Below, one piece after another: positions 1 through 64,000 of a DNA stretch of 64,000 bases; position 1 is the stretch's first letter; each line of letters starts with the position of its first letter. Source of the stretch: Amycolatopsis benzoatilytica AK 16/65 (GTDB taxonomy: Bacteria > Actinomycetota > Actinomycetes > Mycobacteriales > Pseudonocardiaceae); the NCBI RefSeq assembly GCF_000383915.1, contig NZ_KB912942.1, forward strand, positions 4,151,795-4,215,794, in the 5' to 3' direction. The position numbers and the translations under genes are program-made. Under the pieces are notes generated by a model. It was not told the DNA's origin, did not search any database, and saw only the letters and a program-made list of their open reading frames with translations.

Positions 1-56
1 CCGACCTTCACGACCAGCCGGCGAGCCTGTGCGATCTCGTGGCGGGTGCCGCTCAC
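1..56 (-). CDS. proB: Glutamate 5-kinase, N-terminal fragment (runs off window)
   Basis: Only the first 18 codons are inside the window. They read [19 protein letters not shown], and the RRLVVKVG stretch is the nucleotide-binding start of the amino-acid kinase fold of glutamate 5-kinase (first step of proline synthesis). The GTG start overlaps the TGA of obgE by four bases (GTGA), which indicates translational coupling. The obgE-proB order is common in actinobacteria and supports the call. The rest of the protein cannot be judged. Confidence 0.8.
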
Positions 57-1585
57 CGGTCGCGCTCCGCCTGTTCCCCGCTCTCCCACACACCGTCCAG
101 CTCGGCATCGACGGACGGGGTCTCGTCGCCGATCTCGTCGTCGGCCAAGTCCTCGTCCTCGCCGGTGCCGTCGCGGCGGATCCGGCGGGCTTCCTTGCGC
201 TCGGCCGCGCCGATCCGGTCGGAACGCTCCAGCCGCACGTCGGTGCCGCGCCCGGACAGGTGCACGACGACGCCCGGCGTCGTCGGCTGCCATTCGAACT
301 GGATGTCGCCGATGGTGACCGGGCTGCCCGGCCTCGCGCCCTTCTTCGCCAGCGCGTCTTCGACGCCGAGCCGGTTGAGCCGGTCCGCGAGGTAGCCGAC
401 CGCTTCGTCGTTGGCGAAGTTCGTCTGCCGGATCCAGCGCTCCGGGCGCGGGCCGCGGACGATGAAGCCGCCCTCTTCCTCCGGGTCCGGCTCGACCGTG
501 AAGCCACTGTCGTCGACCGCGAGCGGGTGCAGCACGATCTTCTCCGGCTCCAGCACCGGCTGCGCCTCGCGGTACGCCTCGACGACCTCCGCCAGCGCGA
601 AGGTCAGCTCCCGCAAGCCCTTGCGCGACGCGGTGGACACCTCGAACACGCGCAGCCCGCGCGCCTCCAGTTCCGGCCGGACGAACTCGGCGAGCTCGGC
701 CGCCTCCGGGACGTCGATCTTGTTCAGCACCACCACGCGCGGGCGCTCTTCGAACTTGCCGCCCAGCCCCGGCGTGTAGCGGGCCAGTTCCTCCTCCAGC
801 GCGTCCACATCGGACAGCGGGTCGCGGCCCGGCTCCAGGGTGGCGCAGTCGACCACGTGCACCAGCACGGCGCAGCGCTCGATGTGGCGCAGGAAGTCCA
901 GCCCGAGGCCGCGGCCCTCGGACGCGCCCGGGATCAGGCCGGGCACATCGGCCATGGTGAACACCGACGAACCGGCGGTGATCACGCCGAGGTTCGGCAC
1001 CAGCGTGGTGAACGGGTAGTCGGCGATCTTCGGCTTCGCCGCGGACAGCACGGAGATCAGCGACGACTTGCCCGCGGACGGGAAGCCGAGCAGGCCGACG
1101 TCGGCGACCGACCGCAGTTCCAGCACCAGGTTCCGGCTTTCGCCAGGCTCGCCGAGCAGCGCGAACCCGGGCGCCTTGCGGGCCTTCGACGCGAGCGCGG
1201 CGTTGCCGAGCCCGCCACGGCCGCCCTGGGCGGCGACGAACCGGGTGCCCGGGCTGGTGAGGTCGGCGACGAGCTCGCCGTCCTCGGTGAACACCACGGT
1301 GCCCGGCGGGACCTTCATCTCCAGCGCCTCGCCGGCGGCGCCGTTGCGGTTGTTGCCCATGCCCAGCTTGCCGTTGCCGGCGCGGGCGTGCGGGCGGAAG
1401 TGGAAGTCGAGCAGGGTGTGCACGTTGGCGTCGACCACCAGGGTCACGTCGCCGCCGTTGCCGCCGTTGCCGCCGTCCGGGCCGCCGAGCGGCTTGAACT
1501 TTTCGCGGTGGACGGAGGCACAGCCGTTTCCGCCGTCCCCTGCGGTCAGGTGGATCACCGCGCGGTCCACGAACCGGGACGCCAT
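53..1585 (-). CDS. obgE: Obg/CgtA family ribosome-assembly GTPase
   Basis: A 510-residue essential GTPase that binds the 50S subunit and links ribosome assembly to stress and growth control. The glycine-rich Obg fold (residues 1-160) has the typical [17 protein letters not shown] and GGRGGLGN repeats. The G domain shows G1 GFPSAGKSS near 167-175, G3 DVPGLI near 213 and G4 NKID near 288. An OCT domain follows at about 350-430, then an acidic tail longer than in E. coli, as in other actinobacteria. ATG start at 1585 in a weak GTGAGG context. It lies downstream of rplU-rpmA, but a strong terminator separates rpmA from it, so it probably depends partly on read-through or its own promoter. proB follows with a 4-bp overlap. 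Confidence 0.97.
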
Positions 1586-1622
1586 GGGCTTGCCTCACTT
1601 CACTCGCGAAAAAAGAATCAGA

Positions 1623-1670
1623 CAAAACAAACGAGGGGTGGGGCCGGATTGTTCCGGCTCCACCCCTCGT
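1623..1670 (-). terminator. Intrinsic terminator after rpmA
   Basis: An 18-bp stem (1631-1648 pairing with 1653-1670, one G-U pair, 4-nt loop) is followed on the minus strand by a T-rich run, TTGTTTTGTC. It lies between the rpmA stop and the obgE start, so the ribosomal-protein transcript probably ends mostly here. Confidence 0.85.
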
Positions 1671-1705
1671 CAGAAAACTCGTGCGCTAGCAGAAAACCCG
1701 GAAAC

Positions 1706-1969
1706 TCAGGCTTCGACCGGCGTCGGCACGATGTTGACGGTCTTGCGACCGCGCTTGGTGCCGAACGTAACCGCACCGGCGGCGAGCGCGAACAGCGTGT
1801 CGTCGCCGCCACGGCCGACGTTCACACCGGGGTGGAACTTGGTGCCACGCTGACGGATCAGGATCTCGCCGGCGTTCACCTCCTGGCCGCCGAAGCGCTT
1901 GACGCCCAGTCGCTGGGCGTTCGAATCGCGACCGTTGCGGGAGCTGGACGCACCCTTCTTGTGAGCCAT
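1706..1969 (-). CDS. rpmA: Large ribosomal subunit protein bL27
   Basis: An 87-residue basic protein of the usual family length. It starts [16 protein letters not shown], the conserved N-terminal tail that reaches toward the peptidyl-transferase centre, followed by [10 protein letters not shown] and the [11 protein letters not shown] core. There is no Firmicutes-type cleavable N-terminal extension. It lies 48 nt downstream of rplU in the same operon and has an AAGGGG ribosome-binding site. Confidence 0.98.
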
Positions 1970-2017
1970 CGCTCAAGCCCCTTCTTGAAAAAGTTTCAGT
2001 CTCGAAGATCCGAAGAA

Positions 2018-2332
2018 CTACTTGGAGATACCGGTGACCTCAACGCGGGTCAGCTTCTGCCGGTGACCCTGGCGCTTGTGGTAGCCAGTCTTGTTCTTGA
2101 ACTTGTGGATCCGGATCTTCGGACCCTTGGTCTGCTCGACGACCTTGCCGGTGACCGAGACCTTCGCCAACGCGTCGGCGTCCGTGGTGACCTCGCCACC
2201 GTCCACGAACAGCACGGCGGGGAAGGTGTGCTCGGTGCCCGGCTCGCCCTCGAGCTTCTCGACCTCAACGACGTCGCCAACGGCAACCTTGTACTGCTTG
2301 CCGCCGGTCTTGACGATCGCGTACGCCGACAC
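2018..2332 (-). CDS. rplU: Large ribosomal subunit protein bL21
   Basis: A 104-residue L21 with the hallmark [13 protein letters not shown] start and the C-terminal [19 protein letters not shown]-binding segment. The GTG at 2332 is chosen because AGGAG stands six bases upstream and the protein then begins one residue before [10 protein letters not shown], as in relatives. An ATG at 2347 in the same frame would add five residues but lacks a ribosome-binding site. First gene of rplU-rpmA. The 161-nt gap to rne carries a leader hairpin. Confidence 0.96.
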
Positions 2333-2414
2333 GGAAGTCTCCTGCATTACTCGACAATGGGTTAGGGGGCTGGCGCGGCCGGCCCGCCGGGAGGCGGTCC
2401 AGGTGCTCGCGCAG

Positions 2415-2437
2415 CGGCTCATGCTTGCGATGAGCCG
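2415..2437 (-). promoter_or_regulatory. Leader hairpin upstream of rplU (possible L21 autoregulatory element)
   Basis: Perfect 8-bp inverted repeat CGGCTCAT / ATGAGCCG with a 7-nt loop, 83 nt upstream of the rplU start and downstream of the rne stop. L21 operons in several phyla carry ribosomal-protein leaders. Whether this hairpin is one is inference from its position. Confidence 0.35.
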
Positions 2438-2456
2438 TACTACAGGTTACGGGAGG

Positions 2457-2480
2457 CCCCGGGCGCCGCTGCACCCGGGG
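2457..2480 (-). terminator. GC-rich hairpin after rne
   Basis: CCCCGGG / CCCGGGG arms around a 10-nt loop, 14 nt past the rne stop. There is no U tract, so it may act only as an RNA 3' end stabiliser or a weak terminator. Confidence 0.4.
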
Positions 2481-2493
2481 TACCCGTGGTGGA

Positions 2494-5400
2494 TCAACTC
2501 TGGTCCGAAGCCTTCACCGGCGGCCCTGCCGGACGCGAAGCGGCACGGCGCGGACGGCGCCGGGTGCTCCGCACGGCCGGGCCCGGCACGCTGACCTCGG
2601 GTTCTTCCGCGGCCTCGGCCGCGACCGGCGAAACGGCCTCCGGCTCCGGCCGCGAAGCGGCTTCGGCCGCCGGAGCCGGGGTCTGCTCGACCACCGGTTC
2701 CGGCTGCTCAACCGCTGTCTGGGGGGCGGGGGCCGGGGCCTCCGCCGGGGTTTCCGACTTGGCGTCGGCGTGCGCGTCCTCCGGAGCGTGGTGGTCGTGC
2801 TTCTTCGACGCGTTGGCCATCGCCTGCACCGCGGACACCACCGATTCGCGCTGCTCCGGCGTCGGGGCCGGGGCGGGCTGTTCGGTCTTGTGCTCCTGGT
2901 GCTGGTCTTCGCCCTTGCCGCGGCCGCGGGAGCGCCGCGAGCTCTTGGTGTCGCCGCCGTGGCTGTGGCCGTTGGCGCCAGTGTTGCCGCTGTTGCCGCT
3001 GTTGCCGTTGCCGCCGCCGCCGGTGCGCTGCGGTTCGGTGGACACGACCACGCCGCGGCCCTTGCAGTGCTCGCACGGCGTGGAGAACGCCTCGAGCAGC
3101 CCGGTGCCGATCTTCTTGCGGGTCATCTGGACCAGGCCCAGCGAGGTGACCTCGGCCACCTGGTGCCGGGTACGGTCGCGGCCGAGGCATTCGGTGAGCC
3201 GGCGCAGCACCAGGTCGCGGTTCGACTCGAGCACCATGTCGATGAAGTCGATCACGATGATGCCGCCGATGTCCCGCAGCCGCAGCTGGCGGACGATCTC
3301 CTCCGCCGACTCCAGGTTGTTGCGGGTCACCGTCTCTTCGAGGTTGCCGCCCGAGCCGGTGAACTTGCCGGTGTTGACGTCGATGACGGTCATCGCCTCG
3401 GTGCGGTCGATCACCAGGTAGCCGCCCGAGGGCAGCCAGACCTTGCGGTCGAGCGCCTTGGTGATCTGCTCGTCGATCCGGTGGTCGGCGAACGCGTCGC
3501 CGGTGCCGGTGTAGCGCCTGAGCCGGTCGGTCAGGTCCGGCGCGACGTGCTGCACGTAGCCGTGGATGGTGTCCCACGCCTTGCCGCCCTGGACCTCCAG
3601 CTTCGAGAAGTCCTCGGTGAACAGGTCGCGCACGACCTTCACCAGCAGATCCGGCTCCTCGTACAGCATGGTCGGGGCGCCGCTCTTCTTCCCGGACCCG
3701 GCCGACGCCTTCTCCTTGATGACGTCCCACTGCGCCTGCAGCCGCTGGACGTCCCGGTCCAGTTCTTCCTCGCTGACGCCCTCGGACGCGGTGCGGATGA
3801 TGACGCCCGCGTCCTCCGGGACGATCCGCTTGAGGATGTCCTTGAGCCGGCGGCGCTCGTTCTCCGGCAGCTTGCGGGAGATGCCGGTGGCCCCGCCCGC
3901 GGGCACGTAGACCAGGAAGCGGCCGGGCAGCGAGATCTGCGTGGTCAGCCGGGCGCCCTTGTGCCCCACCGGGTCCTTGGTGACCTGGACCAGCACGCTG
4001 TCGCCGGTCGAGAGCGCCTGCTCGATCTTGCGCGCCTTGCCCTCCAGGCCGGCGGCGTCCCAGTCGACCTCGCCGGCGTAGAGCACCGCGTTGCGGCCGC
4101 GGCCGATGTCGATGAACGCGGCCTCCATGCTGGGCAGCACGTTCTGGACCCGGCCGAGGTACACGTTGCCGACGATCGAGCCGGTGCCCGAGGACGTCAC
4201 GAAGTGCTCGACCAGCACGCCGTCTTCGAGCACGCCGATCTGCGTGGAGTCGCCCTTCTCGGCGACGACCATGGTGCGCTCGACCGACTCGCGGCGGGCG
4301 AGGAACTCGGCCTCGGACAGGATCGGCGCGCGGCGACGGCCCGCCTCGCGGCCGTCGCGGCGGCGCTGGCGCTTGGCTTCGAGCCGGGTGGAGCCCCGGA
4401 CGCTGCGCACCTCGTCGCGCGCCGGGCGCTCGGCCTCGGCGGCCTTGGCCTGGCGGACGTGGGTGACGGTGTTCGGCGGGTCGTCGCCGGTCGCGGTCTC
4501 GGCCGCGTCCTCGTCCCCGCCCTTGCGACGGCGGCGACGGCGGCGGCGCTTGCTGCCGCCCTCGGTCTCGGCCTCGTCTTCGGTGTCCGCCTCGGTCTCG
4601 GCTTCTTCCGGCTTCTCGGCTTCCTTGGCGGCGGCGGGCTGCTCCTCGCCGGTCTCGTCCTCGTTCTCGGACGAGGCCTCGTCTCCGCCCTTGCCGCGCC
4701 CGCGGCCGCGGCGGCCACGACGGCGCCGGCGACGGCTGTTCGCGTCCTCGCCTTCCTCGTCCGGACGCTCGTCGCGGACCTCGGCCTCTTCCGCGACGGC
4801 CTCTTCCGCGGCTTCGCCGGCGGCGGGCTCCCCGACGCCGAACAGCGGCTCGGGCTTGCTGCGGGCCGGCTGGGCCGGTTCCGGCGGCAGGAACACCGGC
4901 GACGGCGCGGCGAAGACCGGCACGTGCACCGGGCCGCGGGCCGGAGTGGCCTGCTCGGCTTCCTGCTGCTCGGCCGGGATGGCGGGCGCGACGGTCCGGC
5001 GGACGCGGCGGGTGCGGCCCCGGGACGGCTTGTCGCCGGTCTCGGAGACGCCCTGCTCGGCTTCGGCCGGAGCGGTCTGGTTCGCGGATTCCGGCTGCGC
5101 CTCAGTGACCTGGGCAGTGTCCTGGGCAGTGTCCTGGGCGGCGGCCTGGCCGAACGGCCGCCCGATCGCCGGTCGCCCGGCAGCGCCGGTCTCGGCGGAC
5201 GGGGCGCTTTCCGTCTCAGCGGGGTGCTGGGCGGCAGCGGGTGCCGCCTCGCCGGCCGCCTCGGCCGCCTCGGCGCCGGCCGGCTGGGCGGCAGGGGCGT
5301 TCTCGACGACGCTGCCCGGCTGGCCGGAAGTCTCCTCCGCGGCTTCTCCGTGCTGGCCGGCAGCGACCGGAGCAGCGGTTCCGCCCGCAGGTGCCTCGCC

Positions 5401-5652
5401 CTGCTCCCCGGCCGCTTCCGCGTCGAGGATGACGGCCACGCGGTGCGCGACCTCCTTGGTGACGCTCGACTGGGCGCTGCGGGGGCTCTCCCCCAGGTCG
5501 GCGAGCTTGCCGAGCAAGTCGCGGCTGCTCAGGCCGAGCAGCTTGGCCAGCGCATGCACGCGGATGCGCGGCGGCAGCTCGCCCAGGCGGCTGGTCGTGG
5601 GTGCGGCGGTATTCCCGCCGGTCTGTTCGGCGGGTGTGTCCGCGTTCGACAT
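2494..5652 (-). CDS. rne: RNase E/G family endoribonuclease with IF2-N-like domain
   Basis: A 1052-residue endoribonuclease for mRNA decay and rRNA/tRNA processing. Residues ~28-80 (PPRIRVHALAKLLGLSSRDL) resemble the IF-2 N-terminal domain. Long low-complexity acidic and arginine-rich segments follow to ~440, including RRRRRRGRRGRGRG-type RNA-binding clusters. The catalytic core then shows an S1 domain (~470-600), DVNTGKFTG near 758 with the DNase-I-like magnesium site, and the zinc link CEHCKG near 859. The tail is Pro/Ala/Glu-rich with a basic end. The core therefore sits C-terminal to a scaffold region, the arrangement known for actinobacterial RNase E. ATG at 5652 with GGAGGAG six bases upstream. 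A tandem DTAQ repeat lies near residues 175-185. The upstream kilobase is gene-free. Confidence 0.95.
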   Translation of the reverse strand: MSNADTPAEQTGGNTAAPTTSRLGELPPRIRVHALAKLLGLSSRDLLGKLADLGESPRSAQSSVTKEVAHRVAVILDAEAAGEQGEAPAGGTAAPVAAGQHGEAAEETSGQPGSVVENAPAAQPAGAEAAEAAGEAAPAAAQHPAETESAPSAETGAAGRPAIGRPFGQAAAQDTAQDTAQVTEAQPESANQTAPAEAEQGVSETGDKPSRGRTRRVRRTVAPAIPAEQQEAEQATPARGPVHVPVFAAPSPVFLPPEPAQPARSKPEPLFGVGEPAAGEAAEEAVAEEAEVRDERPDEEGEDANSRRRRRRGRRGRGRGKGGDEASSENEDETGEEQPAAAKEAEKPEEAETEADTEDEAETEGGSKRRRRRRRRKGGDEDAAETATGDDPPNTVTHVRQAKAAEAERPARDEVRSVRGSTRLEAKRQRRRDGREAGRRRAPILSEAEFLARRESVERTMVVAEKGDSTQIGVLEDGVLVEHFVTSSGTGSIVGNVYLGRVQNVLPSMEAAFIDIGRGRNAVLYAGEVDWDAAGLEGKARKIEQALSTGDSVLVQVTKDPVGHKGARLTTQISLPGRFLVYVPAGGATGISRKLPENERRRLKDILKRIVPEDAGVIIRTASEGVSEEELDRDVQRLQAQWDVIKEKASAGSGKKSGAPTMLYEEPDLLVKVVRDLFTEDFSKLEVQGGKAWDTIHGYVQHVAPDLTDRLRRYTGTGDAFADHRIDEQITKALDRKVWLPSGGYLVIDRTEAMTVIDVNTGKFTGSGGNLEETVTRNNLESAEEIVRQLRLRDIGGIIVIDFIDMVLESNRDLVLRRLTECLGRDRTRHQVAEVTSLGLVQMTRKKIGTGLLEAFSTPCEHCKGRGVVVSTEPQRTGGGGNGNSGNSGNTGANGHSHGGDTKSSRRSRGRGKGEDQHQEHKTEQPAPAPTPEQRESVVSAVQAMANASKKHDHHAPEDAHADAKSETPAEAPAPAPQTAVEQPEPVVEQTPAPAAEAASRPEPEAVSPVAAEAAEEPEVSVPGPAVRSTRRRPRRAASRPAGPPVKASDQS

Positions 5653-5672
5653 ATGTCTCCTCCGCCCCCGGG

Positions 5673-5704
5673 CGCGTCAGCCGGTTCGCACCGGTGCTGA
5701 CGCG
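5673..5704 (-). promoter_or_regulatory. Stable hairpin in the rne 5' leader
   Basis: Nine-base arms CGCGTCAGC / GCTGACGCG continue into a CGGT/ACCG inner stem closing a TCGC tetraloop, with a 2-nt bulge. It ends 20 nt before the rne ATG and abuts the ribosome-binding site. E. coli rne is autoregulated through leader hairpins. A similar role here is inference. Confidence 0.45.
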
Positions 5705-6757
5705 GCCGCGCAGGGGCCCTTTCTGTTCCGTGCCCGCCGTGGTGGTGACCAGCGGCGGGAATTCTGCTGGCATCGCGGGCGTCCGCCGGGTGGGCGGCCG
5801 CGCACGTCCTGGTCTGCTCGGCGGGGTGCCGGCCTGCTCGCGACCCCCGGGCCACCCGCCACGACATCGACCTTGGCCCGGCCTCCCGGGGGCGACGCGC
5901 GTGGTGCCGGTCCGGCACTCCTCCGGGCCGCTCACGACGCGAGCGGGATGCCCGTCGGCGCAGCGGCCAACGCAAGTATCCCACACCCGGGTGGACACCT
6001 GGTGTAGTCGGTGTCCCACAGCAGGCAGTCGGGCGCGCCGCGTTCACACGTCCGGGGGAACTCGAGCAGCTCGAGCGGTGCGGACGCGGGATCGGGCCGG
6101 CAGTACGGGCCGGCCGCGCGCCTGGCCGGACTCGGCAACGGCGAGCCCGGGGCGGTCAGCCTACCGGCCGGGTGTTCCCCGGCCGGGTGGCGCAGGTCCC
6201 TCGATCCGGGCTGGTTTTGCCGGGGGACGAGGTGCGGGCCGGGCGCGTCGCGACGGGTGTCCCGGACGGGCGGACTCCCGCAAACACCAATCTGGCAAGG
6301 CAGGCTACGTCTCGGCCAGCAGCCAGACCGCGCCGGGCGGATTCCGGCAATGCACCGGGCAGGCCAGGCCGGTCGGACCGGGGAACGGACGTCCGGGCAC
6401 AGCCGGCTCCATCGTGCTGGCGACCGCTGCCGTGCGCCGTCCGTTCAGCACCGTCTGAGGAGACCGCGGAGAGCGGCGGCTGCCTCCGTTCCGCCGTTCG
6501 CCGACGTGCCGCGCACCTGTCTCGCCGGCGAACGGCCCGGCGAAGCACGTCGACAGGGAGGTTGCTCACACCCGGGCCAACGCTTCATGTCGGGTACCAG
6601 CGCTCCAAGCTGGGCGAGGGTGCTTCTGGCACGATCCGATCAAACGGCCGGGCGAACTTCCGCGCTTCGCTTGTCGCGTCGAAGCCGGGATGGATAGCGT
6701 GCGCCTCAGGCGCTCCGCGCGGGCGCCGGCGTTGCCCTGAGCACGGTGGGAGGTCCG
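5705..6757. other. Gene-free region between divergent rne and the subtilase
   Basis: About 1.05 kb without a convincing gene. All open frames here are Arg/Pro-rich shadows with no domain, no good ribosome-binding site and no family resemblance. It must hold the rne promoter and probably a long rne leader (long rne leaders are known in mycobacteria) as well as the subtilase promoter. No tRNA-like fold was recognised. Confidence 0.6.
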
Positions 6758-8203
6758 GTGTCCCTGCTGGCGCGGCCGCTGCGGGCGGCCGTGTGCTCCT
6801 TCGCCGTTCTCACGGTCAGCGTCGCGGCATGCGCCGCGGTCTCTCCGGCGGCCGGCGCGGATCCCGGATGCGTTCCCGGCGGGCGGGCGTTGCGGTATGT
6901 CGTCGCGTTCGACCGGGGAACGTCAGAGGCTTCCGCCCGGCAGCAAGCCGCGGCGGACTGCGGGCAGGTGACCGGCTACTACCCGCAGATTTCGGTGGCG
7001 ATCGTCACGTCGGCCGATCCCCGGTTCGCCGACCGGATCGGACCGGAGCGGGCGTTCAGCGCGCAGGCGACCCGGCTGGCGGCGGAACAGCCCGGCATCG
7101 CCGCGGCTGCGCCGGCCCGCGCGCTGGTGCCGCGCACCGATCCGGCGCGGGTCCCGTCGGCGGACCTGTCCTCCCGGCAGTGGGACATGGACCTGATCGG
7201 GGCACCCGCCGCGCACCAGGTGACCGGCGGCGACCGGAAGGTGGTCGTCGGGGTGCTCGATTCCGGGGTCGACCCGAACCATCCCGAGCTGTCCGCGGCG
7301 ATCGACGCGGGCGACTCGGCGGGATGCCTCACCGGTGTCCCGGACCAGAGCCCGGCGGCGTGGCAGCCGACGACTTCGGTGCACGGCACGCACGTCGCGG
7401 GCATCATCGCCGCGGCGGCGGACGGCAAGGGCGTGACCGGGGTGGCACCAGGGGTGCGGATCGCGTCGGTGAAGGTGATCGACGATCGCGGATACGCCGA
7501 TCCGGAAGCGGCGGTCTGCGGAATCATGTGGTCAGCGGCACGGCATCTGCCGATCGCCAACAGCAGCTGGTTCGTGAATCCGTGGTCGCTTTCCTGCGTG
7601 CGCGGCAACGATCGCGGCGTGGTGCACGAGGTGCTCGCGCGGGCGGTCGAGTACGCGACCGCGCAGGGCACTCTCAACGTCGCGGCGGCGACGAACGAAG
7701 CGGTCGATCTCACGCCGTCCGCGCCAGCGGGCTCGCCGACGGCGGGCGGGAAGTGCGAGGCGTTGCCGGCTGGGCTGCGAGAAGTGGTGACGGTGTCAGC
7801 CGTCGGCGCGGACCGGGTGAAGGCGGGCTACAGCTCGTACGGGCTCGGCGTCGTCGATGTGACCGCCCCGGGCGGCGACGGCGACCAGTGCGTGGTTTCG
7901 ACAGTGCCAGGCGGGTTCGCACCGCTGTGCGGGACGTCGATGGCGGCACCGCACGCCGCCGGGGTGCTGGCGCTGCTGAAGTCGGTGCACCCGGGGTGGT
8001 CGGCTGCCGAGCTGCGGGCCGCGCTCGAGTCGCGGGCGACGCCGATGCCGTGCCCGGACGACTACGACCTCACCGGCGACGGCGCGCAGGACGCGTACTG
8101 CTCGGGTTATGACGGGTACAACGGGTTTTACGGCCACGGGCTGGTCGACGCCCGGTCCGCGGTGACGCCCGCCCAGACGGGACCGCCCAGTCCGGTCCGG
8201 TGA
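6758..8203 (+). CDS. Secreted subtilisin-like (S8) serine protease
   Basis: About 481 residues. A Sec signal (basic LLARPLRAA, hydrophobic stretch, cleavage near AAGA) leads into a pro-region (~30-130) and a peptidase S8 domain. The catalytic triad is visible: Asp168 in VLDSGVD, His209 in HGTHVAG and Ser394 in GTSMAAPHAAG, with the oxyanion Asn in IANSSW. Eight or more cysteines after the signal suggest disulfides, as expected for an extracytoplasmic enzyme. GTG at 6758 is preferred because GGGAGG precedes it; a GTG at 6746 would add four residues. There is no C-terminal membrane anchor, so this is a free secreted protease rather than a type VII mycosin. It is monocistronic and ends in a hairpin shared with the convergent ABC operon. 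Confidence 0.9.
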   Translation: MSLLARPLRAAVCSFAVLTVSVAACAAVSPAAGADPGCVPGGRALRYVVAFDRGTSEASARQQAAADCGQVTGYYPQISVAIVTSADPRFADRIGPERAFSAQATRLAAEQPGIAAAAPARALVPRTDPARVPSADLSSRQWDMDLIGAPAAHQVTGGDRKVVVGVLDSGVDPNHPELSAAIDAGDSAGCLTGVPDQSPAAWQPTTSVHGTHVAGIIAAAADGKGVTGVAPGVRIASVKVIDDRGYADPEAAVCGIMWSAARHLPIANSSWFVNPWSLSCVRGNDRGVVHEVLARAVEYATAQGTLNVAAATNEAVDLTPSAPAGSPTAGGKCEALPAGLREVVTVSAVGADRVKAGYSSYGLGVVDVTAPGGDGDQCVVSTVPGGFAPLCGTSMAAPHAAGVLALLKSVHPGWSAAELRAALESRATPMPCPDDYDLTGDGAQDAYCSGYDGYNGFYGHGLVDARSAVTPAQTGPPSPVR

Positions 8204-8227
8204 CCCTGGCGCGTGTCACCGGACCGG
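8192..8227. terminator. Bidirectional hairpin between convergent subtilase and ABC permease
   Basis: A perfect 13-bp inverted repeat (8192-8204 with 8215-8227, 10-nt loop) overlaps the subtilase stop codon and ends 16 nt before the stop of the opposing permease. Position between convergent genes fits a shared terminator; there is no U tract. Confidence 0.6.
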
Positions 8228-8243
8228 CGGATCCCGGCAGCGG

Positions 8244-9071
8244 TCAGGTCAGCAGGAGCTTCGCGATCCTCCTGGTCGCGCCCCACACCCCGATGCCCGC
8301 CAGCACCAGCAGGTACGCCAGGTTTCCCAGCATCCCCCACGACAGGATGCCGGTCGCCAGGCCGCGCATCAGCTCGATCCCGTGGTAGAGCGGGAAGCAG
8401 CGGACCAGCCACCGCAGCGCCTCCGGGTAGACGGTGATCGGGAAGAACGTGGTGGAGAACAGGAACATCGGCATCAGGATGAGGTTGATGTAGTCGAACT
8501 GCGAGGTCGACGTCAAGAAACTCACCAGCGCGATGCTGATCGCCGCGAACGCGAACGACACCAGCAGCGCCACCGGCAGAAGCAGCACCGCCCACCAGGA
8601 CGTGAGCAGGCCCATCGCGCCGGTCACGGCCAGGAAAGCGAGCGAGTACAACCCGCCGCGAAGCACGGCCCAGGCGATTTCGCCCAGTGCGATGTCCAGC
8701 GGGCCGACCGGGGTGGCCAGCATCGCGTCGTAGGTCTTGGCGTAGCGAAGTTTGAAGAACAGGTTGTACGTGCACTCGATCACCGCGCCGTTCATCGCGG
8801 ACGAGGCCAGCAGTGCGGGCGCGACGAACGCGACATAGCTCATCGGGCGGCCGTCCGGGCCGGGCACGGTGGTGACCAGTTTGCCGAAGCCGACCTGGAA
8901 CGCGAGCAGGTAGAACAGCGGTTCCAAGGCGCCGGACGCGAGGATCGACCAGGAGCGGCCGTAGACGGTGAGCGCGCGTTCGATCAGCGCGGTCGCGCGT
9001 CCGCTGTACAGGCCGGAGGGCAGGATGCGGAGGAGAAGCCCGCGCCGCTGCGGAGAAACCAGGTCGGTCAT
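8244..9071 (-). CDS. ABC-2 type transporter permease (second subunit)
   Basis: A 275-residue integral membrane protein with about six hydrophobic segments and the ABC-2 signature region near FLFSTTFFPITVYPEALRWL. It is the last gene of a three-gene operon (ATPase, permease, permease). Its ATG shares one base with the stop of the first permease (TGATG), so the genes are translationally coupled. The pair most likely forms a heterodimeric pore of the DrrB/NodJ type, exporting a drug, lipid or polyketide. Substrate unknown. Confidence 0.88.
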   Translation of the reverse strand: MTDLVSPQRRGLLLRILPSGLYSGRATALIERALTVYGRSWSILASGALEPLFYLLAFQVGFGKLVTTVPGPDGRPMSYVAFVAPALLASSAMNGAVIECTYNLFFKLRYAKTYDAMLATPVGPLDIALGEIAWAVLRGGLYSLAFLAVTGAMGLLTSWWAVLLLPVALLVSFAFAAISIALVSFLTSTSQFDYINLILMPMFLFSTTFFPITVYPEALRWLVRCFPLYHGIELMRGLATGILSWGMLGNLAYLLVLAGIGVWGATRRIAKLLLT

Positions 9072-9874
9072 CACGCCACCAGCCGTCGGTAGAAGCCGCG
9101 ATGCGCGATCGCCCAGCCGACCGCGATCAGCACTGCCAGGTAGGCGAAGTGGCCCAGCACGGCGAGCAGGGCGTGCCCGCCCAGCGTGGCGGCGCGGGAC
9201 AGCTCGGTGCCGTGCCACAGCGGCGAAATCCAGGCCAGCCAGCGCACGTACAGCGGCAGCTGGGAGATCGGGAAGAACGTGCCGGAGAACAGCGTCATCG
9301 GGATGACCACGAACCGGAACATCAGCCCGAAGCGCTGGCCCTCGTCGAACGTCCACGCCGCCAGCCCGGCGACCAGCGATCCGCACGCCATGCCGGTCAG
9401 CACGCCGGCCAGGATCACCAGGAACGCGCCGGCGTTGGTCCACGCGCCGAACAGGAGCGCGACGACGGCGTAGACGGCGCCGGAAATCAACAGGCGCAAC
9501 GCGGTCCAGATCTGGTGCCCGCCGAGGATCTGGCCCGGCGACACCGGAGTCCCGGTGACCGCGATGTAGTCCTTCTGCCACTTGAACCCGCTGAGCACGG
9601 GATACGTCGACTCGCCGACCGCTTGCTGCGCGGCGCCGGCGATGAGCAGCGCGGGCGCGACGTAGACGAGGTAGGAGAATCCGCCGGTGGCCGGGCCCGC
9701 CTGGACTTGCGAGCCGAAGCCGAGCCCCATCGCGGCGAGGAAGAGCACCGGTTGCAGGCCGGTGGAGTACAGCGTGCTGACCCAATGCCGGCGGTACCAG
9801 GTCCAGTGCCCCTCGACGCGCAGCCAGGCGCCGTGGAAGCGGCCGACCACGCGGCCGGTAGCGGTGATCGTCAT
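9071..9874 (-). CDS. ABC-2 type transporter permease (first subunit)
   Basis: A 267-residue permease with six predicted membrane spans and the ABC-2 motif LFSGTFFPISQLPLYVRWLAW. It is related to the following permease but clearly diverged. ATG start overlaps the stop of the upstream ATPase by one base (TGATG). It probably pairs with the second permease in an asymmetric channel driven by the upstream ATPase. Confidence 0.88.
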   Translation of the reverse strand: MTITATGRVVGRFHGAWLRVEGHWTWYRRHWVSTLYSTGLQPVLFLAAMGLGFGSQVQAGPATGGFSYLVYVAPALLIAGAAQQAVGESTYPVLSGFKWQKDYIAVTGTPVSPGQILGGHQIWTALRLLISGAVYAVVALLFGAWTNAGAFLVILAGVLTGMACGSLVAGLAAWTFDEGQRFGLMFRFVVIPMTLFSGTFFPISQLPLYVRWLAWISPLWHGTELSRAATLGGHALLAVLGHFAYLAVLIAVGWAIAHRGFYRRLVA

Positions 9875-10827
9875 CAGTCCACCAGCGTCCGTCCGGTGAG
9901 CCGGAGGAAAACGTCCTCCAGCGAGCTGCGCCGGACCAGGCTCGACAGCGGGCGCAGGCCGCGCTCGTGGACGCGTTCCAGGGTCGCCTCGCCGGCCATC
10001 GTGTACAGCAGCAGCCGGTCCGGCAGCACCTCGACGCGGTCGGCCAGCCCTTCGACCCGGCTGGCCGCGGCCTCCTGCTCCCCCGCCGCGAACCGCAGTT
10101 CGACCACCTCGCGGGTGGAATGCCGGGCGATCAGGTCGGCCGGCGAGCCCTCCGCCGCGATCCGGCCGCCGTCCATGACGACGAGGCGATCGCAGAGCTG
10201 TTCGGCTTCGTCCATGTAGTGCGTGGTGACGATCAGCGTGGTGCCCTGGGCCTTGAGCCGGAAAAGCCGGTCCCACAACAGATGCCGCGCCTGCGGGTCG
10301 AGACCGGTGGTCGGTTCGTCCAGCAGCAGCAGCTCCGGGTCGTTCACCAGCGACCGGGCGATGGTGAGCCGCCGCTTCATGCCGCCGGAGAGCGAGTCGA
10401 CCGGCTTCTCGGCGCGGTCGGACAGCTGCGCGAACTCCATCAGCTCGATCGCCTTCCGCCGCACATGCGCCCGGGAGAGGCCGAAGTAGCGGCCGTAGAC
10501 ATGCAGGTTCTGCCGGACGGTGAGCTCGGTGTCGAGGTTGTCCTCCTGCGGCACCACGCCGAGCCGCGCGCGGATGCGCGGCCCGTCGATCTCCGGGTCC
10601 ATGCCGAGCACGCGCAGATCGCCGTCGCTGCGCGGCGAAACGCTCGCGATCATCCGCATCGTCGACGATTTGCCGGCGCCGTTGGGGCCGAGGAAGCCGA
10701 ACGCTTCCCCCTGCCGCACCTCGACGTCGATGCCGCGGACCGCCTCGAACTCGCCGAACCTTTTGACCAGTGCCTTGGCTTGGACCAGCGCTGGTGCCGA
10801 TGCCGTCTCTCCCACGAGAACCGACAC
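9874..10827 (-). CDS. ABC transporter ATP-binding protein (DrrA-like)
   Basis: 317 residues. Walker A GPNGAGKSS, Q loop VPQEDN, signature LSGGMKRR, Walker B LLLLDEPTTGLD and switch His in TTHYMDEAEQ are all intact. The C-terminal ~80 residues form the extension (DUF4162-like) found in daunorubicin-resistance-type exporters. The GTG at 10827 gives the usual family length. No good ribosome-binding site precedes it, so a leaderless start is possible; an in-frame open stretch reaching 10983 is low-complexity and unlikely to be translated. First gene of the exporter operon. Confidence 0.88.
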   Translation of the reverse strand: MSVLVGETASAPALVQAKALVKRFGEFEAVRGIDVEVRQGEAFGFLGPNGAGKSSTMRMIASVSPRSDGDLRVLGMDPEIDGPRIRARLGVVPQEDNLDTELTVRQNLHVYGRYFGLSRAHVRRKAIELMEFAQLSDRAEKPVDSLSGGMKRRLTIARSLVNDPELLLLDEPTTGLDPQARHLLWDRLFRLKAQGTTLIVTTHYMDEAEQLCDRLVVMDGGRIAAEGSPADLIARHSTREVVELRFAAGEQEAAASRVEGLADRVEVLPDRLLLYTMAGEATLERVHERGLRPLSSLVRRSSLEDVFLRLTGRTLVD

Positions 10828-11046
10828 TAGAGGGAAGGACCGACAGTTTTCGACCGGTTTGCCGGCGAAGACGCCGGAGCGTCGAGCGGCACCGCCCGGC
10901 AGAGCGTCCGGTTCGGCCTTCCGGGCAGGACGAGCGGCCTCCTCCGGCGACCGCCATGACGGTCGGGAACCGCCGGAACGCACCCGGTGAACAGCGAAGC
11001 GGTGCGGCCCGAAGACCGCCCCGCTCCCCTGCCCAGCCGAAGGAAC

Positions 11047-14000
11047 TCAGCGCACCGTCACCGAAACCGACTGCGCCGCCCCGTTCACCGTCACCGAAAT
11101 CCGCGCCGTGCCCGGACGCAAGGCGCGCACCGTCCCGGTCGCCGGGTCCAGCGACACGACGTCCCACGGCATCGGCGGCCAGGTCCCGATGTGCACGCCA
11201 GCTCCGCTCCACGCGGCGCTCACCGGGTACTGCACCGGAATCTGCCGGCCTTCCTGGCTCACCGTCGCGGTCACCTTGCCGATAGCGCCCTGGGACAGGA
11301 CGCCCGGACCGGTCATTGTCAGGGCGTCCACGTTCGGCTTGGTCTCGAACCGCACCGGCTGGCCGCGATCGGACGGGTTCACGCCGACCAGGGTCCAGCC
11401 GACGAAGCCGCCGTCCGCGGGGCCCGCGGCGGGAGTCTTGCCGGAGTTTCCGTTCACCAGGTACGGCACGCCGTCGGTACGAGACAGGCCGAACACACCC
11501 GCGTGCGAAGCCACCGAAGCGGCTGGTTTGCCGGACTGTTCTTCGAAACCGGTCAGCCAGGTCTGCAGCAGCGCGGCTTCCTTGCGGTCCCCCAGCTGCG
11601 AGATGCCGGTCGGGCTCGGGTCCTTGACCGGGTGGTGCATCGCGACGACCACGCCGCGGACCGAGCGGTCCTTGGCCGCGCTGTCGAGCGCTTCGCGCAG
11701 CATCCGGACCTGGTCGAATCCGCCCGCGCGCAGCGAACCGCGCGACGAGTCGAGCAGGATCAGCCGGACGCCGCCGACGTCGACCACGCGGTGGGTTTCC
11801 CCGAACGCCGCCTGGAAGTCGGCCAGTCCGTCGCCACCCTCGGCTTCGTGGTTGCCCGGCAGGTAGTACCACGGAACGCGGCCGTCCACTTCCTCCGTGA
11901 TGATCTTGCGAGCCAGCGCGAAGTCCGGCGCGGTGCCGCGGTCGACGAAGTCGCCGTTGATCAGCACGATGTCCGGCTTCGCGGCGACCGCCTCGCGCAG
12001 CGCCCGGCGCGCCTGTGCGACCAGCGGGCCGTCCGGGGCGTCGGCGGTGAACTGGGCATCGCTGACCACGGCGATCTTCACGCCGCCCTTGCCGAGCGTC
12101 CCGTTGACGACCAGCGACGGGTCCGGGACCGCCGGGTCGCGCGGCACGGTCGCGGTCGGCGCGACCTCGAAGGTGAGGTCGTCGAAGACCAGTTCGCCCT
12201 CGTACTGCTTGGCCGGCCTGGTTTCCACCGCGTAGAACCGGGTGAGCCGCTGGCCGTCCGGCAGTCCGGCGGGCACCGCCGCGGTGACGTAGCGCCAGCC
12301 CGTCCAGTCGACGGTCAGCGACAGGTCCACAATGGACGCGGTGTTCGCGCCGTCGCGCAGTTCCGCCCGGATCCACGCGCCTTTGCCGTCGCCGTTGATC
12401 CACATGCCGATCTTCTGCGTGCCAGCGGGAACCGCGATCGGGTCGGCCGCCGTCACGTACGCGGCACGGGTCGCTGTGGTGCCGGTAAGCCGGTAGTCGA
12501 GTGCGAGGCCCTTTCCGCCATTGCGGCCTTCCGCTTCGGAAAGCGCGGCACCGACCACGGACGGGTATACCGAAGCCGACCAGCCGGCCGGGCCGTCCAG
12601 CGGAGCCGCCACCTTCGCCACGGTGCCGACCGAAGCCGCCAAGTGCGATACCTGTCCGCCTGCGTGGACGGTGATCGCGGTGGCACCGGAGGCGCTGAGC
12701 GCGGTGACCGAGAAGCCCTTGCCCGACGGTTCGATCTTCACCACGGCGGGGTCGTAGTCGAGCTTCACGTCCGACGGCTCGATCCAGGTGCCGTAACCGT
12801 CCGCGTCGTAGCCGTAGACCTGGAACTCGCCGTGCGCACCGGCAGCCGACAGCGCGACCTGCTGCGTGCTCGCGCCAAGCCGCACAGGCTTGCCCAGCAC
12901 GGTCAGCTTCGTGCTGCCGCTCACGAAACCCTGGCGTGCGGTGACTGTCACGTCGGCCCGCGCGTCCGGGCGCAGGAAGTCCGGCTGCGCGGTGAAAACG
13001 TTCTTCGTGACGGTGCCCCGGAACGGGTTCGACGACATCCAGAACGGCTGGACGGCCACCGCGGCGCCGGTCTCGTCGTGACCGTTCGGAACGAGCACGC
13101 GGCTCAGCCCCGAGAGAACTCGGCTCGAGTTGTCGCTCTCCTGTGCGGGCGCGGGCGCGAACCCGGTCAACCGGCCGCTGCCGGCGACGGTCGCGACGCC
13201 GATGCCATTGGGCACCAACCGTTCTCCACCGTCCGACGGCGAGTTCCGCACCGATGGCGCGGCCTCGCCTTCGTTGCGCGCGAGCAGCGTGGACGAGCCG
13301 CCGCCGTCGAGGTTGATCGCGTCGTCCGCGCCGAGGCGCTTCAGCTGACGCGCCATCTCCAGCTCCGTCATGCCGCGGCTGTCGGCCTGCCGGCCGTCCA
13401 CTGTGACGAGCCACATCTTCTTGCCGTCAGCGGAAAAACCGACGCCAGTACGCGGCGCGAGCGTGGTGTCGTCGAGCTGCTGGAGCTGACCGTCCTTCAC
13501 CAGCGTCTTGTTGCCGCCGACCGCGACCGCGATCTTGCCCGCATCGGACCGCGGCGCGTACGTGACGCCAACGCGATCGCCGACCTTCAGCTTCGCCAAG
13601 CTGTCCGCACCGGCTTCACGGCCGAGCAGCAACGTCGCACCTGCCGGAATCGGACCGTCGGCAGGCTGCTGGCCCACCTTCGTCACCACCCCGTCGCGGA
13701 CTTCGACCTCGGTGACCCGCTGCGCGCCGGCCACCGAGGTCGCGCGCGTCGAAGCGCCCCACAGCGGTGTGTAGACGCCGAGCGCGTCCTTGCCGAGGAC
13801 CGGGCTGTTGAAGTTGGTGGCCGGCACGACGCGGCCGTCCGGCAGCGTCACCGCCGCTTCGAGGAAGATGTCGGCGAGCTTCGCGCGGCCCTCGGCGGTA
13901 ATCGCGGCGGTGGTGTTGTGCCCGGCGGCGGGCGCGTTGCGCAACTCGCCCTTGTCGATGCCGACGCCGAGCGGAGCACCGGTGGCATTGATGTCGAAGA

Positions 14001-14388
14001 AGTCGCCGTTGACGCCCGCCACCGCGCCGGCGCGCGCCACTTGCTGGGACAGCGGGGTGCGCGCGGAAACGGTTCCCGGACTCAGGTAAGCCGGCTTCAA
14101 GACCTTGCTGGTCAGGTCAACGCTCAGCGCGTCGCCGCGGATCCAGCCCTTCGGGTCGAAGCGGTCGAACTGGGTGAGGTTCAGACCAGGTGCCACTTCG
14201 CTGGTGGCGCTGCTGGTTTCCAGCCCGTCGTCGGCTGCCGGTGCGGCGGCGACGGCCGGGGCCTCGCGGCCCGAAGAGAAGACGGGCGCGCTCTCGATCG
14301 GCGGCGCGGAAAGCGGGTCAGCATGTGCCGGAGTGGCAAGGCTCAGCGCCAGCACGGCGCTGAGCAGCACAGATCTCGACTTGTTCAC
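11047..14388 (-). CDS. Secreted phosphodiester glycosidase / metallophosphoesterase fusion
   Basis: About 1113 residues with a Sec signal (KSRSVLLSAVLALSLATPAHA). The N-terminal third matches the phosphodiester glycosidase (NAGPA, DUF2233) family: INLDGGGSSTLLARN and LVPNGIGV are typical. The middle is beta-rich with a carbohydrate-binding-like segment. Residues ~770-1010 are a calcineurin-like metallophosphoesterase: VVSDAQF, INGDFVDRG, LPGNHE, MHHPV. The normal first-motif D-x-H reads SDAQF, so the first metal ligand His is replaced by Gln, a deviation worth noting. The C-terminus is an Ig-like fold (TGTVRALRPGTARISV). Likely role: extracellular removal or recycling of sugar-phosphodiester decorations such as teichoic or phosphoglycan. 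GTG at 14388 follows GGGGG; GTG at 14400 is the alternative. Confidence 0.85.
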   Translation of the reverse strand: MNKSRSVLLSAVLALSLATPAHADPLSAPPIESAPVFSSGREAPAVAAAPAADDGLETSSATSEVAPGLNLTQFDRFDPKGWIRGDALSVDLTSKVLKPAYLSPGTVSARTPLSQQVARAGAVAGVNGDFFDINATGAPLGVGIDKGELRNAPAAGHNTTAAITAEGRAKLADIFLEAAVTLPDGRVVPATNFNSPVLGKDALGVYTPLWGASTRATSVAGAQRVTEVEVRDGVVTKVGQQPADGPIPAGATLLLGREAGADSLAKLKVGDRVGVTYAPRSDAGKIAVAVGGNKTLVKDGQLQQLDDTTLAPRTGVGFSADGKKMWLVTVDGRQADSRGMTELEMARQLKRLGADDAINLDGGGSSTLLARNEGEAAPSVRNSPSDGGERLVPNGIGVATVAGSGRLTGFAPAPAQESDNSSRVLSGLSRVLVPNGHDETGAAVAVQPFWMSSNPFRGTVTKNVFTAQPDFLRPDARADVTVTARQGFVSGSTKLTVLGKPVRLGASTQQVALSAAGAHGEFQVYGYDADGYGTWIEPSDVKLDYDPAVVKIEPSGKGFSVTALSASGATAITVHAGGQVSHLAASVGTVAKVAAPLDGPAGWSASVYPSVVGAALSEAEGRNGGKGLALDYRLTGTTATRAAYVTAADPIAVPAGTQKIGMWINGDGKGAWIRAELRDGANTASIVDLSLTVDWTGWRYVTAAVPAGLPDGQRLTRFYAVETRPAKQYEGELVFDDLTFEVAPTATVPRDPAVPDPSLVVNGTLGKGGVKIAVVSDAQFTADAPDGPLVAQARRALREAVAAKPDIVLINGDFVDRGTAPDFALARKIITEEVDGRVPWYYLPGNHEAEGGDGLADFQAAFGETHRVVDVGGVRLILLDSSRGSLRAGGFDQVRMLREALDSAAKDRSVRGVVVAMHHPVKDPSPTGISQLGDRKEAALLQTWLTGFEEQSGKPAASVASHAGVFGLSRTDGVPYLVNGNSGKTPAAGPADGGFVGWTLVGVNPSDRGQPVRFETKPNVDALTMTGPGVLSQGAIGKVTATVSQEGRQIPVQYPVSAAWSGAGVHIGTWPPMPWDVVSLDPATGTVRALRPGTARISVTVNGAAQSVSVTVR

Positions 14389-14494
14389 AGAAGCCCCCAC
14401 GGTCGTGAAAATGGCTCAGATCAGCCAAATCCATCGGCGCGACCGCTGGAGGTCTCCACGGTGAACGGCACCTGAATGGCGCGGGATGATCCGC

Positions 14495-15217
14495 TCAGGG
14501 AGTCATCCGCGCGGCGAGGAACGCCTTCGCGACCGCCTCGTCGCCCGTGATCTCAGGCGTCCACTCGCCGCGATTCCACAGCAGCAACAGCAAATCCTGC
14601 GCCGGTGCGGCGACCGTGGCGACCGGTTCTCCTTCGCCGAGCACCGGCGGTTCGCCCGGCACGACGGTCCAGGAATGCCCGCTGTCGGTGGTGCGCACAG
14701 TGATCGGTGCCGGAAGCGGCGGCATCGGGAGCCTCCACCGGGACACCCGAGGCAACATGGTGCCCAGGACTTCGTCGACGCCGTCCGCGGCGATCGCCGG
14801 GTCCAGCCTGGTCGTCGTGCCGCGCGCACCGAACAGATCCACCAGGTGGACGGCGGTCTCCTGCACCTGACGGCGGAACCAGAACGCCTTCGTCTTCGAT
14901 GCGGCGCCGAAGACCCAGCACGGGCCAGCCGGATCCGCGGCGGCGAGCGCGTCGAGCAGTTCGGCCGCGCTTTCGGAGTACCAGGACGTCAGCTCGCCGG
15001 TCGGCTCGGCCTCGAACTCCTGCGAGCTCAGCTCGCCGGTGCGGACGATCCCGGCGGCCCAGCGGTGCACGTTGCCCAGGTGCAGCACCAGGTCGCGCTT
15101 GGTCCAGCCCGCGCAGTACGGCACCGGGTTGTCCAGGTGCCCGGCCGATTCGGCGGCGAACGCCTCGGTGAGCGCGCGCAGGTGCGGCAGATAGTCGATC
15201 GGAGGCAATGCGGTCAC
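14495..15217 (-). CDS. Maleylpyruvate isomerase-family (mycothiol-dependent) protein
   Basis: A 240-residue member of the DinB/MDMPI superfamily. Residues 1-150 form the four-helix N-terminal domain, with CAGWTKRDLVLHLGNVHRW giving one metal-ligand His, and a C-terminal domain of the SCP-2-like MDMPI type follows. In characterised relatives these enzymes use mycothiol, the actinobacterial thiol, in isomerisation or transferase reactions. The substrate here is unknown. It lies downstream of ndk beyond a strong terminator, so it is probably transcribed separately. Confidence 0.8.
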   Translation of the reverse strand: MTALPPIDYLPHLRALTEAFAAESAGHLDNPVPYCAGWTKRDLVLHLGNVHRWAAGIVRTGELSSQEFEAEPTGELTSWYSESAAELLDALAAADPAGPCWVFGAASKTKAFWFRRQVQETAVHLVDLFGARGTTTRLDPAIAADGVDEVLGTMLPRVSRWRLPMPPLPAPITVRTTDSGHSWTVVPGEPPVLGEGEPVATVAAPAQDLLLLLWNRGEWTPEITGDEAVAKAFLAARMTP

Positions 15218-15258
15218 CGGTGGAGATTAGCCGATCTCCGCCGTCGGAAGCACCGGGT

Positions 15259-15304
15259 AAAAAGACGGACGCCGGGCAGGGACCGCGGTCCCTGCCCGGC
15301 GTCC
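15259..15304 (-). terminator. Intrinsic terminator of ndk
   Basis: A perfect 18-bp stem (15267-15284 with 15287-15304, 2-nt loop) with, on the minus strand, GTC and then five Ts. It lies 21 nt past the ndk stop. One of the best classical terminators in the window. Confidence 0.92.
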
Positions 15305-15325
15305 GCGGGTGCGGTCAGCCCCGGA

Positions 15326-15736
15326 TCACAGGTCCGGGAACCACAGCTTCAGCTCGCGCTCGGCCGACTCCGGCGAGTCCGAGCCGTGCACCAGGTTGTA
15401 CTGGGTCTCCAGCGCGAAGTCGCCGCGCAGGGTGCCCGGGGTGGCCTTCTCGACCGGGTCGGTGCCGCCGGCCAGCTGACGGAACGCGGCGATAGCGCGC
15501 GGGCCCTCGACGGCCAGCGCGACGAGCGGGCCGGACGTGATGAACTCCAGCAGGTCGCCGAAGAACGGGCGTTCCTTGTGCTCGGCGTAGTGCTCCTCGG
15601 CGACGGAGCGCTCGACGGTGCGCAGTTCCAGCGCGGCCAGCTTCAGGCCCTTGCGCTCGATGCGCGAAACGACCTCGCCGACGAGGCCGCGCGCGACGCC
15701 ATCGGGCTTGACGAGGACCAGCGTGCGTTCAGTCAC
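15326..15736 (-). CDS. ndk: Nucleoside diphosphate kinase
   Basis: 136 residues, the standard family length. It balances NTP/dNTP pools by phosphotransfer through His117 in [12 protein letters not shown], the NDPK signature. [11 protein letters not shown] opens the ferredoxin-like fold. GTG start with AAGGAG ten bases upstream. In many actinobacteria ndk lies directly between folC/DUF4233 and rne. Here both intervals are filled by accessory genes and ndk has its own terminator. Confidence 0.98.
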
Positions 15737-15817
15737 GACGGTATTTCTCCTTGTGCGAATCTGTGTTAATCGGCACCGAGCCTATCCGACGCCCTGGCGC
15801 GGCCGGTTGCGGCCGGG

Positions 15818-17377
15818 TCAGCCGCGCTGGGGCTGCAGCGTCTTCGACCAGAGCGACCGCCCGGCCGAGTCGCGCAGGTCGACGGTCAGCTCGCCGCCCG
15901 CCCCGTCCACGTTCAGCTCGCCGAAGTGCTGGAACCCTTGTGCCGGCGAGGAATTCTGCGTCGCCGGGGCGTGCACGAACACCGCTTCCGGACCGAACGT
16001 CGGGTCCAGCTTGTTCGGGCCGAACGCGCCGGCGTTGAGCGGGCCGGACACGAATTCCCAGAACGGGTCGAAGTCCTGGAACGAGGCGCGCTCGGGCGAA
16101 TAGTGGTGCGCGGCGGTGTAGTGCACGTCGGCGGTCAGCCACACGACGTTGCGGACCCGGTTGCGGGAGATCTGACCGAGCACCCAGGCGAGTTCGGTCT
16201 CGCGGCCGCCGGGCGCGCCGGGCAGGCCGTTCGACACCGCTTCCATGTCCTTGCCGTCCGGCACGACCAGCCCGATCGGCATGTCCGCCTGGACGATCTT
16301 CCAGGTCGCGGTGCTCCGCTGGAGCGCGTCGACCAGCCAGCGGGCCTGCGCCGCGCCGAGGATGTGGCCGGGCTTGGCCGGGTCGGAGGGGTTGGCGTCG
16401 CGGTAGGTGCGCATGTCGAGCACGAAGACCTCGACCCGGCTGCCGTAACGGAAGTTCCGGTACACCCGCCCGTCGACGGCCTGGCGGCGGTCGATCGGGT
16501 GCCATTCGTGGAACGCCTGGAACGCGCGCTGGGCGAGCACGTCGACGCGCTTTTCGGCGTACTCCGGGCGGTCGTTGAGGATTTCGCCCGGGTACCAGTT
16601 GTTCAAGACCTCATGGTCATCCCATTGGACACAGGCCGGAACCTCGGCGGCGAAGCGGCGGAAGTGCTCGTCCAGCCGGTTGTAGGCATGCTGGCCGCGG
16701 TACTCGTCGAGGGTCTCGGCCACCTTCGACTTCTCCGGCGTGACGACGTTGTGCCAGGTTCCGCCACCGCCGGGCAGCGTGACGGTGTCGGTGAGCGGAC
16801 CGTCGGCGTAGACCGTGTCGCCGCTGTGCAGGAACAGGTCCGGGCGGCGGTCGGCCATCGCGGAGAAGATCGTCATCCCGCCGAGCGCCGGGTTGATGCC
16901 GTAGTTCTGTCCGGCGACGTCGCCGCTCCACAGGATCCGGGTGTTCGCGCGGCCGATCGGCGCGGTGGCGAAACGGCCGGCGACTGGCTCGCTCGCGCCG
17001 CGGCCGTCGAGGTCCACCGCGGTGACCCGGTAGTGGTACTCGGTGCCCGGCGCCAGCCCGGCGATCCGGACTTTGCCGGCACCGCCGGTCTGCGGCGTGG
17101 CGAGCGGGCCGGGAACCCGGCGCGCGTGGCGGAACGACGGATCGCGGGCGATCTCGACCATCAACCGGGACGGGCGGTCGGCGCGGGACCACACGATCCC
17201 GGAACCGGCGGTCACGTCCCCGGACGCGACGCCGTGGGTGAGCACCGGACGGCCCCGGCGGACGAGCGGGGCGGCGGAGGCCGGGCCGGACAGCGCCAGC
17301 CCGCCCGCCGCGGCGAGCGCGGGGACGACGATTCCGGCTTTGAGCACGGAGCGCCGCGATGAGGTCATTTCGGTCAT
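15818..17377 (-). CDS. phoD: Tat-exported PhoD-family alkaline phosphatase
   Basis: 519 residues. A twin-arginine signal (SSRRSVLKAG, then a hydrophobic run to about residue 37) precedes an N-terminal beta-sandwich (VASGDVTAGSGIVWSRAD) and the PhoD metallophosphatase domain: WSGDVAG, LHSGDTVYAD, WDDHEVLNNW and WLTADVHYTAAH supply the Fe/Ca ligands of the family. A C-terminal beta segment (VDGAGGELTVDLRDSAG) closes it. It is expected to release phosphate from phosphodiesters outside the cell. Two ATGs (17377 and 17368) are possible; neither has a clear ribosome-binding site. No Pho box was recognised. Confidence 0.9.
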   Translation of the reverse strand: MTEMTSSRRSVLKAGIVVPALAAAGGLALSGPASAAPLVRRGRPVLTHGVASGDVTAGSGIVWSRADRPSRLMVEIARDPSFRHARRVPGPLATPQTGGAGKVRIAGLAPGTEYHYRVTAVDLDGRGASEPVAGRFATAPIGRANTRILWSGDVAGQNYGINPALGGMTIFSAMADRRPDLFLHSGDTVYADGPLTDTVTLPGGGGTWHNVVTPEKSKVAETLDEYRGQHAYNRLDEHFRRFAAEVPACVQWDDHEVLNNWYPGEILNDRPEYAEKRVDVLAQRAFQAFHEWHPIDRRQAVDGRVYRNFRYGSRVEVFVLDMRTYRDANPSDPAKPGHILGAAQARWLVDALQRSTATWKIVQADMPIGLVVPDGKDMEAVSNGLPGAPGGRETELAWVLGQISRNRVRNVVWLTADVHYTAAHHYSPERASFQDFDPFWEFVSGPLNAGAFGPNKLDPTFGPEAVFVHAPATQNSSPAQGFQHFGELNVDGAGGELTVDLRDSAGRSLWSKTLQPQRG

Positions 17378-17473
17378 GGCGGGTGTTCTATCCCGCGGTC
17401 ACGGCCGGGCGGCCAATTCGGGTTTACCGGCGCGTGAACGGATCATCCAGCAGGACGAAGTCACCTTCGCCGG

Positions 17474-17953
17474 TCACGCCCGGCGTGCTTCCCGGACCAT
17501 CTCGTGCCCGCACTCGCTCGGCCCGGACAGCGGCCGCTCCACGAACCCGTGCCGTTCGTACAGCGCCATCGCGTGCTCGTTGCCCGCCGCGACGCGCAAC
17601 GCCAGTTCCTCCGCGCCGCGGCCCTCGCTCCACCGCACCACCGTCTGGACGAGAGCGTCGCCGACTCCCTGGCCGCGCGCGGTCGGGCTCACCCACATCG
17701 ACAGCAGTTCGGCTTTGTCGCCGCCCTCGGCAAGATGCCCGCTGACCATGCCGGCGGGGACGCCGTCGAGGTCGGCCAGGACGTTGAAAGACACCGTGCG
17801 CAGCCGCGCCCGCCAATTCGGTTCGGCGTCGCTCTCGCCTTGCCAGTCGGCGAGTTTCGAGCTGAACGCCTCCGGGGCCTCGCGCAGCGCGGCGAGGCGG
17901 AGTTCTCGCCACTCCGCCCAGTTGTCGCCGCTCAGTTCGCGCACCACGATCAC
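17474..17953 (-). CDS. GNAT-family N-acetyltransferase
   Basis: A 159-residue acetyltransferase. The acetyl-CoA-binding motif A is visible as LSMWVSPTARGQGVGDAL (R/Q-G-x-G), followed by AGNEHAMALYERHGFVE, the conserved motif-B helix with Tyr. The N-terminus VRELSGDNWAEWRELRLAALRE is typical of small-molecule or peptide acetylating GNATs. Starts at GTG 17953 without a ribosome-binding site. It diverges from the VOC gene across 53 bp. Substrate not predictable. Confidence 0.85.
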   Translation of the reverse strand: MIVVRELSGDNWAEWRELRLAALREAPEAFSSKLADWQGESDAEPNWRARLRTVSFNVLADLDGVPAGMVSGHLAEGGDKAELLSMWVSPTARGQGVGDALVQTVVRWSEGRGAEELALRVAAGNEHAMALYERHGFVERPLSGPSECGHEMVREARRA

Positions 17954-17994
17954 ACTGAGACTGTCGTCGCAGCGGCCGGGCCGTTACCTCGGAT

Positions 17995-18781
<787 letters not shown>

Positions 18782-18785
<4 letters not shown>

Positions 18786-20461
18786 GCCGGTCCCTTCCCG
18801 AACAACGTGCGCGCGTCCCCCGCGAGGACCACCGATCCGGTCACCAGCACGCCGCCGCCGGCGAGTGGTTCCTCCGGGTCGTCGCTCTGCTCGACAAGAC
18901 CGATCGCGGTCTCGATCGCGGTTTCCAGGTCCGGCTCCGCGAGCACCCGTTCCTCGCCGAAGATCGACCCGGCCAGCGCGGCCAGCTCCTCCAGCGGCAG
19001 CGACCGCGGCGACGAGCTGCGGGTGACCACCACGTCGGACACCACCGGCTCCAGCGCGTCCAGGATGCCGCGCGCGTCCTTGTCGGACAGCACGCCGACC
19101 ACCGCGACCAGCCGGCGGAAGTGGAACTCGTCGGCGATCGTCGTGGCCAGCGCCCGCGCGCCCATCGGGTTGTGCGCCGCGTCGACCAGCACCGCCGGGG
19201 CGGCCCGGACGTGTTCGAGCCGTCCCGGGTTCTCGACCTCCGCGAACGCCTCGCGCACCGCCTCGACGACCAGCTGCTTGTCTTTGCCCGCCCCGAAGAA
19301 CGCCTCGACCGCGGCCAGCGCCAGCGCCGCGTTCGCGGCCTGGTGCGCGCCGTGCAGCGGCAGGAAGATCTCGTCGTACACGCCGCCGAGACCCTGCAGC
19401 TTCAGCATCTGCCCGCCGACTGCGATCTCCCGCTCCAGCACGGCGAACTCACTGCCCGCGCGCGCCACCGCGACGTCGACCTCGACCGCGCGCTTCAGCA
19501 GGACGTTCAGCACCTCGGGATCCTGCTCGCCGATCACCGCGACCGCACCGGGCTTGATGATCCCGGCCTTCTCCGCGGCCGCGTCGACGGCGGTCGGGCC
19601 GAGATAGTCGGTGTGGTCCAGCCCGATCGGGGTGATGACCGCGACCTGGCCGTCGGCGACGTTCGTCGCGTCCCACGCGCCGCCCATGCCCGCCTCGATC
19701 ACCGCCGCCTCGACCGGTGCGTCCGAGAACGCGGCGAACGCCATCCCGGTCAGCACTTCGAACTTGCTCATCGGCACGCCGTCCGCGCTGGCCCCGTCGA
19801 CCATCGCCACGTAAGGCGCGACGTCCTGGTACAGCTCGGCGTAGCGCGCGGCGGACACCGGGCGGCCGTCGAGCGCGATGCGTTCGGTGACCAGCTGCAA
19901 GTGCGGGCTGGTGTAGCGGCCGGTGCGCAGACCCATCCGGGTGAGCAGCGAGTCGATCATCCGGGCAACCGAGCCCTTGCCGTTGGTGCCCGCGATGTGC
20001 AGCACCGGATAGCCGTGGTTCGGTTCGCCGAGCAGGGTGGTCAGCGCCTGGATCCGGGCGAGCGACGGTTCGAGCTTGGTCTCCGGCCAGCGCTGGTTGA
20101 GCTCCGCCTCGACCGCCATCAGCTCCCGACGGGCCTGCGGCCCGTTCTCGTCGCCGTACTCGGCCGGTGCACCCTCGTCGTCGAGCTCGTGCAGCTCGGC
20201 GCCTTCGTCCGCGATCAGGTCCGGGACCGGCCCCAGCGCCAGGTTGTCGCCGAGCTGTCCGATGCCGCCGATCCCGCCGCGCGAACCGCCGCCGACGGTG
20301 TAGGCCGCGTCGGGCGCGTCGAGGTCGGGTTCCAGATCGTCGCGTTCGTCGTCGCCGTCGTCGCTGTGCGCGAGGGCGCCCAGTTCGTCGACGCCCGCGA
20401 AGCTGTCCGGATCGGCGAGATCCGGCCGCCGGGTCTCCTCGGGCTCTTCACCGCGCGGCAC
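18782..20461 (-). CDS. folC: Bifunctional folylpolyglutamate synthase / dihydrofolate synthase
   Basis: 559 residues from the GTG at 20461, which follows AAGGAG by seven bases; a farther GTG at 20530 is unlikely. The Mur-ligase-type ATPase shows HIAGTNGKGSVARM (P loop near 157), YTSPHL, the Mg-binding FEVLTGMAFAAF region and VDAAHNPMG in the C-terminal domain. It adds glutamates to folates and dihydropteroate. An unusual ~115-residue acidic and glycine-rich N-terminal extension (VDELGALAHSDDGDDERDDL, GGGSRGGIGGIG) precedes the catalytic domain, which begins near ARRELMAVEAELNQRW. DUF4233 is coupled downstream. Confidence 0.95.
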
Positions 20462-20646
20462 GCACTCACTCCTTGGCAATCGCTGTCCCGGCGCTGCCGG
20501 GAGGACCAGGAGAAAGGCTCGTCCTGGCACCTGTCGAGCGTACCCGCAGACGCTGCGGTACCCGGCGGCCCCGGGGGCGTGCAGTGATCGTGCCCGCAGG
20601 AGTCGGCCGAAGCCGGCCGGCGTCGTTTGGTGGCATCGTCTGGCCC

Positions 20647-21279
20647 ATGCCCTTCGACCACAACCACCACTACCACCCCACGCTCCTCAAGCTCCTCCCG
20701 CCCGGCCCCGGACGCGCGCTGGACGTCGGCTGCGGCGACGGCCGTTTCGCCCGCAGGCTGGCCGCGGCTGGCATGACCGTCGAGGGCATCGACGTTTCCG
20801 AAGAAATGCTCCGCCGGGCGACCGCCGCCGGTTCGCCCGGCCCGGGCACGGTCGCCTACCGCCGCGCCGATGTGACCGCCGAGCCGCTCGAGCCGGAGGC
20901 GTACGCCTTCATCTCCTGCCTCGCCTCGCTCCACCACGTCCCGTTCGAGACCGTCACCAAGTTCAGAACCGCCCTCGCTCCCGGCGGCACTCTCGCGGTC
21001 CTCGGCTGCGCCCGCCCCAGCCGCCCGGCCGACTTCGCGCGCGAGATCGTCGCCGTCCCCGCCAACGTCGTCGCCCGGCTCGTCACCGCGGCCGCGGATC
21101 GGCTCAACGGCGGGCCGGACCCGCTCCCCCGCGCGCCGGTCCGGATGGACTTCCCGTTCCTGGACGACGTCCGGCGCGAGGCCGTGGATCTGCTTCCCGG
21201 CAGCACCGTCCGCCGGCTCGTCTTCTGGCGGTACCTGCTGGTCTGGCAGAAACCGGCGGATCACCCGGCCGTTGGGTGA
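20647..21279 (+). CDS. Class I SAM-dependent methyltransferase
   Basis: A 210-residue Rossmann-fold methyltransferase. SAM-binding motif I is ALDVGCGDGRFARRL (residues ~19-33), motif II the acidic EGIDVSEEML, then ISCLASLHHV and LAPGGTLAVLG (post-I and motif III). The His-rich start MPFDHNHHYHPTLLKLL is typical of the family of small-molecule methylases labelled Methyltransf_11/25. Divergent from folC across 185 bp. No pathway neighbours, so the substrate is open. Confidence 0.85.
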   Translation: MPFDHNHHYHPTLLKLLPPGPGRALDVGCGDGRFARRLAAAGMTVEGIDVSEEMLRRATAAGSPGPGTVAYRRADVTAEPLEPEAYAFISCLASLHHVPFETVTKFRTALAPGGTLAVLGCARPSRPADFAREIVAVPANVVARLVTAAADRLNGGPDPLPRAPVRMDFPFLDDVRREAVDLLPGSTVRRLVFWRYLLVWQKPADHPAVG

Positions 21280-21374
21280 ACTCCTGCCCTGGACCACCCG
21301 AACGGCGGAAAGCGGCCTCGTCGTGCCTGCCGAAAGGTATGGCGGGACGTACCGCTCGGGAGGACAGGGGTCGT

Positions 21375-22253
21375 ATGCGCATCACCCGGATCGTGCTCGC
21401 CGCCATCGCGGCGTTCGCCTTGCTGTTGACGACGGCGGCGGCCGCCAGCGCCGCGTCGCGCCACTACCGCCATTACGTCGCCCTCGGCGACTCGTACACG
21501 TCGGGGCCGCTCATTCCGCTGCCCCGGCTCGATCCGCTCGGCTGTTTCCGCTCCACGAACAACTACCCGTCGATGCTCGCCATCGGCCTGCACGTGGACC
21601 GCTTCACCGATATCAGCTGCGGCGGCGCGGACACCTCGAACATGACCAAGCCGCAGAACGTGCCGCTCGGGCAGAACGCGCCGCAGTTCTCCGCGCTGCG
21701 CCCGGACACCGATCTGGTCACGGTCGGCATCGGCGGCAACGACTCGGCGCTGTTCGGCACGCTCATCGACACCTGCCCGGGCCTGCGTGCCTCCGACCCG
21801 ACCGGCAACCCGTGCCAGCGGCACTTCACGGTCGACGGCGTCGACACGATCAAGGCGCTCCTGCCGAAGACCCAGGCCAGCATCCAGCAGGTGCTCGCCG
21901 GGATCCACGCCCGCTCGCCGCACGCGAAGGTGCTCGCCATCGGCTACCCGCGGATCGCGCCGGCCAGCGGCTACTGCCCGAACGTGCTGCCGTTCGCCAA
22001 CGGTGACTACGCCTGGCTGTCCAGTGTGGAACAGGCGCTGAACGCCGCGGTCAGCGGCGCGGTCGCCGCGGACGGCAAATCATCCTATGTGGACACTTAC
22101 CGTCCTTCGTTCGGCCACGACGCCTGCCAGAAGCCGGGTGTCGCCTGGATCAACGGCAAGGACCTGAACCCGCTCGCCGCCGCGCCGTACCACCCGTTGT
22201 ACGCCGGGATGTACGGCGAGACCCAGGTGATCAAGCAGCATCTCGGGGCCTGA
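21375..22253 (+). CDS. Secreted SGNH/GDSL-family lipase-esterase
   Basis: 292 residues with a Sec signal (RITRIVLAAIAAFALLLTTAAAASA). Block I GDSYTSG gives the nucleophile Ser, block III GIGGNDS the oxyanion Asn, and a late Asp/His pair lies in the SFGHDACQ...NPLAAAPYHPLYAG region. Six cysteines are placed as in the actinomycete secreted esterases with three disulfides (Streptomyces scabies esterase / SCO lipase type). ATG at 21375 is preferred because it starts the signal peptide; an in-frame ATG at 21276 overlaps the methyltransferase stop. It ends just before the 30-bp repeat array. Confidence 0.88.
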   Translation: MRITRIVLAAIAAFALLLTTAAAASAASRHYRHYVALGDSYTSGPLIPLPRLDPLGCFRSTNNYPSMLAIGLHVDRFTDISCGGADTSNMTKPQNVPLGQNAPQFSALRPDTDLVTVGIGGNDSALFGTLIDTCPGLRASDPTGNPCQRHFTVDGVDTIKALLPKTQASIQQVLAGIHARSPHAKVLAIGYPRIAPASGYCPNVLPFANGDYAWLSSVEQALNAAVSGAVAADGKSSYVDTYRPSFGHDACQKPGVAWINGKDLNPLAAAPYHPLYAGMYGETQVIKQHLGA

Positions 22254-22264
22254 ACCCGGGCTGC

Positions 22265-22372
22265 CCCAATGTGGCATTGGGTGCGTCACACGCAACCAAT
22301 GCCACATTGGGTGCGTCACACGCAACCAGTGCCACATTGGGTGCGTCACATGCACCCAATGTGGCATTGGGG
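22265..22372. repeat. Tandem 30-bp repeat array between convergent genes
   Basis: Three abutting 30-bp units begin at 22276, 22306 and 22336. Each contains ATTGGGTGCGTCACA and a CCAATG/CCAGTG-type end. The array is bounded by related halves so that the outer ends (CCCCAATGTGG... and ...TGGCATTGGGG) are partly complementary. It fills the 122-bp gap between the SGNH hydrolase and valS, which converge. Units abut without spacers, so it is not a CRISPR array. Confidence 0.85.
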
Positions 22373-22375
22373 TGC

Positions 22376-25012
<2,637 letters not shown>

Positions 25013-25063
25013 GTCTACGAACCCGCCGCGGCGGGGTTACGCAGGGGGAAAGGCGGTGCGCGG

Positions 25064-25405
25064 ATGAGTCGGCCGGACGAGCCGGACGACCGGATGGAAA
25101 CCCATCCGGACCTCGTCGACCCGGAGTGGCGCAAGCACGCCGAGCTGGACGCGTGGCTCGGCGCGAAGAAGGACCTGAAGAAGAAGCGCAAGCGCGAGCG
25201 CCGCACAGGCGGCCCGGTCGGCTACGGCCGTTCGGCCGCGCCGAGCCGCTGGCCGGGCATCGTGGCGATCGTCGGGCTGGTCGTGCTGCTCGCCGCCGCG
25301 ATCGTAGTGCACCAGGTGATGCCGGTCGGCGTGAATCAGGACCGGCTCGGGTACACCTACGGCATGAGCGCCGCCCCGCACCAGACGGACCGCTCGCCCG
25401 CCTGA
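25064..25405 (+). CDS. Small single-span membrane protein of unknown function
   Basis: 113 residues. An acidic start (SRPDEPDDRMETHPDLVDPE), a Lys/Arg-rich middle (KKDLKKKRKRERR) and one membrane helix near residues 62-84 (WPGIVAIVGLVVLLAAAIVV), so the N-terminal two thirds are probably cytoplasmic. ATG 25064 is preceded by a purine-rich GGGGGAAAGG. It diverges from valS across 51 bp and ends in a strong hairpin. No family recognised with certainty. Confidence 0.7.
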   Translation: MSRPDEPDDRMETHPDLVDPEWRKHAELDAWLGAKKDLKKKRKRERRTGGPVGYGRSAAPSRWPGIVAIVGLVVLLAAAIVVHQVMPVGVNQDRLGYTYGMSAAPHQTDRSPA

Positions 25406-25413
25406 TCCGCCCC

Positions 25414-25448
25414 CGAAGGCCCTCTCCCCTGCCGGGAGGGGGCCTTCG
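25414..25448 (+). terminator. Hairpin terminator after small membrane protein
   Basis: A 15-bp stem (25414-25428 with 25434-25448, one G-U pair, 5-nt loop) begins 8 nt after the stop. No U run follows, as is usual for terminators in very GC-rich actinobacteria. Confidence 0.7.
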
Positions 25449-25459
25449 TCGCGCCTGCG

Positions 25460-25514
25460 GTCCGTGAAGGGAACTTTGAGGGAATCAGATTCCCTCAAAG
25501 TTCCCTTCACGGAC
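25460..25514. repeat. 55-bp intergenic palindrome, copy A
   Basis: Perfect inverted repeat: 27-nt arms (25460-25486 and 25488-25514) around a single A. Arms begin GTCCGTGAAGGGAAC and contain TTTGAGGGAATC. The same element recurs at 42180-42234 and 62083-62133. Lies between a + gene terminator and the marR promoter. Confidence 0.9.
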
Positions 25515-25585
25515 TCCGAGCCGCCCAAGGGGTCGCTTCACGGAGATCACACGGCAGCAGGATGCACAGGCTGAACTCAACAGGC

Positions 25586-25591
25586 TAGACT
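25586..25591 (+). promoter_or_regulatory. -10 element of a leaderless promoter (marR gene)
   Basis: TAGACT (TAnnnT), six bases, then ATG at 25598, with no ribosome-binding site. Same geometry as at 17995, supporting initiation at the A of the ATG. Confidence 0.5.
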
Positions 25592-25597
25592 GTGCTT

Positions 25598-26035
25598 ATG
25601 ACCGATCTGCCGCCTCCTGTCGCCGAGTCCGCCGGCTGGATCCGCGGCGTGGTCGGCCAGCTGCACCGCAGGCTGCGGCAGGTCGACAACGCCGAGATCC
25701 TCACGCCGACGCAGACCGCGGTCCTGCACCGGCTGCACCGCGAAGGTCCTGCGACCCAGGCGGAGCTGGCCGCCGCGGAGCACGTCCGCCAGCAGTCGAT
25801 GGCCGCCACGCTCGGCGTCCTCGATTCCCTCGGCTACCTCAGCCGCACCCGCGACCCGGCCGACGGCCGCCGCACCGTGATCTCCCTGTCCGACCTCGGC
25901 ACGAAGACGGTCGTCGGGATCAAGCAGCATCGCGACGAATGGCTGGCCCGCGCGCTCGCCGCCGAGCTCTCCGACGACGAACTCGAGACCGTCCGGCGCG
26001 CCCTCCCCCTGTTGCAACGCATCGCCCAGCGCTAA
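25598..26035 (+). CDS. MarR-family transcriptional regulator
   Basis: 145 residues. The winged helix is visible as LTPTQTAVLHRLHREGPATQ, AELAAAEHVRQQSMAATLGVLDSLGYLSR and the wing RDPADGRRTVISLSDLG, the classical MarR pattern; flanking helices make the dimer. It is immediately followed by an MFS exporter, so the most economical reading is a ligand-responsive repressor of that pump. GTG at 25592 would add two residues. An AT-richer stretch before the gene may hold its operator. Confidence 0.9.
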   Translation: MTDLPPPVAESAGWIRGVVGQLHRRLRQVDNAEILTPTQTAVLHRLHREGPATQAELAAAEHVRQQSMAATLGVLDSLGYLSRTRDPADGRRTVISLSDLGTKTVVGIKQHRDEWLARALAAELSDDELETVRRALPLLQRIAQR

Positions 26036-26049
26036 CGACCCGAGGAGTT

Positions 26050-27450
26050 CTGACGAACACCGCGACCGCCCCCGCGAAAGCCCCGTCCCGTTTCGGCGCC
26101 CGCCTGGTGACCCCGCTGGTCGCGAGCGCCGTCCTCAACCCGATCAACTCGACTCTCATCGCCGTCGCGCTCGTCCCGATCGGGCAGGCGTTCGGCGCCG
26201 GGCCCGGCCGGACGGCCTGGCTGATCTCTTCGTTGTACCTGGCCACCGCGGTCGGCCAGCCGGTCGTCGGACTGCTCGTGGACCGCTACGGCGCCCGCCG
26301 CGTGCTGCTCGGCGGCGCGTCCGTGGTGCTGGTCGCCGGGGTCGCCGGGATGATCCCGATCTCGGTCGAATGGCTCACCGGAGTCCGCGCGGTGCTGGGC
26401 ATCGGCACCTGCGCCGGATTCCCGGCCGCGATGGCCGTGCTGCGCCGCCGCGCCGACGAACTCGGCGTGGGCGTGCCCGCGCGGGTGCTGTCGGTGATGG
26501 CGATGTCCGCGCAGACCGTGATGGTGATCGGCCCGACGCTCGGCGGCGTGCTGATCGCGCTCTTCGGCTGGCCCGCGATCTTCGCGGTGAACCTGCCGCT
26601 CGCCGGCATTTCGCTGGCGCTGACTCTTGTCTGGGTCCCGAAGGACGCACCGGCGGTCAAGCCGGCCGACCCGATCGACGTCGCTGGGATCGTGCTGTTT
26701 TCCGCTTCCCTGCTGGCATTGCTCTGCTACCTGATGGCGCCTGGCATCGGGGACCTGTGGCTGCTGGCCGTCGCGATCGGGCTCGCCGCCCTGTTCGCCC
26801 GCGTCGAACTGCGTGCCCGGCGGCCGTTCATCGACCTGCGGATGCTCGGCGCGAACGGGGCCATCCTCCGCACCTATGTACGGCAGGCGCTGAGCTTCCT
26901 GGCGATCTACACGATCATGTTCGGCTACGTGCAGTGGCTGGAAGAGGCACGCGGGTTCGCCGAGTCCGTCGCCGGGCTGCTGCTCCTGCCGATGTCCGGC
27001 ACCGCGGTGGCCGCTGCCGCCCTCTCCGGCCGCCCGACCGGCGTGCGGCTGCGGTTGCTGCTGGTCTCCGGGGCGCTGCTCGCCGGTTCGGTCGCGTTGC
27101 TGTTCGTGGGCAATCGGACCGCGTTGATCTGGCTGCTCGTGCTCGCCGCGTTGTTCGGGCTGGCGCAGGGGCTGACCAGCGTCGCCAACCAGACCACTCT
27201 CTACCGCGAGACACCGGCCGAGACGATGGGCACCGCGAGCGGGCTCTTCCGCACCGCGCAATACCTCGGCGCGATAGTCGCGGCCACGGTTATCGCGCAG
27301 TGCTATGGCGGCAACGCCGACTCCGGCGGACTGCACCGGCTGGCCGTCGTGCTCATCGTGACCAGCGCATTGCTGCTCGTCGTGACGGCGGCGGACCGGG
27401 CGCTGCTGCACGCGGAACGGCGGGAACGGGCCCACAACGACGCGCAATGA
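26050..27450 (+). CDS. MFS (drug:H+ antiporter-2 type) efflux transporter
   Basis: About 466 residues with 14 hydrophobic segments. LVDRYGARRVLLGG is the loop 2-3 motif A, and LNPINSTLIAVALVPIG resembles helix 1 of DHA2-type pumps. Follows marR by 14 bp, so likely one operon. The start is doubtful: the best-placed codon is CTG at 26050 in front of TNTATAP, just two bases after GAGGAG; the first conventional start, GTG at 26107, would cut into helix 1. A rare CTG start or a lost ATG is possible. Confidence 0.8.
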   Translation: MTNTATAPAKAPSRFGARLVTPLVASAVLNPINSTLIAVALVPIGQAFGAGPGRTAWLISSLYLATAVGQPVVGLLVDRYGARRVLLGGASVVLVAGVAGMIPISVEWLTGVRAVLGIGTCAGFPAAMAVLRRRADELGVGVPARVLSVMAMSAQTVMVIGPTLGGVLIALFGWPAIFAVNLPLAGISLALTLVWVPKDAPAVKPADPIDVAGIVLFSASLLALLCYLMAPGIGDLWLLAVAIGLAALFARVELRARRPFIDLRMLGANGAILRTYVRQALSFLAIYTIMFGYVQWLEEARGFAESVAGLLLLPMSGTAVAAAALSGRPTGVRLRLLLVSGALLAGSVALLFVGNRTALIWLLVLAALFGLAQGLTSVANQTTLYRETPAETMGTASGLFRTAQYLGAIVAATVIAQCYGGNADSGGLHRLAVVLIVTSALLLVVTAADRALLHAERRERAHNDAQ

Positions 27451-27496
27451 CGACCCCCTGCTTGGGTTATGGGCCGCCAAGGCGGACGATGAAGCC

Positions 27497-29809
27497 ATGA
27501 CACGCGAAGCTCCTACTGGTGATGTGGACGAGGCCCGCTTGGAAGTGGGCAAGCCGAAGGCCTGGGCGGCCGGGATCCCGGGCGTCGCGGTGTCGCTCGC
27601 GCGCGGAGTGGAGCAAATGGGCCCAGTCCGCACCGCGAAGACGCTGCGGCTGCTGAACCAGCGCTCCGGGTTCGACTGCCCGGGCTGCGCCTGGCCGGAG
27701 CCGCGGCAGGCCGACGGAGAGAAGCGCAAGCTCGCCGAGTTCTGCGAAAACGGCGCGAAGGCGGTCGCCGAGGAGGCCACGAAGCGCCGGGTCGGCCGTG
27801 AGTTCTTCGCCGCCCACCCGGTGTCCGAACTGAACGAGCGCACCGACTACTGGCTGGGCCAGCAGGGCCGGCTCACCGAGCCGATGGTGCTGCGCGAGGG
27901 CGCCACGCACTACGAGCCGATCTCCTGGGACGACGCGTTCGGCCTGATCGCCGATGAGCTGAAGGCGCTCGCGAGCCCGGACGAGGCGATCTTCTACACC
28001 TCCGGCCGGACCAGCAACGAGGCCGCGTTCGTGTACCAGCTGCTGGTCCGCGCGTACGGCACGAACAACCTGCCGGACTGCTCGAACATGTGTCACGAGT
28101 CGTCCGGCGCGGCGCTGTCGGCGACCACCGGCATCGGCAAGGGCTCGGTGTCGCTGGCCGACCTCCACCACGCCGACCTGATCGTGGTGGTGGGCCAGAA
28201 CCCGGGCACCAACCACCCGCGGATGCTGTCCGCGCTGGAGCAGGCGAAGGGCAACGGCGCGAAGGTCGTCGCCGTCAACCCGCTGCCCGAGGCCGGGCTG
28301 ATGCGGTTCAAGAACCCGCAGAACGTGCGCGGGGTGATCGGCAAGGGCACGCCGCTGGCCGACGAGTTCGCCCAGATCCGGCTCGGCGGCGACCTGGCGC
28401 TGTTCCAGGCGGTCGGGCACCTGCTGCTGGAGTGGGAGGACGCCGCGCCGGGGTCCATTGTGGACCGTGCGTTCGTCGAGCAGTCCACGCACGGCTTCGA
28501 GGACTGGGCCAAGCAGCTGCGCGAGATCGACTGGCCGGAAACGGAGAAGGCGACCGGGCTGCCGCGCGAGCAGATCGAGCACATCGCCCGGATGATCGCG
28601 ACCTCGGAGCGCACCATCTACTGCTGGGCGATGGGATTGACCCAGCACAAACACGCGGTGCCGACGATCGCCGAGATCGTCAACCTGGCGCTGGCGCGCG
28701 GGATGATCGGCAAGCCGGGCGCCGGTCTGTGCCCGGTGCGCGGGCACTCGAACGTCCAGGGCGACCGGACGATGGGTGTCTGGGAGAAGATGCCCGAGCA
28801 GTTCATGGACGCGCTGGACCGCGAGTTCGGCATCACCGTTCCGCGCGAGCACGGCTGGGACACCGTCGACTCGATCCGCGCGATGCTGGACGGGCGCGGC
28901 AAGGTGTTCTTCGCGATGGGCGGCAACTTCGCCTCCGCCACCCCGGATTCGGAACGGACCGCGGACGCGCTGAAGTCCTGCTCGCTGACCGTGCACGTGT
29001 CGACCAAGCTCAACCGGTCGCACGTCGTCCCCGGCCGCACCGCGCTGATCCTGCCGACGCTCGGCCGCACCGAACGCGACGAGCAGGCTTCGGGCGCCCA
29101 GTTCGTCACGGTCGAGGATTCGATGTCGCAGGTGCACGCCTCCCGCGGGCGGCTGGCCCCGGCGAGCCCGGAGCTGCTGTCCGAGGTCGCGATCGTCTGC
29201 CGGCTCGCCGCGCGCCTGCTCGGCGACGGGCACGCGGTGCCGTGGCTGTCCTTCGAGAAGGACTACGACCTGATCCGCGACCGGATCGCCGCCGTGGTGC
29301 CGGGCTGCCACGACTACAACCGGCGGGTCCGCGAGCCGGACGGGTTCGTGCTGCCGCACCCGCCGCGCGATTCGCGGGAGTTCACCGGGACGGCAACCGG
29401 CAAGGGCACCTTCACGGTGTCCGAACTGGAGTACCCGCAGGTGCCGGAAGGCCGGCTGCTGCTGCAGACGCTGCGCAGCCACGACCAGTACAACACCACG
29501 ATCTACGGGCTGTCCGACCGCTACCGCGGCATCGAGGACGGCCGCCGCGTGGTGTTCGTGCACCCCGACGACCTGGCCGGGCTGGGCGTCGCAGACGGCG
29601 AAATCGTCGACCTGGTCTCGGAATGGCGTGACGGGGACCGCCGGGCGCCGAGCTTCCGGGCGGTGGCCTACCCGACGGCGCGGGGCTGCGCGGCGGCTTA
29701 CTTCCCGGAGGCCAACGCGCTGGTGCCGCTGGATTCCGTCGCGGAGAAGTCGAACACGCCGGTGTCGAAGGCCGTGGTGATCCGGCTGGAGCCGCACCAC
29801 CACGTCTGA
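27497..29809 (+). CDS. FdhF/YdeP-family molybdopterin oxidoreductase
   Basis: 770 residues. The order fits the molybdopterin/DMSO-reductase fold: an N-terminal segment with DCPGCAWPEP (one CxxC rather than the four-Cys cluster of canonical formate dehydrogenases), then ISWDDAFGLIADEL, YTSGRTSNEAAF, and NMCHESSGAALS near 199, where Cys-His takes the place of the Sec-His Mo ligand of E. coli FdhF. The C-terminal MopB domain includes LQTLRSHDQYNTTIYGLSDRYRG. It belongs to the FdhF/YdeP group, whose physiological reaction is poorly known and which needs the sulfurtransferase FdhD. fdhD and a formate/oxalate-type transporter lie 8-10 kb downstream. ATG start. It ends at a bidirectional terminator. 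Confidence 0.88.
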   Translation: MTREAPTGDVDEARLEVGKPKAWAAGIPGVAVSLARGVEQMGPVRTAKTLRLLNQRSGFDCPGCAWPEPRQADGEKRKLAEFCENGAKAVAEEATKRRVGREFFAAHPVSELNERTDYWLGQQGRLTEPMVLREGATHYEPISWDDAFGLIADELKALASPDEAIFYTSGRTSNEAAFVYQLLVRAYGTNNLPDCSNMCHESSGAALSATTGIGKGSVSLADLHHADLIVVVGQNPGTNHPRMLSALEQAKGNGAKVVAVNPLPEAGLMRFKNPQNVRGVIGKGTPLADEFAQIRLGGDLALFQAVGHLLLEWEDAAPGSIVDRAFVEQSTHGFEDWAKQLREIDWPETEKATGLPREQIEHIARMIATSERTIYCWAMGLTQHKHAVPTIAEIVNLALARGMIGKPGAGLCPVRGHSNVQGDRTMGVWEKMPEQFMDALDREFGITVPREHGWDTVDSIRAMLDGRGKVFFAMGGNFASATPDSERTADALKSCSLTVHVSTKLNRSHVVPGRTALILPTLGRTERDEQASGAQFVTVEDSMSQVHASRGRLAPASPELLSEVAIVCRLAARLLGDGHAVPWLSFEKDYDLIRDRIAAVVPGCHDYNRRVREPDGFVLPHPPRDSREFTGTATGKGTFTVSELEYPQVPEGRLLLQTLRSHDQYNTTIYGLSDRYRGIEDGRRVVFVHPDDLAGLGVADGEIVDLVSEWRDGDRRAPSFRAVAYPTARGCAAAYFPEANALVPLDSVAEKSNTPVSKAVVIRLEPHHHV

Positions 29810-29814
29810 GGCCT

Positions 29815-29856
29815 CTTGAGCGGCGGTGCCGGTCGAACCCGGCACCGCCGCTCAAG
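29815..29856. terminator. Bidirectional terminator between oxidoreductase and LCP gene
   Basis: Perfect 18-bp arms (29815-29832 and 29839-29856) with a 6-nt loop, exactly between the two convergent stop codons. Confidence 0.85.
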
Positions 29857-29859
29857 TCG

Positions 29860-31287
29860 TCAGTCCACGCAGTTGTCGCCGTCCGACGTCACGGGCTGCG
29901 GCTCGTCGGCTTGCGCCGGGCGGCCAGCCGTGGACCCGCCGTCGGACACCCCCGGACCGGAGTAGACCTTGCCGAGCACGACCTGGACGTGCCCGGCCGG
30001 AACGTCCGCCGATTCCTTGGTGGACAGTCCGCCCAGTTCCTTGGCCACCTGCGCGCCCTCGTCGGCGAGTCCGGCCGGGTAACGCACGACCGAAGTCCGC
30101 TGCGCGGGCGCGTTGCCCGCCGCGTTCGCGGCGAATCCCTTGCTCTTCAGCGCGTCCGCGACCCGCGCCGCGAGACCGGAGGCATCCCCGGCGTTGGAGA
30201 CGTCCACCGTCGCCTTCGGCGCGGCCGGGGCGGAAGGCGGCGCGGCCGCGCCGATCAACCCGGCGGCAAACGCTTTCACCTGCACCGGATCGACCTGCAC
30301 GGCGGTCGCCTTGTGGTTCGAAGGGTCGTACCGGTAGTCCGGGTTCACCACCGGGATCGTCGTGAACTGGATACCGCCGCCGGACACCCCGCGCATCTTG
30401 GTGACGAAGTCGAGGATGTTCCACGACTGGTCCAGCACCACCGACCGCTTGACCGCGTCGATGAGATCGCTCAGCTTCCCCGGGTCGGCGAGCGTGCCGG
30501 CGGACAGCACCTCGTGCGCCATCGAGGCGAGGAACACCTGCTGCCGGCGCATCCGGCCGAAGTCGGTGCCGGGCAGGTTGTCGCGCTGGCGCACGAAAGC
30601 GAGCGCGGCCCCGCCGGAGAGCCGTTGCTTGCCCGCCGGGAAGTCCGCACCCGAGTTCTCGTCCTTGGTGGCCTTCTTCAAGCACACCTCGACTCCGCCG
30701 ACCGCCTTGCTGATTTCGGAGAAGCTCAGCAGGTTGACCTCGGCGTAATGGTCGATGGTGATGCCGGTGAGGTCTTCGACCGCCTGCCGGGTCGCTTTGC
30801 GCGCCGCGGTCATCGACTCCTGTTCGATCTTGTCCTTGTCGGTCTCCCCCGCCGCGCGCAGCCGCGCCGCCTCGGCCGCCTTGCCGCGGCCGAACGCGGC
30901 GTTGATCTTGCCTTTCCCGCCGGGCATCGAGACGTATGAATCGCGCGGGATCGAGAACGCCTTGACCTCCTGCTGCCCGTTCGGGATCCGCAGCACGATC
31001 AGCGTGTCGGTGAGGTCGTCGCCGTTCGGTCCGGCGCGCAGTTCCTGCAGCACGCTTTCCGGCAGCGGGTTTCCCTGCGGGTCCTTGCGCGCGTCCCGGC
31101 CGACCAACAGGATGTCCGTCGCCCCGTCGGCGGGCTGTTCGCCGCCCTCGTTCACGGCGCCGCCGCTGCCGATCACGTCGCTGCGCGTGATGTCGTCCAG
31201 CGCCTGCAGCGTCGAGTATCCGTAGGCCGTTCCGGCGAACACCACCAGCGACAGTGTTCCGGCGATGACTTTTCCTGCGATCCGCAC
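29860..31287 (-). CDS. LCP (LytR-CpsA-Psr) family cell-wall polymer ligase
   Basis: 475 residues. One membrane helix near the start (IAGKVIAGTLSLVVFAGTAYG) and an extracytoplasmic LCP domain: ILLVGRDARKD, DDLTDTLIVLRIP, FSIPRDSYV with the catalytic Arg/Asp, LSFSEISKAVGGVEVCL and FVRQRDNLPGTDFGRMRRQQ. A C-terminal LytR_C domain (~345-440) follows. LCP enzymes attach polyprenyl-linked polymers (arabinogalactan, teichoic or similar) to peptidoglycan. The GTG at 31287 leaves almost no cytoplasmic tail and its GAGAGG ribosome-binding site is very close, so the start is tentative. Confidence 0.9.
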   Translation of the reverse strand: MRIAGKVIAGTLSLVVFAGTAYGYSTLQALDDITRSDVIGSGGAVNEGGEQPADGATDILLVGRDARKDPQGNPLPESVLQELRAGPNGDDLTDTLIVLRIPNGQQEVKAFSIPRDSYVSMPGGKGKINAAFGRGKAAEAARLRAAGETDKDKIEQESMTAARKATRQAVEDLTGITIDHYAEVNLLSFSEISKAVGGVEVCLKKATKDENSGADFPAGKQRLSGGAALAFVRQRDNLPGTDFGRMRRQQVFLASMAHEVLSAGTLADPGKLSDLIDAVKRSVVLDQSWNILDFVTKMRGVSGGGIQFTTIPVVNPDYRYDPSNHKATAVQVDPVQVKAFAAGLIGAAAPPSAPAAPKATVDVSNAGDASGLAARVADALKSKGFAANAAGNAPAQRTSVVRYPAGLADEGAQVAKELGGLSTKESADVPAGHVQVVLGKVYSGPGVSDGGSTAGRPAQADEPQPVTSDGDNCVD

Positions 31288-31344
31288 GCCTCTCTGGACG
31301 CCGCCGGGCCTCGTTCTGCTGCATGAGTGACCCAGTTCACAGCC

Positions 31345-32088
31345 TCAGCGCAAGTAGGAGGCGCCGTTCAGGTCGAGGATCGAGCCGGACGCCCAGGGCG
31401 TTTCCGACGAGGCCAGGAACACCACCGCTTCGGCGATCTCCTCCGGCTCGGCGACCCGGCCGAACGGGCTCTGCCGCCGGACCTCGTCGGTGACCCGGCC
31501 GGCCACCCGCTCGGTCGCGGTGAACCCGGGCGCCACCGACGTCACCGAAATGCCGTGCGGAGCCAGTTCGACCGCCAGTGACTGGCCGAGCGCGTGCAGG
31601 GCGGCCTTGCTCGCGCCGTACGCCGGGTACTCGGGCTCGCCGCGGAACGCGCCGCGCGAGCCGATGTTCACGATCCGGCCCGGTGCACCGCGCGCGATGA
31701 GGTGGCGCGCGACGTGGAAGGAAACGTTGGCCGCGCCGAGCAGGTTGACGTCCAGTGTGTGGCGCCAGGCGGCCAGCCACTGCTCGTAGGACACTTCGGC
31801 GATCGGCGTGCGGGTTTCCGGCGTGGTGCCGACCGCGGCGTTGTTGACCAGTACGTCGACGCCGCCGAGCTTTTCTTCGGCCACGTCGGCGATCCATTGC
31901 GCGGCTTCCGGATTGCCGAGGTCGCCGGACACCAGCACGTGCCCGGCCCCGGGCAGCGCTTCGAGCGTCTCCCGCGCGGCCTCGCGGTCGGAACCGCAGT
32001 GGACGGCGATCCGGTCGCCCCGGGTGGCGAAGGCGACGGCGATGGCGCGGCCGATGCCGCGCGATGCACCCGTGACGAGGACGTTCAT
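31345..32088 (-). CDS. SDR-family oxidoreductase
   Basis: 247 residues, classical short-chain dehydrogenase. NAD(P)-binding TGASRGIG at residues 6-13, NNAA near 84, catalytic Ser (NIGSRGAF) and YxxxK ([11 protein letters not shown]). The C-terminal [13 protein letters not shown] resembles the 3-ketoacyl-ACP-reductase-like end. The start overlaps the VOC gene's stop by four bases, so the two are co-translated. Probably part of a small catabolic unit controlled by the divergent GntR regulator. Confidence 0.9.
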
Positions 32089-32507
32089 TTCGCGAACAGC
32101 TGCCCTTCGTCACGGAAAGCCTTGAATTCCAGCGCGTTTCCCGCCGGGTCGTGCAGGAACATCGTCCACTGCTCTCCCGGTTCGCCGGCGAAGCGCTGAT
32201 ACGGCTCGATCACGAACTCGGCACCCGCCGCACGCAGCCGTCCGGCCAGCTCGTGGAACCCGTCGACGTCTAACACCAGCCCGAAATGCGGAACCGGCAC
32301 GTCGTGCCCGTCGACTGGATTGCGGCCGGCCTCGACACGGGCGCCGGGCACCACGTGCGTGACGACCTGGTGGCCGTGGAAGTCCCAGTCGACCCACGAG
32401 TCCGCCGAGCGTCCCTCCGCCAAGCCGAGCACGCCGCCGTAGAAGGCACGCGCTTTCGGCAGGTCGTCGACCGGGATGGCCAGGTGGAACGCGGGACGGA
32501 CGGCCAT
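32085..32507 (-). CDS. VOC-family protein (glyoxalase-like)
   Basis: 140 residues. [22 protein letters not shown] carries the first metal His, [18 protein letters not shown] the second, and [15 protein letters not shown] the Glu ligand. ATG at 32507 has GAGGAG five bases upstream, which decides against the GTG at 32513. Coupled to the SDR gene (ATGA overlap) and divergent from a GntR regulator across 71 bp. Likely acts on the same substrate as the SDR. Confidence 0.85.
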
Positions 32508-32543
32508 GGGCACTCCTCGGGTCCGGGGCTCGGCACTTTCACG

Positions 32544-32573
32544 TTGACGGGCTGATGTCCGAATGTCAACATT
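32544..32573. promoter_or_regulatory. Divergent promoter / candidate GntR operator
   Basis: The 71-bp gap between the VOC and gntR starts has TTGACG at 32544 as a -35 candidate toward gntR, two ATGTC direct repeats (32554, 32563) and the near-palindrome ATGTCAACAT. The arms GTTGAC and GTCAAC flank 16 bp. FadR-subfamily GntR proteins often bind such short GT-AC dyads. The exact operator is not certain. Confidence 0.4.
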
Positions 32574-32578
32574 AACCC

Positions 32579-33247
32579 GTGGAAGTCACCCCGCTGAGGA
32601 AGGCGGCGCGCCGCGGGCTCGCCGAGGAGGCCGCCGACCGGGTGCGCGAAGCGATCTTCGCCGGCCATTTCCCGCCCGGCGCGCCGCTGCGCGAGGTCGA
32701 GTTGGCCGCGTCGCTGGAGGTCAGCCGCGGTTCGGTGCGCGAGGGCATCGCCCAGCTCGCCAGGGAAGGCCTGGTCCGCTGCGACTGGCACCGGCCGACC
32801 ACGGTGGTGGACGTGACCGCCGAAGACGTCGAAGAGGTCTACTCGGTCCGCGCCGCACTCGACCGGCTTGCCGCGGTGACCGCGCAGGCCGCCGCATCCG
32901 CCGAGGATCTCGACGCACTGGATGAGTTAGTCGAAGAATTGGCCACGGCCGTGCGCACGGATGCGGAGGGACCGCGACTGCTGGCACTGGACATCGCATT
33001 CCACGACCGCGTTTACGCGGCAGCGGGCAACGGCCGGCTCACCGAAGCCTGGGAAGCCGTGCGGTCGCAGGTGTTCCTGTTCCAGCTGCGCCGGGTTTCG
33101 CTCGGACACGAGCATTACCGCGCCCGAGTGGTGGCCGAGCACCGGGAATTGGCGGAACTGATCCGGGCGGGAGACCGGGACCGGCTTTCCCGGGTGGCGG
33201 AAGCGCACGTCCATTCGGCACGGGAGAGCCTGCTTTCTGGATTGTGA
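32579..33247 (+). CDS. GntR-family regulator with FCD domain
   Basis: 222 residues. N-terminal winged helix ([40 protein letters not shown]) and C-terminal all-helical FCD ligand domain with metal-binding Asp/His positions ([37 protein letters not shown]). FCD regulators usually sense organic acids. The divergent VOC-SDR pair is the natural target. GTG start, no ribosome-binding site, possibly leaderless. Confidence 0.9.
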
Positions 33248-33268
33248 CCCGGATCCGCCCCAGCAGAT

Positions 33269-33478
33269 TTGTCCGGGCGGAGAGAATTTCCGGGTGCGGG
33301 TCCAGGACGCGTCGCCCGAAAAGGCCATCCGTCCAGCATCTCCGACCGGCTCTGGTTCGGCGCGACGCGCGGACTCGGCGCGGCTCTGGCGGCCGGGACG
33401 CTGGTGAGCTTCGGGTCGGGATACTTCGCGGGCGGAGCAGCGTCCGGCGCGCTGTTCGCGCTCGTCTACCGCCGCTGA
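33269..33478 (+). CDS. Putative small membrane protein
   Basis: The last ~45 codons (SDRLWFGATRGLGAALAAGT to FALVYRR) have strong third-position GC and encode a plausible hydrophobic, glycine-rich segment, so they look translated. The start is uncertain: only a TTG at 33269 precedes, 21 nt after gntR, and the first 20 residues look non-coding. No family recognised. Confidence 0.35.
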   Translation: MSGRREFPGAGPGRVARKGHPSSISDRLWFGATRGLGAALAAGTLVSFGSGYFAGGAASGALFALVYRR

Positions 33479-33532
33479 TCCGGGTAGTTTCACGGATTCG
33501 CCCGCGCCGCCCGGACCGGCAGCATCAGCGGG

Positions 33533-33871
33533 GTGAACACCGAACCGAGCCGGGCGCGCGTCGCGGTAACCGGCGCACTGCACGGCATCGTCGCGTCGCT
33601 CGCCTGCGCCCTCGTACTGGCCGGGATCGCGCTAGCGGTGTGCAACGGCGCGCACGAACTGTCGCTGCCGGTGCTGTTCGCCATCATCCTGCTCACCAGC
33701 TTCCTCCACTTCTGGTACGTCCTGCTGGTTGCCGCCGCCGGGATCAGCGCATTGGCAGCCGGAGCCGGGCGGCCGGGGCGGGCGGCGCGACGGGTGTGGT
33801 GCACCGTCGCGCCGCTCACCCTCGTCTTCCCGATCTTCGCGTTCTCCTTCGCGACCGTTCAGGCGCGATAG
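33533..33871 (+). CDS. Hypothetical membrane protein
   Basis: 112 residues from a GTG start, with three predicted membrane helices (about 13-36, 45-72 and 88-108) and short charged loops ([13 protein letters not shown]). No ribosome-binding site is visible. It is convergent with the MFS gene at 34002. No family recognised. Confidence 0.55.
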   Translation: MNTEPSRARVAVTGALHGIVASLACALVLAGIALAVCNGAHELSLPVLFAIILLTSFLHFWYVLLVAAAGISALAAGAGRPGRAARRVWCTVAPLTLVFPIFAFSFATVQAR

Positions 33872-33980
33872 CCGGTTTCTCCCCAGGGCATCCGCAACTT
33901 CCGGACAGTCCGGGCCAGCGGAGGTCGCCGCTCGCCCTACCCAGACCAGGAAAGCGGTTCCCGGCGCGCGCCTGGCGGTC

Positions 33981-34013
33981 GCCGCCGCGTGAGCACCTTG
34001 CTCACGCGGCGGC
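33981..34013 (-). terminator. Hairpin overlapping the MFS stop codon
   Basis: Perfect 14-bp arms (33981-33994, 34000-34013) with a 5-nt loop. The stem contains the stop codon of the minus-strand MFS gene, an arrangement also seen at 8192. Confidence 0.65.
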
Positions 34014-35252
34014 CATCGCTGGAGAGGCCTTCGCCCGCGCCAACGCGGCTTCTACCCGCTTGTTGCTCGTCATCGTGATCGTCACCAGCGTCATCGAGAC
34101 CAGCACTCCGGAGGCCGCCAGATACGGGACGCGCAACCCGGCCTGAGCCGCGAGCCAGCCGCCGAGCACCGCGCCCAGCGGAGCCGCAGAGGCGCCGACC
34201 AGCCGTGTCGCCGCCGCCACCCGGCCCATCAGCCGAGCCGGCACGATGACCTGCCGCAGCGACGCACCGAGCACCATCGTCGTCCCCATCGCGCAGCCGA
34301 GCACCGCGAACATCGCGCCGGCGAACCACGGGTCGCGCGCCAGCCCGAACGCCAGCGTCGCACCGCCTTCCACGAGCGCCGTGACGGTGAGCGCGGTACC
34401 CGTGCCCAGCAGCTTCTCCACTGGCCCGGCCAGCACCATCGCGCCCAGCAACCCGCCGGCCGCCTCCGCGGACAGCAGCAGGCCGAAGCCCGCCGAGTGC
34501 AGTTTCAGCTCGCCCTGCGCGAACAGGACCAGCACCGCGCCGAACGCGCCGAACGCCAGGTTTCCCACTGCTGGACGCAAGGAAAGCCCCAGCAGCAGCT
34601 TGTCCTTGAGCACGTACCCGAACCCTTCCTTCGCGTCCGCCCACACCGAACGTCCCGGATCCCGCTCCGGCACCGGGGTCCGCGGCAGCGTCCGGATCAG
34701 CACCGCACTAGCCACAAACGACAGTGCATCGGCCGCGAAAGGCAGCATCCGGCCTGCCGCGAACAGGAAACTGCCGGCCGGCGGCCCGGCGAACTGTCCG
34801 CCCGCGCTGGACCCGCCGCGCAGGTAGCCGTTGGCCCGGCGGAGCAAGGTCTGGTCGCGGTCCAGCAGATCCGGCAAGTACGCCTGTGCGGCGACATCGA
34901 AGAACAGCCCGGCGGAGCCCAGCAGGAACGCGACCGCGAGCAGCACCGGGATGCTGAGCCAGCCCAGCATCCCGGCCACGACGGTCAGCGCCAGCAGCGC
35001 CGCCCGGCCTGCATCGGCGACCCACATCGTGCGCCGCCGGTCCCAGCGGTCGACCAGCGCGCCGGCGAACAGCCCGGCCAGCGGGTACGGCGCGAACACC
35101 GCCACCGTGACCAGACTGACCACCAGCGGATCGCTGTCCAGCACCACGGCCATGAGCGGCAGCGCGGCCGCGGTCGCGCCGTCGCCGACGGAACTGATCG
35201 TCGCCGCGGTCCACAAGCGACCGAACGACCGGGGCATGATCGGCTTGGTCAT
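34002..35252 (-). CDS. MFS transporter (MFS_3 / enterobactin-exporter type)
   Basis: 416 residues with about 11-12 membrane spans. FGRLWTAATISSVGDGATAAALPLMA and ALVDRWDRRRTMWVADAGRA are typical of the MFS_3 group that includes macrolide and siderophore exporters. Its ATG overlaps the ArsR-type regulator stop by four bases (ATGA), so the two are one transcript. A conditional exporter repressed by its partner is the simplest model. Substrate unknown. Confidence 0.88.
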   Translation of the reverse strand: MTKPIMPRSFGRLWTAATISSVGDGATAAALPLMAVVLDSDPLVVSLVTVAVFAPYPLAGLFAGALVDRWDRRRTMWVADAGRAALLALTVVAGMLGWLSIPVLLAVAFLLGSAGLFFDVAAQAYLPDLLDRDQTLLRRANGYLRGGSSAGGQFAGPPAGSFLFAAGRMLPFAADALSFVASAVLIRTLPRTPVPERDPGRSVWADAKEGFGYVLKDKLLLGLSLRPAVGNLAFGAFGAVLVLFAQGELKLHSAGFGLLLSAEAAGGLLGAMVLAGPVEKLLGTGTALTVTALVEGGATLAFGLARDPWFAGAMFAVLGCAMGTTMVLGASLRQVIVPARLMGRVAAATRLVGASAAPLGAVLGGWLAAQAGLRVPYLAASGVLVSMTLVTITMTSNKRVEAALARAKASPAMAAA

Positions 35253-35791
35253 CGGGCCGCTCCGGGACCCGGCCGGAAGAACGCGACCGCGACGGTGGCC
35301 GCCGGGGCGGCCGGATCGCGCGCCTCGATCATCTCGTCCAGCAGCGCTTCCAGCCGCCGCTCGAACTCCGCGAACTGGTCCTCGCTCAGCCGGGAGTGCC
35401 CGAGCCGGACGTACCGCTCGGAGCCCTGCTCGGCGGTCGCCAGGTCGTCTAGCGCGTGCTGCATCAGCACGTCCCGCTGGCCGGCCACCGGTTCGGGCAA
35501 CTGAATGCCCCGCCCGGCGATCGCGTAGTAGCGCTCGAGCACGCCGCGCACCTTGCGGGTGCGCACCACGTGCACGATCCCAGCTCGCTCCAGCACCCGC
35601 ATGTGGTAGCTGGAACTGCCCTTCGCGATGCCGAGCCGCTCGGCGACCTGCGTGATCGTCGCCGGCTCGTCGCGCAGCACGGCGAGCACCCGGTGCCGCA
35701 CGAGGTTGCTCACCGCACGCAGCTGTTCGGCGGTCTCCACCCGGACAGCGTCTTCTCGCGGGTCGTCGCCCGCTGGTCTCTCCCCAGTCAT
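35249..35791 (-). CDS. ArsR-type winged-helix regulator
   Basis: About 180 residues. The helix-turn-helix is TAEQLRAVSNLVRHRVLAVL, EPATITQVAERLGIAKGSSSYHMRVLERAGIVHVV, and a C-terminal helical extension probably serves dimerisation. There is no metal-binding cysteine pair, so the ligand is probably organic. ATG at 35791 is chosen because the TTG at 35806 lies inside the operator palindrome. Transcribed with the MFS gene. Confidence 0.88.
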   Translation of the reverse strand: MTGERPAGDDPREDAVRVETAEQLRAVSNLVRHRVLAVLRDEPATITQVAERLGIAKGSSSYHMRVLERAGIVHVVRTRKVRGVLERYYAIAGRGIQLPEPVAGQRDVLMQHALDDLATAEQGSERYVRLGHSRLSEDQFAEFERRLEALLDEMIEARDPAAPAATVAVAFFRPGPGAAR

Positions 35792-35793
35792 GC

Positions 35794-35826
35794 GGACAAT
35801 GGTCAACGACTCTTGACCATTTGTCC
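35794..35826. promoter_or_regulatory. Operator palindrome upstream of the ArsR-MFS operon
   Basis: AATGGTCAA (35798-35806), six bases, TTGACCATT (35813-35821) is a perfect 9-bp dyad. It continues outward as GGAC...GTCC with one extra base, giving nearly 13-bp arms. It lies directly upstream of the ATG, where a repressor would block transcription. Best guess: autoregulatory site of the ArsR-type protein. Confidence 0.75.
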
Positions 35827-35845
35827 AGCTCTCTTTCGGCGGGCC

Positions 35846-35977
35846 TCATCCGCCGAACAGCACGACCACCTTCCGGACCAGCTCGACCACGCCGTAGCCG
35901 AACGGGGCGAGCACCCACAGCCAGGCGATCACCAGCAGGAACGTGCGGCCGCCAGACCGGCCCTGACTTGCGCTCAT
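35846..35977 (-). CDS. 43-residue partner of the OFA-type MFS transporter
   Basis: The sequence MSASQGRSGGRTFLLVIAW runs into one membrane helix (about 12-30) and ends VRKVVVLFGG. Its ATG overlaps the transporter's stop by four bases (ATGA). From memory, tiny proteins of this type are annotated as MFS transporter small subunits beside oxalate/formate-like antiporters in actinobacteria. The coupling and membrane helix support a physical partner of the pump. Confidence 0.75.
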   Translation of the reverse strand: MSASQGRSGGRTFLLVIAWLWVLAPFGYGVVELVRKVVVLFGG

Positions 35978-37323
35978 GCCGCGCTCCTCGCTTTCTCGCC
36001 GACGGGTTCGTGGTACTTCGCGCTGACCGGGCGCACGCATTCGTTCGCGACGAACCCGACCACCAGCAGGCCGATCATGATCCAGAACGACAGCGCGTAC
36101 AGGTCCGGCCCGGTCTTCCCGGCGGCCTTCTGGCTGTCCGCGATGCCGTCCACGATCAGCGGCCCGAGCACGCCCGCCGCGGACCACGCGGTGAGCAGCC
36201 TGCCGTGGATCGCGCCGACCTGATAAGTGCCGAACAAGTCCTTGAGATACGCCGGAAGCGTGGAGAAGCCGCCGCCGTAGAAGGAAAGGATGAGCATCGC
36301 GCACAACACGAACACCAGCTTCGACGCGTTCGTGGTCAGCGCGATCACCAGGTACAACAGCGCCCCGACGCCGAGATAGAACCGGTAGATGTTCTTGCGC
36401 CCGACCAGATCCGAGGCGGACGACCAGACGAACCGGCCCAGCATGTTGGTCAGCGAAAGCAGCGCGACGAACCCGGCGGCGGATGCCGTGCCCACCGGTG
36501 CCGAGGTGCCCTTGAAGAAGTCGGTGATCATCGGCGCGGCCTTCTCCAGGATGCCGATGCCGGCGGTCACGTTGAGGCACAGCACGATCCAGAGGCACCA
36601 GAACTGCGGCGTCTTCAACGCGTTCGCGGCCGACACGTTCGCCGTCGACACCAGCGGCCTGGGTGCCGCCTGCGCCGCCTCGCGCGCCGGGCGCCAGTCG
36701 TCGGCCGGGACGCGGACGAGCAGCACGCCCATGGTCATGAACACCGCATACACGAGACCGTGGACGAGGAAGGCCATCGCGATGTCGTTCGAAGTGGGCG
36801 CGGTGCCGAGCATCGCCGACGACCACGGCGAGGCGATCAGCGCGCCGCCGCCGAAGCCCATGATGGCGATCCCGGTGGCCATGCCCGGCCGGTCCGGAAA
36901 CCACTTGATCAGCGTGGACACCGGCGAGATGTAGCCGATGCCGAGCCCGACGCCGCCGACTCCGCCGTAGCCGAGCACGACGAGCCAGAACTGCCCGGTG
37001 GCGACGCCGAGCGCGGCCAGCAGGAAACCGGTCGAGAAGCAGACCGTGGCGACGGTCATCGCCCAGCGCGGGCCGTTGCGCTCGACCAGGGTGCCGCCGA
37101 ACGCGGCGGACAGGCCCAGCATCACGATGCCGAGCTGGAACGGCAGCCCGGACTGGGTGCCGGACAGGCCGAGAGTCTTCTCCAGCGGAGTCTTGAAAAC
37201 GCTCCACGCGTAGGCTTGGCCGATCGAAAGGTGGATCGACAACGCTGCGGGCGGCACCAGCCAGCGGGTCCATCCGGGCGGTGCGACGATGCGGGCACGG
37301 GCAAGGAAGCCGGGGACAGCCAT
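35974..37323 (-). CDS. OFA-family (oxalate/formate antiporter-like) MFS transporter
   Basis: 449 residues with 12 membrane spans. SIGQAYAWSVFKTPLEKTLG and GIGYISPVSTLIKWFPDRPGMATGI are characteristic of the OFA family. ATG at 37323 has GGAGGAG eight bases upstream, which rejects an upstream in-frame start at 37392. Divergent from fdhD across 116 bp, so the two may share control. With the molybdenum oxidoreductase at 27.5 kb this points to formate or a related C1/C2 acid. Actual substrate is inference. Confidence 0.88.
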   Translation of the reverse strand: MAVPGFLARARIVAPPGWTRWLVPPAALSIHLSIGQAYAWSVFKTPLEKTLGLSGTQSGLPFQLGIVMLGLSAAFGGTLVERNGPRWAMTVATVCFSTGFLLAALGVATGQFWLVVLGYGGVGGVGLGIGYISPVSTLIKWFPDRPGMATGIAIMGFGGGALIASPWSSAMLGTAPTSNDIAMAFLVHGLVYAVFMTMGVLLVRVPADDWRPAREAAQAAPRPLVSTANVSAANALKTPQFWCLWIVLCLNVTAGIGILEKAAPMITDFFKGTSAPVGTASAAGFVALLSLTNMLGRFVWSSASDLVGRKNIYRFYLGVGALLYLVIALTTNASKLVFVLCAMLILSFYGGGFSTLPAYLKDLFGTYQVGAIHGRLLTAWSAAGVLGPLIVDGIADSQKAAGKTGPDLYALSFWIMIGLLVVGFVANECVRPVSAKYHEPVGEKARSAA

Positions 37324-37439
37324 CGGCAGTCTCCTCCCAACAGTGACGAGGTGCTGGGAATGTATTACCAAATCCTCGACGTTGCACAGCATGATTGTCG
37401 AAGGTTTGTCCGTGCGGACACCGAAGAGCGGAGCGGGCG

Positions 37440-38264
37440 ATGGGCAGAGTGACGGTGCGGCGGCCGGTGCGGCGGATTTCCGCGGCCGGGGAACGGCGCC
37501 GGCCGGACTCGCTGGCCGCGGAGGAGCCGCTGGAGCTGCGGGTCGGCGGCAAGGCGCTCGCGGTGACCATGCGCACCCCCGGCCACGACGTCGAACTGGC
37601 GCACGGCTTCCTGCTTTCCGAGGGCGTGCTGGGGTCGCGGGAGGACGTCGCGGTGGCGCGCTACTGCGACGGCGTCGACGACCAGGGCCGCAACACCTAC
37701 AACGTGCTCGACATCGCGCTCGCCGAGGGAGTCGCCCCGCCGGACACCGGCGTCGAGCGAAACTTCTACACCACGTCCTCGTGCGGCGTCTGCGGCAAGG
37801 CCGCGCTCGACGCGGTGAAGCTGCGCAGCCGGTTCTCCCCCGCCTCGTCGGAGTTCACGGTGAAGACCGACGTCCTCACCCAGATGCCGGACCGGCTGAG
37901 AGAACAGCAGAAGGTGTTCTCCTCCACCGGCGGGCTGCACGCCGCCGGACTGTTCACTGCGGACGGCCAGCTGGCGGTCGTGCGCGAAGACGTCGGACGG
38001 CACAACGCGGTGGACAAGGTGCTCGGCTGGGCGCTGCAGGCGGGCCGGATCCCCGCCCCGGACCTGGGACTGCTGGTCTCCGGCCGCGCCTCGTTCGAGC
38101 TGGTGCAGAAGGCCGCGATGGCCGGCATCGGCCTGCTCGCCGCGGTGTCCGCGCCCTCGTCGCTGGCGGTCGAGCTAGCCGAGGAGAACGGCATGACGCT
38201 CATCGGCTTCCTGCGCGGCGACAGCATGAACCTCTACACCGGAGACCAGCGGCTGCTGACCTGA
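37440..38264 (+). CDS. fdhD: FdhD sulfurtransferase for formate-dehydrogenase-type molybdoenzymes
   Basis: 274 residues. FdhD transfers sulfur from IscS/NifS to the molybdenum cofactor before its insertion. The catalytic [11 protein letters not shown] has Cys115 and Cys118. Other family landmarks are [17 protein letters not shown] start, [32 protein letters not shown] and [15 protein letters not shown], then [15 protein letters not shown] at 37440 chosen for standard length. Its expected client in the window is the FdhF/YdeP-like protein at 27.5-29.8 kb. Confidence 0.95.
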
Positions 38265-38265
38265 T

Positions 38266-38296
38266 CGGCCCGGCCGACGGGGCGCCGGCCGGGCCG
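38266..38296. terminator. Hairpin between convergent fdhD and carotenoid-oxygenase genes
   Basis: CGGCCCGGCC / GGCCGGGCCG 10-bp arms with an 11-nt loop, filling the 36-bp gap between the two stop codons. Probably a shared terminator. Confidence 0.55.
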
Positions 38297-38300
38297 CCGG

Positions 38301-39620
38301 TCACGCTCCGGCGGGCACCCAGTTCCCGTGGAAGCCGTGCGGGACCCGGTCCGGCAGGTGTACCGCGGCGACGGTTTCCAGAGTGCCCGCATCGAGCACG
38401 ACAAGATCGCTGCGCGCCTCGGCCGCGTCGTAGACATAGCCCATCAGCACGCCCTCGTCCTCGCCCGCGTCCGGCCGGGACGGGACGAACACGAACTCGC
38501 CCGGCTCGCGCCCGGCGCCGAAGCGGCGCGCTTCGGTGCTGCCCTTGTGCAGGTCGTGCTTGTACACCGCACCGACGCTTCCGGCCCGGTCGTCCACCGC
38601 CGTGGAGTAGCCGTAGCGGTGCGGGAGGCCGACCAGTCGCTCGTCGACGCGCGGGAATTCCTGGCCGCGGTCGTCGATGCGCTCCTCGGCCACTTTTCCG
38701 GCCGCGAGGTCGACCGTCCACCGGTCCAGCGTCGGTTCGCCCTCGGCCGGACCGTGCAGCGCGCGGTCGAACATCTTCGGGTGGCGCACGACGTCGAGCA
38801 CGATCCGGTCGCCGTCGTCGTAGGCGTTGAGCGGGTGGAAGACATAGCACTGCCCGATGTCGAACCAGCGGACATCGCCGTTGTCCCCCTCGCGCGGCAT
38901 CACGCCGACGCGCGCCGGATAGTCCGGATTCCACCGGTAGGGCAAGGCGCTCACTCCGCGGCCGGTGCGCGCGGTCAGCGGGTCCGGCACGTCGACCGGC
39001 ACCGGGGCCTGGTCCAGGTCCAAGGTCACCGGCAGGTCGTAGAACACGACGTGCCGTTCGGTGAGCGAGAAGTCGTGCATCATCGGCGCGCCGGTCACCT
39101 CGACGTCGACGGTGCGCCGTACCCGGCCGTCCGCCCCGACGACCGAGTACTGCACGCGGTTGCCCACCCCGAACTGGTAGGAGACGGCGTGCAGCTCGCC
39201 GGTCCGCGGGTCGCGCTTGGGATGCGCGGTGTAGCCGCCGCCAGGCAGCGTGCCGCCGAAGTCGCAGACGCCGAGGGTGTCCAGTTCCTCGCTGAGCTCC
39301 CACTGCGGCAGGCCGCCTTCGACCAGCGCGATCGTTCGCCCGGCGTGCCCGATCACGTTGGTGTTCGCGCCGCCTTCGGCAGTGCCGACCCGACGGCTGC
39401 GGTACCACTCGGCCCGCCCGCCGCGCAGCCGCACGCCGTGCACCATGCCGCGGCCGAGGAACCAGTGGTGCGTTTCCGGGTCCGGATGCTCCGCGTTCGG
39501 CCCGTTGCGCAGGTACCGGCCGTCCAGGTACTCGGGCAGCTGCCCGGTGACGACCAGCCGCGTGCTCGTGTACTCGCGCTCGATCGGCGCGAAGTTCCCT
39601 TCCAGGAAGTGATTGCCCAT
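38301..39620 (-). CDS. Carotenoid cleavage oxygenase-family enzyme
   Basis: 439 residues, seven-bladed propeller dioxygenase. RYLRNGPNAEHPDPETHHWFLGRGMVHGV-type N-terminus is typical (RNGPN, then G-x-GMVHG). The four iron-ligand His lie in YTAHPKRD, MMHDFSLT, FHPLNAY and HGFHGNW, all conserved. It likely cleaves a carotenoid, stilbene or other conjugated alkene. Divergent from a TetR regulator across a 68-bp gap holding two identical-type operators. ATG start. Confidence 0.93.
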   Translation of the reverse strand: MGNHFLEGNFAPIEREYTSTRLVVTGQLPEYLDGRYLRNGPNAEHPDPETHHWFLGRGMVHGVRLRGGRAEWYRSRRVGTAEGGANTNVIGHAGRTIALVEGGLPQWELSEELDTLGVCDFGGTLPGGGYTAHPKRDPRTGELHAVSYQFGVGNRVQYSVVGADGRVRRTVDVEVTGAPMMHDFSLTERHVVFYDLPVTLDLDQAPVPVDVPDPLTARTGRGVSALPYRWNPDYPARVGVMPREGDNGDVRWFDIGQCYVFHPLNAYDDGDRIVLDVVRHPKMFDRALHGPAEGEPTLDRWTVDLAAGKVAEERIDDRGQEFPRVDERLVGLPHRYGYSTAVDDRAGSVGAVYKHDLHKGSTEARRFGAGREPGEFVFVPSRPDAGEDEGVLMGYVYDAAEARSDLVVLDAGTLETVAAVHLPDRVPHGFHGNWVPAGA

Positions 39621-39636
39621 GTCCCGCTCCCAGTTT

Positions 39637-39673
39637 CATAACGTGGTTATGGACCCGGTATAACAGAGTTATA
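39637..39673. promoter_or_regulatory. Twin TetR operators (two 15-bp palindromes)
   Basis: CATAAC-GTG-GTTATG at 39637-39651 and TATAAC-AGA-GTTATA at 39659-39673. Both fit YATAAC-N3-GTTATR, with centres 22 bp apart (two helical turns), in the divergent promoter. This strongly suggests cooperative binding by the adjacent TetR, controlling itself and the carotenoid oxygenase. Confidence 0.85.
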
Positions 39674-39688
39674 GGGATACTGGCAACC

Positions 39689-40348
39689 ATGAGCGAGCGG
39701 ACCCGGAGCGAACAGACGCGGGCGAACCTGGTGACGGCGGCGATCCGGCTGCTCGGCCAGGGCGGGACTGAGGCCCTGCAAGCGCGCAAACTGGCCGCGG
39801 AGATCGGCGCGTCCACGATGGCCGTCTACACCTACTTCGGCGGCATGTCCGGACTCACCGAGGCCGTTGCCCGCGAAGGGTTCAGACGACTGACCGCGAA
39901 CCTGACGGAGGTCGAGCGGACCGGCGATCCAGTAGCCGACCTGTACGGGCTGGCGCTCGCCTATCGCCGGACCGCGGTGGACCACCCGGAACTGTTCACG
40001 CTGATGTTCCGCGAGGCCGGCGCTCGGGGGCAGGCAGTGAGCGACCTCGTCCGGGCGAACGCGGAGGTCGAAGCCGCCGACTCGTTCCGCAGCCTGGTCG
40101 CCGCCACCGAACGCGCGATCGCCGCCCAGCGGCTGTACGGCGAGCCGATCTCGGTCGCGTCGCAGATCTGGAGCGCCCTGCACGGCTACGTGACACTCGA
40201 ACTCCTCGGCCACTTCGGGACGGAGGACCGGGGAGTGACGGAGGTCATGGGCCCGCTGGGCGTGACCTTGATGATCGGCCTCGGCGATAAACCGGACATG
40301 GCTCGCGCTTCAGCGGCCACCTTCGCCCGGACGGCACCGGCCGAATAG
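39689..40348 (+). CDS. TetR-family regulator
   Basis: 219 residues. N-terminal HTH: LVTAAIRLLGQGGTEALQARKLAAEIGASTMAVYTYF (recognition helix near 36-46). The C-terminal part resembles TetR_C_33-like ligand domains (LAYRRTAVDHPELFTLMFREAG). Divergent from the carotenoid-oxygenase gene, with twin operators between. Likely senses the oxygenase substrate or product. Confidence 0.92.
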   Translation: MSERTRSEQTRANLVTAAIRLLGQGGTEALQARKLAAEIGASTMAVYTYFGGMSGLTEAVAREGFRRLTANLTEVERTGDPVADLYGLALAYRRTAVDHPELFTLMFREAGARGQAVSDLVRANAEVEAADSFRSLVAATERAIAAQRLYGEPISVASQIWSALHGYVTLELLGHFGTEDRGVTEVMGPLGVTLMIGLGDKPDMARASAATFARTAPAE

Positions 40349-40589
40349 CCGCACGTTGGCCGCCGAGTCCGCTTTCCTGCCTCCCGTAGCCTATTCGTGA
40401 CCTGATCTCGCCACCGCCTGAAACCTTCCGTACACGGTCGGTCGTTTTCGCCGGCGAACCCTGGAACGCGCCGTGCTTGCCTGTCACCCTCGAATCGGTG
40501 CGCCCGGTCACAACTGCACAGCGAATTCAGGGAAAGGCAACTTTCCGGCGATTCGCTGCGTCTTAGGCTGTGTGGGTGAGGGGGTGCGG

Positions 40590-41501
40590 GTGAACGAGCC
40601 AACCGAGGGCCGGCGGCGGGTCAGCCGCCGGTCGTTGCTGATCGCGGGGGCTTCGGGCCTCGGCGTGGCCGGGCTCGCGGCGGGGACCGCGACCGGAGTC
40701 GTGCCGTTCAACCAGGCGTTGCAGCGCGCGCTGGGCGTCGCATCGTCCACTCCGGTCACTCAGCTGGGCAGCATGCGGGTGGAACGGGTGTACTCGCACG
40801 CCCGCGGCCGCCAGGTCGATCTCGTTTTCCTGTTGCCGAGCAAAAAGCCCCCGGCCGGCCTGCCGATGTCGCTGATGCTGCACGGCCTGCACGGTTCCGC
40901 CCGCACCGCCGCGCCGAGCGGGCTGCTGAAGCAGCTCGGCAGCGACGTCGCACGCAAGGCGGTGCCCGCGTACGGCTACGTCGCGGTGGACGGCGGCGAC
41001 AACTACTGGCACCAGGTCCGGCCGGGCGACGACCCGATGGCGATGCTGCTGGAGGAAGTCCCGCAGTGGCTGCGCGCCCGCGGTTTCGGCGGCGCGGACG
41101 GCACGCCGTTCGCCTGCTCCGGCGTGTCCATGGGCGGTTTCGGCGCGCTGCTCTACGGCCGCCGCCGGGTCGAGCGCCGTCAGCCGCCCGCCGCGATCGC
41201 CGCGATCGCGCCGGCTCTGATCACGTCCTGGCAGGAAATGGCGAAACGCCGCATTTTCACCGGAATGACGGACTGGACGTCACTGGACCCGCTGCGCCAT
41301 CTGACCGCCCTGCAGGGCATTCCGACAGCGGTCTATTGCGGCACCGAAGATTCGTTCATCACTGGCGTACGCCGGTATATCGCGGAAACGCACCCGGCGA
41401 TCGGGTATACCGCGCACGGGAAGCACAGCGATACCTTTTTCCGGACCACGGTACCGAGCCTGGTCGGTTTTCTTGGGAAGCATTTGCCGAAGAAGGCGTA
41501 A
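40590..41501 (+). CDS. Tat-exported esterase (alpha/beta hydrolase, PF00756-like)
   Basis: 303 residues from GTG 40590. A Tat signal RRVSRRSLLIAGASG and hydrophobic segment precede an esterase-D/antigen-85-like fold: SLMLHGLHGSARTA (oxyanion region), nucleophile CSGVSMGGFGALLYG, acid in GTEDSFITG and His in HGKHSDTFFRTTVP. Mycolyltransferases and S-formylglutathione hydrolases share this fold; lack of the fibronectin-binding segments argues against antigen 85. A GTG at 40584 is an equal alternative. TAGGCT at 40564 may be its -10 box. Confidence 0.82.
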   Translation: MNEPTEGRRRVSRRSLLIAGASGLGVAGLAAGTATGVVPFNQALQRALGVASSTPVTQLGSMRVERVYSHARGRQVDLVFLLPSKKPPAGLPMSLMLHGLHGSARTAAPSGLLKQLGSDVARKAVPAYGYVAVDGGDNYWHQVRPGDDPMAMLLEEVPQWLRARGFGGADGTPFACSGVSMGGFGALLYGRRRVERRQPPAAIAAIAPALITSWQEMAKRRIFTGMTDWTSLDPLRHLTALQGIPTAVYCGTEDSFITGVRRYIAETHPAIGYTAHGKHSDTFFRTTVPSLVGFLGKHLPKKA

Positions 41502-41525
41502 ACCTGGTGAACGCGTAAACCCGGT

Positions 41526-41924
41526 TCAGGACACCCAGCGAGCGACGACGGAAATCACCCAGAACCCGCCCATCGCGGCGAGGGCGGTCAGCACCGACCA
41601 GCGCAGCCGGTGGGCACTGGTCTCGGCGTCGCGCAACTGGCGCAGGAACAGCCAGGACACGACGAACAGCGGGATCGGCAGCAGCGGCAGCGCCGACAGC
41701 CGGGTGCCGCACGCGACCAGGCAGACGAGCGTGAACAGCGCCAGCATGATCTCCGACGCGCGAACCAGCCACGGGAAGCGCGTCAGCACGGACGCGGCCA
41801 CCCGCTCGCTCAACTCGAGGATGCCGACCGGCGTCGCCGACTGCTCAGCGGACACCGCCTCGCCGGGGTCGGCAGTCTCGTCCCCGGTGGGTGCGGTCAG
41901 CGGCACTGTTGTCATCCTGTCCAT
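41526..41924 (-). CDS. Hypothetical membrane protein
   Basis: 132 residues with an acidic N-terminal ~45 and three membrane helices (about 58-76, 80-96 and 108-130). ATG at 41924 is preceded by GCGAT with no ribosome-binding site; ATG at 41915 is possible. Convergent with the esterase. No family recognised. The 255 bp upstream to 42179 show no gene. Confidence 0.6.
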   Translation of the reverse strand: MDRMTTVPLTAPTGDETADPGEAVSAEQSATPVGILELSERVAASVLTRFPWLVRASEIMLALFTLVCLVACGTRLSALPLLPIPLFVVSWLFLRQLRDAETSAHRLRWSVLTALAAMGGFWVISVVARWVS

Positions 41925-42179
41925 TATCGCGCCTGCCGCGGACGGGCTCGCAGCCGACTCCTGCTAAGGCCCGGCAACCGGCCGGAACGGGCACCGGGCC
42001 TGCACGGCCCGGCCCGGCGGGACGTACTGCGGTTCGGCCGCCGCGACGGCGCCGGCATCACCCGATCGGTCCTGCGTCCAGAATGCCAGAAGCCTCTCCC
42101 CGCCGCCTCGACTTTCACCCGCTCCGGCGCGCGCGGCCCTTGGATTCTCTCCGCGGAACGTGCTCAGCCCCTGCCCCAA

Positions 42180-42234
42180 GTCCGTGAAGGGCCCCTTGAG
42201 GGAATCTGAGTCCCTCAAGGGGCCCTTCACGGAC
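42180..42234. repeat. 55-bp intergenic palindrome, copy B
   Basis: Perfect 24-bp arms (42180-42203 and 42211-42234) with a 7-nt centre ATCTGAG. Arms begin GTCCGTGAAGGGCCCC and contain TTGAGGGA. Same length and same end sequence as copy A at 25460. Confidence 0.9.
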
Positions 42235-42260
42235 CGTCGACCAGGCCGCCGCGGGGAGCT

Positions 42261-42290
42261 GCCGGGAGCCGCCGGGAGCCGCCGGGAGCC
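42261..42290. repeat. Three tandem 10-bp repeats
   Basis: GCCGGGAGCC three times in a row, preceded by one degenerate unit, in the non-coding gap after clpX. Probably slippage-generated. Confidence 0.8.
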
Positions 42291-42292
42291 GC

Positions 42293-42332
42293 AAAACAAA
42301 ACCCCGGCCTCGCCCAGAGGGCGCGACCGGGG
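42293..42332 (-). terminator. Intrinsic terminator of clpX
   Basis: 14-bp stem (42302-42315 with 42319-42332, one G-U and one mismatch, 3-nt loop), followed on the minus strand by TTTTGTTTTG. It starts 15 nt after the clpX stop. Confidence 0.9.
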
Positions 42333-42347
42333 CAGTGAAACCAACCC

Positions 42348-43643
<1,296 letters not shown>

Positions 43644-43820
43644 GGCCGTTGACCTCGTCCCCTCCGGTGCGCGCTGCGCACCTGCACTACTCTTTCGCGG
43701 CCCCGGGTCTGCCGGGCGTTCCCGGGGTCCGACACGCATTGCCATCGACGGTACCCGCCCGAAGGCGTGGGCGGGAACACCCGACCCCTTCGAGCACGTC
43801 GACGACCGACAGTAGACCAG

Positions 43821-43859
43821 CGGGCCGGTGCGCGCCGTGATTCGCCGCGCACCGGCCCG
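43821..43859 (-). terminator. Hairpin after clpP2
   Basis: 14-bp arms (43821-43834, 43846-43859) with an 11-nt loop, six nt past the clpP2 stop. No U tract. It suggests that clpX is largely transcribed independently of clpP1P2. Confidence 0.6.
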
Positions 43860-43865
43860 TCGCGG

Positions 43866-44519
43866 TCAGTTCGCCGATGCCTTCCGGTACGGGAGCACCT
43901 CGTCGATCAGGCCGTAAGCCTTGGCTTCCTCGGCGGTGAGGATCTTGTCCCGCTCGATGTCGGCCTTGATCTCGTCCGGTTCCTTGCCCGTGTGCTTGCC
44001 GAGGATGATCTCCATCTGGCGGCGCACGCGCTGGATCTCGTTGGCCTGGATTTCCAGGTCGGAGACCTGCCCGTAGGTGCCCTCGGTGGCCGGCTGGTGG
44101 ATCAGCACGCGCGCGTTCGGCAGCGCCATGCGCTTGCCCGGCGTGCCCGCCGCCAGCAGCACCGCGGCGGCCGAGGCAGCCTGGCCGAGGCACACGGTGG
44201 AGATGTCCGGGCGGATGTACTGCATGGTGTCGTAGATCGCCATCAGCGACGTGAACGACCCGCCAGGGGAGTTGATGTAGATGCTGATGTCGCGGTCCGG
44301 GTCCTCGTGCTCGAGGTGCAGCAGCTGGGCCATCACGTCGTTGGCCGACGCGTCGTCCACCTGCACGCCGAGGAAGATCGTCCGCTCCTCGTACAGCTTG
44401 TTGTACGGGTTGGACTCCTTCACGCCGTAGCTGGTGCGCTCGACGTAGGACGGCAGGATGTACCGCGACTGGGGGGTCTGCGGTGCCCGGAAGTCACCCG
44501 GGAGCCGGAAGTTGCTCAT
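43866..44519 (-). CDS. clpP2: ATP-dependent Clp protease proteolytic subunit 2
   Basis: 217 residues. Catalytic Ser in [12 protein letters not shown], His in [10 protein letters not shown] and Asp in the [15 protein letters not shown] region. [18 protein letters not shown] is the ClpP core. The 30-residue N-terminus is longer than in ClpP1, as in mycobacterial ClpP2. ATG has AGGAGA six bases upstream. Forms the hetero-tetradecamer with ClpP1, 26 bp upstream. Confidence 0.97.
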
Positions 44520-44545
44520 GAGAGGTCTCCTGTGTGCTTCGGGAC

Positions 44546-45151
44546 TCAGTTGCTGTTGGTGAGGCCGCTGTCGCGGGTCAGCACGTGGTCGACGAAGCCG
44601 TAGTCCTTCGCCTCCTGCGCGGTGAACCAGCGGTCGCGGTCGCCGTCCTTGATGATCTGCTCGGTGGTCTGGCCGGTCTGCTCGGCGGTGATCTTCGCGA
44701 GCTCCTGCTTCCACTTGTTGAACAGATCCGCCTGGATCGCGATGTCGGAGGCGGTGCCGCCGACGCCCGCGGAGGGCTGGTGCATCAGGATGCGCGCGTG
44801 CGGGAGCGCGTAGCGCTTGCCGGGGGTGCCCGAGGAGAGCAGGAACTGCCCCATCGAGGCCGCCATGCCCATCGCGTAGGTCGCCACGTCCGGGCGGATC
44901 AGCTGCATGGTGTCGTAGATCGCGAAACCGGCGGTCACCGAGCCGCCCGGCGAGTTGATGTAGAACCGGATATCCGATTCGGCGTCGTCCGCGTCGAGCA
45001 GCAGGAGCTGCGCGGTGAGCCGGTTGGCGACCTCGTCGTTGACCTCGGAGCCGAGAACGACGATCCGCTCCTGGAGCAACCGCTCGAACACCGAGTCGGT
45101 GAGGTTGAGCCCCGCGGTGCCGGTCCGCCCCTCGGGCATGTGCTGCTTCAC
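44546..45151 (-). CDS. clpP1: ATP-dependent Clp protease proteolytic subunit 1
   Basis: About 201 residues. Catalytic Ser in [12 protein letters not shown], His in [12 protein letters not shown], Asp region in [16 protein letters not shown]. The start is chosen at GTG 45151 ([11 protein letters not shown]) because a weak AAGG/AGG stands upstream; ATG 45139 is the alternative and the frame is open further to a TTG at 45235. A GC-rich hairpin (about 45165-45190) sits just before the GTG. No ClgR box was recognised confidently. Confidence 0.95.
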
Positions 45152-45245
45152 GTCTGCCTGCCTTTTCACCGGCGGCGGGCCGCCGGTGAAGGCTGCCTGC
45201 GCCGCTGTCGTGTTCAGATGCTTGAGATCTTGCAACCGACCCTAA

Positions 45246-45287
45246 CGAACTTGGGCGGTGCAGAATGCCTGACACCGCCCAAGTTCG
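45246..45287 (-). terminator. Inverted repeat between tig and clpP1
   Basis: Perfect 15-bp arms (CGAACTTGGGCGGTG and its complement) with a 12-nt loop, starting 9 nt after the tig stop. Probably ends the tig transcript. A TAGGGT just beyond on the minus strand could be a clpP1 -10 box. Confidence 0.65.
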
Positions 45288-45296
45288 CTCACAGCT

Positions 45297-46670
45297 TTAC
45301 TCCGCGGGGGTCGCCACCGCTTCTTCGGTGACCTGCGTCTCTTCGGCCTCGTCCGAGCCGAACAGCTCGGAGAGGTCGACCTCGGCACCCGAGGCGTCCT
45401 TGACGGTCGTGCCGCGCACGACCGACGCGAGCGCCTTGCCGCGGCGGACGTCGGCGTAGATCGCGGTCAGCTGGCCGGACTGCTGGGCCCGCTGCACGTA
45501 CTCGTCCGGGCTGACGCCGAAGCGCTGCGCCTGGTAGATGATCCGCTCGGTGAGCTCGCCGTCGTTGACCGACGTCTTCTCCTTGTCGGCGATGGTGTCC
45601 AGCAGCAGCTGCGTACGGACGGCCTTCTCCGACTCTTCCTTGACCTCGGCGTTGAACTCGTCGAGCGTCTTGCCCTCGGCCTCGAGCGCCTTCGCGAACT
45701 GCGCCTCGTCGTGGTCGAACGGGTGCACCGCGTCGTGCTTGCGGTTCTCGATCTCGGACTCGACGACCTTCTCCGGCAGCGGCACCTCGGTGCGCTCCAG
45801 GAGGATCTCGAGGACCTTGTCGCGGGCCTGGACGCCCTGCTGCATGATCTTGACCCGGCCGAGGCGCTTGCGCAGGTCCTCGCGCAGCTCGTCGATGGTG
45901 TCGAACTCGCTCGCCAGCTGGGCGAACTCGTCGTCGGCCTCGGGCAGCTCGCGCTCCTTGACCGACTGGACGGTGACGGTGACCTCGGCGTCCTGGCCGG
46001 CGAACTCGCCCGCGACCAGCTTGGTGGTGAACGTCTTGGTCTCGCCGGCGTTCGCACCGACGATCGCCTCGTCGATGCCGTCCACGAGCTGGCCGGAGCC
46101 GATCTCGTAGGACAGGCCGGTGGTGGATGCCTCTTCGACGGCCTTGCCGTCGACGGTGGCCGACAGGTCGATCGACACGAAGTCGCCGGTCTGCGCCGGG
46201 CGCTCGACGCCGGCCAGGGTGCCGAAGCGGGCGCGCAGCTCGTCGAGCTGCTCGGCGACCTCTTCGTCGGTGGTCTCGACGTCGTCGACGCTGATTTCCA
46301 GGCCGGCCAGGTCGGGCAGCTCGATCTCCGGGCGCACGTCGACCTCGGCGGTGAACTCCAGCACCTCGCGGTCCTCGAGCTTGGTCACCTCGAACTCGGG
46401 CTGGCCCAGCGTGCGAACCTCGCCCGCGCGGACGGCCTCGATGTACTTGGCCGGAATGGCTTCGTTGACGACCTCGTCGAGCACCGGCGCGCGGCCGATC
46501 CGGCTTTCGAGGACGCGAGCGGGGACCTTGCCGGGGCGGAAGCCGGGCACGCGCACCTGCTGCGCGATCTTCCGGTACGCGGCGTCGAAGTTCGGCTTGA
46601 GCTCGTCGAACGGCACCTCGACATTGATCTTGACTCGCGTCGGGCTGAGCTGCTCGACGGTGCTCTTCAA
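45297..46670 (-). CDS. tig: Trigger factor (ribosome-bound chaperone / prolyl isomerase)
   Basis: 457 residues. The ribosome-binding tail signature [17 protein letters not shown] sits in the N-terminal domain, the FKBP-type PPIase domain occupies ~150-245, and the C-terminal chaperone arms carry an acidic end. Starts with TTG ([19 protein letters not shown]) with AGGAG six bases upstream, so the start is firm despite the rare codon. First gene of the tig-clpP1-clpP2-clpX series. Confidence 0.98.
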
Positions 46671-46835
46671 GGTCTTCTCCTCGAGCGGTAAACGATGTGG
46701 GCGGAACGTCCCTCGGGACGGCCCCGGTCACCTGCTGACCGGGACATCCGAGTCTAGGCCAGAGGCGCGACAACTCCGGCTGCGGGGCTCCCGGGCGTCC
46801 CGGCCGGTCAGCGGCGGCGGTTCGGCGGCCGTAGC

Positions 46836-47792
46836 GTGCCCCGGGTGGATTCCGGTCAGCAGCGGGAAGGTCCGGCCGCGGCGGCTGCGCGGCTGACGGG
46901 CATGCGGGTGGTTTCCGCTCGCCCGATGGGCACTGTCAGTGATATAGTGATTACTGACGGAGATCAGAGTTACGAGGTCGTGGTCAAGCGGGCGCACGCG
47001 CCAGGTGCGGCGCTGGCGGAGGCGGCCGGACTGCGCTGGCTGGCGGCGGCGGGTGCGGTGCGGGTGGCTCGGGTGCGCGGTGCGGACGAGGCGTGGCTTG
47101 TCGTGGATCGGGTCGGCGCGGGTTCTGGGTCGGCTGGTTCTGGAGCGGGTGCTGGCGAGGCTGGCGAGGCTGGCGAGGCTGGCGAGGCTGGCGAGGCTGG
47201 CGAGGTCACGGTGCCCGGGTCTGCGCGAGCGGAGGCGTTCGGGCGGGATCTCGCCCGGATGCAGGTTGCTGGCGCACCGGCGTTCGGTGCCGCTCCCCCA
47301 GGCGGCATGACCGAGGCATGGATCGGGACAGCGCCGATGCGGAACGTTGCGGGCGAGTCGTGGCCGGAGTGGTACGCCGAGCATCGGGTCCAGCCATACG
47401 TCCGGATGGCGGTCGACGCCGGGATGCTCGACGCGCCGGCCTTCGAGCGCGCCATCGCCCGGATCCCGGCGATGGCCGGACCGCCGGAACCGCCGGCCCG
47501 GCTGCACGGCGACCTCTGGAGCGGGAACGTGCTGTGGGACGGCCGGGGTGCGGTGTTGATCGATCCGGCCGCACACGGCGGCCACCGCGAGACGGACCTG
47601 GCGATGCTTCGCCTGTTCGGATGCCCTGGGCTGGAGCGGATCATCGCCGCCTATGACGAGGTCGCGCCGCTGGCGGAGGGCTGCCGCGAGCGGATCGGGT
47701 TGCATCAGCTATTCCCGCTGCTGGTGCACACTGTCCTGTTCGGACAGTCGTATGCCGGGCAAGCGGTGGCTGCGGCCCGCTCGCTCGGGTAA
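46836..47792 (+). CDS. Fructosamine kinase-family protein
   Basis: 318 residues. Aminoglycoside-phosphotransferase-like fold: a VVKRA Lys in the N lobe, the catalytic loop RLHGDLWSGNVLW, and ID PAAHGGHRETDLAM as the Mg-binding segment, both diagnostic of fructosamine kinases (FN3K/YniA), which phosphorylate ketoamines for deglycation. Two oddities: a (Ala-Gly-Glu)6 insert from a 9-bp tandem repeat, and an AT-rich stretch of rare codons around 46932-46970, unlike the rest. Start GTG 46836 or 46845. Divergent from tig. Confidence 0.85.
   Translation: MPRVDSGQQREGPAAAAARLTGMRVVSARPMGTVSDIVITDGDQSYEVVVKRAHAPGAALAEAAGLRWLAAAGAVRVARVRGADEAWLVVDRVGAGSGSAGSGAGAGEAGEAGEAGEAGEAGEVTVPGSARAEAFGRDLARMQVAGAPAFGAAPPGGMTEAWIGTAPMRNVAGESWPEWYAEHRVQPYVRMAVDAGMLDAPAFERAIARIPAMAGPPEPPARLHGDLWSGNVLWDGRGAVLIDPAAHGGHRETDLAMLRLFGCPGLERIIAAYDEVAPLAEGCRERIGLHQLFPLLVHTVLFGQSYAGQAVAAARSLG
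47151..47204 (+). repeat. Six tandem 9-bp repeats inside the fructosamine-kinase gene
   Basis: GCTGGCGAG repeated six times, in frame, encoding Ala-Gly-Glu units in a loop between the N-lobe strands and the middle domain. A 9-bp unit preserves the frame at any copy number, so length may vary between strains. Confidence 0.9.
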
Positions 47793-48046
47793 CGCCCGCT
47801 CACCCGGTCGAAGCCCGGCATGGCCCGGCTATTCGGCCACGACCGGCCGCGCAGGCCAGCGGGTCGCAGGCCGAGCGTCTCGGGCCTGCCGCAGTCTCCC
47901 CTCCACGCGCCCAGCCGCGCCCGGGCCGTCGATGCATCCGCCCGCCCGCACCGCCCGGCGCACCCCGGTCGGCCCCACCCCGGTCCCATCCCGGTGCCCG
48001 CCCAGCGCCCCGGCAATCACCGGAATCCCCCGAATCGCCCCAACCG

Positions 48047-48073
48047 CACAGCCGGCTCACAGGAAGCACACAT
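48047..48073 (+). promoter_or_regulatory. Tandem direct-repeat operator, site 1 (sensor kinase gene)
   Basis: CACAG at 48047, CACAG at 48058 and CACAT at 48069: three units with an exact 11-bp period, ending 34 nt before the ATG. The identical layout recurs at 49623 and 51535. Eleven-base direct repeats are typical of OmpR/PhoB-type response regulators. The 47793-48046 part of this gap holds no gene that I can see. Confidence 0.75.
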
Positions 48074-48107
48074 CGCGCCCACACCGTCGCCACGCACGCT
48101 CGGGAGC

Positions 48108-49643
48108 ATGAGTCTTCGCACCAGGATCGCGGCTGCCCGGATGGGGCGGCGGTCGTTGCGCGCGAAACTCACCGTGTCCGTCGTGGTGCTCTTGTCGCTG
48201 GTGTGCCTGGTAATCGGAGTCGCCAGCGAGTTCGCGCTGCGTGCCTTCCTGATCTCCCAGACCGACGGCCAGCTGTCCGCCGCGGCCACCCGGGCGCTGG
48301 ATTTCGCCACCCGGGGCGGTCCGCCGGGCGACGGCGGGCGCAATCCGCTCGACGCGCCCGGCCAAGGGGCGGGCACGGTCAACGCGCACTTCGCCGACGG
48401 GATCCTCGTCGACGGCGGATCCCTCTCCCCGCACGGCCAGCGCATCACCCTCACCTCCGACGAACTCGCTGTCCTGCAAAGCCTTCCCGCCGACGGCCGT
48501 GCCTACAGCCGACCGCTGGGCACGCTCGGCGACTACCGGCTCACCGCGTTTCCCATCCCGGACGGCGTCGTCGTCACCGGTGTTCCGCTGGCACCGGTGC
48601 AGCAGACGCTGCTGACCGTCGGGCTGATTCTGTTCGGCGTCGCGGCGGCCGGTGTCACTGGCGCGGCGATGCTCGGCGCGTTCGCGGTGCGCCGCACCCT
48701 CCGTCCGCTCGAGCGGGTGGCGGAAACCGCTTCGCGGGTGTCCGAGTTGCCGTTGGATCGCGGCGATGTCGACTTGACGGTGCGCGTTCCCGATCAGGAC
48801 ACCGACCCGCGGACCGAGGTCGGCCAGGTCGGAGCGGCGCTGAACCACATGCTCGGCCATATCTCGTCCGCGCTCGAGGCTCGGCACGCCAGCGAACTGC
48901 GCGTCCGCCGGTTCGTCGCGGACGCCAGCCACGAGCTGCGCACGCCGCTCGCCGCGATCCGCGGGTATGCCGAGCTCGCGGGCCGGTCCGGGCGGGCCGG
49001 AGGCCAGGTCTCGCCGGACGTCGCGCGGTCGATGACGCGCATCGAGTCCGAAGCGGACCGGATGACGACGCTCGTCGAGGACCTCCTCCTGCTCGCGCGC
49101 CTCGACGCCGGGCGCCCGCTCGACTTCGCCGAGGTCGACCTCACCCGTCTCGTCGCGGACGCGGTCGGCGACGCGCACGTGGCCGGTCCCCACCACGTCT
49201 GGCAGCTGCGGCTTCCGGATGAGCCGATCCTCGTCCTCGGCGACGTCCAGCGCCTGCACCAGGTGCTGTCCAACCTGCTGACGAACGCCCGGGTGCACAC
49301 GCCGCCGGGGTCGACCGTCGTCACGGCGCTCGCCAGGTCGGCGGACGGCAGCGCGGTCGTGACCGTGACCGACAACGGGCCGGGCATTCCCGAGGAGCTG
49401 CAGCCGGCGGTGTTCGAACGGTTTGCCCGCGGCGATTCGTCCCGGTCCCGTGCGGCCGGGTCGACCGGGCTCGGCCTGGCGATCGCGGCTGCGGTGGTCA
49501 GCGCGCACCGCGGCGCCATCGAGATGCGCAGCCAGCCGGGGCACACCGAGTTCGCGGTGCGGCTGCCGACCGCGGTTCCGGCGCAGCGACCGCCGCTCGA
49601 GGTCGCGCGTGACCCCAGGTCGCACAGCGGGCACACAGGGTAG
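48108..49643 (+). CDS. Sensor histidine kinase (HAMP, HisKA, HATPase), no adjacent response regulator
   Basis: 511 residues. Two membrane helices (about 22-46 and 163-188) flank a ~115-residue extracytoplasmic domain, followed by HAMP (~188-250), HisKA with phospho-acceptor His in ADASHELRTPLAAIRGYAEL, N box NLLTNARVHTPP, G1 DNGPGIPEE and G2 GSTGLGLAIAA. Relatives normally have the response regulator gene directly upstream; here that place is empty. ATG 48108 follows CGGGAG closely. Carries operator site 1, and its targets are probably the following glycosyltransferase genes. Short N-terminal Arg-rich cytoplasmic tail. Confidence 0.92.
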   Translation: MSLRTRIAAARMGRRSLRAKLTVSVVVLLSLVCLVIGVASEFALRAFLISQTDGQLSAAATRALDFATRGGPPGDGGRNPLDAPGQGAGTVNAHFADGILVDGGSLSPHGQRITLTSDELAVLQSLPADGRAYSRPLGTLGDYRLTAFPIPDGVVVTGVPLAPVQQTLLTVGLILFGVAAAGVTGAAMLGAFAVRRTLRPLERVAETASRVSELPLDRGDVDLTVRVPDQDTDPRTEVGQVGAALNHMLGHISSALEARHASELRVRRFVADASHELRTPLAAIRGYAELAGRSGRAGGQVSPDVARSMTRIESEADRMTTLVEDLLLLARLDAGRPLDFAEVDLTRLVADAVGDAHVAGPHHVWQLRLPDEPILVLGDVQRLHQVLSNLLTNARVHTPPGSTVVTALARSADGSAVVTVTDNGPGIPEELQPAVFERFARGDSSRSRAAGSTGLGLAIAAAVVSAHRGAIEMRSQPGHTEFAVRLPTAVPAQRPPLEVARDPRSHSGHTG

Positions 49644-49649
49644 GCACAT
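49623..49649 (+). promoter_or_regulatory. Tandem direct-repeat operator, site 2 (first GT39 gene)
   Basis: CACAG at 49623, CACAG at 49634, CACAT at 49645, again 11-bp spaced, ending 33 nt before the ATG of the first GT39 gene and overlapping the kinase stop region. Shows that the gene after the kinase has its own, equally controlled promoter. Confidence 0.8.
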
Positions 49650-49682
49650 GCCGGCCCCAGGTCCGGCCGCAACGCTGCTGGC

Positions 49683-51503
49683 ATGACCGCAGTCGCGACC
49701 CCTGATGCTGCCCCGAGCGCGCCCGCCGCACGCCCCGCACCGAGGTGGGTCCGGCCCTCTCTCGCCGTCCTCCTCGTCGCGACCGCGGCGCTCTACTTGT
49801 GGGACCTCAGCGCCTCCGGCTGGGCCAACGCGTTCTACTCCGCCGCCGCGCAAGCCGGGTCGCAAAGCTGGAAGGCGCTGTTCTTCGGCTCCAGCGATGC
49901 GGCCAACGGAATCACGGTGGACAAGACGCCGGCCGCGCTGTGGGTGATGAGCCTTTCGGCGCGGTTGTTCGGTGTGAGCGCGTGGAGCATTCTCGTGCCG
50001 CAAGCCTTGATGGGGGTCGGTTCGACCTGGCTGCTGTATGCGACCGTCCGACGTGCTTCCGGCGCGGCGGCCGGGCTGATCGCCGGCGCGGTGCTGACGC
50101 TCACCCCAGCGGCAGCGTTGATCTTCCGGTTCAACAACCCGGACGCATTGCTCGTGCTTCTGCTCGTCGCAGGGGCTTACGCGACGGTGCGCGCGATCGA
50201 GAAGGCCAGCCCGAGTTGGCTGGCACTGGCCGGAGTCGCGGTCGGATTCGGTTTCCTCGCCAAGATGCTGCAAGCTTTTCTGGTGCTGCCCGCGTTCGCG
50301 CTGGCCTACCTCGTCGCGGCGCCGGCACCGGTTGGCAAGCGGTTGCTGCATCTGCTCGCTGGGCTGGGCGCGATCGTCGCCTCCGCTGGCTGGTACCTCG
50401 CGGCGGTGGCGTGGTGGCCGGCCGCGGACCGGCCCTACATCGGCGGGTCGCAGCACAACAGCCTCCTCGAACTCACCTTGGGGTACAACGGTTTCGGCCG
50501 GATCACCGGCGACGAGACCGGCAGCGTCGGCGGCAGCCGCGGCGGCGGGTGGGGCAGCACGGGGCTGTTCCGGTTGTTCGGCAGCGAAATGGCCGGCGGC
50601 ATCGCCTGGCTGTTGCCCGCCGCGGTGCTCGGGCTCGCGGCAGGGCTGTGGTTCACCCGCCGCGCGCCTCGTACCGACCGCGGTCGCGCCTCGCTGCTGC
50701 TCTGGGGCGGCTGGCTGCTGATCACCGCGGCGGTGTTCAGCTTCATGGGCGGCATCATCCACCCCTACTACACCGTCGCGCTGGCCCCGGCGATCGCCGC
50801 GCTGGTCGGCATCGCCGCGGTCCAGCTGTGGCGGATCCGCCGCGACCCGACGGCCATCGGCCTGCTCAGCGGCGGAGTCGCGCTGACGACCGTGACCTCG
50901 TACCTGCTGCTGAACGGTTCGTGGCAGCCGTGGCTCGCTCCGACGGTGCTCGTCCTCGGGATTTTCTCCGCCATCGCCCTGTTTTTCGTCCAGCAGTTCG
51001 GCCGGATCGCCGCCGTCCTCGGGCTGGTCGTACTGCTCGCCGGGACCGGCGCGTACAGCGTCGCTACCGCGGCGACCCCGCACAGCGGCGCGATCCCGTC
51101 TGCCGGTCCTAGCACCAGGCGCATGTTCGGCGGCGGTGCGGGCGGGCTGCTCGGTGCGTCCGAGGCGGGACCGAACCTCACCGCGTTGCTGCAGCAGTCC
51201 GGCAACCACCGGTGGGCGGCAGCGACGGTCGGGTCCAACAACGCGGCCGGGTATCAGCTCGGCAGCGGCAAACCGGTGCTGGCGGTAGGCGGATTCAACG
51301 GCACCGACCCGTACCCGACCTTGGAGCAGTTCGAGCAGTACGTCCGAGACGGGCAAATCCGCTATTTCCTCGGCGAGGGCATGACGATGCGCGGGGCCAG
51401 CAGCAGCGGCAGCGACAACGCCGAGCAGATCGCGCAGTGGGTGGCGGAAAACTACCGATCGACCACAGTGGACGGGGTGGCGGTGTACGACCTGGCTGGC
51501 TGA
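49683..51503 (+). CDS. GT39-family membrane glycosyltransferase (YkcB/ArnT-like), first copy
   Basis: 606 residues with about 12 membrane spans, then a C-terminal extracytoplasmic domain of ~150 residues (NHRWAAATVGSNNAAGYQL to the end). TVDKTPAALWV and FRFNNPDALL are landmarks of the dolichol/polyprenyl-phosphate-sugar-dependent GT39/PMT_2 family. A glycine-rich periplasmic loop (GSVGGSRGGGWGS) interrupts the channel region. It uses a polyprenyl-phosphate sugar, probably made by the next gene, to modify a cell-envelope acceptor. ATG at 49683. Its paralogue lies two genes on. Confidence 0.88.
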   Translation: MTAVATPDAAPSAPAARPAPRWVRPSLAVLLVATAALYLWDLSASGWANAFYSAAAQAGSQSWKALFFGSSDAANGITVDKTPAALWVMSLSARLFGVSAWSILVPQALMGVGSTWLLYATVRRASGAAAGLIAGAVLTLTPAAALIFRFNNPDALLVLLLVAGAYATVRAIEKASPSWLALAGVAVGFGFLAKMLQAFLVLPAFALAYLVAAPAPVGKRLLHLLAGLGAIVASAGWYLAAVAWWPAADRPYIGGSQHNSLLELTLGYNGFGRITGDETGSVGGSRGGGWGSTGLFRLFGSEMAGGIAWLLPAAVLGLAAGLWFTRRAPRTDRGRASLLLWGGWLLITAAVFSFMGGIIHPYYTVALAPAIAALVGIAAVQLWRIRRDPTAIGLLSGGVALTTVTSYLLLNGSWQPWLAPTVLVLGIFSAIALFFVQQFGRIAAVLGLVVLLAGTGAYSVATAATPHSGAIPSAGPSTRRMFGGGAGGLLGASEAGPNLTALLQQSGNHRWAAATVGSNNAAGYQLGSGKPVLAVGGFNGTDPYPTLEQFEQYVRDGQIRYFLGEGMTMRGASSSGSDNAEQIAQWVAENYRSTTVDGVAVYDLAG

Positions 51504-51534
51504 GTTCCGTTTGCGCGGCCGAGACGCGCGTTCG

Positions 51535-51561
51535 CACAGGACAGCCACAGGAACACCACAT
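51535..51561 (+). promoter_or_regulatory. Tandem direct-repeat operator, site 3 (GT2/GtrA gene)
   Basis: CACAG at 51535, CACAG at 51546, CACAT at 51557, 11-bp period, ending 34 nt before the ATG at 51596. Its match to sites 1 and 2 in both sequence and distance supports 51596 rather than the upstream ATG at 51560, which lies inside the operator. Confidence 0.8.
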
Positions 51562-51595
51562 GGCCGCCAAAGCCCAGCGGACGACGGTAGCAGCC

Positions 51596-52861
51596 ATGAA
51601 CGCCACCGCCCCCTCCCGCAGCGGCGCACCGCGGCCCGGCACGACACCGGTCGGCCTTGGCGGGCCTCAGCCCGTGCTGGACGTCGTCATCCCGGTCTAC
51701 AACGAGGAAACCGACCTGGAGCGGTGCATCCGCCGGCTCCGGGCGCACCTCGCCGAACGCGCCGGGTATCCGTACCGGATCACCGTCGCGGACAACGCGA
51801 GCACGGACAAGACTCTCGCCGTCGCCGAACGCCTGGCCCGGGAGTTCCCCGAGGTCACGGTGCGCCACCTGGACGAGAAGGGCCGAGGCCGGGCGCTGCG
51901 CACCGTCTGGTCCGCCTCCGACGCGGCCGTGCTCGCCTACATGGACGTCGACCTGTCGACCGACCTCGCCGCGCTGGACCCGCTCGTCGCGCCGCTGCTG
52001 TCCGGGCACTCGGACGTAGCGATCGGCAGCCGGCTGGCGAGAGGCGCTCGCGTGGTGCGCGGCCCGAAGCGCGAGTTCATTTCCCGTTGCTACAACCTGA
52101 TTCTGCGCGGCACGCTCGCCGCGAAGTTCTCCGACGCGCAATGCGGGTTCAAAGCGATCCGCGCCGACGTCGCCCGCGCGCTGCTCCCCCACGTGCGAGA
52201 CACCGGCTGGTTCTTCGACACCGAACTGCTCGTCCTCGCCCAGCGCGCCGGACTCCGGATCCACGAGGTGCCGGTGGACTGGGTCGACGACCTGGATTCG
52301 TCGGTCGATCTCATCGCCACCGCGACCGCCGACCTCAAGGGCATCGCGCGAGTCACCCGGGCCACCCTCACCGGCGAAATCCCGGTGCACCGGCTGCGCG
52401 AACAGCTCGGCCGCGAACCGATCGGAGTGGAGGCCGCCGGCGTGTCCCCCAGCCTGGTCAAGCAGCTCGTGCGGTTCGCCGCGGTCGGCGTCGCCAGCAC
52501 CGTCGCGTACCTGCTGCTTTTCCTGCTGCTGCGGACAATGGCCGGCGCGCAGGCCGCCAATTTCACCGCGCTGCTCGTCACCGCGATCGCGAACACCGCG
52601 GTCAACCGGCGCGTGACGTTCGGCGTGCGCGGGCGAGCCGGAGCGGGGCGGCACCAGTTCGAAGGGCTGATCGTGTTCGGTCTCGGACTGGCGCTGACCA
52701 GCGGTTCGCTCTTCCTGCTCAACCACACCACCCATCCCGGGCTGGTGCTGGAGACCGTCGTGCTCGTGCTGGCGAACCTCGCCGCCACCGTGCTCCGCTT
52801 CCTGCTCTTGCGCGGGTGGGTCTTCAACCCGCGCCGTGCCGCCGCCGAGGAGCCTTCGTGA
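51596..52861 (+). CDS. Bifunctional GT2 glycosyltransferase / GtrA-like flippase fusion
   Basis: 421 residues. Residues 1-250 are a GT2 polyprenyl-phosphate sugar transferase: LDVVIPVYNEETDLERC, VADNASTDKT, AYMDVDLSTD (metal-binding DxD), AIGSRLARGARV, DAQCGFKAIR. Residues ~285-415 hold four membrane helices of the GtrA type (LVRFAAVGVASTVAYLLLF), thought to flip the lipid-linked sugar. A complete donor-supply unit in one chain. The following GT39 gene begins GTG within its stop (GTGA). Confidence 0.9.
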   Translation: MNATAPSRSGAPRPGTTPVGLGGPQPVLDVVIPVYNEETDLERCIRRLRAHLAERAGYPYRITVADNASTDKTLAVAERLAREFPEVTVRHLDEKGRGRALRTVWSASDAAVLAYMDVDLSTDLAALDPLVAPLLSGHSDVAIGSRLARGARVVRGPKREFISRCYNLILRGTLAAKFSDAQCGFKAIRADVARALLPHVRDTGWFFDTELLVLAQRAGLRIHEVPVDWVDDLDSSVDLIATATADLKGIARVTRATLTGEIPVHRLREQLGREPIGVEAAGVSPSLVKQLVRFAAVGVASTVAYLLLFLLLRTMAGAQAANFTALLVTAIANTAVNRRVTFGVRGRAGAGRHQFEGLIVFGLGLALTSGSLFLLNHTTHPGLVLETVVLVLANLAATVLRFLLLRGWVFNPRRAAAEEPS

Positions 52862-54690
52862 CCACTGTCCTGACCCGCCGCCACCCTGCCCCGGGCGCCC
52901 CGGCGCGCGGTCCCGCCCGGCCGCGCTGGGTCCGGCCGTCGGTGTTCGGTCTCCTGGCGCTGACCGCTGTCCTGTACTTCTGGAACCTGACCGCATCCGG
53001 GTTCGGCAACTCCTTCTACGCGGCGGCCGTGCAATCCGGCACGCAGAGCGCGAAGGCGTGGCTGTTCGGCTCGCTCGACGCCGGGAACGTGATCACTGTC
53101 GACAAACCGCCCGCCGCATTGTGGGTGGGGACGGCATTCGCCCGGATCTTCGGATTCTCCAGCTTCACCGTCCTGGCACCGCAAGCCTTGATGGGCGTCG
53201 GCGCGGTCGGGCTGCTGTACCTGACGGTGCGCCGCGTTTCCGGCCCGCTGCCCGGGTTGCTCGCCGGGGCGATGCTGGCGCTGACCCCGGTCGCCGCGCT
53301 GATGTTCCGGTTCAACAACCCGGACGCGCTGCTCACGCTGCTGCTGATCGCCGGCGCGTACTGCACGGTGCGGGCGATCGAGAAGGCCAGCCCGAAGTGG
53401 CTCGTTTTCGCCGGTGTGGCACTCGGTTTCGGGTTCCTGACGAAGATGATGCAGGCGTTCCTGGTGCTGCCCGCGTTCGCACTGGCGTACCTGGTCGCCG
53501 CGCCGGCCGGACTGGGCAAACGATTCCTGCACCTGCTCGCGGCGGGCGCGGCAGTGGTCCTGTCCGCGGGCTGGTTCGTGACTTTGGTGCAGCTGTGGCC
53601 GGCGGCTTCGCGTCCGTACATCGGCGGGTCGACCGGGAACAGCCTGCTGGAGCTGGCGCTCGGGTACAACGGGCTCGGCCGGATCTTCGGCGGCCAGGGC
53701 AACGGCGGCGGTGGCATGGGCGGCGGAATGGGTGCCGGCAACACCGCGTTCGGCGGGAGTTCCGGCCTGGGGCGGATGTTCGGCGCGAGCTTCGGCACCG
53801 AAATCTCCTGGCTGCTGCCCGCCGCGCTGATCGGCCTGGCGGCCGGCCTGTGGTTCACCCGGAGGGCCGTGCGCACCGACCGGACGCGTGCGTCGCTGCT
53901 GGTCTGGGGCGGCTGGCTGCTGGTGACTGGGCTGGTTTTCAGCTTCATGAGCGGCACCGTGCACCCGTACTACTCGGTGCAGCTCGCGCCCGCGATCGCC
54001 GCACTGGTCGCGATTTCCGGGCGCGCGCTGTGGCATGGCCGGGCACACCTCGCGCCGAGGCTGACGCTGGGCGGGATGATCGCGGCGACCGCGGGGTGGG
54101 ACTTCGTTCTCCTCGATCGCACGCCGGACTGGCTGCCCGCGTTGCGATGGATCGTCGTCCTGCTCGGGTTGCTCGTGAGCACCGTCGTGGTGGTCGGGCT
54201 GCCCCGAGCGCGGACGGTGCTGATCGGCGTGGCGGTGACGGTCGTCGCGACCCTCGGAATGTCGACGGCCGGGTATGCGCTGGAGACGGCTTCCTTGTCG
54301 CACAACGGTTCCATCCCTGTTTCAGGCCCGCGGACCACCGGGACGCGCGGTTTCGGCGGCGGCATGGACGAGACGAGCGGCGCCGTCGCGCAGTTGCTGG
54401 CCAGCACGACGACCAAGTGGGCGGCCGCGACGACCGGTTCGCAATCGGCGGCGAGCCTGGAACTGGCGAGCGGCAAACCGGTGATCGGCATCGGCGGCTG
54501 GGACGGCAGCGATCCGGCCCCGACGCTGGCGCAGTTCAAGCAGTACGTCGCGGCGGGCGAGATCGCCTACTACGTCGACGGCGGCCGCGGCGGCCCGGGT
54601 GGCGGATCCAGCGATATCGGCGAATGGGTGGCCGCGAACTTCACCGCGACCACGGTCGGCGCCGAAACTGTTTACCAGCTCACCCGGTGA
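52858..54690 (+). CDS. GT39-family membrane glycosyltransferase (YkcB/ArnT-like), second copy
   Basis: 610 residues, a clear paralogue of the protein at 49683: VRPSVFGLLALTAVLYFWNL, ITVDKPPAALWVGTAF, LMGVGAVGLLYLTVRR, FRFNNPDALLTLL, VHPYYSVQLAPAIAALV align without gaps. A Gly/Met-rich loop (GGGGMGGGMGAGNTAFGG) replaces the first copy's glycine loop, and the C-terminal extracytoplasmic domain ends TTVGAETVYQLTR. GTG start coupled to GT2/GtrA. Tandem duplication flanking the donor synthase. Confidence 0.88.
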   Translation: MTTVLTRRHPAPGAPARGPARPRWVRPSVFGLLALTAVLYFWNLTASGFGNSFYAAAVQSGTQSAKAWLFGSLDAGNVITVDKPPAALWVGTAFARIFGFSSFTVLAPQALMGVGAVGLLYLTVRRVSGPLPGLLAGAMLALTPVAALMFRFNNPDALLTLLLIAGAYCTVRAIEKASPKWLVFAGVALGFGFLTKMMQAFLVLPAFALAYLVAAPAGLGKRFLHLLAAGAAVVLSAGWFVTLVQLWPAASRPYIGGSTGNSLLELALGYNGLGRIFGGQGNGGGGMGGGMGAGNTAFGGSSGLGRMFGASFGTEISWLLPAALIGLAAGLWFTRRAVRTDRTRASLLVWGGWLLVTGLVFSFMSGTVHPYYSVQLAPAIAALVAISGRALWHGRAHLAPRLTLGGMIAATAGWDFVLLDRTPDWLPALRWIVVLLGLLVSTVVVVGLPRARTVLIGVAVTVVATLGMSTAGYALETASLSHNGSIPVSGPRTTGTRGFGGGMDETSGAVAQLLASTTTKWAAATTGSQSAASLELASGKPVIGIGGWDGSDPAPTLAQFKQYVAAGEIAYYVDGGRGGPGGGSSDIGEWVAANFTATTVGAETVYQLTR

Positions 54691-54778
54691 GTTGGGGAAT
54701 CCTCAGCCTCCTCCCAGGAAGAAGGCGCATTCTGGGAAGCACGGAGAGTCATCCGCCGCGAACGTCCGGGAGGTCACG

Positions 54779-55507
54779 ATGGCCGGATACCCACGCTGGC
54801 ACACCGCGAGCGAGCAAGGACCACGGGCGCGCAATGCCGACGCGGTGAGCGCGTACGCGGCCGCCGGGGCGCGCGGGATCACCTTCGCCCTCGCCGACGG
54901 GGTCGGCGACGATCCCGGGGCCGGACGGGCCGCACAGGTCGCCGCCGCGGCAGCCGCGCGCACCCCGTTGTCGGCCGGTCCGGTCCGGGCGATCCTGGCG
55001 GCGCAGGAGGCGTTGCAGCGCCTGGGCGGCACCGGGGACGCGGTGCTGGTGGTCGCGATGCCGTTCGAAGGCGGGTACCAGATCGCGTGGGTCGGGGACG
55101 CGCGAGCGTACGCGTGGGACGGGTCGATGATCCACAAGCTGACCCAGGACCACACGATGGCCGAGTACTTCCGGTCCCGGCATCAGCCGTACTCGCCGCG
55201 CATGGAGCACCTGGTCACCACCAGCGTGCGGACCGCGCGGCCGGAGGAGATCGGCACGACGTCGACGACGTCCGGCGGGTTGCTGCTGACCAGCGACGGA
55301 GTGCACAAGGTGCTGCCGCCGGCCACGATCGACTCGATCCTGGCCGACCCGGCGCGCGGTGCCTCCGCGCTGGTGGCGACGGCGATCGCACTGGGCGGGC
55401 GCGACAATGCGACGGCGTTGTTCGTGGAGGCACCGCCGACCGTGGTGCCGGAACCGGGCTCGGAATCGGCTTCGCTGGTGACGGAGAGGTTTCCGACCGC
55501 CGCCTGA
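54779..55507 (+). CDS. PP2C-like serine/threonine phosphatase
   Basis: 242 residues, single domain. Metal-binding motifs: FALADGVGDD (first Asp), VGDARAYAWDG, LLLTSDGVHKV and GGRDNATALFV (final D-N). The N-terminal R-E/D first motif of canonical PP2C is present only as RARNADAVS, so one metal ligand may be shifted. ATG follows GGGAGG by six bases. Downstream of the glycosyltransferase operon on the same strand, possibly functionally linked, since PknA/B-type kinases act on envelope synthesis in actinobacteria. Confidence 0.82.
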   Translation: MAGYPRWHTASEQGPRARNADAVSAYAAAGARGITFALADGVGDDPGAGRAAQVAAAAAARTPLSAGPVRAILAAQEALQRLGGTGDAVLVVAMPFEGGYQIAWVGDARAYAWDGSMIHKLTQDHTMAEYFRSRHQPYSPRMEHLVTTSVRTARPEEIGTTSTTSGGLLLTSDGVHKVLPPATIDSILADPARGASALVATAIALGGRDNATALFVEAPPTVVPEPGSESASLVTERFPTAA

Positions 55508-55513
55508 GTCCGG

Positions 55514-56002
55514 TCAGGCGTGAGCGTGTTTGAGTGCCCGGTACTCGCGGAAGACGAGGACGATGATCAGCGCGTCCAGGGCGGCGAAGAACGGCAGCGC
55601 GATCGAGCCGGTCTGCACCGCCCGGTAGAGCTCGTAGACGACGAACGCGGCCAGGATGAGCATGGCGACCGGGTAGGCGCGGAGCCATTTGCGGGCCAGA
55701 GCCCAGACCAGGAGGAGTTTGATCAGGCCGTGCGCCAGCAGGTAGCCGATGGCGAAGGTCTTGGTACCGCCGCCCGCGAAGTGCTCGGCCGCCAGTTCGA
55801 GGTGACGGGCGAGGGTGCCGTTCGGGTCGCCGAGGAGGTCGCGGGTGATGACCGCGTTGGCAAGACCGGTGACGGCGGTGGCCGGGATGAAGGCCAGGAC
55901 TAGGGCGCCGATCAACTGGAAGGCACCGTCCAGTCCTTTCAGGGTGATGGCGATGCGGAATAGGCGCTCGGTGCTGCGGGTCGGCGCGTCGTCGTCGGTC
56001 AT
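55514..56002 (-). CDS. DUF2127 membrane protein
   Basis: 162 residues with four membrane helices. LFRIAITLKGLDGAFQLIGALVL, KTFAIGYLLAHGLIKLLLVWALARKW and AYPVAMLILAAFVVYELYR are typical of the DUF2127 family, which has no assigned function. ATG start. Convergent with the PP2C gene; 6-bp gap. Confidence 0.85.
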   Translation of the reverse strand: MTDDDAPTRSTERLFRIAITLKGLDGAFQLIGALVLAFIPATAVTGLANAVITRDLLGDPNGTLARHLELAAEHFAGGGTKTFAIGYLLAHGLIKLLLVWALARKWLRAYPVAMLILAAFVVYELYRAVQTGSIALPFFAALDALIIVLVFREYRALKHAHA

Positions 56003-56137
56003 GGGTACAGATAACCGGAAAAGCGCTGGTGATGCAGGGTTGCGAGTGGTTTTTCATGGTGTGTCGCGGTTTGGGCGTGGTTGGGGGAAAGGTGCGCCCG
56101 TCGCGCGGTGCGGCGGGGGTTTGCTGAGGTTGCATCG

Positions 56138-56608
56138 TCAGGGCCGGGCGGGGGCGGCGGCTTTGCGCAGGCATTCGGTGCATCGTTCGTACCTGCTGGT
56201 GCGGTCGTGCGGATCTCGGCCGTAGACCGGGAAGCACGCGGCGCCGCACAGCCCCAGATACACCGGCCCGCACCGGAGCGGGCGGCGGCCGACTTGGTGT
56301 GCCGTCCGGGCAGCGGTGCGCGGTGCGCCCGCCTGGGGCAGCCATCCGTGCGAGGGCAGGCTGGACAGGACGGCCTCGTTCATCCGGTCGGCGCGGCGGA
56401 GCAGGGCCTGGCCCAGGTCGAGCAGCCGTTCGCCGAGGTCGCGTACGGCGTCTGGACGCGGCGAACGTTCGTCCAAGGCCCGGGTCAGGAACGCGAGGTC
56501 CAGTGCCAGTGAGGCTTGCAGGTCGCGGATCCATTGCATCAGTTCGGGCCCGGTGGGCCGGGACGGCACCGCGCAACGCTGGCCGGGCGGGGTGCTTCGA
56601 CTGCTCAC
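56138..56608 (-). CDS. Cysteine-rich protein of unknown function, coupled to zinc-finger protein
   Basis: 156 residues. An N-terminal helical part (LMQWIRDLQASLALDLAFLTRALDE, LGERLLDLGQALLRRADRM) and a C-terminal Cys/His cluster (RCGPVYLGLCGAACFPVYGRD then RYERCTECLRKA) that could bind zinc. Starts GTG 56608 inside the stop of the upstream zinc-finger gene (GTGA), so the two are co-translated. I recognise no family. The fusion-like coupling of two small Cys proteins suggests a single functional unit. Confidence 0.65.
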   Translation of the reverse strand: MSSRSTPPGQRCAVPSRPTGPELMQWIRDLQASLALDLAFLTRALDERSPRPDAVRDLGERLLDLGQALLRRADRMNEAVLSSLPSHGWLPQAGAPRTAARTAHQVGRRPLRCGPVYLGLCGAACFPVYGRDPHDRTSRYERCTECLRKAAAPARP

Positions 56609-56835
56609 GCCGGGCACCGGTCCGCCGCCCGCCGTGCCTGCTCGGCCCTGCGCAACCATTCCTCGGCGCACTCGGCGCACGTCGGGTCGAACCAATGCCC
56701 GCCCAGTTGCGGGATGTCGTGGCGAGCCACCGTGACATCCACTCCGCAGAGCGCGGTGAACGTTTCCTCCGGTCTCGGCGCGAACGGCGCGTCCAACGCG
56801 TGCCGTTTCCCTTCCGCCTGTTGCCATCTGAACAC
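56605..56835 (-). CDS. Small zinc-finger protein (Pseudonocardiaceae type)
   Basis: 76 residues. His in EGKRHAL, Cys in TALCGVDVTV, then DIPQLGGHWFDPTCAECAEEW, giving a conserved His/Cys set that resembles the proteins simply named zinc finger protein in Amycolatopsis-like genomes (recognition from memory). GTG with GGGGAGGAG six bases upstream. Function unknown. Confidence 0.75.
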   Translation of the reverse strand: MFRWQQAEGKRHALDAPFAPRPEETFTALCGVDVTVARHDIPQLGGHWFDPTCAECAEEWLRRAEQARRAADRCPA

Positions 56836-57181
56836 CGGACTCCTCCCCTTGTGGTGCGTGGAGTCCTATTTGGCGTGTCGACGGCCGGTAACGCAACTCA
56901 CCGGTCCGGGTGATCATCACGGTGCCAATTTTTCCTGCAACCGCACGGAAATCCTGAGTGCGTCAACGCACCGAGCCGGATTTCGGCGAGCCAGCTGTCA
57001 CCAGTTGATGACACCTGCCTGGCTCCGGCCGCGCGGATTCCGGGGCGCCGGCGGCGAGGCGAGACGCTGGACAGCGCCGCACGGGACCTGCCAGGCACAG
57101 GGCGCCAGGCATCGCTTCGCTTCCCGAACTCGCACTCAGGGCAGGTGCCCCCACTGCACCCGCAAGCCCGGTCGCGCCGGA
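56836..57181. other. Promoter-containing gap, no gene seen
   Basis: 346 bp upstream of the zinc-finger gene. It contains the 11-bp palindrome GTGATCATCAC (56910-56921 region) and the dyad TGTCACCA...TGATGACA near 56997-57013, both operator candidates for the zinc-finger operon. The AT-richer 56920-57010 part is probably the promoter. Confidence 0.5.
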
Positions 57182-57805
57182 TCACCCCGTCGTGCGGCTC
57201 GCCAGCACCGTCGCGCCCGGACCGGTCAGGTCGTCGGCGGCGGCCCCGCGGCCGGCGAGAGCCAGCAGGAGCGCCTCGCCTGGGCCGCGGACCTCGATTC
57301 CGTTGCCCACGGCCCAGTCCACGTCCGTCGCGACCGCGCGCAGGCCGCGCAGCCGGCGGGCGACGCCGACCGGCGGGGCGCGCAGCGACAGCTCCAGCGC
57401 CCGGCGCAAGCGCGCCGCCGGGATCGTCCTGGGCAGGCCCAGCGGGCGGCGGATGTCCTGCTGGTGGATCAAGCCGTCCAGGAAACCGACCATGCCGCCG
57501 AACTTGCCCAGCCGCCGTCCGGGCTGGGGGTGGCGGCGCATCACCCCGATCAGCTCCTCGGGCGGGCGCACCTGGTACTCCGCCAGGCCGATTTCATTCG
57601 ACCGCGCAAGGGAAAGCCGGGCGCGGGCGAACCGTCGTGCGAGCTGGCGGCCGTCCAGTTCGTCGTAGCTCACGACGTGGGCGACGACCGCGCGCACGTT
57701 CCAGCCGGTACACAGGGTCGGGTGGTCCCACTGGCCCGGCGCCAGCGTTTCCAGGAAGTCGGCGAAGTCGAGGCGTTCCTCGCGCGCCAGCGTGCGTACG
57801 TCCAT
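57182..57805 (-). CDS. Maleylpyruvate isomerase-family (mycothiol-dependent) protein
   Basis: 207 residues. The four-helix DinB/MDMPI domain shows LAPGQWDHPTLCTGWNVRAVVAHVVSYDEL with metal His, and HQQDIRRPLGLPRTI the later His. The C-terminal domain is of the MDMPI type (GPGEALLLALAGRGAAADDL). Distinct from the copy at 14495. ATG in a GGGGGAGGGC context. Monocistronic, divergent from 58169. Confidence 0.82.
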   Translation of the reverse strand: MDVRTLAREERLDFADFLETLAPGQWDHPTLCTGWNVRAVVAHVVSYDELDGRQLARRFARARLSLARSNEIGLAEYQVRPPEELIGVMRRHPQPGRRLGKFGGMVGFLDGLIHQQDIRRPLGLPRTIPAARLRRALELSLRAPPVGVARRLRGLRAVATDVDWAVGNGIEVRGPGEALLLALAGRGAAADDLTGPGATVLASRTTG

Positions 57806-58055
57806 GCCCTCCCCCTGCCCTCCCCGATCGGCGGATGCCGACCACCGTAGCAGCCTGGGCCGGGTCAGCGTTTCACCCGATCCAGTTAGCGGCGTCGACA
57901 TTCGGCGACGGCCACGAGGGCAGCGCCCGACCACCCGGACAATCCCGGAAACAGCAGGCAGAGATGGTCGCGGAAAGAAATTCCCGATCCGGGTTGACGC
58001 GGTCGGCACCGGGCATGAGAAGATGGCATTGCCGCAGGCCAGAGCCCACTTTAAT

Positions 58056-58072
58056 GGTGGAATATTCCATTC
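58056..58072. promoter_or_regulatory. AT-rich palindromic element, copy 1
   Basis: GGTGGAATATTCCATTC, with the 12-bp perfect palindrome TGGAATATTCCA. The same 17 bases occur at 59836-59852, and the GGAATATTCC core again at 59809. Lies about 100 bp before the small membrane protein, in a 363-bp gap that otherwise shows no gene. Confidence 0.65.
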
Positions 58073-58168
58073 TTAGCGCGATCATGGACAGCTCTCCGGA
58101 AGCGACCTGGATGCGACCTGGAAAACCGTGTTCTCCGATCTTTTCGACCACCTGGAAAGGGACTTACG

Positions 58169-58534
58169 ATGACCGGTCCTGGCACTGAAAAAGCAGGCCA
58201 GGCATATCCTTGGACTGATCGTTCGCACCTGATCGGCGACGTGCCGGAGGGGGTCGCCGTGAAGCGTCGCCGGGTGACCGTCACGTTCCACGAGCCGGAC
58301 ACGCCGGCCCTCCGCCGGACCGCCCGGCCGGCGGCGCTGCCGTCCCGGCCGATGAGCGGATCGACGCAGACGTGGCAGGTGATCGTGGTCCTGCTGGCCC
58401 TGACCGCCGGAGCCGCCGCGATCGTCTTCGCGGCAGCCGGCGCGATCGCCGGCACCGGCGCGGCCGGCGGGCTGGCGCTCGGACTGACCGGTGCGGTGAT
58501 CCGCAAGCGGCGCAAGCCAACCCGGTCCTTCTGA
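58169..58534 (+). CDS. Small membrane protein of unknown function
   Basis: 121 residues: a soluble N-terminal ~65 (DVPEGVAVKRRRVTVTFHEPD) and two hydrophobic helices (about 70-88 and 92-108) with an RKRRK end. ATG has GGAAAGGG seven bases upstream. The first residues are polar, so no signal peptide. No family recognised. Preceded by the GGAATATTCC element and followed by a strong hairpin. Confidence 0.65.
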   Translation: MTGPGTEKAGQAYPWTDRSHLIGDVPEGVAVKRRRVTVTFHEPDTPALRRTARPAALPSRPMSGSTQTWQVIVVLLALTAGAAAIVFAAAGAIAGTGAAGGLALGLTGAVIRKRRKPTRSF

Positions 58535-58590
58535 CCATCCCCGAAGCGGGCGCCGGCGGCCGGGATTGCACGGGTCGCCCGCGTCCTGCG

Positions 58591-58628
58591 CTCCCGGCGC
58601 CCGGCCGGGCAGGGCCGGGCGCCGGGAG
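58591..58628 (+). terminator. Strong GC hairpin after small membrane protein
   Basis: Perfect 16-bp arms (58591-58606, 58613-58628) with a 6-nt loop, no U tract, 57 nt past the stop and before the GrpB gene. Confidence 0.65.
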
Positions 58629-58686
58629 ACGAGGAGTGGCACCCTCGACGGCGGCCGCGTGGCCGCCGACGGAGAGGACGCGAGAC

Positions 58687-59556
58687 GTGCCGGAGCTGCG
58701 AGTCGAAATACGGTCGGGACCCCAGGCGGGCCAGGTGGCCGCCCGCCTCGCGCGGCTGGACGAGCGCGGATGGCTGACGCTCGCGATCGTCGACCGGCCC
58801 GGACTGGCCGCGCTCGTGATCGGCGACGATTCAGCCGATCCGGACGCGGATGCCCTCGTCGACGAGCCGGTGGACAGCCTGTGGCGTGACCGGATCGAAC
58901 CGCTGGCCCGGTTCCTCGCCGGTGCGGAGGCGCCGCCGGCACCGAAAGCAGTGCTCCGCGCGCATGATCCGCGCTACGGCGTCCTCGCCGAGCGGCTGCT
59001 GCGCCGGGTCCGGGACGCATTGCTCAGCCGCGGAATCGCCGACGACATCTGGACCTTCGACCACATCGGTTCGACCTCGGTACCCGGCCTGCGCGCCAAA
59101 CCGTACGTCGATCTCCAGATCGGCGCCGATCCGCTGCCGGTCGAGGGCTCCGGGTTCGACGCGGTGCTCGCGACCGCCGGCTTCCTGCCCGCCCGCGGCG
59201 CGCGGCCCGACTCCCCCGGCGTCCACCGCGACACGGTCAAAGACCCTGGTCTCGCACCGGACGAGGCATACCGCAAACGTCTCTACGTCCGTGCCGATCC
59301 GGCCGGTCCGGCCATCCTGCACGTCCGCCGGACGGGCAGCCCCTGGTGGTCCTACAGCGTGCTGTTCCGGGACTGGCTCCGTGCCGACCCGGCCGGGCGG
59401 CAGGCGTACGAAGCGACCAAGGTCGAGCTCGCCCGGGAGCACGCGGAAGACCCGGACTACGACGACTACACCCGCGCCAAGGCGGCATTCTTCGACAAAG
59501 TCCAGCAGGACTACGAGAAACTCGGAGAGACCTCGTCCTACCGCGTCCGGCGGTGA
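58687..59556 (+). CDS. GrpB-family nucleotidyltransferase-fold protein with N-terminal extension
   Basis: 289 residues. Residues ~95-285 match the GrpB family: DHIGSTSVPGLRAKPYVDLQI (the minimal nucleotidyltransferase core with GS and two Asp), GVHRDTVKDP, SPWWSYSVLFRDWLR, YTRAKAAFFDKV. GrpB proteins are of unknown activity. The first ~85 residues (PELRVEIRSGPQAGQVAARLARLDERG) are not part of GrpB and are unrecognised. GTG 58687 has GAGAGG nine bases upstream; nothing better upstream. Confidence 0.82.
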   Translation: MPELRVEIRSGPQAGQVAARLARLDERGWLTLAIVDRPGLAALVIGDDSADPDADALVDEPVDSLWRDRIEPLARFLAGAEAPPAPKAVLRAHDPRYGVLAERLLRRVRDALLSRGIADDIWTFDHIGSTSVPGLRAKPYVDLQIGADPLPVEGSGFDAVLATAGFLPARGARPDSPGVHRDTVKDPGLAPDEAYRKRLYVRADPAGPAILHVRRTGSPWWSYSVLFRDWLRADPAGRQAYEATKVELAREHAEDPDYDDYTRAKAAFFDKVQQDYEKLGETSSYRVRR

Positions 59557-59808
59557 CCGCACCCGGCCGGCGCGGACGCCTGCACCGTCCGCAGCAATCG
59601 CGTTGCTCCGTCGCGACACAGACCGCTCGCCGCATCGTCCGGCCAAGGAAACTACGAAATACTCAACTCTCCGCCGCTAATACCGCGAATTCTGCATCGC
59701 CGAACAGAAAGTGCTCATGCACCAGCACGAGCATGAGCGCGCCACACTGTCCATTCGAGTGAATTCCCGTTACCTCGCCGGGAAGATCGCGCAGCGCCCT
59801 TACCATGA

Positions 59809-59852
59809 GGAATATTCCGAACTCGTTCCGCATTCGGTGGAATATTCCATTC
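59809..59852. promoter_or_regulatory. AT-rich palindromic elements, copies 2 and 3
   Basis: GGAATATTCC at 59809-59818 and again in GGTGGAATATTCCATTC at 59836-59852; cores 30 bp apart, 24-67 bp before the DUF397 gene. They form the upstream control region of that gene. The 319-bp gap from 59557 contains no other gene, only an inverted repeat GCTCATG/CATGAGC near 59714-59739. Confidence 0.7.
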
Positions 59853-59875
59853 CACCGCCCGACGAAGGGTTTGCC

Positions 59876-60124
59876 GTGGACACTGACCACCCGCACGACC
59901 CGAGCACGACAGCGCCCAGCCGCGCCGGATTTCCCGAGCACGCCTGGCAACGACCCTCGGCCTGCGGGCCGAACTCCGGCAACTGCGTCGAAGTGAACCT
60001 CGGCTCCGGCGGGTTCGTCGGCGTCCGGGACAGCAAGATCGCCGGCTCCCCGGTCCTGGTCTTCGACCGCGGCGAATGGGCCGAGTTCCTCGAAGCCGTC
60101 CGGCGCGGGGAATTCGACAGCTGA
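59876..60124 (+). CDS. DUF397 small protein (BldB/WhiJ-partner type)
   Basis: 82 residues. The DUF397 core is WQRPSACGPNSGNCVEV, GFVGVRDSKIAGSPVLVFDRGEWAEFL, almost the family consensus. GTG 59876 is chosen because GAAGGG stands six bases upstream; an open frame from 59711 is spurious. DUF397 proteins are encoded beside XRE regulators of the WhiJ type in streptomycetes, where they act as antagonist or co-regulator. The regulator follows 164 bp downstream. Confidence 0.85.
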   Translation: MDTDHPHDPSTTAPSRAGFPEHAWQRPSACGPNSGNCVEVNLGSGGFVGVRDSKIAGSPVLVFDRGEWAEFLEAVRRGEFDS

Positions 60125-60208
60125 AACAACGCGGCCTGCCAGGCATGACTGCCGAACCGACGGCCGCATTGCGGTGAACCCGCGGAAAAATTCGGCCACC
60201 GGAAACAC

Positions 60209-60235
60209 CGACCCGGCGTATCGCTCGCCGGGTCG
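60209..60235 (+). terminator. Hairpin between DUF397 and XRE genes
   Basis: 10-bp arms CGACCCGGCG / CGCCGGGTCG with a 7-nt loop. Just after it TATGCT (60242) may be a -10 box for the XRE gene, so it may be terminator and promoter boundary. Confidence 0.5.
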
Positions 60236-60288
60236 GCGCATTATGCTCGGAGATCCCCCACTGGCCCTGAATGAATGCGGAGCTCCTG

Positions 60289-61155
60289 GTGACCTCCCCC
60301 GTCCGGCAGCCACCGCCGTCCCTGCGCACCCAGCGTTCCCGGCTCGGCGCCCGGATTCTCCGCTGGCGCACCGACCGCGGACTGACCCAGTCCGAACTGG
60401 CCGGCGGGATCGGCTGCAAGCAGCCGAAGATCCAGAAGATCGAGAGCGGGAAGGCGGGCACCCGGCCCGAGGACCTCGAGAAGATCATCGACCTGCTGCG
60501 GATCCCGCCCGGCGAAGCCGCGCTGCTGCGCGAGCTCAACGAGGCCAACGACCCGTCCGCACGGCGCGCCGAGCGCCGGATGATCACGCCGTACTGGTTC
60601 CGCGAGATCCTCGCGAAGGAACAAGCGGCGTCGGAAATCCTGAGCTGGACCGGCAACCGCGTCCCGGGGCTGCTCCAGTCGGAGTACTACATGCTCGCCC
60701 AGTTCCAGGCCAGCCGGCAGGAACGGGTCACCGACCGGGTCGCCGAACGCAAGGCGCGGCAGCGGATGTTCGACGGGCCGGGGCCGCGCGTCGTGTTCAT
60801 GCTCGAGTACAGCTGCATCGAGAAGCTCGTCTTCGGCGGCAAGACCAGTGTCGCGCTCGACCAGCTCGAACACATGGTGCGACTGCTGGAAACCCGGCCC
60901 ACCGCGGACATCCGGATCCTCCCGCGAGACGCGACCGCCTACCCGGACGAGGATTTCACCATCCTCCGGTTCGCCCAGCCGGACCTCACCGATTTCGCCT
61001 ACCAGGAAAGCAAAGTCAAGCTCATCACGGTCCCCGCCGACCAAGAGGGCTTCGCCTCCTACGAGGAGTCCTGGGAAGCCCAGCTCGCGGGCACTCTCAC
61101 CCGCGAGCAGTCCCTGCTGTTCCTGAAGGAGTGGGCCAGCCGCTGCGCCCGCTGA
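60289..61155 (+). CDS. XRE-family HTH regulator with DUF5753 (WhiJ-like)
   Basis: 288 residues. HTH_31-type helix-turn-helix at ~15-70 (LGARILRWRTDRGLTQSELAGGIGCKQPKIQKIESG), then the DUF5753 effector domain (SWTGNRVPGLLQSEYYMLAQF, FMLEYSCIEKLVFGGK, IRILPRDATAYPDEDFTILRF). Such proteins work with DUF397 partners. GTG 60289 with GGAG six bases upstream is preferred over ATG 60271. Likely regulates its own cluster, perhaps through GGAATATTCC sites. Confidence 0.9.
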   Translation: MTSPVRQPPPSLRTQRSRLGARILRWRTDRGLTQSELAGGIGCKQPKIQKIESGKAGTRPEDLEKIIDLLRIPPGEAALLRELNEANDPSARRAERRMITPYWFREILAKEQAASEILSWTGNRVPGLLQSEYYMLAQFQASRQERVTDRVAERKARQRMFDGPGPRVVFMLEYSCIEKLVFGGKTSVALDQLEHMVRLLETRPTADIRILPRDATAYPDEDFTILRFAQPDLTDFAYQESKVKLITVPADQEGFASYEESWEAQLAGTLTREQSLLFLKEWASRCAR

Positions 61156-61186
61156 CCCGCCCGCACCGACGAAAGGAGCCCCCTCG

Positions 61187-62056
61187 GTGGCCGACGAACC
61201 CTTCCCGCCCCCCGGGGTCGACCTCGACCACCCGAGCGTGGCCCGGGTGTACGACTACTACCTCGGCGGCACCACCAACTGGACGATCGACCGGCAGTTC
61301 GCCGACGAGGTGATCCGCGAGTTCCCGCTGATCCGCCCGATCGCCCGGGCCAACCGGCTGTTCCTGCACCGCGTCGTGCGGCATCTGGTGAAACAGGGCG
61401 TGCGGCAGTTCGTCGACATCGGCTCCGGCGTGCCCACCATGGGCCACGCGCACCAGGTCGCCGACGAGGTCGCGCCCGGCGAAGCCCGCGTCTGCTACGT
61501 CGACTACGAGCCGGTCGCCGTCGCGCACTCGGAGACGCTGCTGCGCGAGTCCGGCGATCTCGACCGGCACGCGGTGATCCACGCCGACATGCGCGATCCC
61601 GAGGGCCTCTGGGAGAAAATCGCCGGCACCGGAGTGATCGACGTCGAGCAGCCGGTCGCGCTGCTGCTGATCGCGGTGCTGCACGTCCAGCAGCCGCCCG
61701 CCGAGGACAGCGGCAGCACCGACGACCTCGGCCCGTCCGTCGTCGCGCGCTACCGGGACCTGCTTCCGTCCGGCTCGTTCCTGGCCGTTTCGCACATCAC
61801 CGACGAGGGGGTGCCGGCCGAGGTCGGCACTGGACTGGTCGAGCTGAAGCAGATGTACGACCGGTCCAGCAGCCCGGTGATCTGGCGTTCGCGCGCGGAG
61901 ATCCAGGCGCTGTTCGGGCCGTTCGAGATGATCGAACCGGGACTCACCTGGACGCCGTCGTGGCGTCCGGAGGAGTCCGGCGCGGGTGCGCCGCAGGTGG
62001 AGTTCCCGTCGCCGGCGCATTCGGTGATCCTGGCCGGGGTGGCGCGCAAACCGTAA
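61187..62056 (+). CDS. SAM-dependent methyltransferase of the DUF574 (PF04672) family
   Basis: 289 residues. DHPSVARVYDYYLGGTTNWTIDRQ is the hallmark start; SAM motif FVDIGSGVPTMGHAHQ, acidic VCYVDYEPVAVAHS, then ADMRDPEGLW. The family is abundant in actinomycetes and mostly uncharacterised. GTG with AAAGGAG eight bases upstream, 31 bp after the XRE gene, so co-transcribed. Could be the regulator's target or its ligand-producing enzyme. Confidence 0.88.
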   Translation: MADEPFPPPGVDLDHPSVARVYDYYLGGTTNWTIDRQFADEVIREFPLIRPIARANRLFLHRVVRHLVKQGVRQFVDIGSGVPTMGHAHQVADEVAPGEARVCYVDYEPVAVAHSETLLRESGDLDRHAVIHADMRDPEGLWEKIAGTGVIDVEQPVALLLIAVLHVQQPPAEDSGSTDDLGPSVVARYRDLLPSGSFLAVSHITDEGVPAEVGTGLVELKQMYDRSSSPVIWRSRAEIQALFGPFEMIEPGLTWTPSWRPEESGAGAPQVEFPSPAHSVILAGVARKP

Positions 62057-62082
62057 GACCGTTGGCTTCTGACCGGGCCGGG

Positions 62083-62133
62083 CCGTGAAGGGAACATTGA
62101 GGGACTCAGAGTCCCGGAATGTTCCCTTCACGG
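62083..62133. repeat. 51-bp intergenic palindrome, copy C
   Basis: CCGTGAAGGGAACATT (62083-62098) pairs perfectly with 62118-62133; an inner GGGACT-CAG-AGTCCC stem sits between, with a two-base mismatch. It is the decayed relative of the copies at 25460 and 42180. It lies between the convergent methyltransferase and NmrA genes. Confidence 0.85.
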
Positions 62134-62160
62134 ACGGCAGCCGAAGCGATGTCCGCCGTT

Positions 62161-63003
62161 TCAGCGAAAGTCCGCGGCGCTGCGCTCCGCCCACGCCGCG
62201 AACGACGTCGCCTCCCGTCCCAGCACCGCGGCCACGTCCGGGCTAACCCGGACCTCCTCCGGCGTCGGCTGCCCGAGGATCTCGAGCGTCCCGTCCGCGA
62301 CCGGTGCCGGCATCAGCCGCAGCATCTGCTCCCGCGCCTGGTCGGGCCCCAGCTCGACGAACTCCAGGTCGACGCCCAGCACGTCGCCCAGGATCCCGGT
62401 CCGCTGGCGTGGGCTGGTCGCTTCCGGCCCGGTCAAGACATAAGTCCGGCCCGCATGCACCCCGCCGGTCAACGCCGCGGCCGCGACCGAGGCGAGGTCG
62501 AGCGGATCGACCGCGGGCAGCGCGACATCGCCATACGGGGCGAAAACCTTGCCCTGTGCCCGAATCGACGGAATCCAGGCGAACGCGTTGGTGGTGAACC
62601 CGCCCGCGCGCAGGACTGTCCACTCCAGACCCGAACTCCGCACCACCTGCTCCAACGCGGCCAGCGGGGCGTGCGAAACCGCCTCCGGCCGGGTGCCTGC
62701 CGCTTGCGAGGACAACAGGACGACCCGCGAGACCCCGGCGTCCGCCGCCGTACGCAGCACCGCCTCCCCGTCCACGTGCGCTCCCGCGCCGGAGACCAGC
62801 AAGAACAGTGCGTCCGCGCCCTTAACCGCGGGTGTCAGGCTGCCCGCGTCGGACAGGTCCGCGACCATCGGCGTGACGCCGGCCCGTTCCGGCACCGGCG
62901 AGCTCACCCCGCGCGAAACGGCCGTGACCTCATGGCCCGCCTCGGCCAGCGACTCGACCAGCAGCCGGCCGACATTCCCGGTTGCCCCAGTGACGACGAT
63001 CAA
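62161..63003 (-). CDS. NmrA-like NAD(P)-binding oxidoreductase (atypical SDR)
   Basis: 280 residues. VVTGATGNVGRLLVESL is the glycine-rich NAD(P) motif; VLLSSQAAG, WTVLRAGGFTTNAF and VLTGPEATSPRQRTGIL match NmrA/quinone-oxidoreductase-like proteins, with no canonical YxxxK. Starts TTG 63003 with GAGGAGAG six bases upstream. Divergent from an HxlR regulator, a common pairing in which the regulator senses quinones or aldehydes. Confidence 0.88.
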   Translation of the reverse strand: MIVVTGATGNVGRLLVESLAEAGHEVTAVSRGVSSPVPERAGVTPMVADLSDAGSLTPAVKGADALFLLVSGAGAHVDGEAVLRTAADAGVSRVVLLSSQAAGTRPEAVSHAPLAALEQVVRSSGLEWTVLRAGGFTTNAFAWIPSIRAQGKVFAPYGDVALPAVDPLDLASVAAAALTGGVHAGRTYVLTGPEATSPRQRTGILGDVLGVDLEFVELGPDQAREQMLRLMPAPVADGTLEILGQPTPEEVRVSPDVAAVLGREATSFAAWAERSAADFR

Positions 63004-63044
63004 GGTTCTCTCCTCAGCCAGTTCCCGCTTCCCGTGCGAAAGCG

Positions 63045-63071
63045 GTACGGCGAGGCTAAAACCGGCCGTAC
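63045..63071. promoter_or_regulatory. Candidate HxlR operator in divergent promoter
   Basis: GTACGG (63045) and CCGTAC (63066) form a dyad with a 15-bp spacer. The -10 candidates TAGCCT (minus, toward NmrA) and TACAGT (63069, plus) overlap it, so one bound regulator could close both promoters. Confidence 0.5.
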
Positions 63072-63104
63072 AGTAGGTTCCCCCTGGAAAGTATTGGAGC
63101 GCCC

Positions 63105-63482
63105 GTGACCGCCCTCGACCAGACCGGTGCCGGCCCGGTCGCCGCGTGCCGGATCAGCCCGGCCGTCGACCTGCTGTTCAGCCGGTGGACGACGCCGGTC
63201 CTCTGGCTGCTCAACCAGGACGGACCGCTCCGGTTCGTCGAGCTCGAACGGCAGCTCGGCGCCACCGGAAAGGTGCTCACCCAGCGGCTGCGCCAGCTCG
63301 AACGAGACGGTCTGGTGCACCGGCACTACTACGCCGAGGTGCCGCCGCGCGCCGAATACGAAATCACCGAACTCGGCCGGAGCCTCGCGCCGGTGTTCGC
63401 CGCGCTCGCCGAGTGGACCGACGAACACCTGCCGTCGGTCGAGAAGGCCCGCGACGAATACACCGGGCCGCTCCCCCGCTAA
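63105..63482 (+). CDS. HxlR-family winged-helix regulator
   Basis: 125 residues. SRWTTPVLWLLNQDGPLRFVELERQL and KVLTQRLRQLERDGLVHRHYYAEVPPRAEYEIT are the classic HxlR (DUF24) wing-helix. Cys15 in VAACRIS occupies the position of the redox-active cysteine of YodB/HypR-type sensors. GTG start after TTGGAG. Its stop overlaps the convergent MmyB-type gene by four bases. Confidence 0.9.
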   Translation: MTALDQTGAGPVAACRISPAVDLLFSRWTTPVLWLLNQDGPLRFVELERQLGATGKVLTQRLRQLERDGLVHRHYYAEVPPRAEYEITELGRSLAPVFAALAEWTDEHLPSVEKARDEYTGPLPR

Positions 63483-64000
63483 CCGGCGAACTGCTCGTTG
63501 CCCAGCACCGCGAGCAGCTGGATCTTCTCGAACGCCTCGCTGCGGGGCGGCGCGGTCAGCACCAGCAGCGCCTGCGACTGGTCCTCGGTGAACAGCACTT
63601 GGCAGTCCACCTCGATCTCGCCCAGCTGCGGGTGCAGCAGCACCTTGTGGTCGGCGAACCGCTGCGCCACCTCGTGGTCCTCCCACAGCCGCACGAACTC
63701 CGGGCTCTCCCGGCGCAGCGCCCGCACCAGCTCGCCCGCGCGCGACTGCGGGCCCATCGACCCGTGCGCCATCCGCAGGCTCGCCACCAGCGCCCGGCCC
63801 TGCCGGTCCTGGTCGTCCACCGGGTAGACCTGCCGTTCTTCCGGGTTCGTGAACCACCGGTAGATCTCGCTGCGGGCCAGACCGGTGTACTGCGACCGGT
63901 CCCCGTACAGAGCCTCGGCCAGCCGGTTCTGCACCAGCACCTCGCCCAGGTTCGACAGGATCAGCGCGGGGGTGTCGGACAGCCGGTCCAGCACCCGCAT
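63479..64000 (-). CDS. MmyB-like ligand-binding domain of an XRE regulator, C-terminal part
   Basis: The 173 in-window codons are open to the window edge. LRVLDRLSDTPALILSNLGEVLVQNRLAEALYGDRS, RSEIYRWFTNPEERQVYP, DHKVLLHPQLGEIEVDCQVL, QALLVLTAPPRSEA are the MmyB-type (MLTR_LBD) domain that normally follows an XRE HTH. The HTH must lie beyond base 64000; the ATG at 64000 is therefore not the true start. Usually autoregulates with a neighbouring oxidoreductase. Confidence 0.85.
   Translation of the reverse strand: MRVLDRLSDTPALILSNLGEVLVQNRLAEALYGDRSQYTGLARSEIYRWFTNPEERQVYPVDDQDRQGRALVASLRMAHGSMGPQSRAGELVRALRRESPEFVRLWEDHEVAQRFADHKVLLHPQLGEIEVDCQVLFTEDQSQALLVLTAPPRSEAFEKIQLLAVLGNEQFAG

Follow-up and report, generated by a model that had tools for sequence, protein, structure and literature searches.

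The question raised by this locus is why three genes of one cluster in Amycolatopsis benzoatilytica AK 16/65 should each be preceded by the same short array of direct repeats at the same distance, and which protein acts on these arrays. The DNA studied, here called the window, is a 64,000-nt stretch of the forward strand (GCF_000383915.1, NZ_KB912942.1, positions 4,151,795-4,215,794). CACAG-N6-CACAG-N6-CACAT matched exactly at 48047-48073, 49623-49649 and 51535-51561, always on the plus strand; a search of both strands of the window returned these three matches only, and 100 dinucleotide shuffles of the window returned none. The gap between the third half-site and the ATG was 34, 33 and 34 nt (ATG at 48108, 49683 and 51596), so that the three exact copies, the 11-bp period and the placement 33-34 nt before an ATG, all noticed in a first-pass annotation of this DNA, were borne out. 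Across the genome (8,704,271 bp, a single contig), the pattern without its final T, CACAGN6CACAGN6CACA, had five exact matches, three of them the window sites, and its reversed-pattern control had none, in agreement with the earlier view that the coincidence is unlikely to be due to chance. Looser patterns were poorly specific: two half-sites gave 17 genome matches versus 9 for the reversed control, and three half-sites with up to two mismatches gave 38 versus 26. A match at 7178049-7178074 (minus strand) lies near TCCACA-type repeats with no start codon at the expected distances and was taken as background. At 3339540 (minus strand) we observed a perfect array with no convincing gene behind it. 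In front of a rhomboid-like gene (6387744) two half-sites lie 44 nt from the ATG, and the best triples in 30 congeneric loci of this gene scored 8-13 of 15 versus 8-10 for the reversed control.

The arrays precede the first three genes of a four-gene cluster on the plus strand. The first (48108..49643) encodes a sensor histidine kinase with HAMP, HisKA and HATPase_c domains; no response regulator gene lies beside it, and it is an orphan kinase in this sense. It is followed by a GT39-type GT-C glycosyltransferase with PMT_2 and YkcB_C domains (49683..51503), a fusion of a GT2 glycosyltransferase domain with a GtrA/DPMS membrane domain (51596..52861), and a second GT39-type glycosyltransferase, also with PMT_2 and YkcB_C (52858..54690). 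The last gene has no array of its own in the window; its GTG start at 52858 overlaps the GT2 stop codon (GTGA), and it is probably co-translated with the GT2-GtrA gene. A GT-A synthase (PF00535), a GtrA flippase (PF04138) and a GT-C transferase (PF13231), the parts of a transmembrane glycosylation system, are all present.

The arrays were compared in 61 promoters, taken from the window and from 20 congeneric loci that were hand-picked, mostly among the better ones, from 75 genomes with a match. An array scoring at least 13 of 15 was found in all 61: before the orphan kinase gene in 20/20 (19 congeneric loci and the window), before the first GT39 gene in 21/21 (20 congeneric loci and the window) and before GT2 in 20/20 (19 congeneric loci and the window; the fetched stretch of L174 ends before GT2 and contributes no such promoter). 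The site was present before the GT39 gene of L176, whose GT39 match began at residue 18. Conversely, none of 20 upstream regions of the second GT39 gene carried the array. Over 60 promoters, half-sites 1 and 2 and the CACA of half-site 3 were conserved at 98-100% per column, versus 32-83% for the N6 spacers. Half-site 3 read CACA followed by A, T or C in 59 of the 61 promoters, CATAC in one and CACAG in one. An in-frame ATG stood 33-34 nt after half-site 3 in 59/61 promoters, including all 20 of the GT2 genes, which supports 51596 as the GT2-GtrA start; the alternative ATG at 51560 was rejected, since the congeners lack such an ATG after half-site 3 and keep the one 33-34 nt on. The GT39 promoter of L180 departs from both the ATG spacing and the −10 spacing described below. 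The overlap of the second array with the end of the kinase gene could be taken to mean that the arrays are chance repeats or a coding or translation signal rather than operators. This is extremely improbable given the empty shuffles and the empty reversed genome search, and given that the array is kept in 61/61 promoters while its spacers drift, in coding and non-coding sequence alike. Because the full form is rare in the genome (five matches in 8.70 Mb) and kept before orthologues, the proposal of an operator withstood both the genome-wide search and the upstream alignment by which the first-pass annotation would have had it judged.

Each operator proved longer than the three half-sites originally described, having at least four, the fourth in the same 11-nt register. 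Operator 1 (48047..48084) consists of CACAG at 48047, CACAG at 48058, CACAT at 48069 and CACAC at 48080; operator 2 (49623..49660) of CACAG at 49623, CACAG at 49634, CACAT at 49645 and CCCAG at 49656; and operator 3 (51535..51572) of CACAG at 51535, CACAG at 51546, CACAT at 51557 and CAAAG at 51568. Ten nucleotides past each fourth half-site is a −10-like hexamer: CACGCT (48095..48100), AACGCT (49671..49676) and GACGGT (51583..51588), with the A of the ATG 8, 7 and 8 nt after the last base, respectively. All three fit the pattern NANNNT, whose A and T stood at fixed places in 59/61 promoters, in a region between array and ATG that has only 17% A and 8.5% T. Such spacing predicts a start point at the ATG or 1 nt before it, and the ATG distance of 7-8 nt is that of a leaderless promoter as judged by spacing only, which suggests that the transcripts from the three window promoters are leaderless. 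By register, half-site 3 occupies the −35 position in these promoters, and half-site 4 falls in the interval from −35 to −10. A TTGAC-like −35 box was absent from the 60-promoter consensus, the expected columns being taken up by half-site 3 and a variable spacer; the promoters should therefore be weak without an activator. The earlier suggestion that an OmpR/PhoB-family activator covers the −35 region of nearly leaderless promoters stands as far as the direct repeat at −35 and the leaderless spacing are concerned, and its activator part is our inference from this layout. OmpR-family regulators can also repress, and with half-site 4 placed as it is, a regulator bound to half-sites 3 and 4 might block RNA polymerase, so that the same protein would act as a repressor or have a dual role. 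We regard this as unlikely, because no TTGAC-like −35 box is present in the consensus and because a single fixed distance from the −10 element is typical of activation by PhoB.

The first-pass annotation named no particular regulator and knew of no description of this operator. The latter is not supported: the repeat bound by Mycobacterium tuberculosis PhoP has the same core and 11-bp period (PMC4832192, PMC9019756). The PhoP operator is given there as the direct repeat TCACAGC-N4-TCACAGC, a 7-bp motif with a 4-bp spacer, of which three and four copies were bound more tightly than two (PMC4832192). The window arrays share with it the CACAG core, the 11-bp period and the head-to-tail arrangement. 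The differences are an array of four half-sites set at a constant distance from the ATG, a third half-site whose last base is A, T or C in 60/61 promoters, and targets that are glycosyltransferase and kinase genes; compared with TCACAGC, the CACAG core is conserved at 98-100% per column in half-sites 1 and 2, and the flanking T and C vary.

Evidence in the same genome points to a PhoP-like response regulator whose gene lies 3.34 Mb from the window cluster (G000:C1:7544283-7545035, equivalent to L040:6284-7036). Its closest solved structure is M. tuberculosis PhoP (258 bits, versus 190 for PrrA), and the recognition helices read ANIVELYISYLRKK in the regulator and VNVVESYVSYLRRK in PhoP. Among the six base-contact residues of PhoP given in PMC4832192, N212, E215, Y217 and Y220 are identical, one V is conservatively replaced by I, and S216 is replaced by L; this last change, together with a half-site 3 that lacks the final G, makes for an imperfect match to the PhoP box. 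The array score before the regulator's own ATG was 15 of 15, and it did not exceed 11 of 15 in front of 29 further own loci examined among 51 Trans_reg_C matches. The GT39 gene linked to the regulator (L040:8573) has two good half-sites only, 22 nt from its ATG. Another DNA-binding protein might bind the sites instead, the obvious candidate being L017, a second PhoP-like paralogue that scores 248 bits against PhoP and is 59% identical to the favoured regulator; with such a score the two may be PhoP co-orthologues (the bit-score comparison covered three own regulators besides the favoured one). Binding by L017 or another such DNA-binding protein is improbable, as the L017 promoter region holds no array (9 of 15), its recognition helix SNVVELAVSRLRRK lacks both tyrosine contacts, and strong half-site pairs precede 79/80 relatives of the favoured regulator. 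In a survey of 80 genomes, 76 have one such regulator, and the four without it fall among the five without GT39.

Relatives of this regulator in other actinobacteria were often observed next to the same kinase and glycosyltransferases. Among 80 regulator stretches, which include short contigs (L135, 5.8 kb; L150, 3.2 kb), 77 held a kinase gene, 55 held GT39 or GT2 and 42 held both; in the remaining 25 loci neither was within the fetched stretch. Half-site pairs were scored before 80 regulator, 74 kinase, 60 GT39 and 43 GT2 genes, after leaving out rows below 150 bits or starting after residue 60. Pairs scoring at least 9 of 10 preceded 79/80 regulator and 37/43 GT2 genes, only 22/60 GT39 genes and none of the 74 kinase genes. 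A candidate start codon stood 44-45 nt past the pair in 55 of the 79 regulator genes and 36 of the 37 GT2 genes that have one. When the triple array was scored in these genomes, 36/80 regulator loci reached 11-12 of 15 only, and 12/80 reversed and 40/80 reverse-complement controls did as well or better.

How the kinase of the cluster fits in was suggested by comparison with its paralogues. The regulator gene is absent from the cluster in 19/20 fetched congeneric loci, as in the window; in L180, of the same genus, all five genes are together, regulator included. The cluster would have lost its regulator gene and kept operators and kinase, so that the kinase most likely signals to the distant regulator. 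It is possible, though less likely, that this regulator works the operators and the orphan kinase has another partner or none, as orphan kinases may also take part in other cascades (PMC9739842). Against this, the closest of the kinase's paralogues in this genome is the one that goes with the regulator itself (57% identity and 483 bits; the next scores 214), and the stretch flanking the phosphoacceptor histidine is almost unchanged. In addition, related kinases adjoin this regulator in other loci, and the orphan kinase gene has kept the operator itself. The orphan kinases formed one group with 100/100 support in a tree that included 24 linked kinases hand-picked from the 80 loci, the L178 kinase (in two pieces) being excluded for length.

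Taken together, these comparisons make it probable (about 0.8) that a single PhoP-like OmpR-family regulator encoded 3.34 Mb away works the three window operators by leaderless activation, with the kinase wiring included. On this view a single regulator, with input probably from two kinases, would switch on the leaderless transcripts of a glycosylation system. The sites, their spacing and conservation, the gene orders and the homologies are what the comparisons show, and binding, activation, start points, phosphotransfer and substrate are inferred. The distant regulator would be served by the orphan kinase as well as by its own kinase, and phosphorylated monomers would load head to tail on the four half-sites spaced 11 bp apart, an array whose end would lie some 22 nt before the start point. 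The bound regulator would stand in for the missing −35 contact and activate the promoter, and the NANNNT −10 element would set the start at the ATG or 1 nt before it, giving leaderless mRNAs for the orphan kinase, GT39 and GT2-GtrA genes. The regulator would also control its own gene. The ancestral unit was probably regulator-kinase-GT39-GT2-GT39, from which the copy in the window and those of its congeners would have lost the regulator gene while keeping operators and kinase. The output may be the addition of a sugar to an envelope polymer via a polyprenyl-phosphate carrier.

Several known systems resemble parts of this circuit. The Streptomyces PHO box also consists of 11-bp direct repeats bound by an OmpR-family regulator; the sites here are not PHO boxes, as its core is GTTCACC (PMC9019756) and theirs is CACAG. 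CutRS was likewise rejected as a counterpart, since the CutR site TAWATAAA (PMC12802291) is not matched by the window sites, as was HexRK-hexSDF of Clostridioides difficile, whose enzymes are of other kinds (PMC10128005). The B. subtilis ykcBC and ykoST operons pair GT2 with GT-C under two-component control, involving the YclJ and YrkP regulons and YkoH-YkoG (PMC5836110); the YkcB_C domain is found in both GT39 proteins of the window, and both regulators and operons differ. In Streptomyces coelicolor AbrC1/C2/C3, two kinases serve one NarL-type regulator encoded with them as a triad (PMC9739842), the same ratio as proposed here, where the regulator is of the OmpR type and one kinase gene lies 3.34 Mb from it. 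Multi-component transmembrane glycosylation systems comprise a GT-A sugar-lipid synthase, a GtrA-type flippase and a GT-C transferase (PMC8035078), whereas here GT2 and GtrA are fused, there are two GT-C enzymes and the host is an actinobacterium.

The regulator of the Streptomyces PHO box is the phosphate PhoP, a protein different from the one proposed here. No title or opening of an abstract returned from the open-licence literature described this regulon. On balance we lean towards a broader reading, in which a two-component/glycosylation regulon, also including a HlyD/MacA-like export adaptor, extends across Actinobacteria and the operator-ATG distance is fixed by leaderless transcription; in one genus, a cluster that had lost its regulator gene would tie its orphan kinase and its three operators to one distant regulator, a two-kinase/one-regulator arrangement spanning megabases. 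Starting from three short DNA sites, the analysis arrives at a candidate regulator and a regulon, and at a partner for an orphan kinase that can be put to the test. The fixed spacing of the sites makes them a clear natural example of OmpR-family action at leaderless promoters. PhoP-type regulators, best known from mycobacteria, would be linked to envelope-type glycosylation in many actinobacteria, including Streptomyces and Amycolatopsis.

The window spans G000:C1:4151795-4215794 of the 8.70-Mb, single-contig genome of A. benzoatilytica. In it, an orphan sensor kinase gene (window positions 48108-49643) is followed on the same plus strand by genes for a GT39 glycosyltransferase (49683-51503), a GT2-GtrA protein (51596-52861) and a second GT39 (52858-54690), the start of which overlaps the preceding stop. 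The first-pass annotation had described three tandem-repeat operators at a fixed distance from the ATG codons of the first three genes, and this was confirmed: CACAG-N6-CACAG-N6-CACAT occurs exactly three times in the window and never in 100 shuffles. Genome-wide, CACAGN6CACAGN6CACA matched five times and the reversed pattern not at all, showing that the full form is rare rather than at background frequency. Looser searches came near background, with 17 matches to two half-sites (9 in the reversed control) and 38 to three half-sites with at most two mismatches (26 in the control). About six tandem 9-bp units (GCTGGCGAG), encoding repeated Gly-Glu-Ala, lie within a fructosamine-kinase-like gene at window 47151-47205.

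The window sites are real, conserved and functional-looking. The first GT39 was searched in 80 genomes, including our own, of which 75 matched at E <= 1e-100, and 20 larger congeneric loci were fetched. In 19 of these, kinase and GT39 genes stand without an adjoining regulator gene, and in 18 of the 19 GT2 and the second GT39 then follow; the stretch fetched for L174 ends before these two genes. L180 alone has regulator, kinase, GT39, GT2 and GT39 all together. Some 5-8 kb separate the first GT39 from GT2 in L171, L172, L176 and L177, yet GT2 retains its own operator. The kinase match at L178:6535-7973 (G060) is split over two frames, a possible break or sequencing error. When upstream regions of orthologues were compared (61 promoters, window counted in: 20 kinase, 21 GT39 and 20 GT2), the triple array was kept in all 61 at 13 or more of 15; both -10 bases were present in 59, and an in-frame ATG lay 33-34 nt past half-site 3 in 59. 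For the L178 GT39 gene this distance is 32 nt, and for that of L180 no in-frame ATG was found at 32-35 nt. Upstream of the second GT39, the best array scored 7-9 of 15 at all 20 loci, compared with 7-10 in the reversed control.

At each window site the array runs on into an in-register fourth half-site; a NANNNT hexamer comes 10 nt further on, and a gap of 6-7 nt separates it from the ATG. Per-column conservation in 60 promoters was 98-100% for half-sites 1 and 2 and the CACA of half-site 3, and 32-83% for the spacers; in half-site 4 only positions 1 (C) and 4 (A) reached 97-100%. The form of half-site 4 tends to be specific to the promoter type: kinase promoters have CACAC or CATAC (20/20), GT39 promoters CCCAG (19/21) and GT2 promoters CAAAG (16/20). 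Because a -10 hexamer usually occupies positions -12 to -7, transcription would start at the first base of the ATG or one nucleotide before it, and the window transcripts would be leaderless. Half-site 3 occupies the -35 position, where no TTGAC-like box was found in the consensus of the 60 promoters. The earlier proposal of an OmpR/PhoB-type activator covering the -35 region of near-leaderless promoters thus stands as to the repeat and the spacing, while activation is the part that we infer. For Streptomyces griseus, PMC8914203 gives a mapped -10 motif of ANNNT and treats leaderless mRNAs (0-10 nt) as a separate class.

Genome matches cluster at 7.544-7.547 Mb, where an OmpR-family response regulator gene (G000:C1:7544283-7545035), a kinase gene and another YkcB-type GT39 gene lie together, and CACAG-N6-CACAG-N6-CACAG stands in the regulator's own promoter, 33 nt before the ATG. 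Among the 30 own-genome loci checked, of 51 family matches, the array was upstream in this locus only (15 of 15; next best, 11). Among solved structures, M. tuberculosis PhoP comes closest to the regulator (258 bits; PrrA, 190). Six PhoP base-contact residues are named in PMC4832192: four are identical in the regulator, one shows a conservative V-to-I replacement and one has L in place of S. We consider it very improbable that a different DNA-binding protein occupies the window sites. PMC4832192 also describes PhoP as occupying TCACAGC-N4-TCACAGC as a tandem dimer, with tighter binding to three or four repeats. The statement that no description of this operator was known therefore had to be dropped: the likeness lies in the CACAG core and the 11-bp period, and with the likeness of the predicted regulator these make the window operator PhoP-like, a kind already known. 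We do not call the regulator a PhoP orthologue, because a second PhoP-like paralogue, L017 (G000:C1 about 5.105-5.107 Mb, kinase adjoining), comes close to it with 248 bits to PhoP; no CACAG array was found upstream of L017 in the own-genome check. A third two-component/glycosyltransferase locus, L050:6602-12176 (G000:C1 about 1.537-1.542 Mb), has its regulator and kinase genes running divergently from those for GT2 and GT39, and its best triple reaches only 11 of 15.

Within its own genome the orphan kinase has its closest paralogue in the kinase that adjoins the regulator (57%, 483 bits), the next paralogue scoring 214 bits, and a tree of 45 kinases places the 19 orphan kinases in a single, fully supported group. 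The genomes of the 19 loci lacking a local regulator each hold one regulator gene (E <= 1e-90), which lies either on a different contig or 1.8 Mb or more from the locus. In 80 genomes, all four without the regulator fall among the five without GT39, a co-absence with a chance of 3e-6 when computed as if these related genomes were independent. That the orphan kinase is not a partner of the distant regulator seems to us rather unlikely. At 9 of the 19 regulator-less loci, the region upstream of the kinase still shows the divergent small gene that is elsewhere the regulator's neighbour, which looks like a footprint of regulator loss.

Many actinobacterial genera are represented in a set of 80 regulator loci, where the highest-scoring triple upstream of the regulator gene reached 11-15 of 15 (mean 13.0), compared with 8-12 (mean 9.5) for reversed and 7-13 (mean 10.3) for reverse-complement controls; the 36 loci scoring 11-12 overlap the controls, because these reach 12 and 13. 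Strong pairs (two half-sites, at least 9 of 10) were found upstream of 79/80 regulators, 37/43 GT2 and 22/60 GT39 genes, and before none of the 74 kinases of regulator loci, with a candidate in-frame start 44-45 nt past the pair at 55 regulator and 36 GT2 loci. The recognition helix hardly varies, and at 79 of the 80 loci it is a close variant of AN[VI]VELY[IV]SYLR[KR]K; L122:8001-8745 (Amycolatopsis sp. 2-2) deviates within it, suggesting a frame change in that record. Streptomyces loci among L107-L159 (e.g. L118, L123 and L124) carry a variant array before the regulator gene, CACAG, GAAAG, CTCAG in the same 11-bp register, with a nearly unchanged recognition helix. Of the 80 stretches, 77 contain a related kinase, 55 have at least one of GT39 and GT2, and 42 have the two together. 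Neither was found in 25 of the fetched stretches (L135 and L150 of these on short contigs), so in some genera the regulator's targets must be different genes or ones farther away.

A likely further regulon member, judging by its array, is an HlyD/MacA-like adaptor gene (L045; G000:C1:6295570-6296832, minus strand). At 30 adaptor loci, own included, given from 43 matching genomes among 60 searched, the array scored 13-14 of 15 throughout (reversed control, 9-11), with an ATG 33-34 nt past it listed for 28 and visible in the sequence of the other two. The divergent small glycine-rich gene adjoining the regulator has two good half-sites. A rhomboid-like gene (6387744), with a pair of half-sites 44 nt ahead of its ATG, is no more than a candidate, since its best triples at 30 congeneric loci ranged over 8-13 of 15 (reversed control, 8-10). 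A perfect CACAG-N6-CACAG-N6-CACAT, with another CACAG close by, lies at G000:C1:3339540-3339565 (L041, minus strand); no convincing gene was found at the expected distance, and this array possibly belongs to a small or non-coding transcript.

PMC8035078 provides a reference protein set for multi-component transmembrane glycosylation systems, which that of the window cluster fits, and PMC5836110 describes the related B. subtilis ykcBC and ykoST operons as controlled by two-component systems. Two-component control of glycosyltransferases is thus a known theme, common to both, although the window circuit is distinct. The regulon, the fixed ATG spacing and the local-regulator loss appear new as far as the open-licence literature searched shows. 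Array, spacing, conservation, homology and gene orders are directly observed; binding, the direction of control, the transcription start points, the partnership of the kinases and the sugar with its acceptor are predictions. The regulator would sit in tandem on four half-sites, activate without a -35 element to yield leaderless mRNAs, and autoregulate. Since 25/80 regulator loci lack a glycosyltransferase in the stretch and 36/80 triples overlap controls, we rate slightly lower than we otherwise would, at roughly 80%, our best reading, that one distant PhoP-like regulator, probably fed by two kinases, activates leaderless envelope-glycosylation genes, and we lean only slightly towards the wider one: an actinobacterial regulon, HlyD/MacA-like adaptor included, which would combine leaderless-fixed spacing, genus-level loss of the regulator gene and a split two-kinase/one-regulator circuit.
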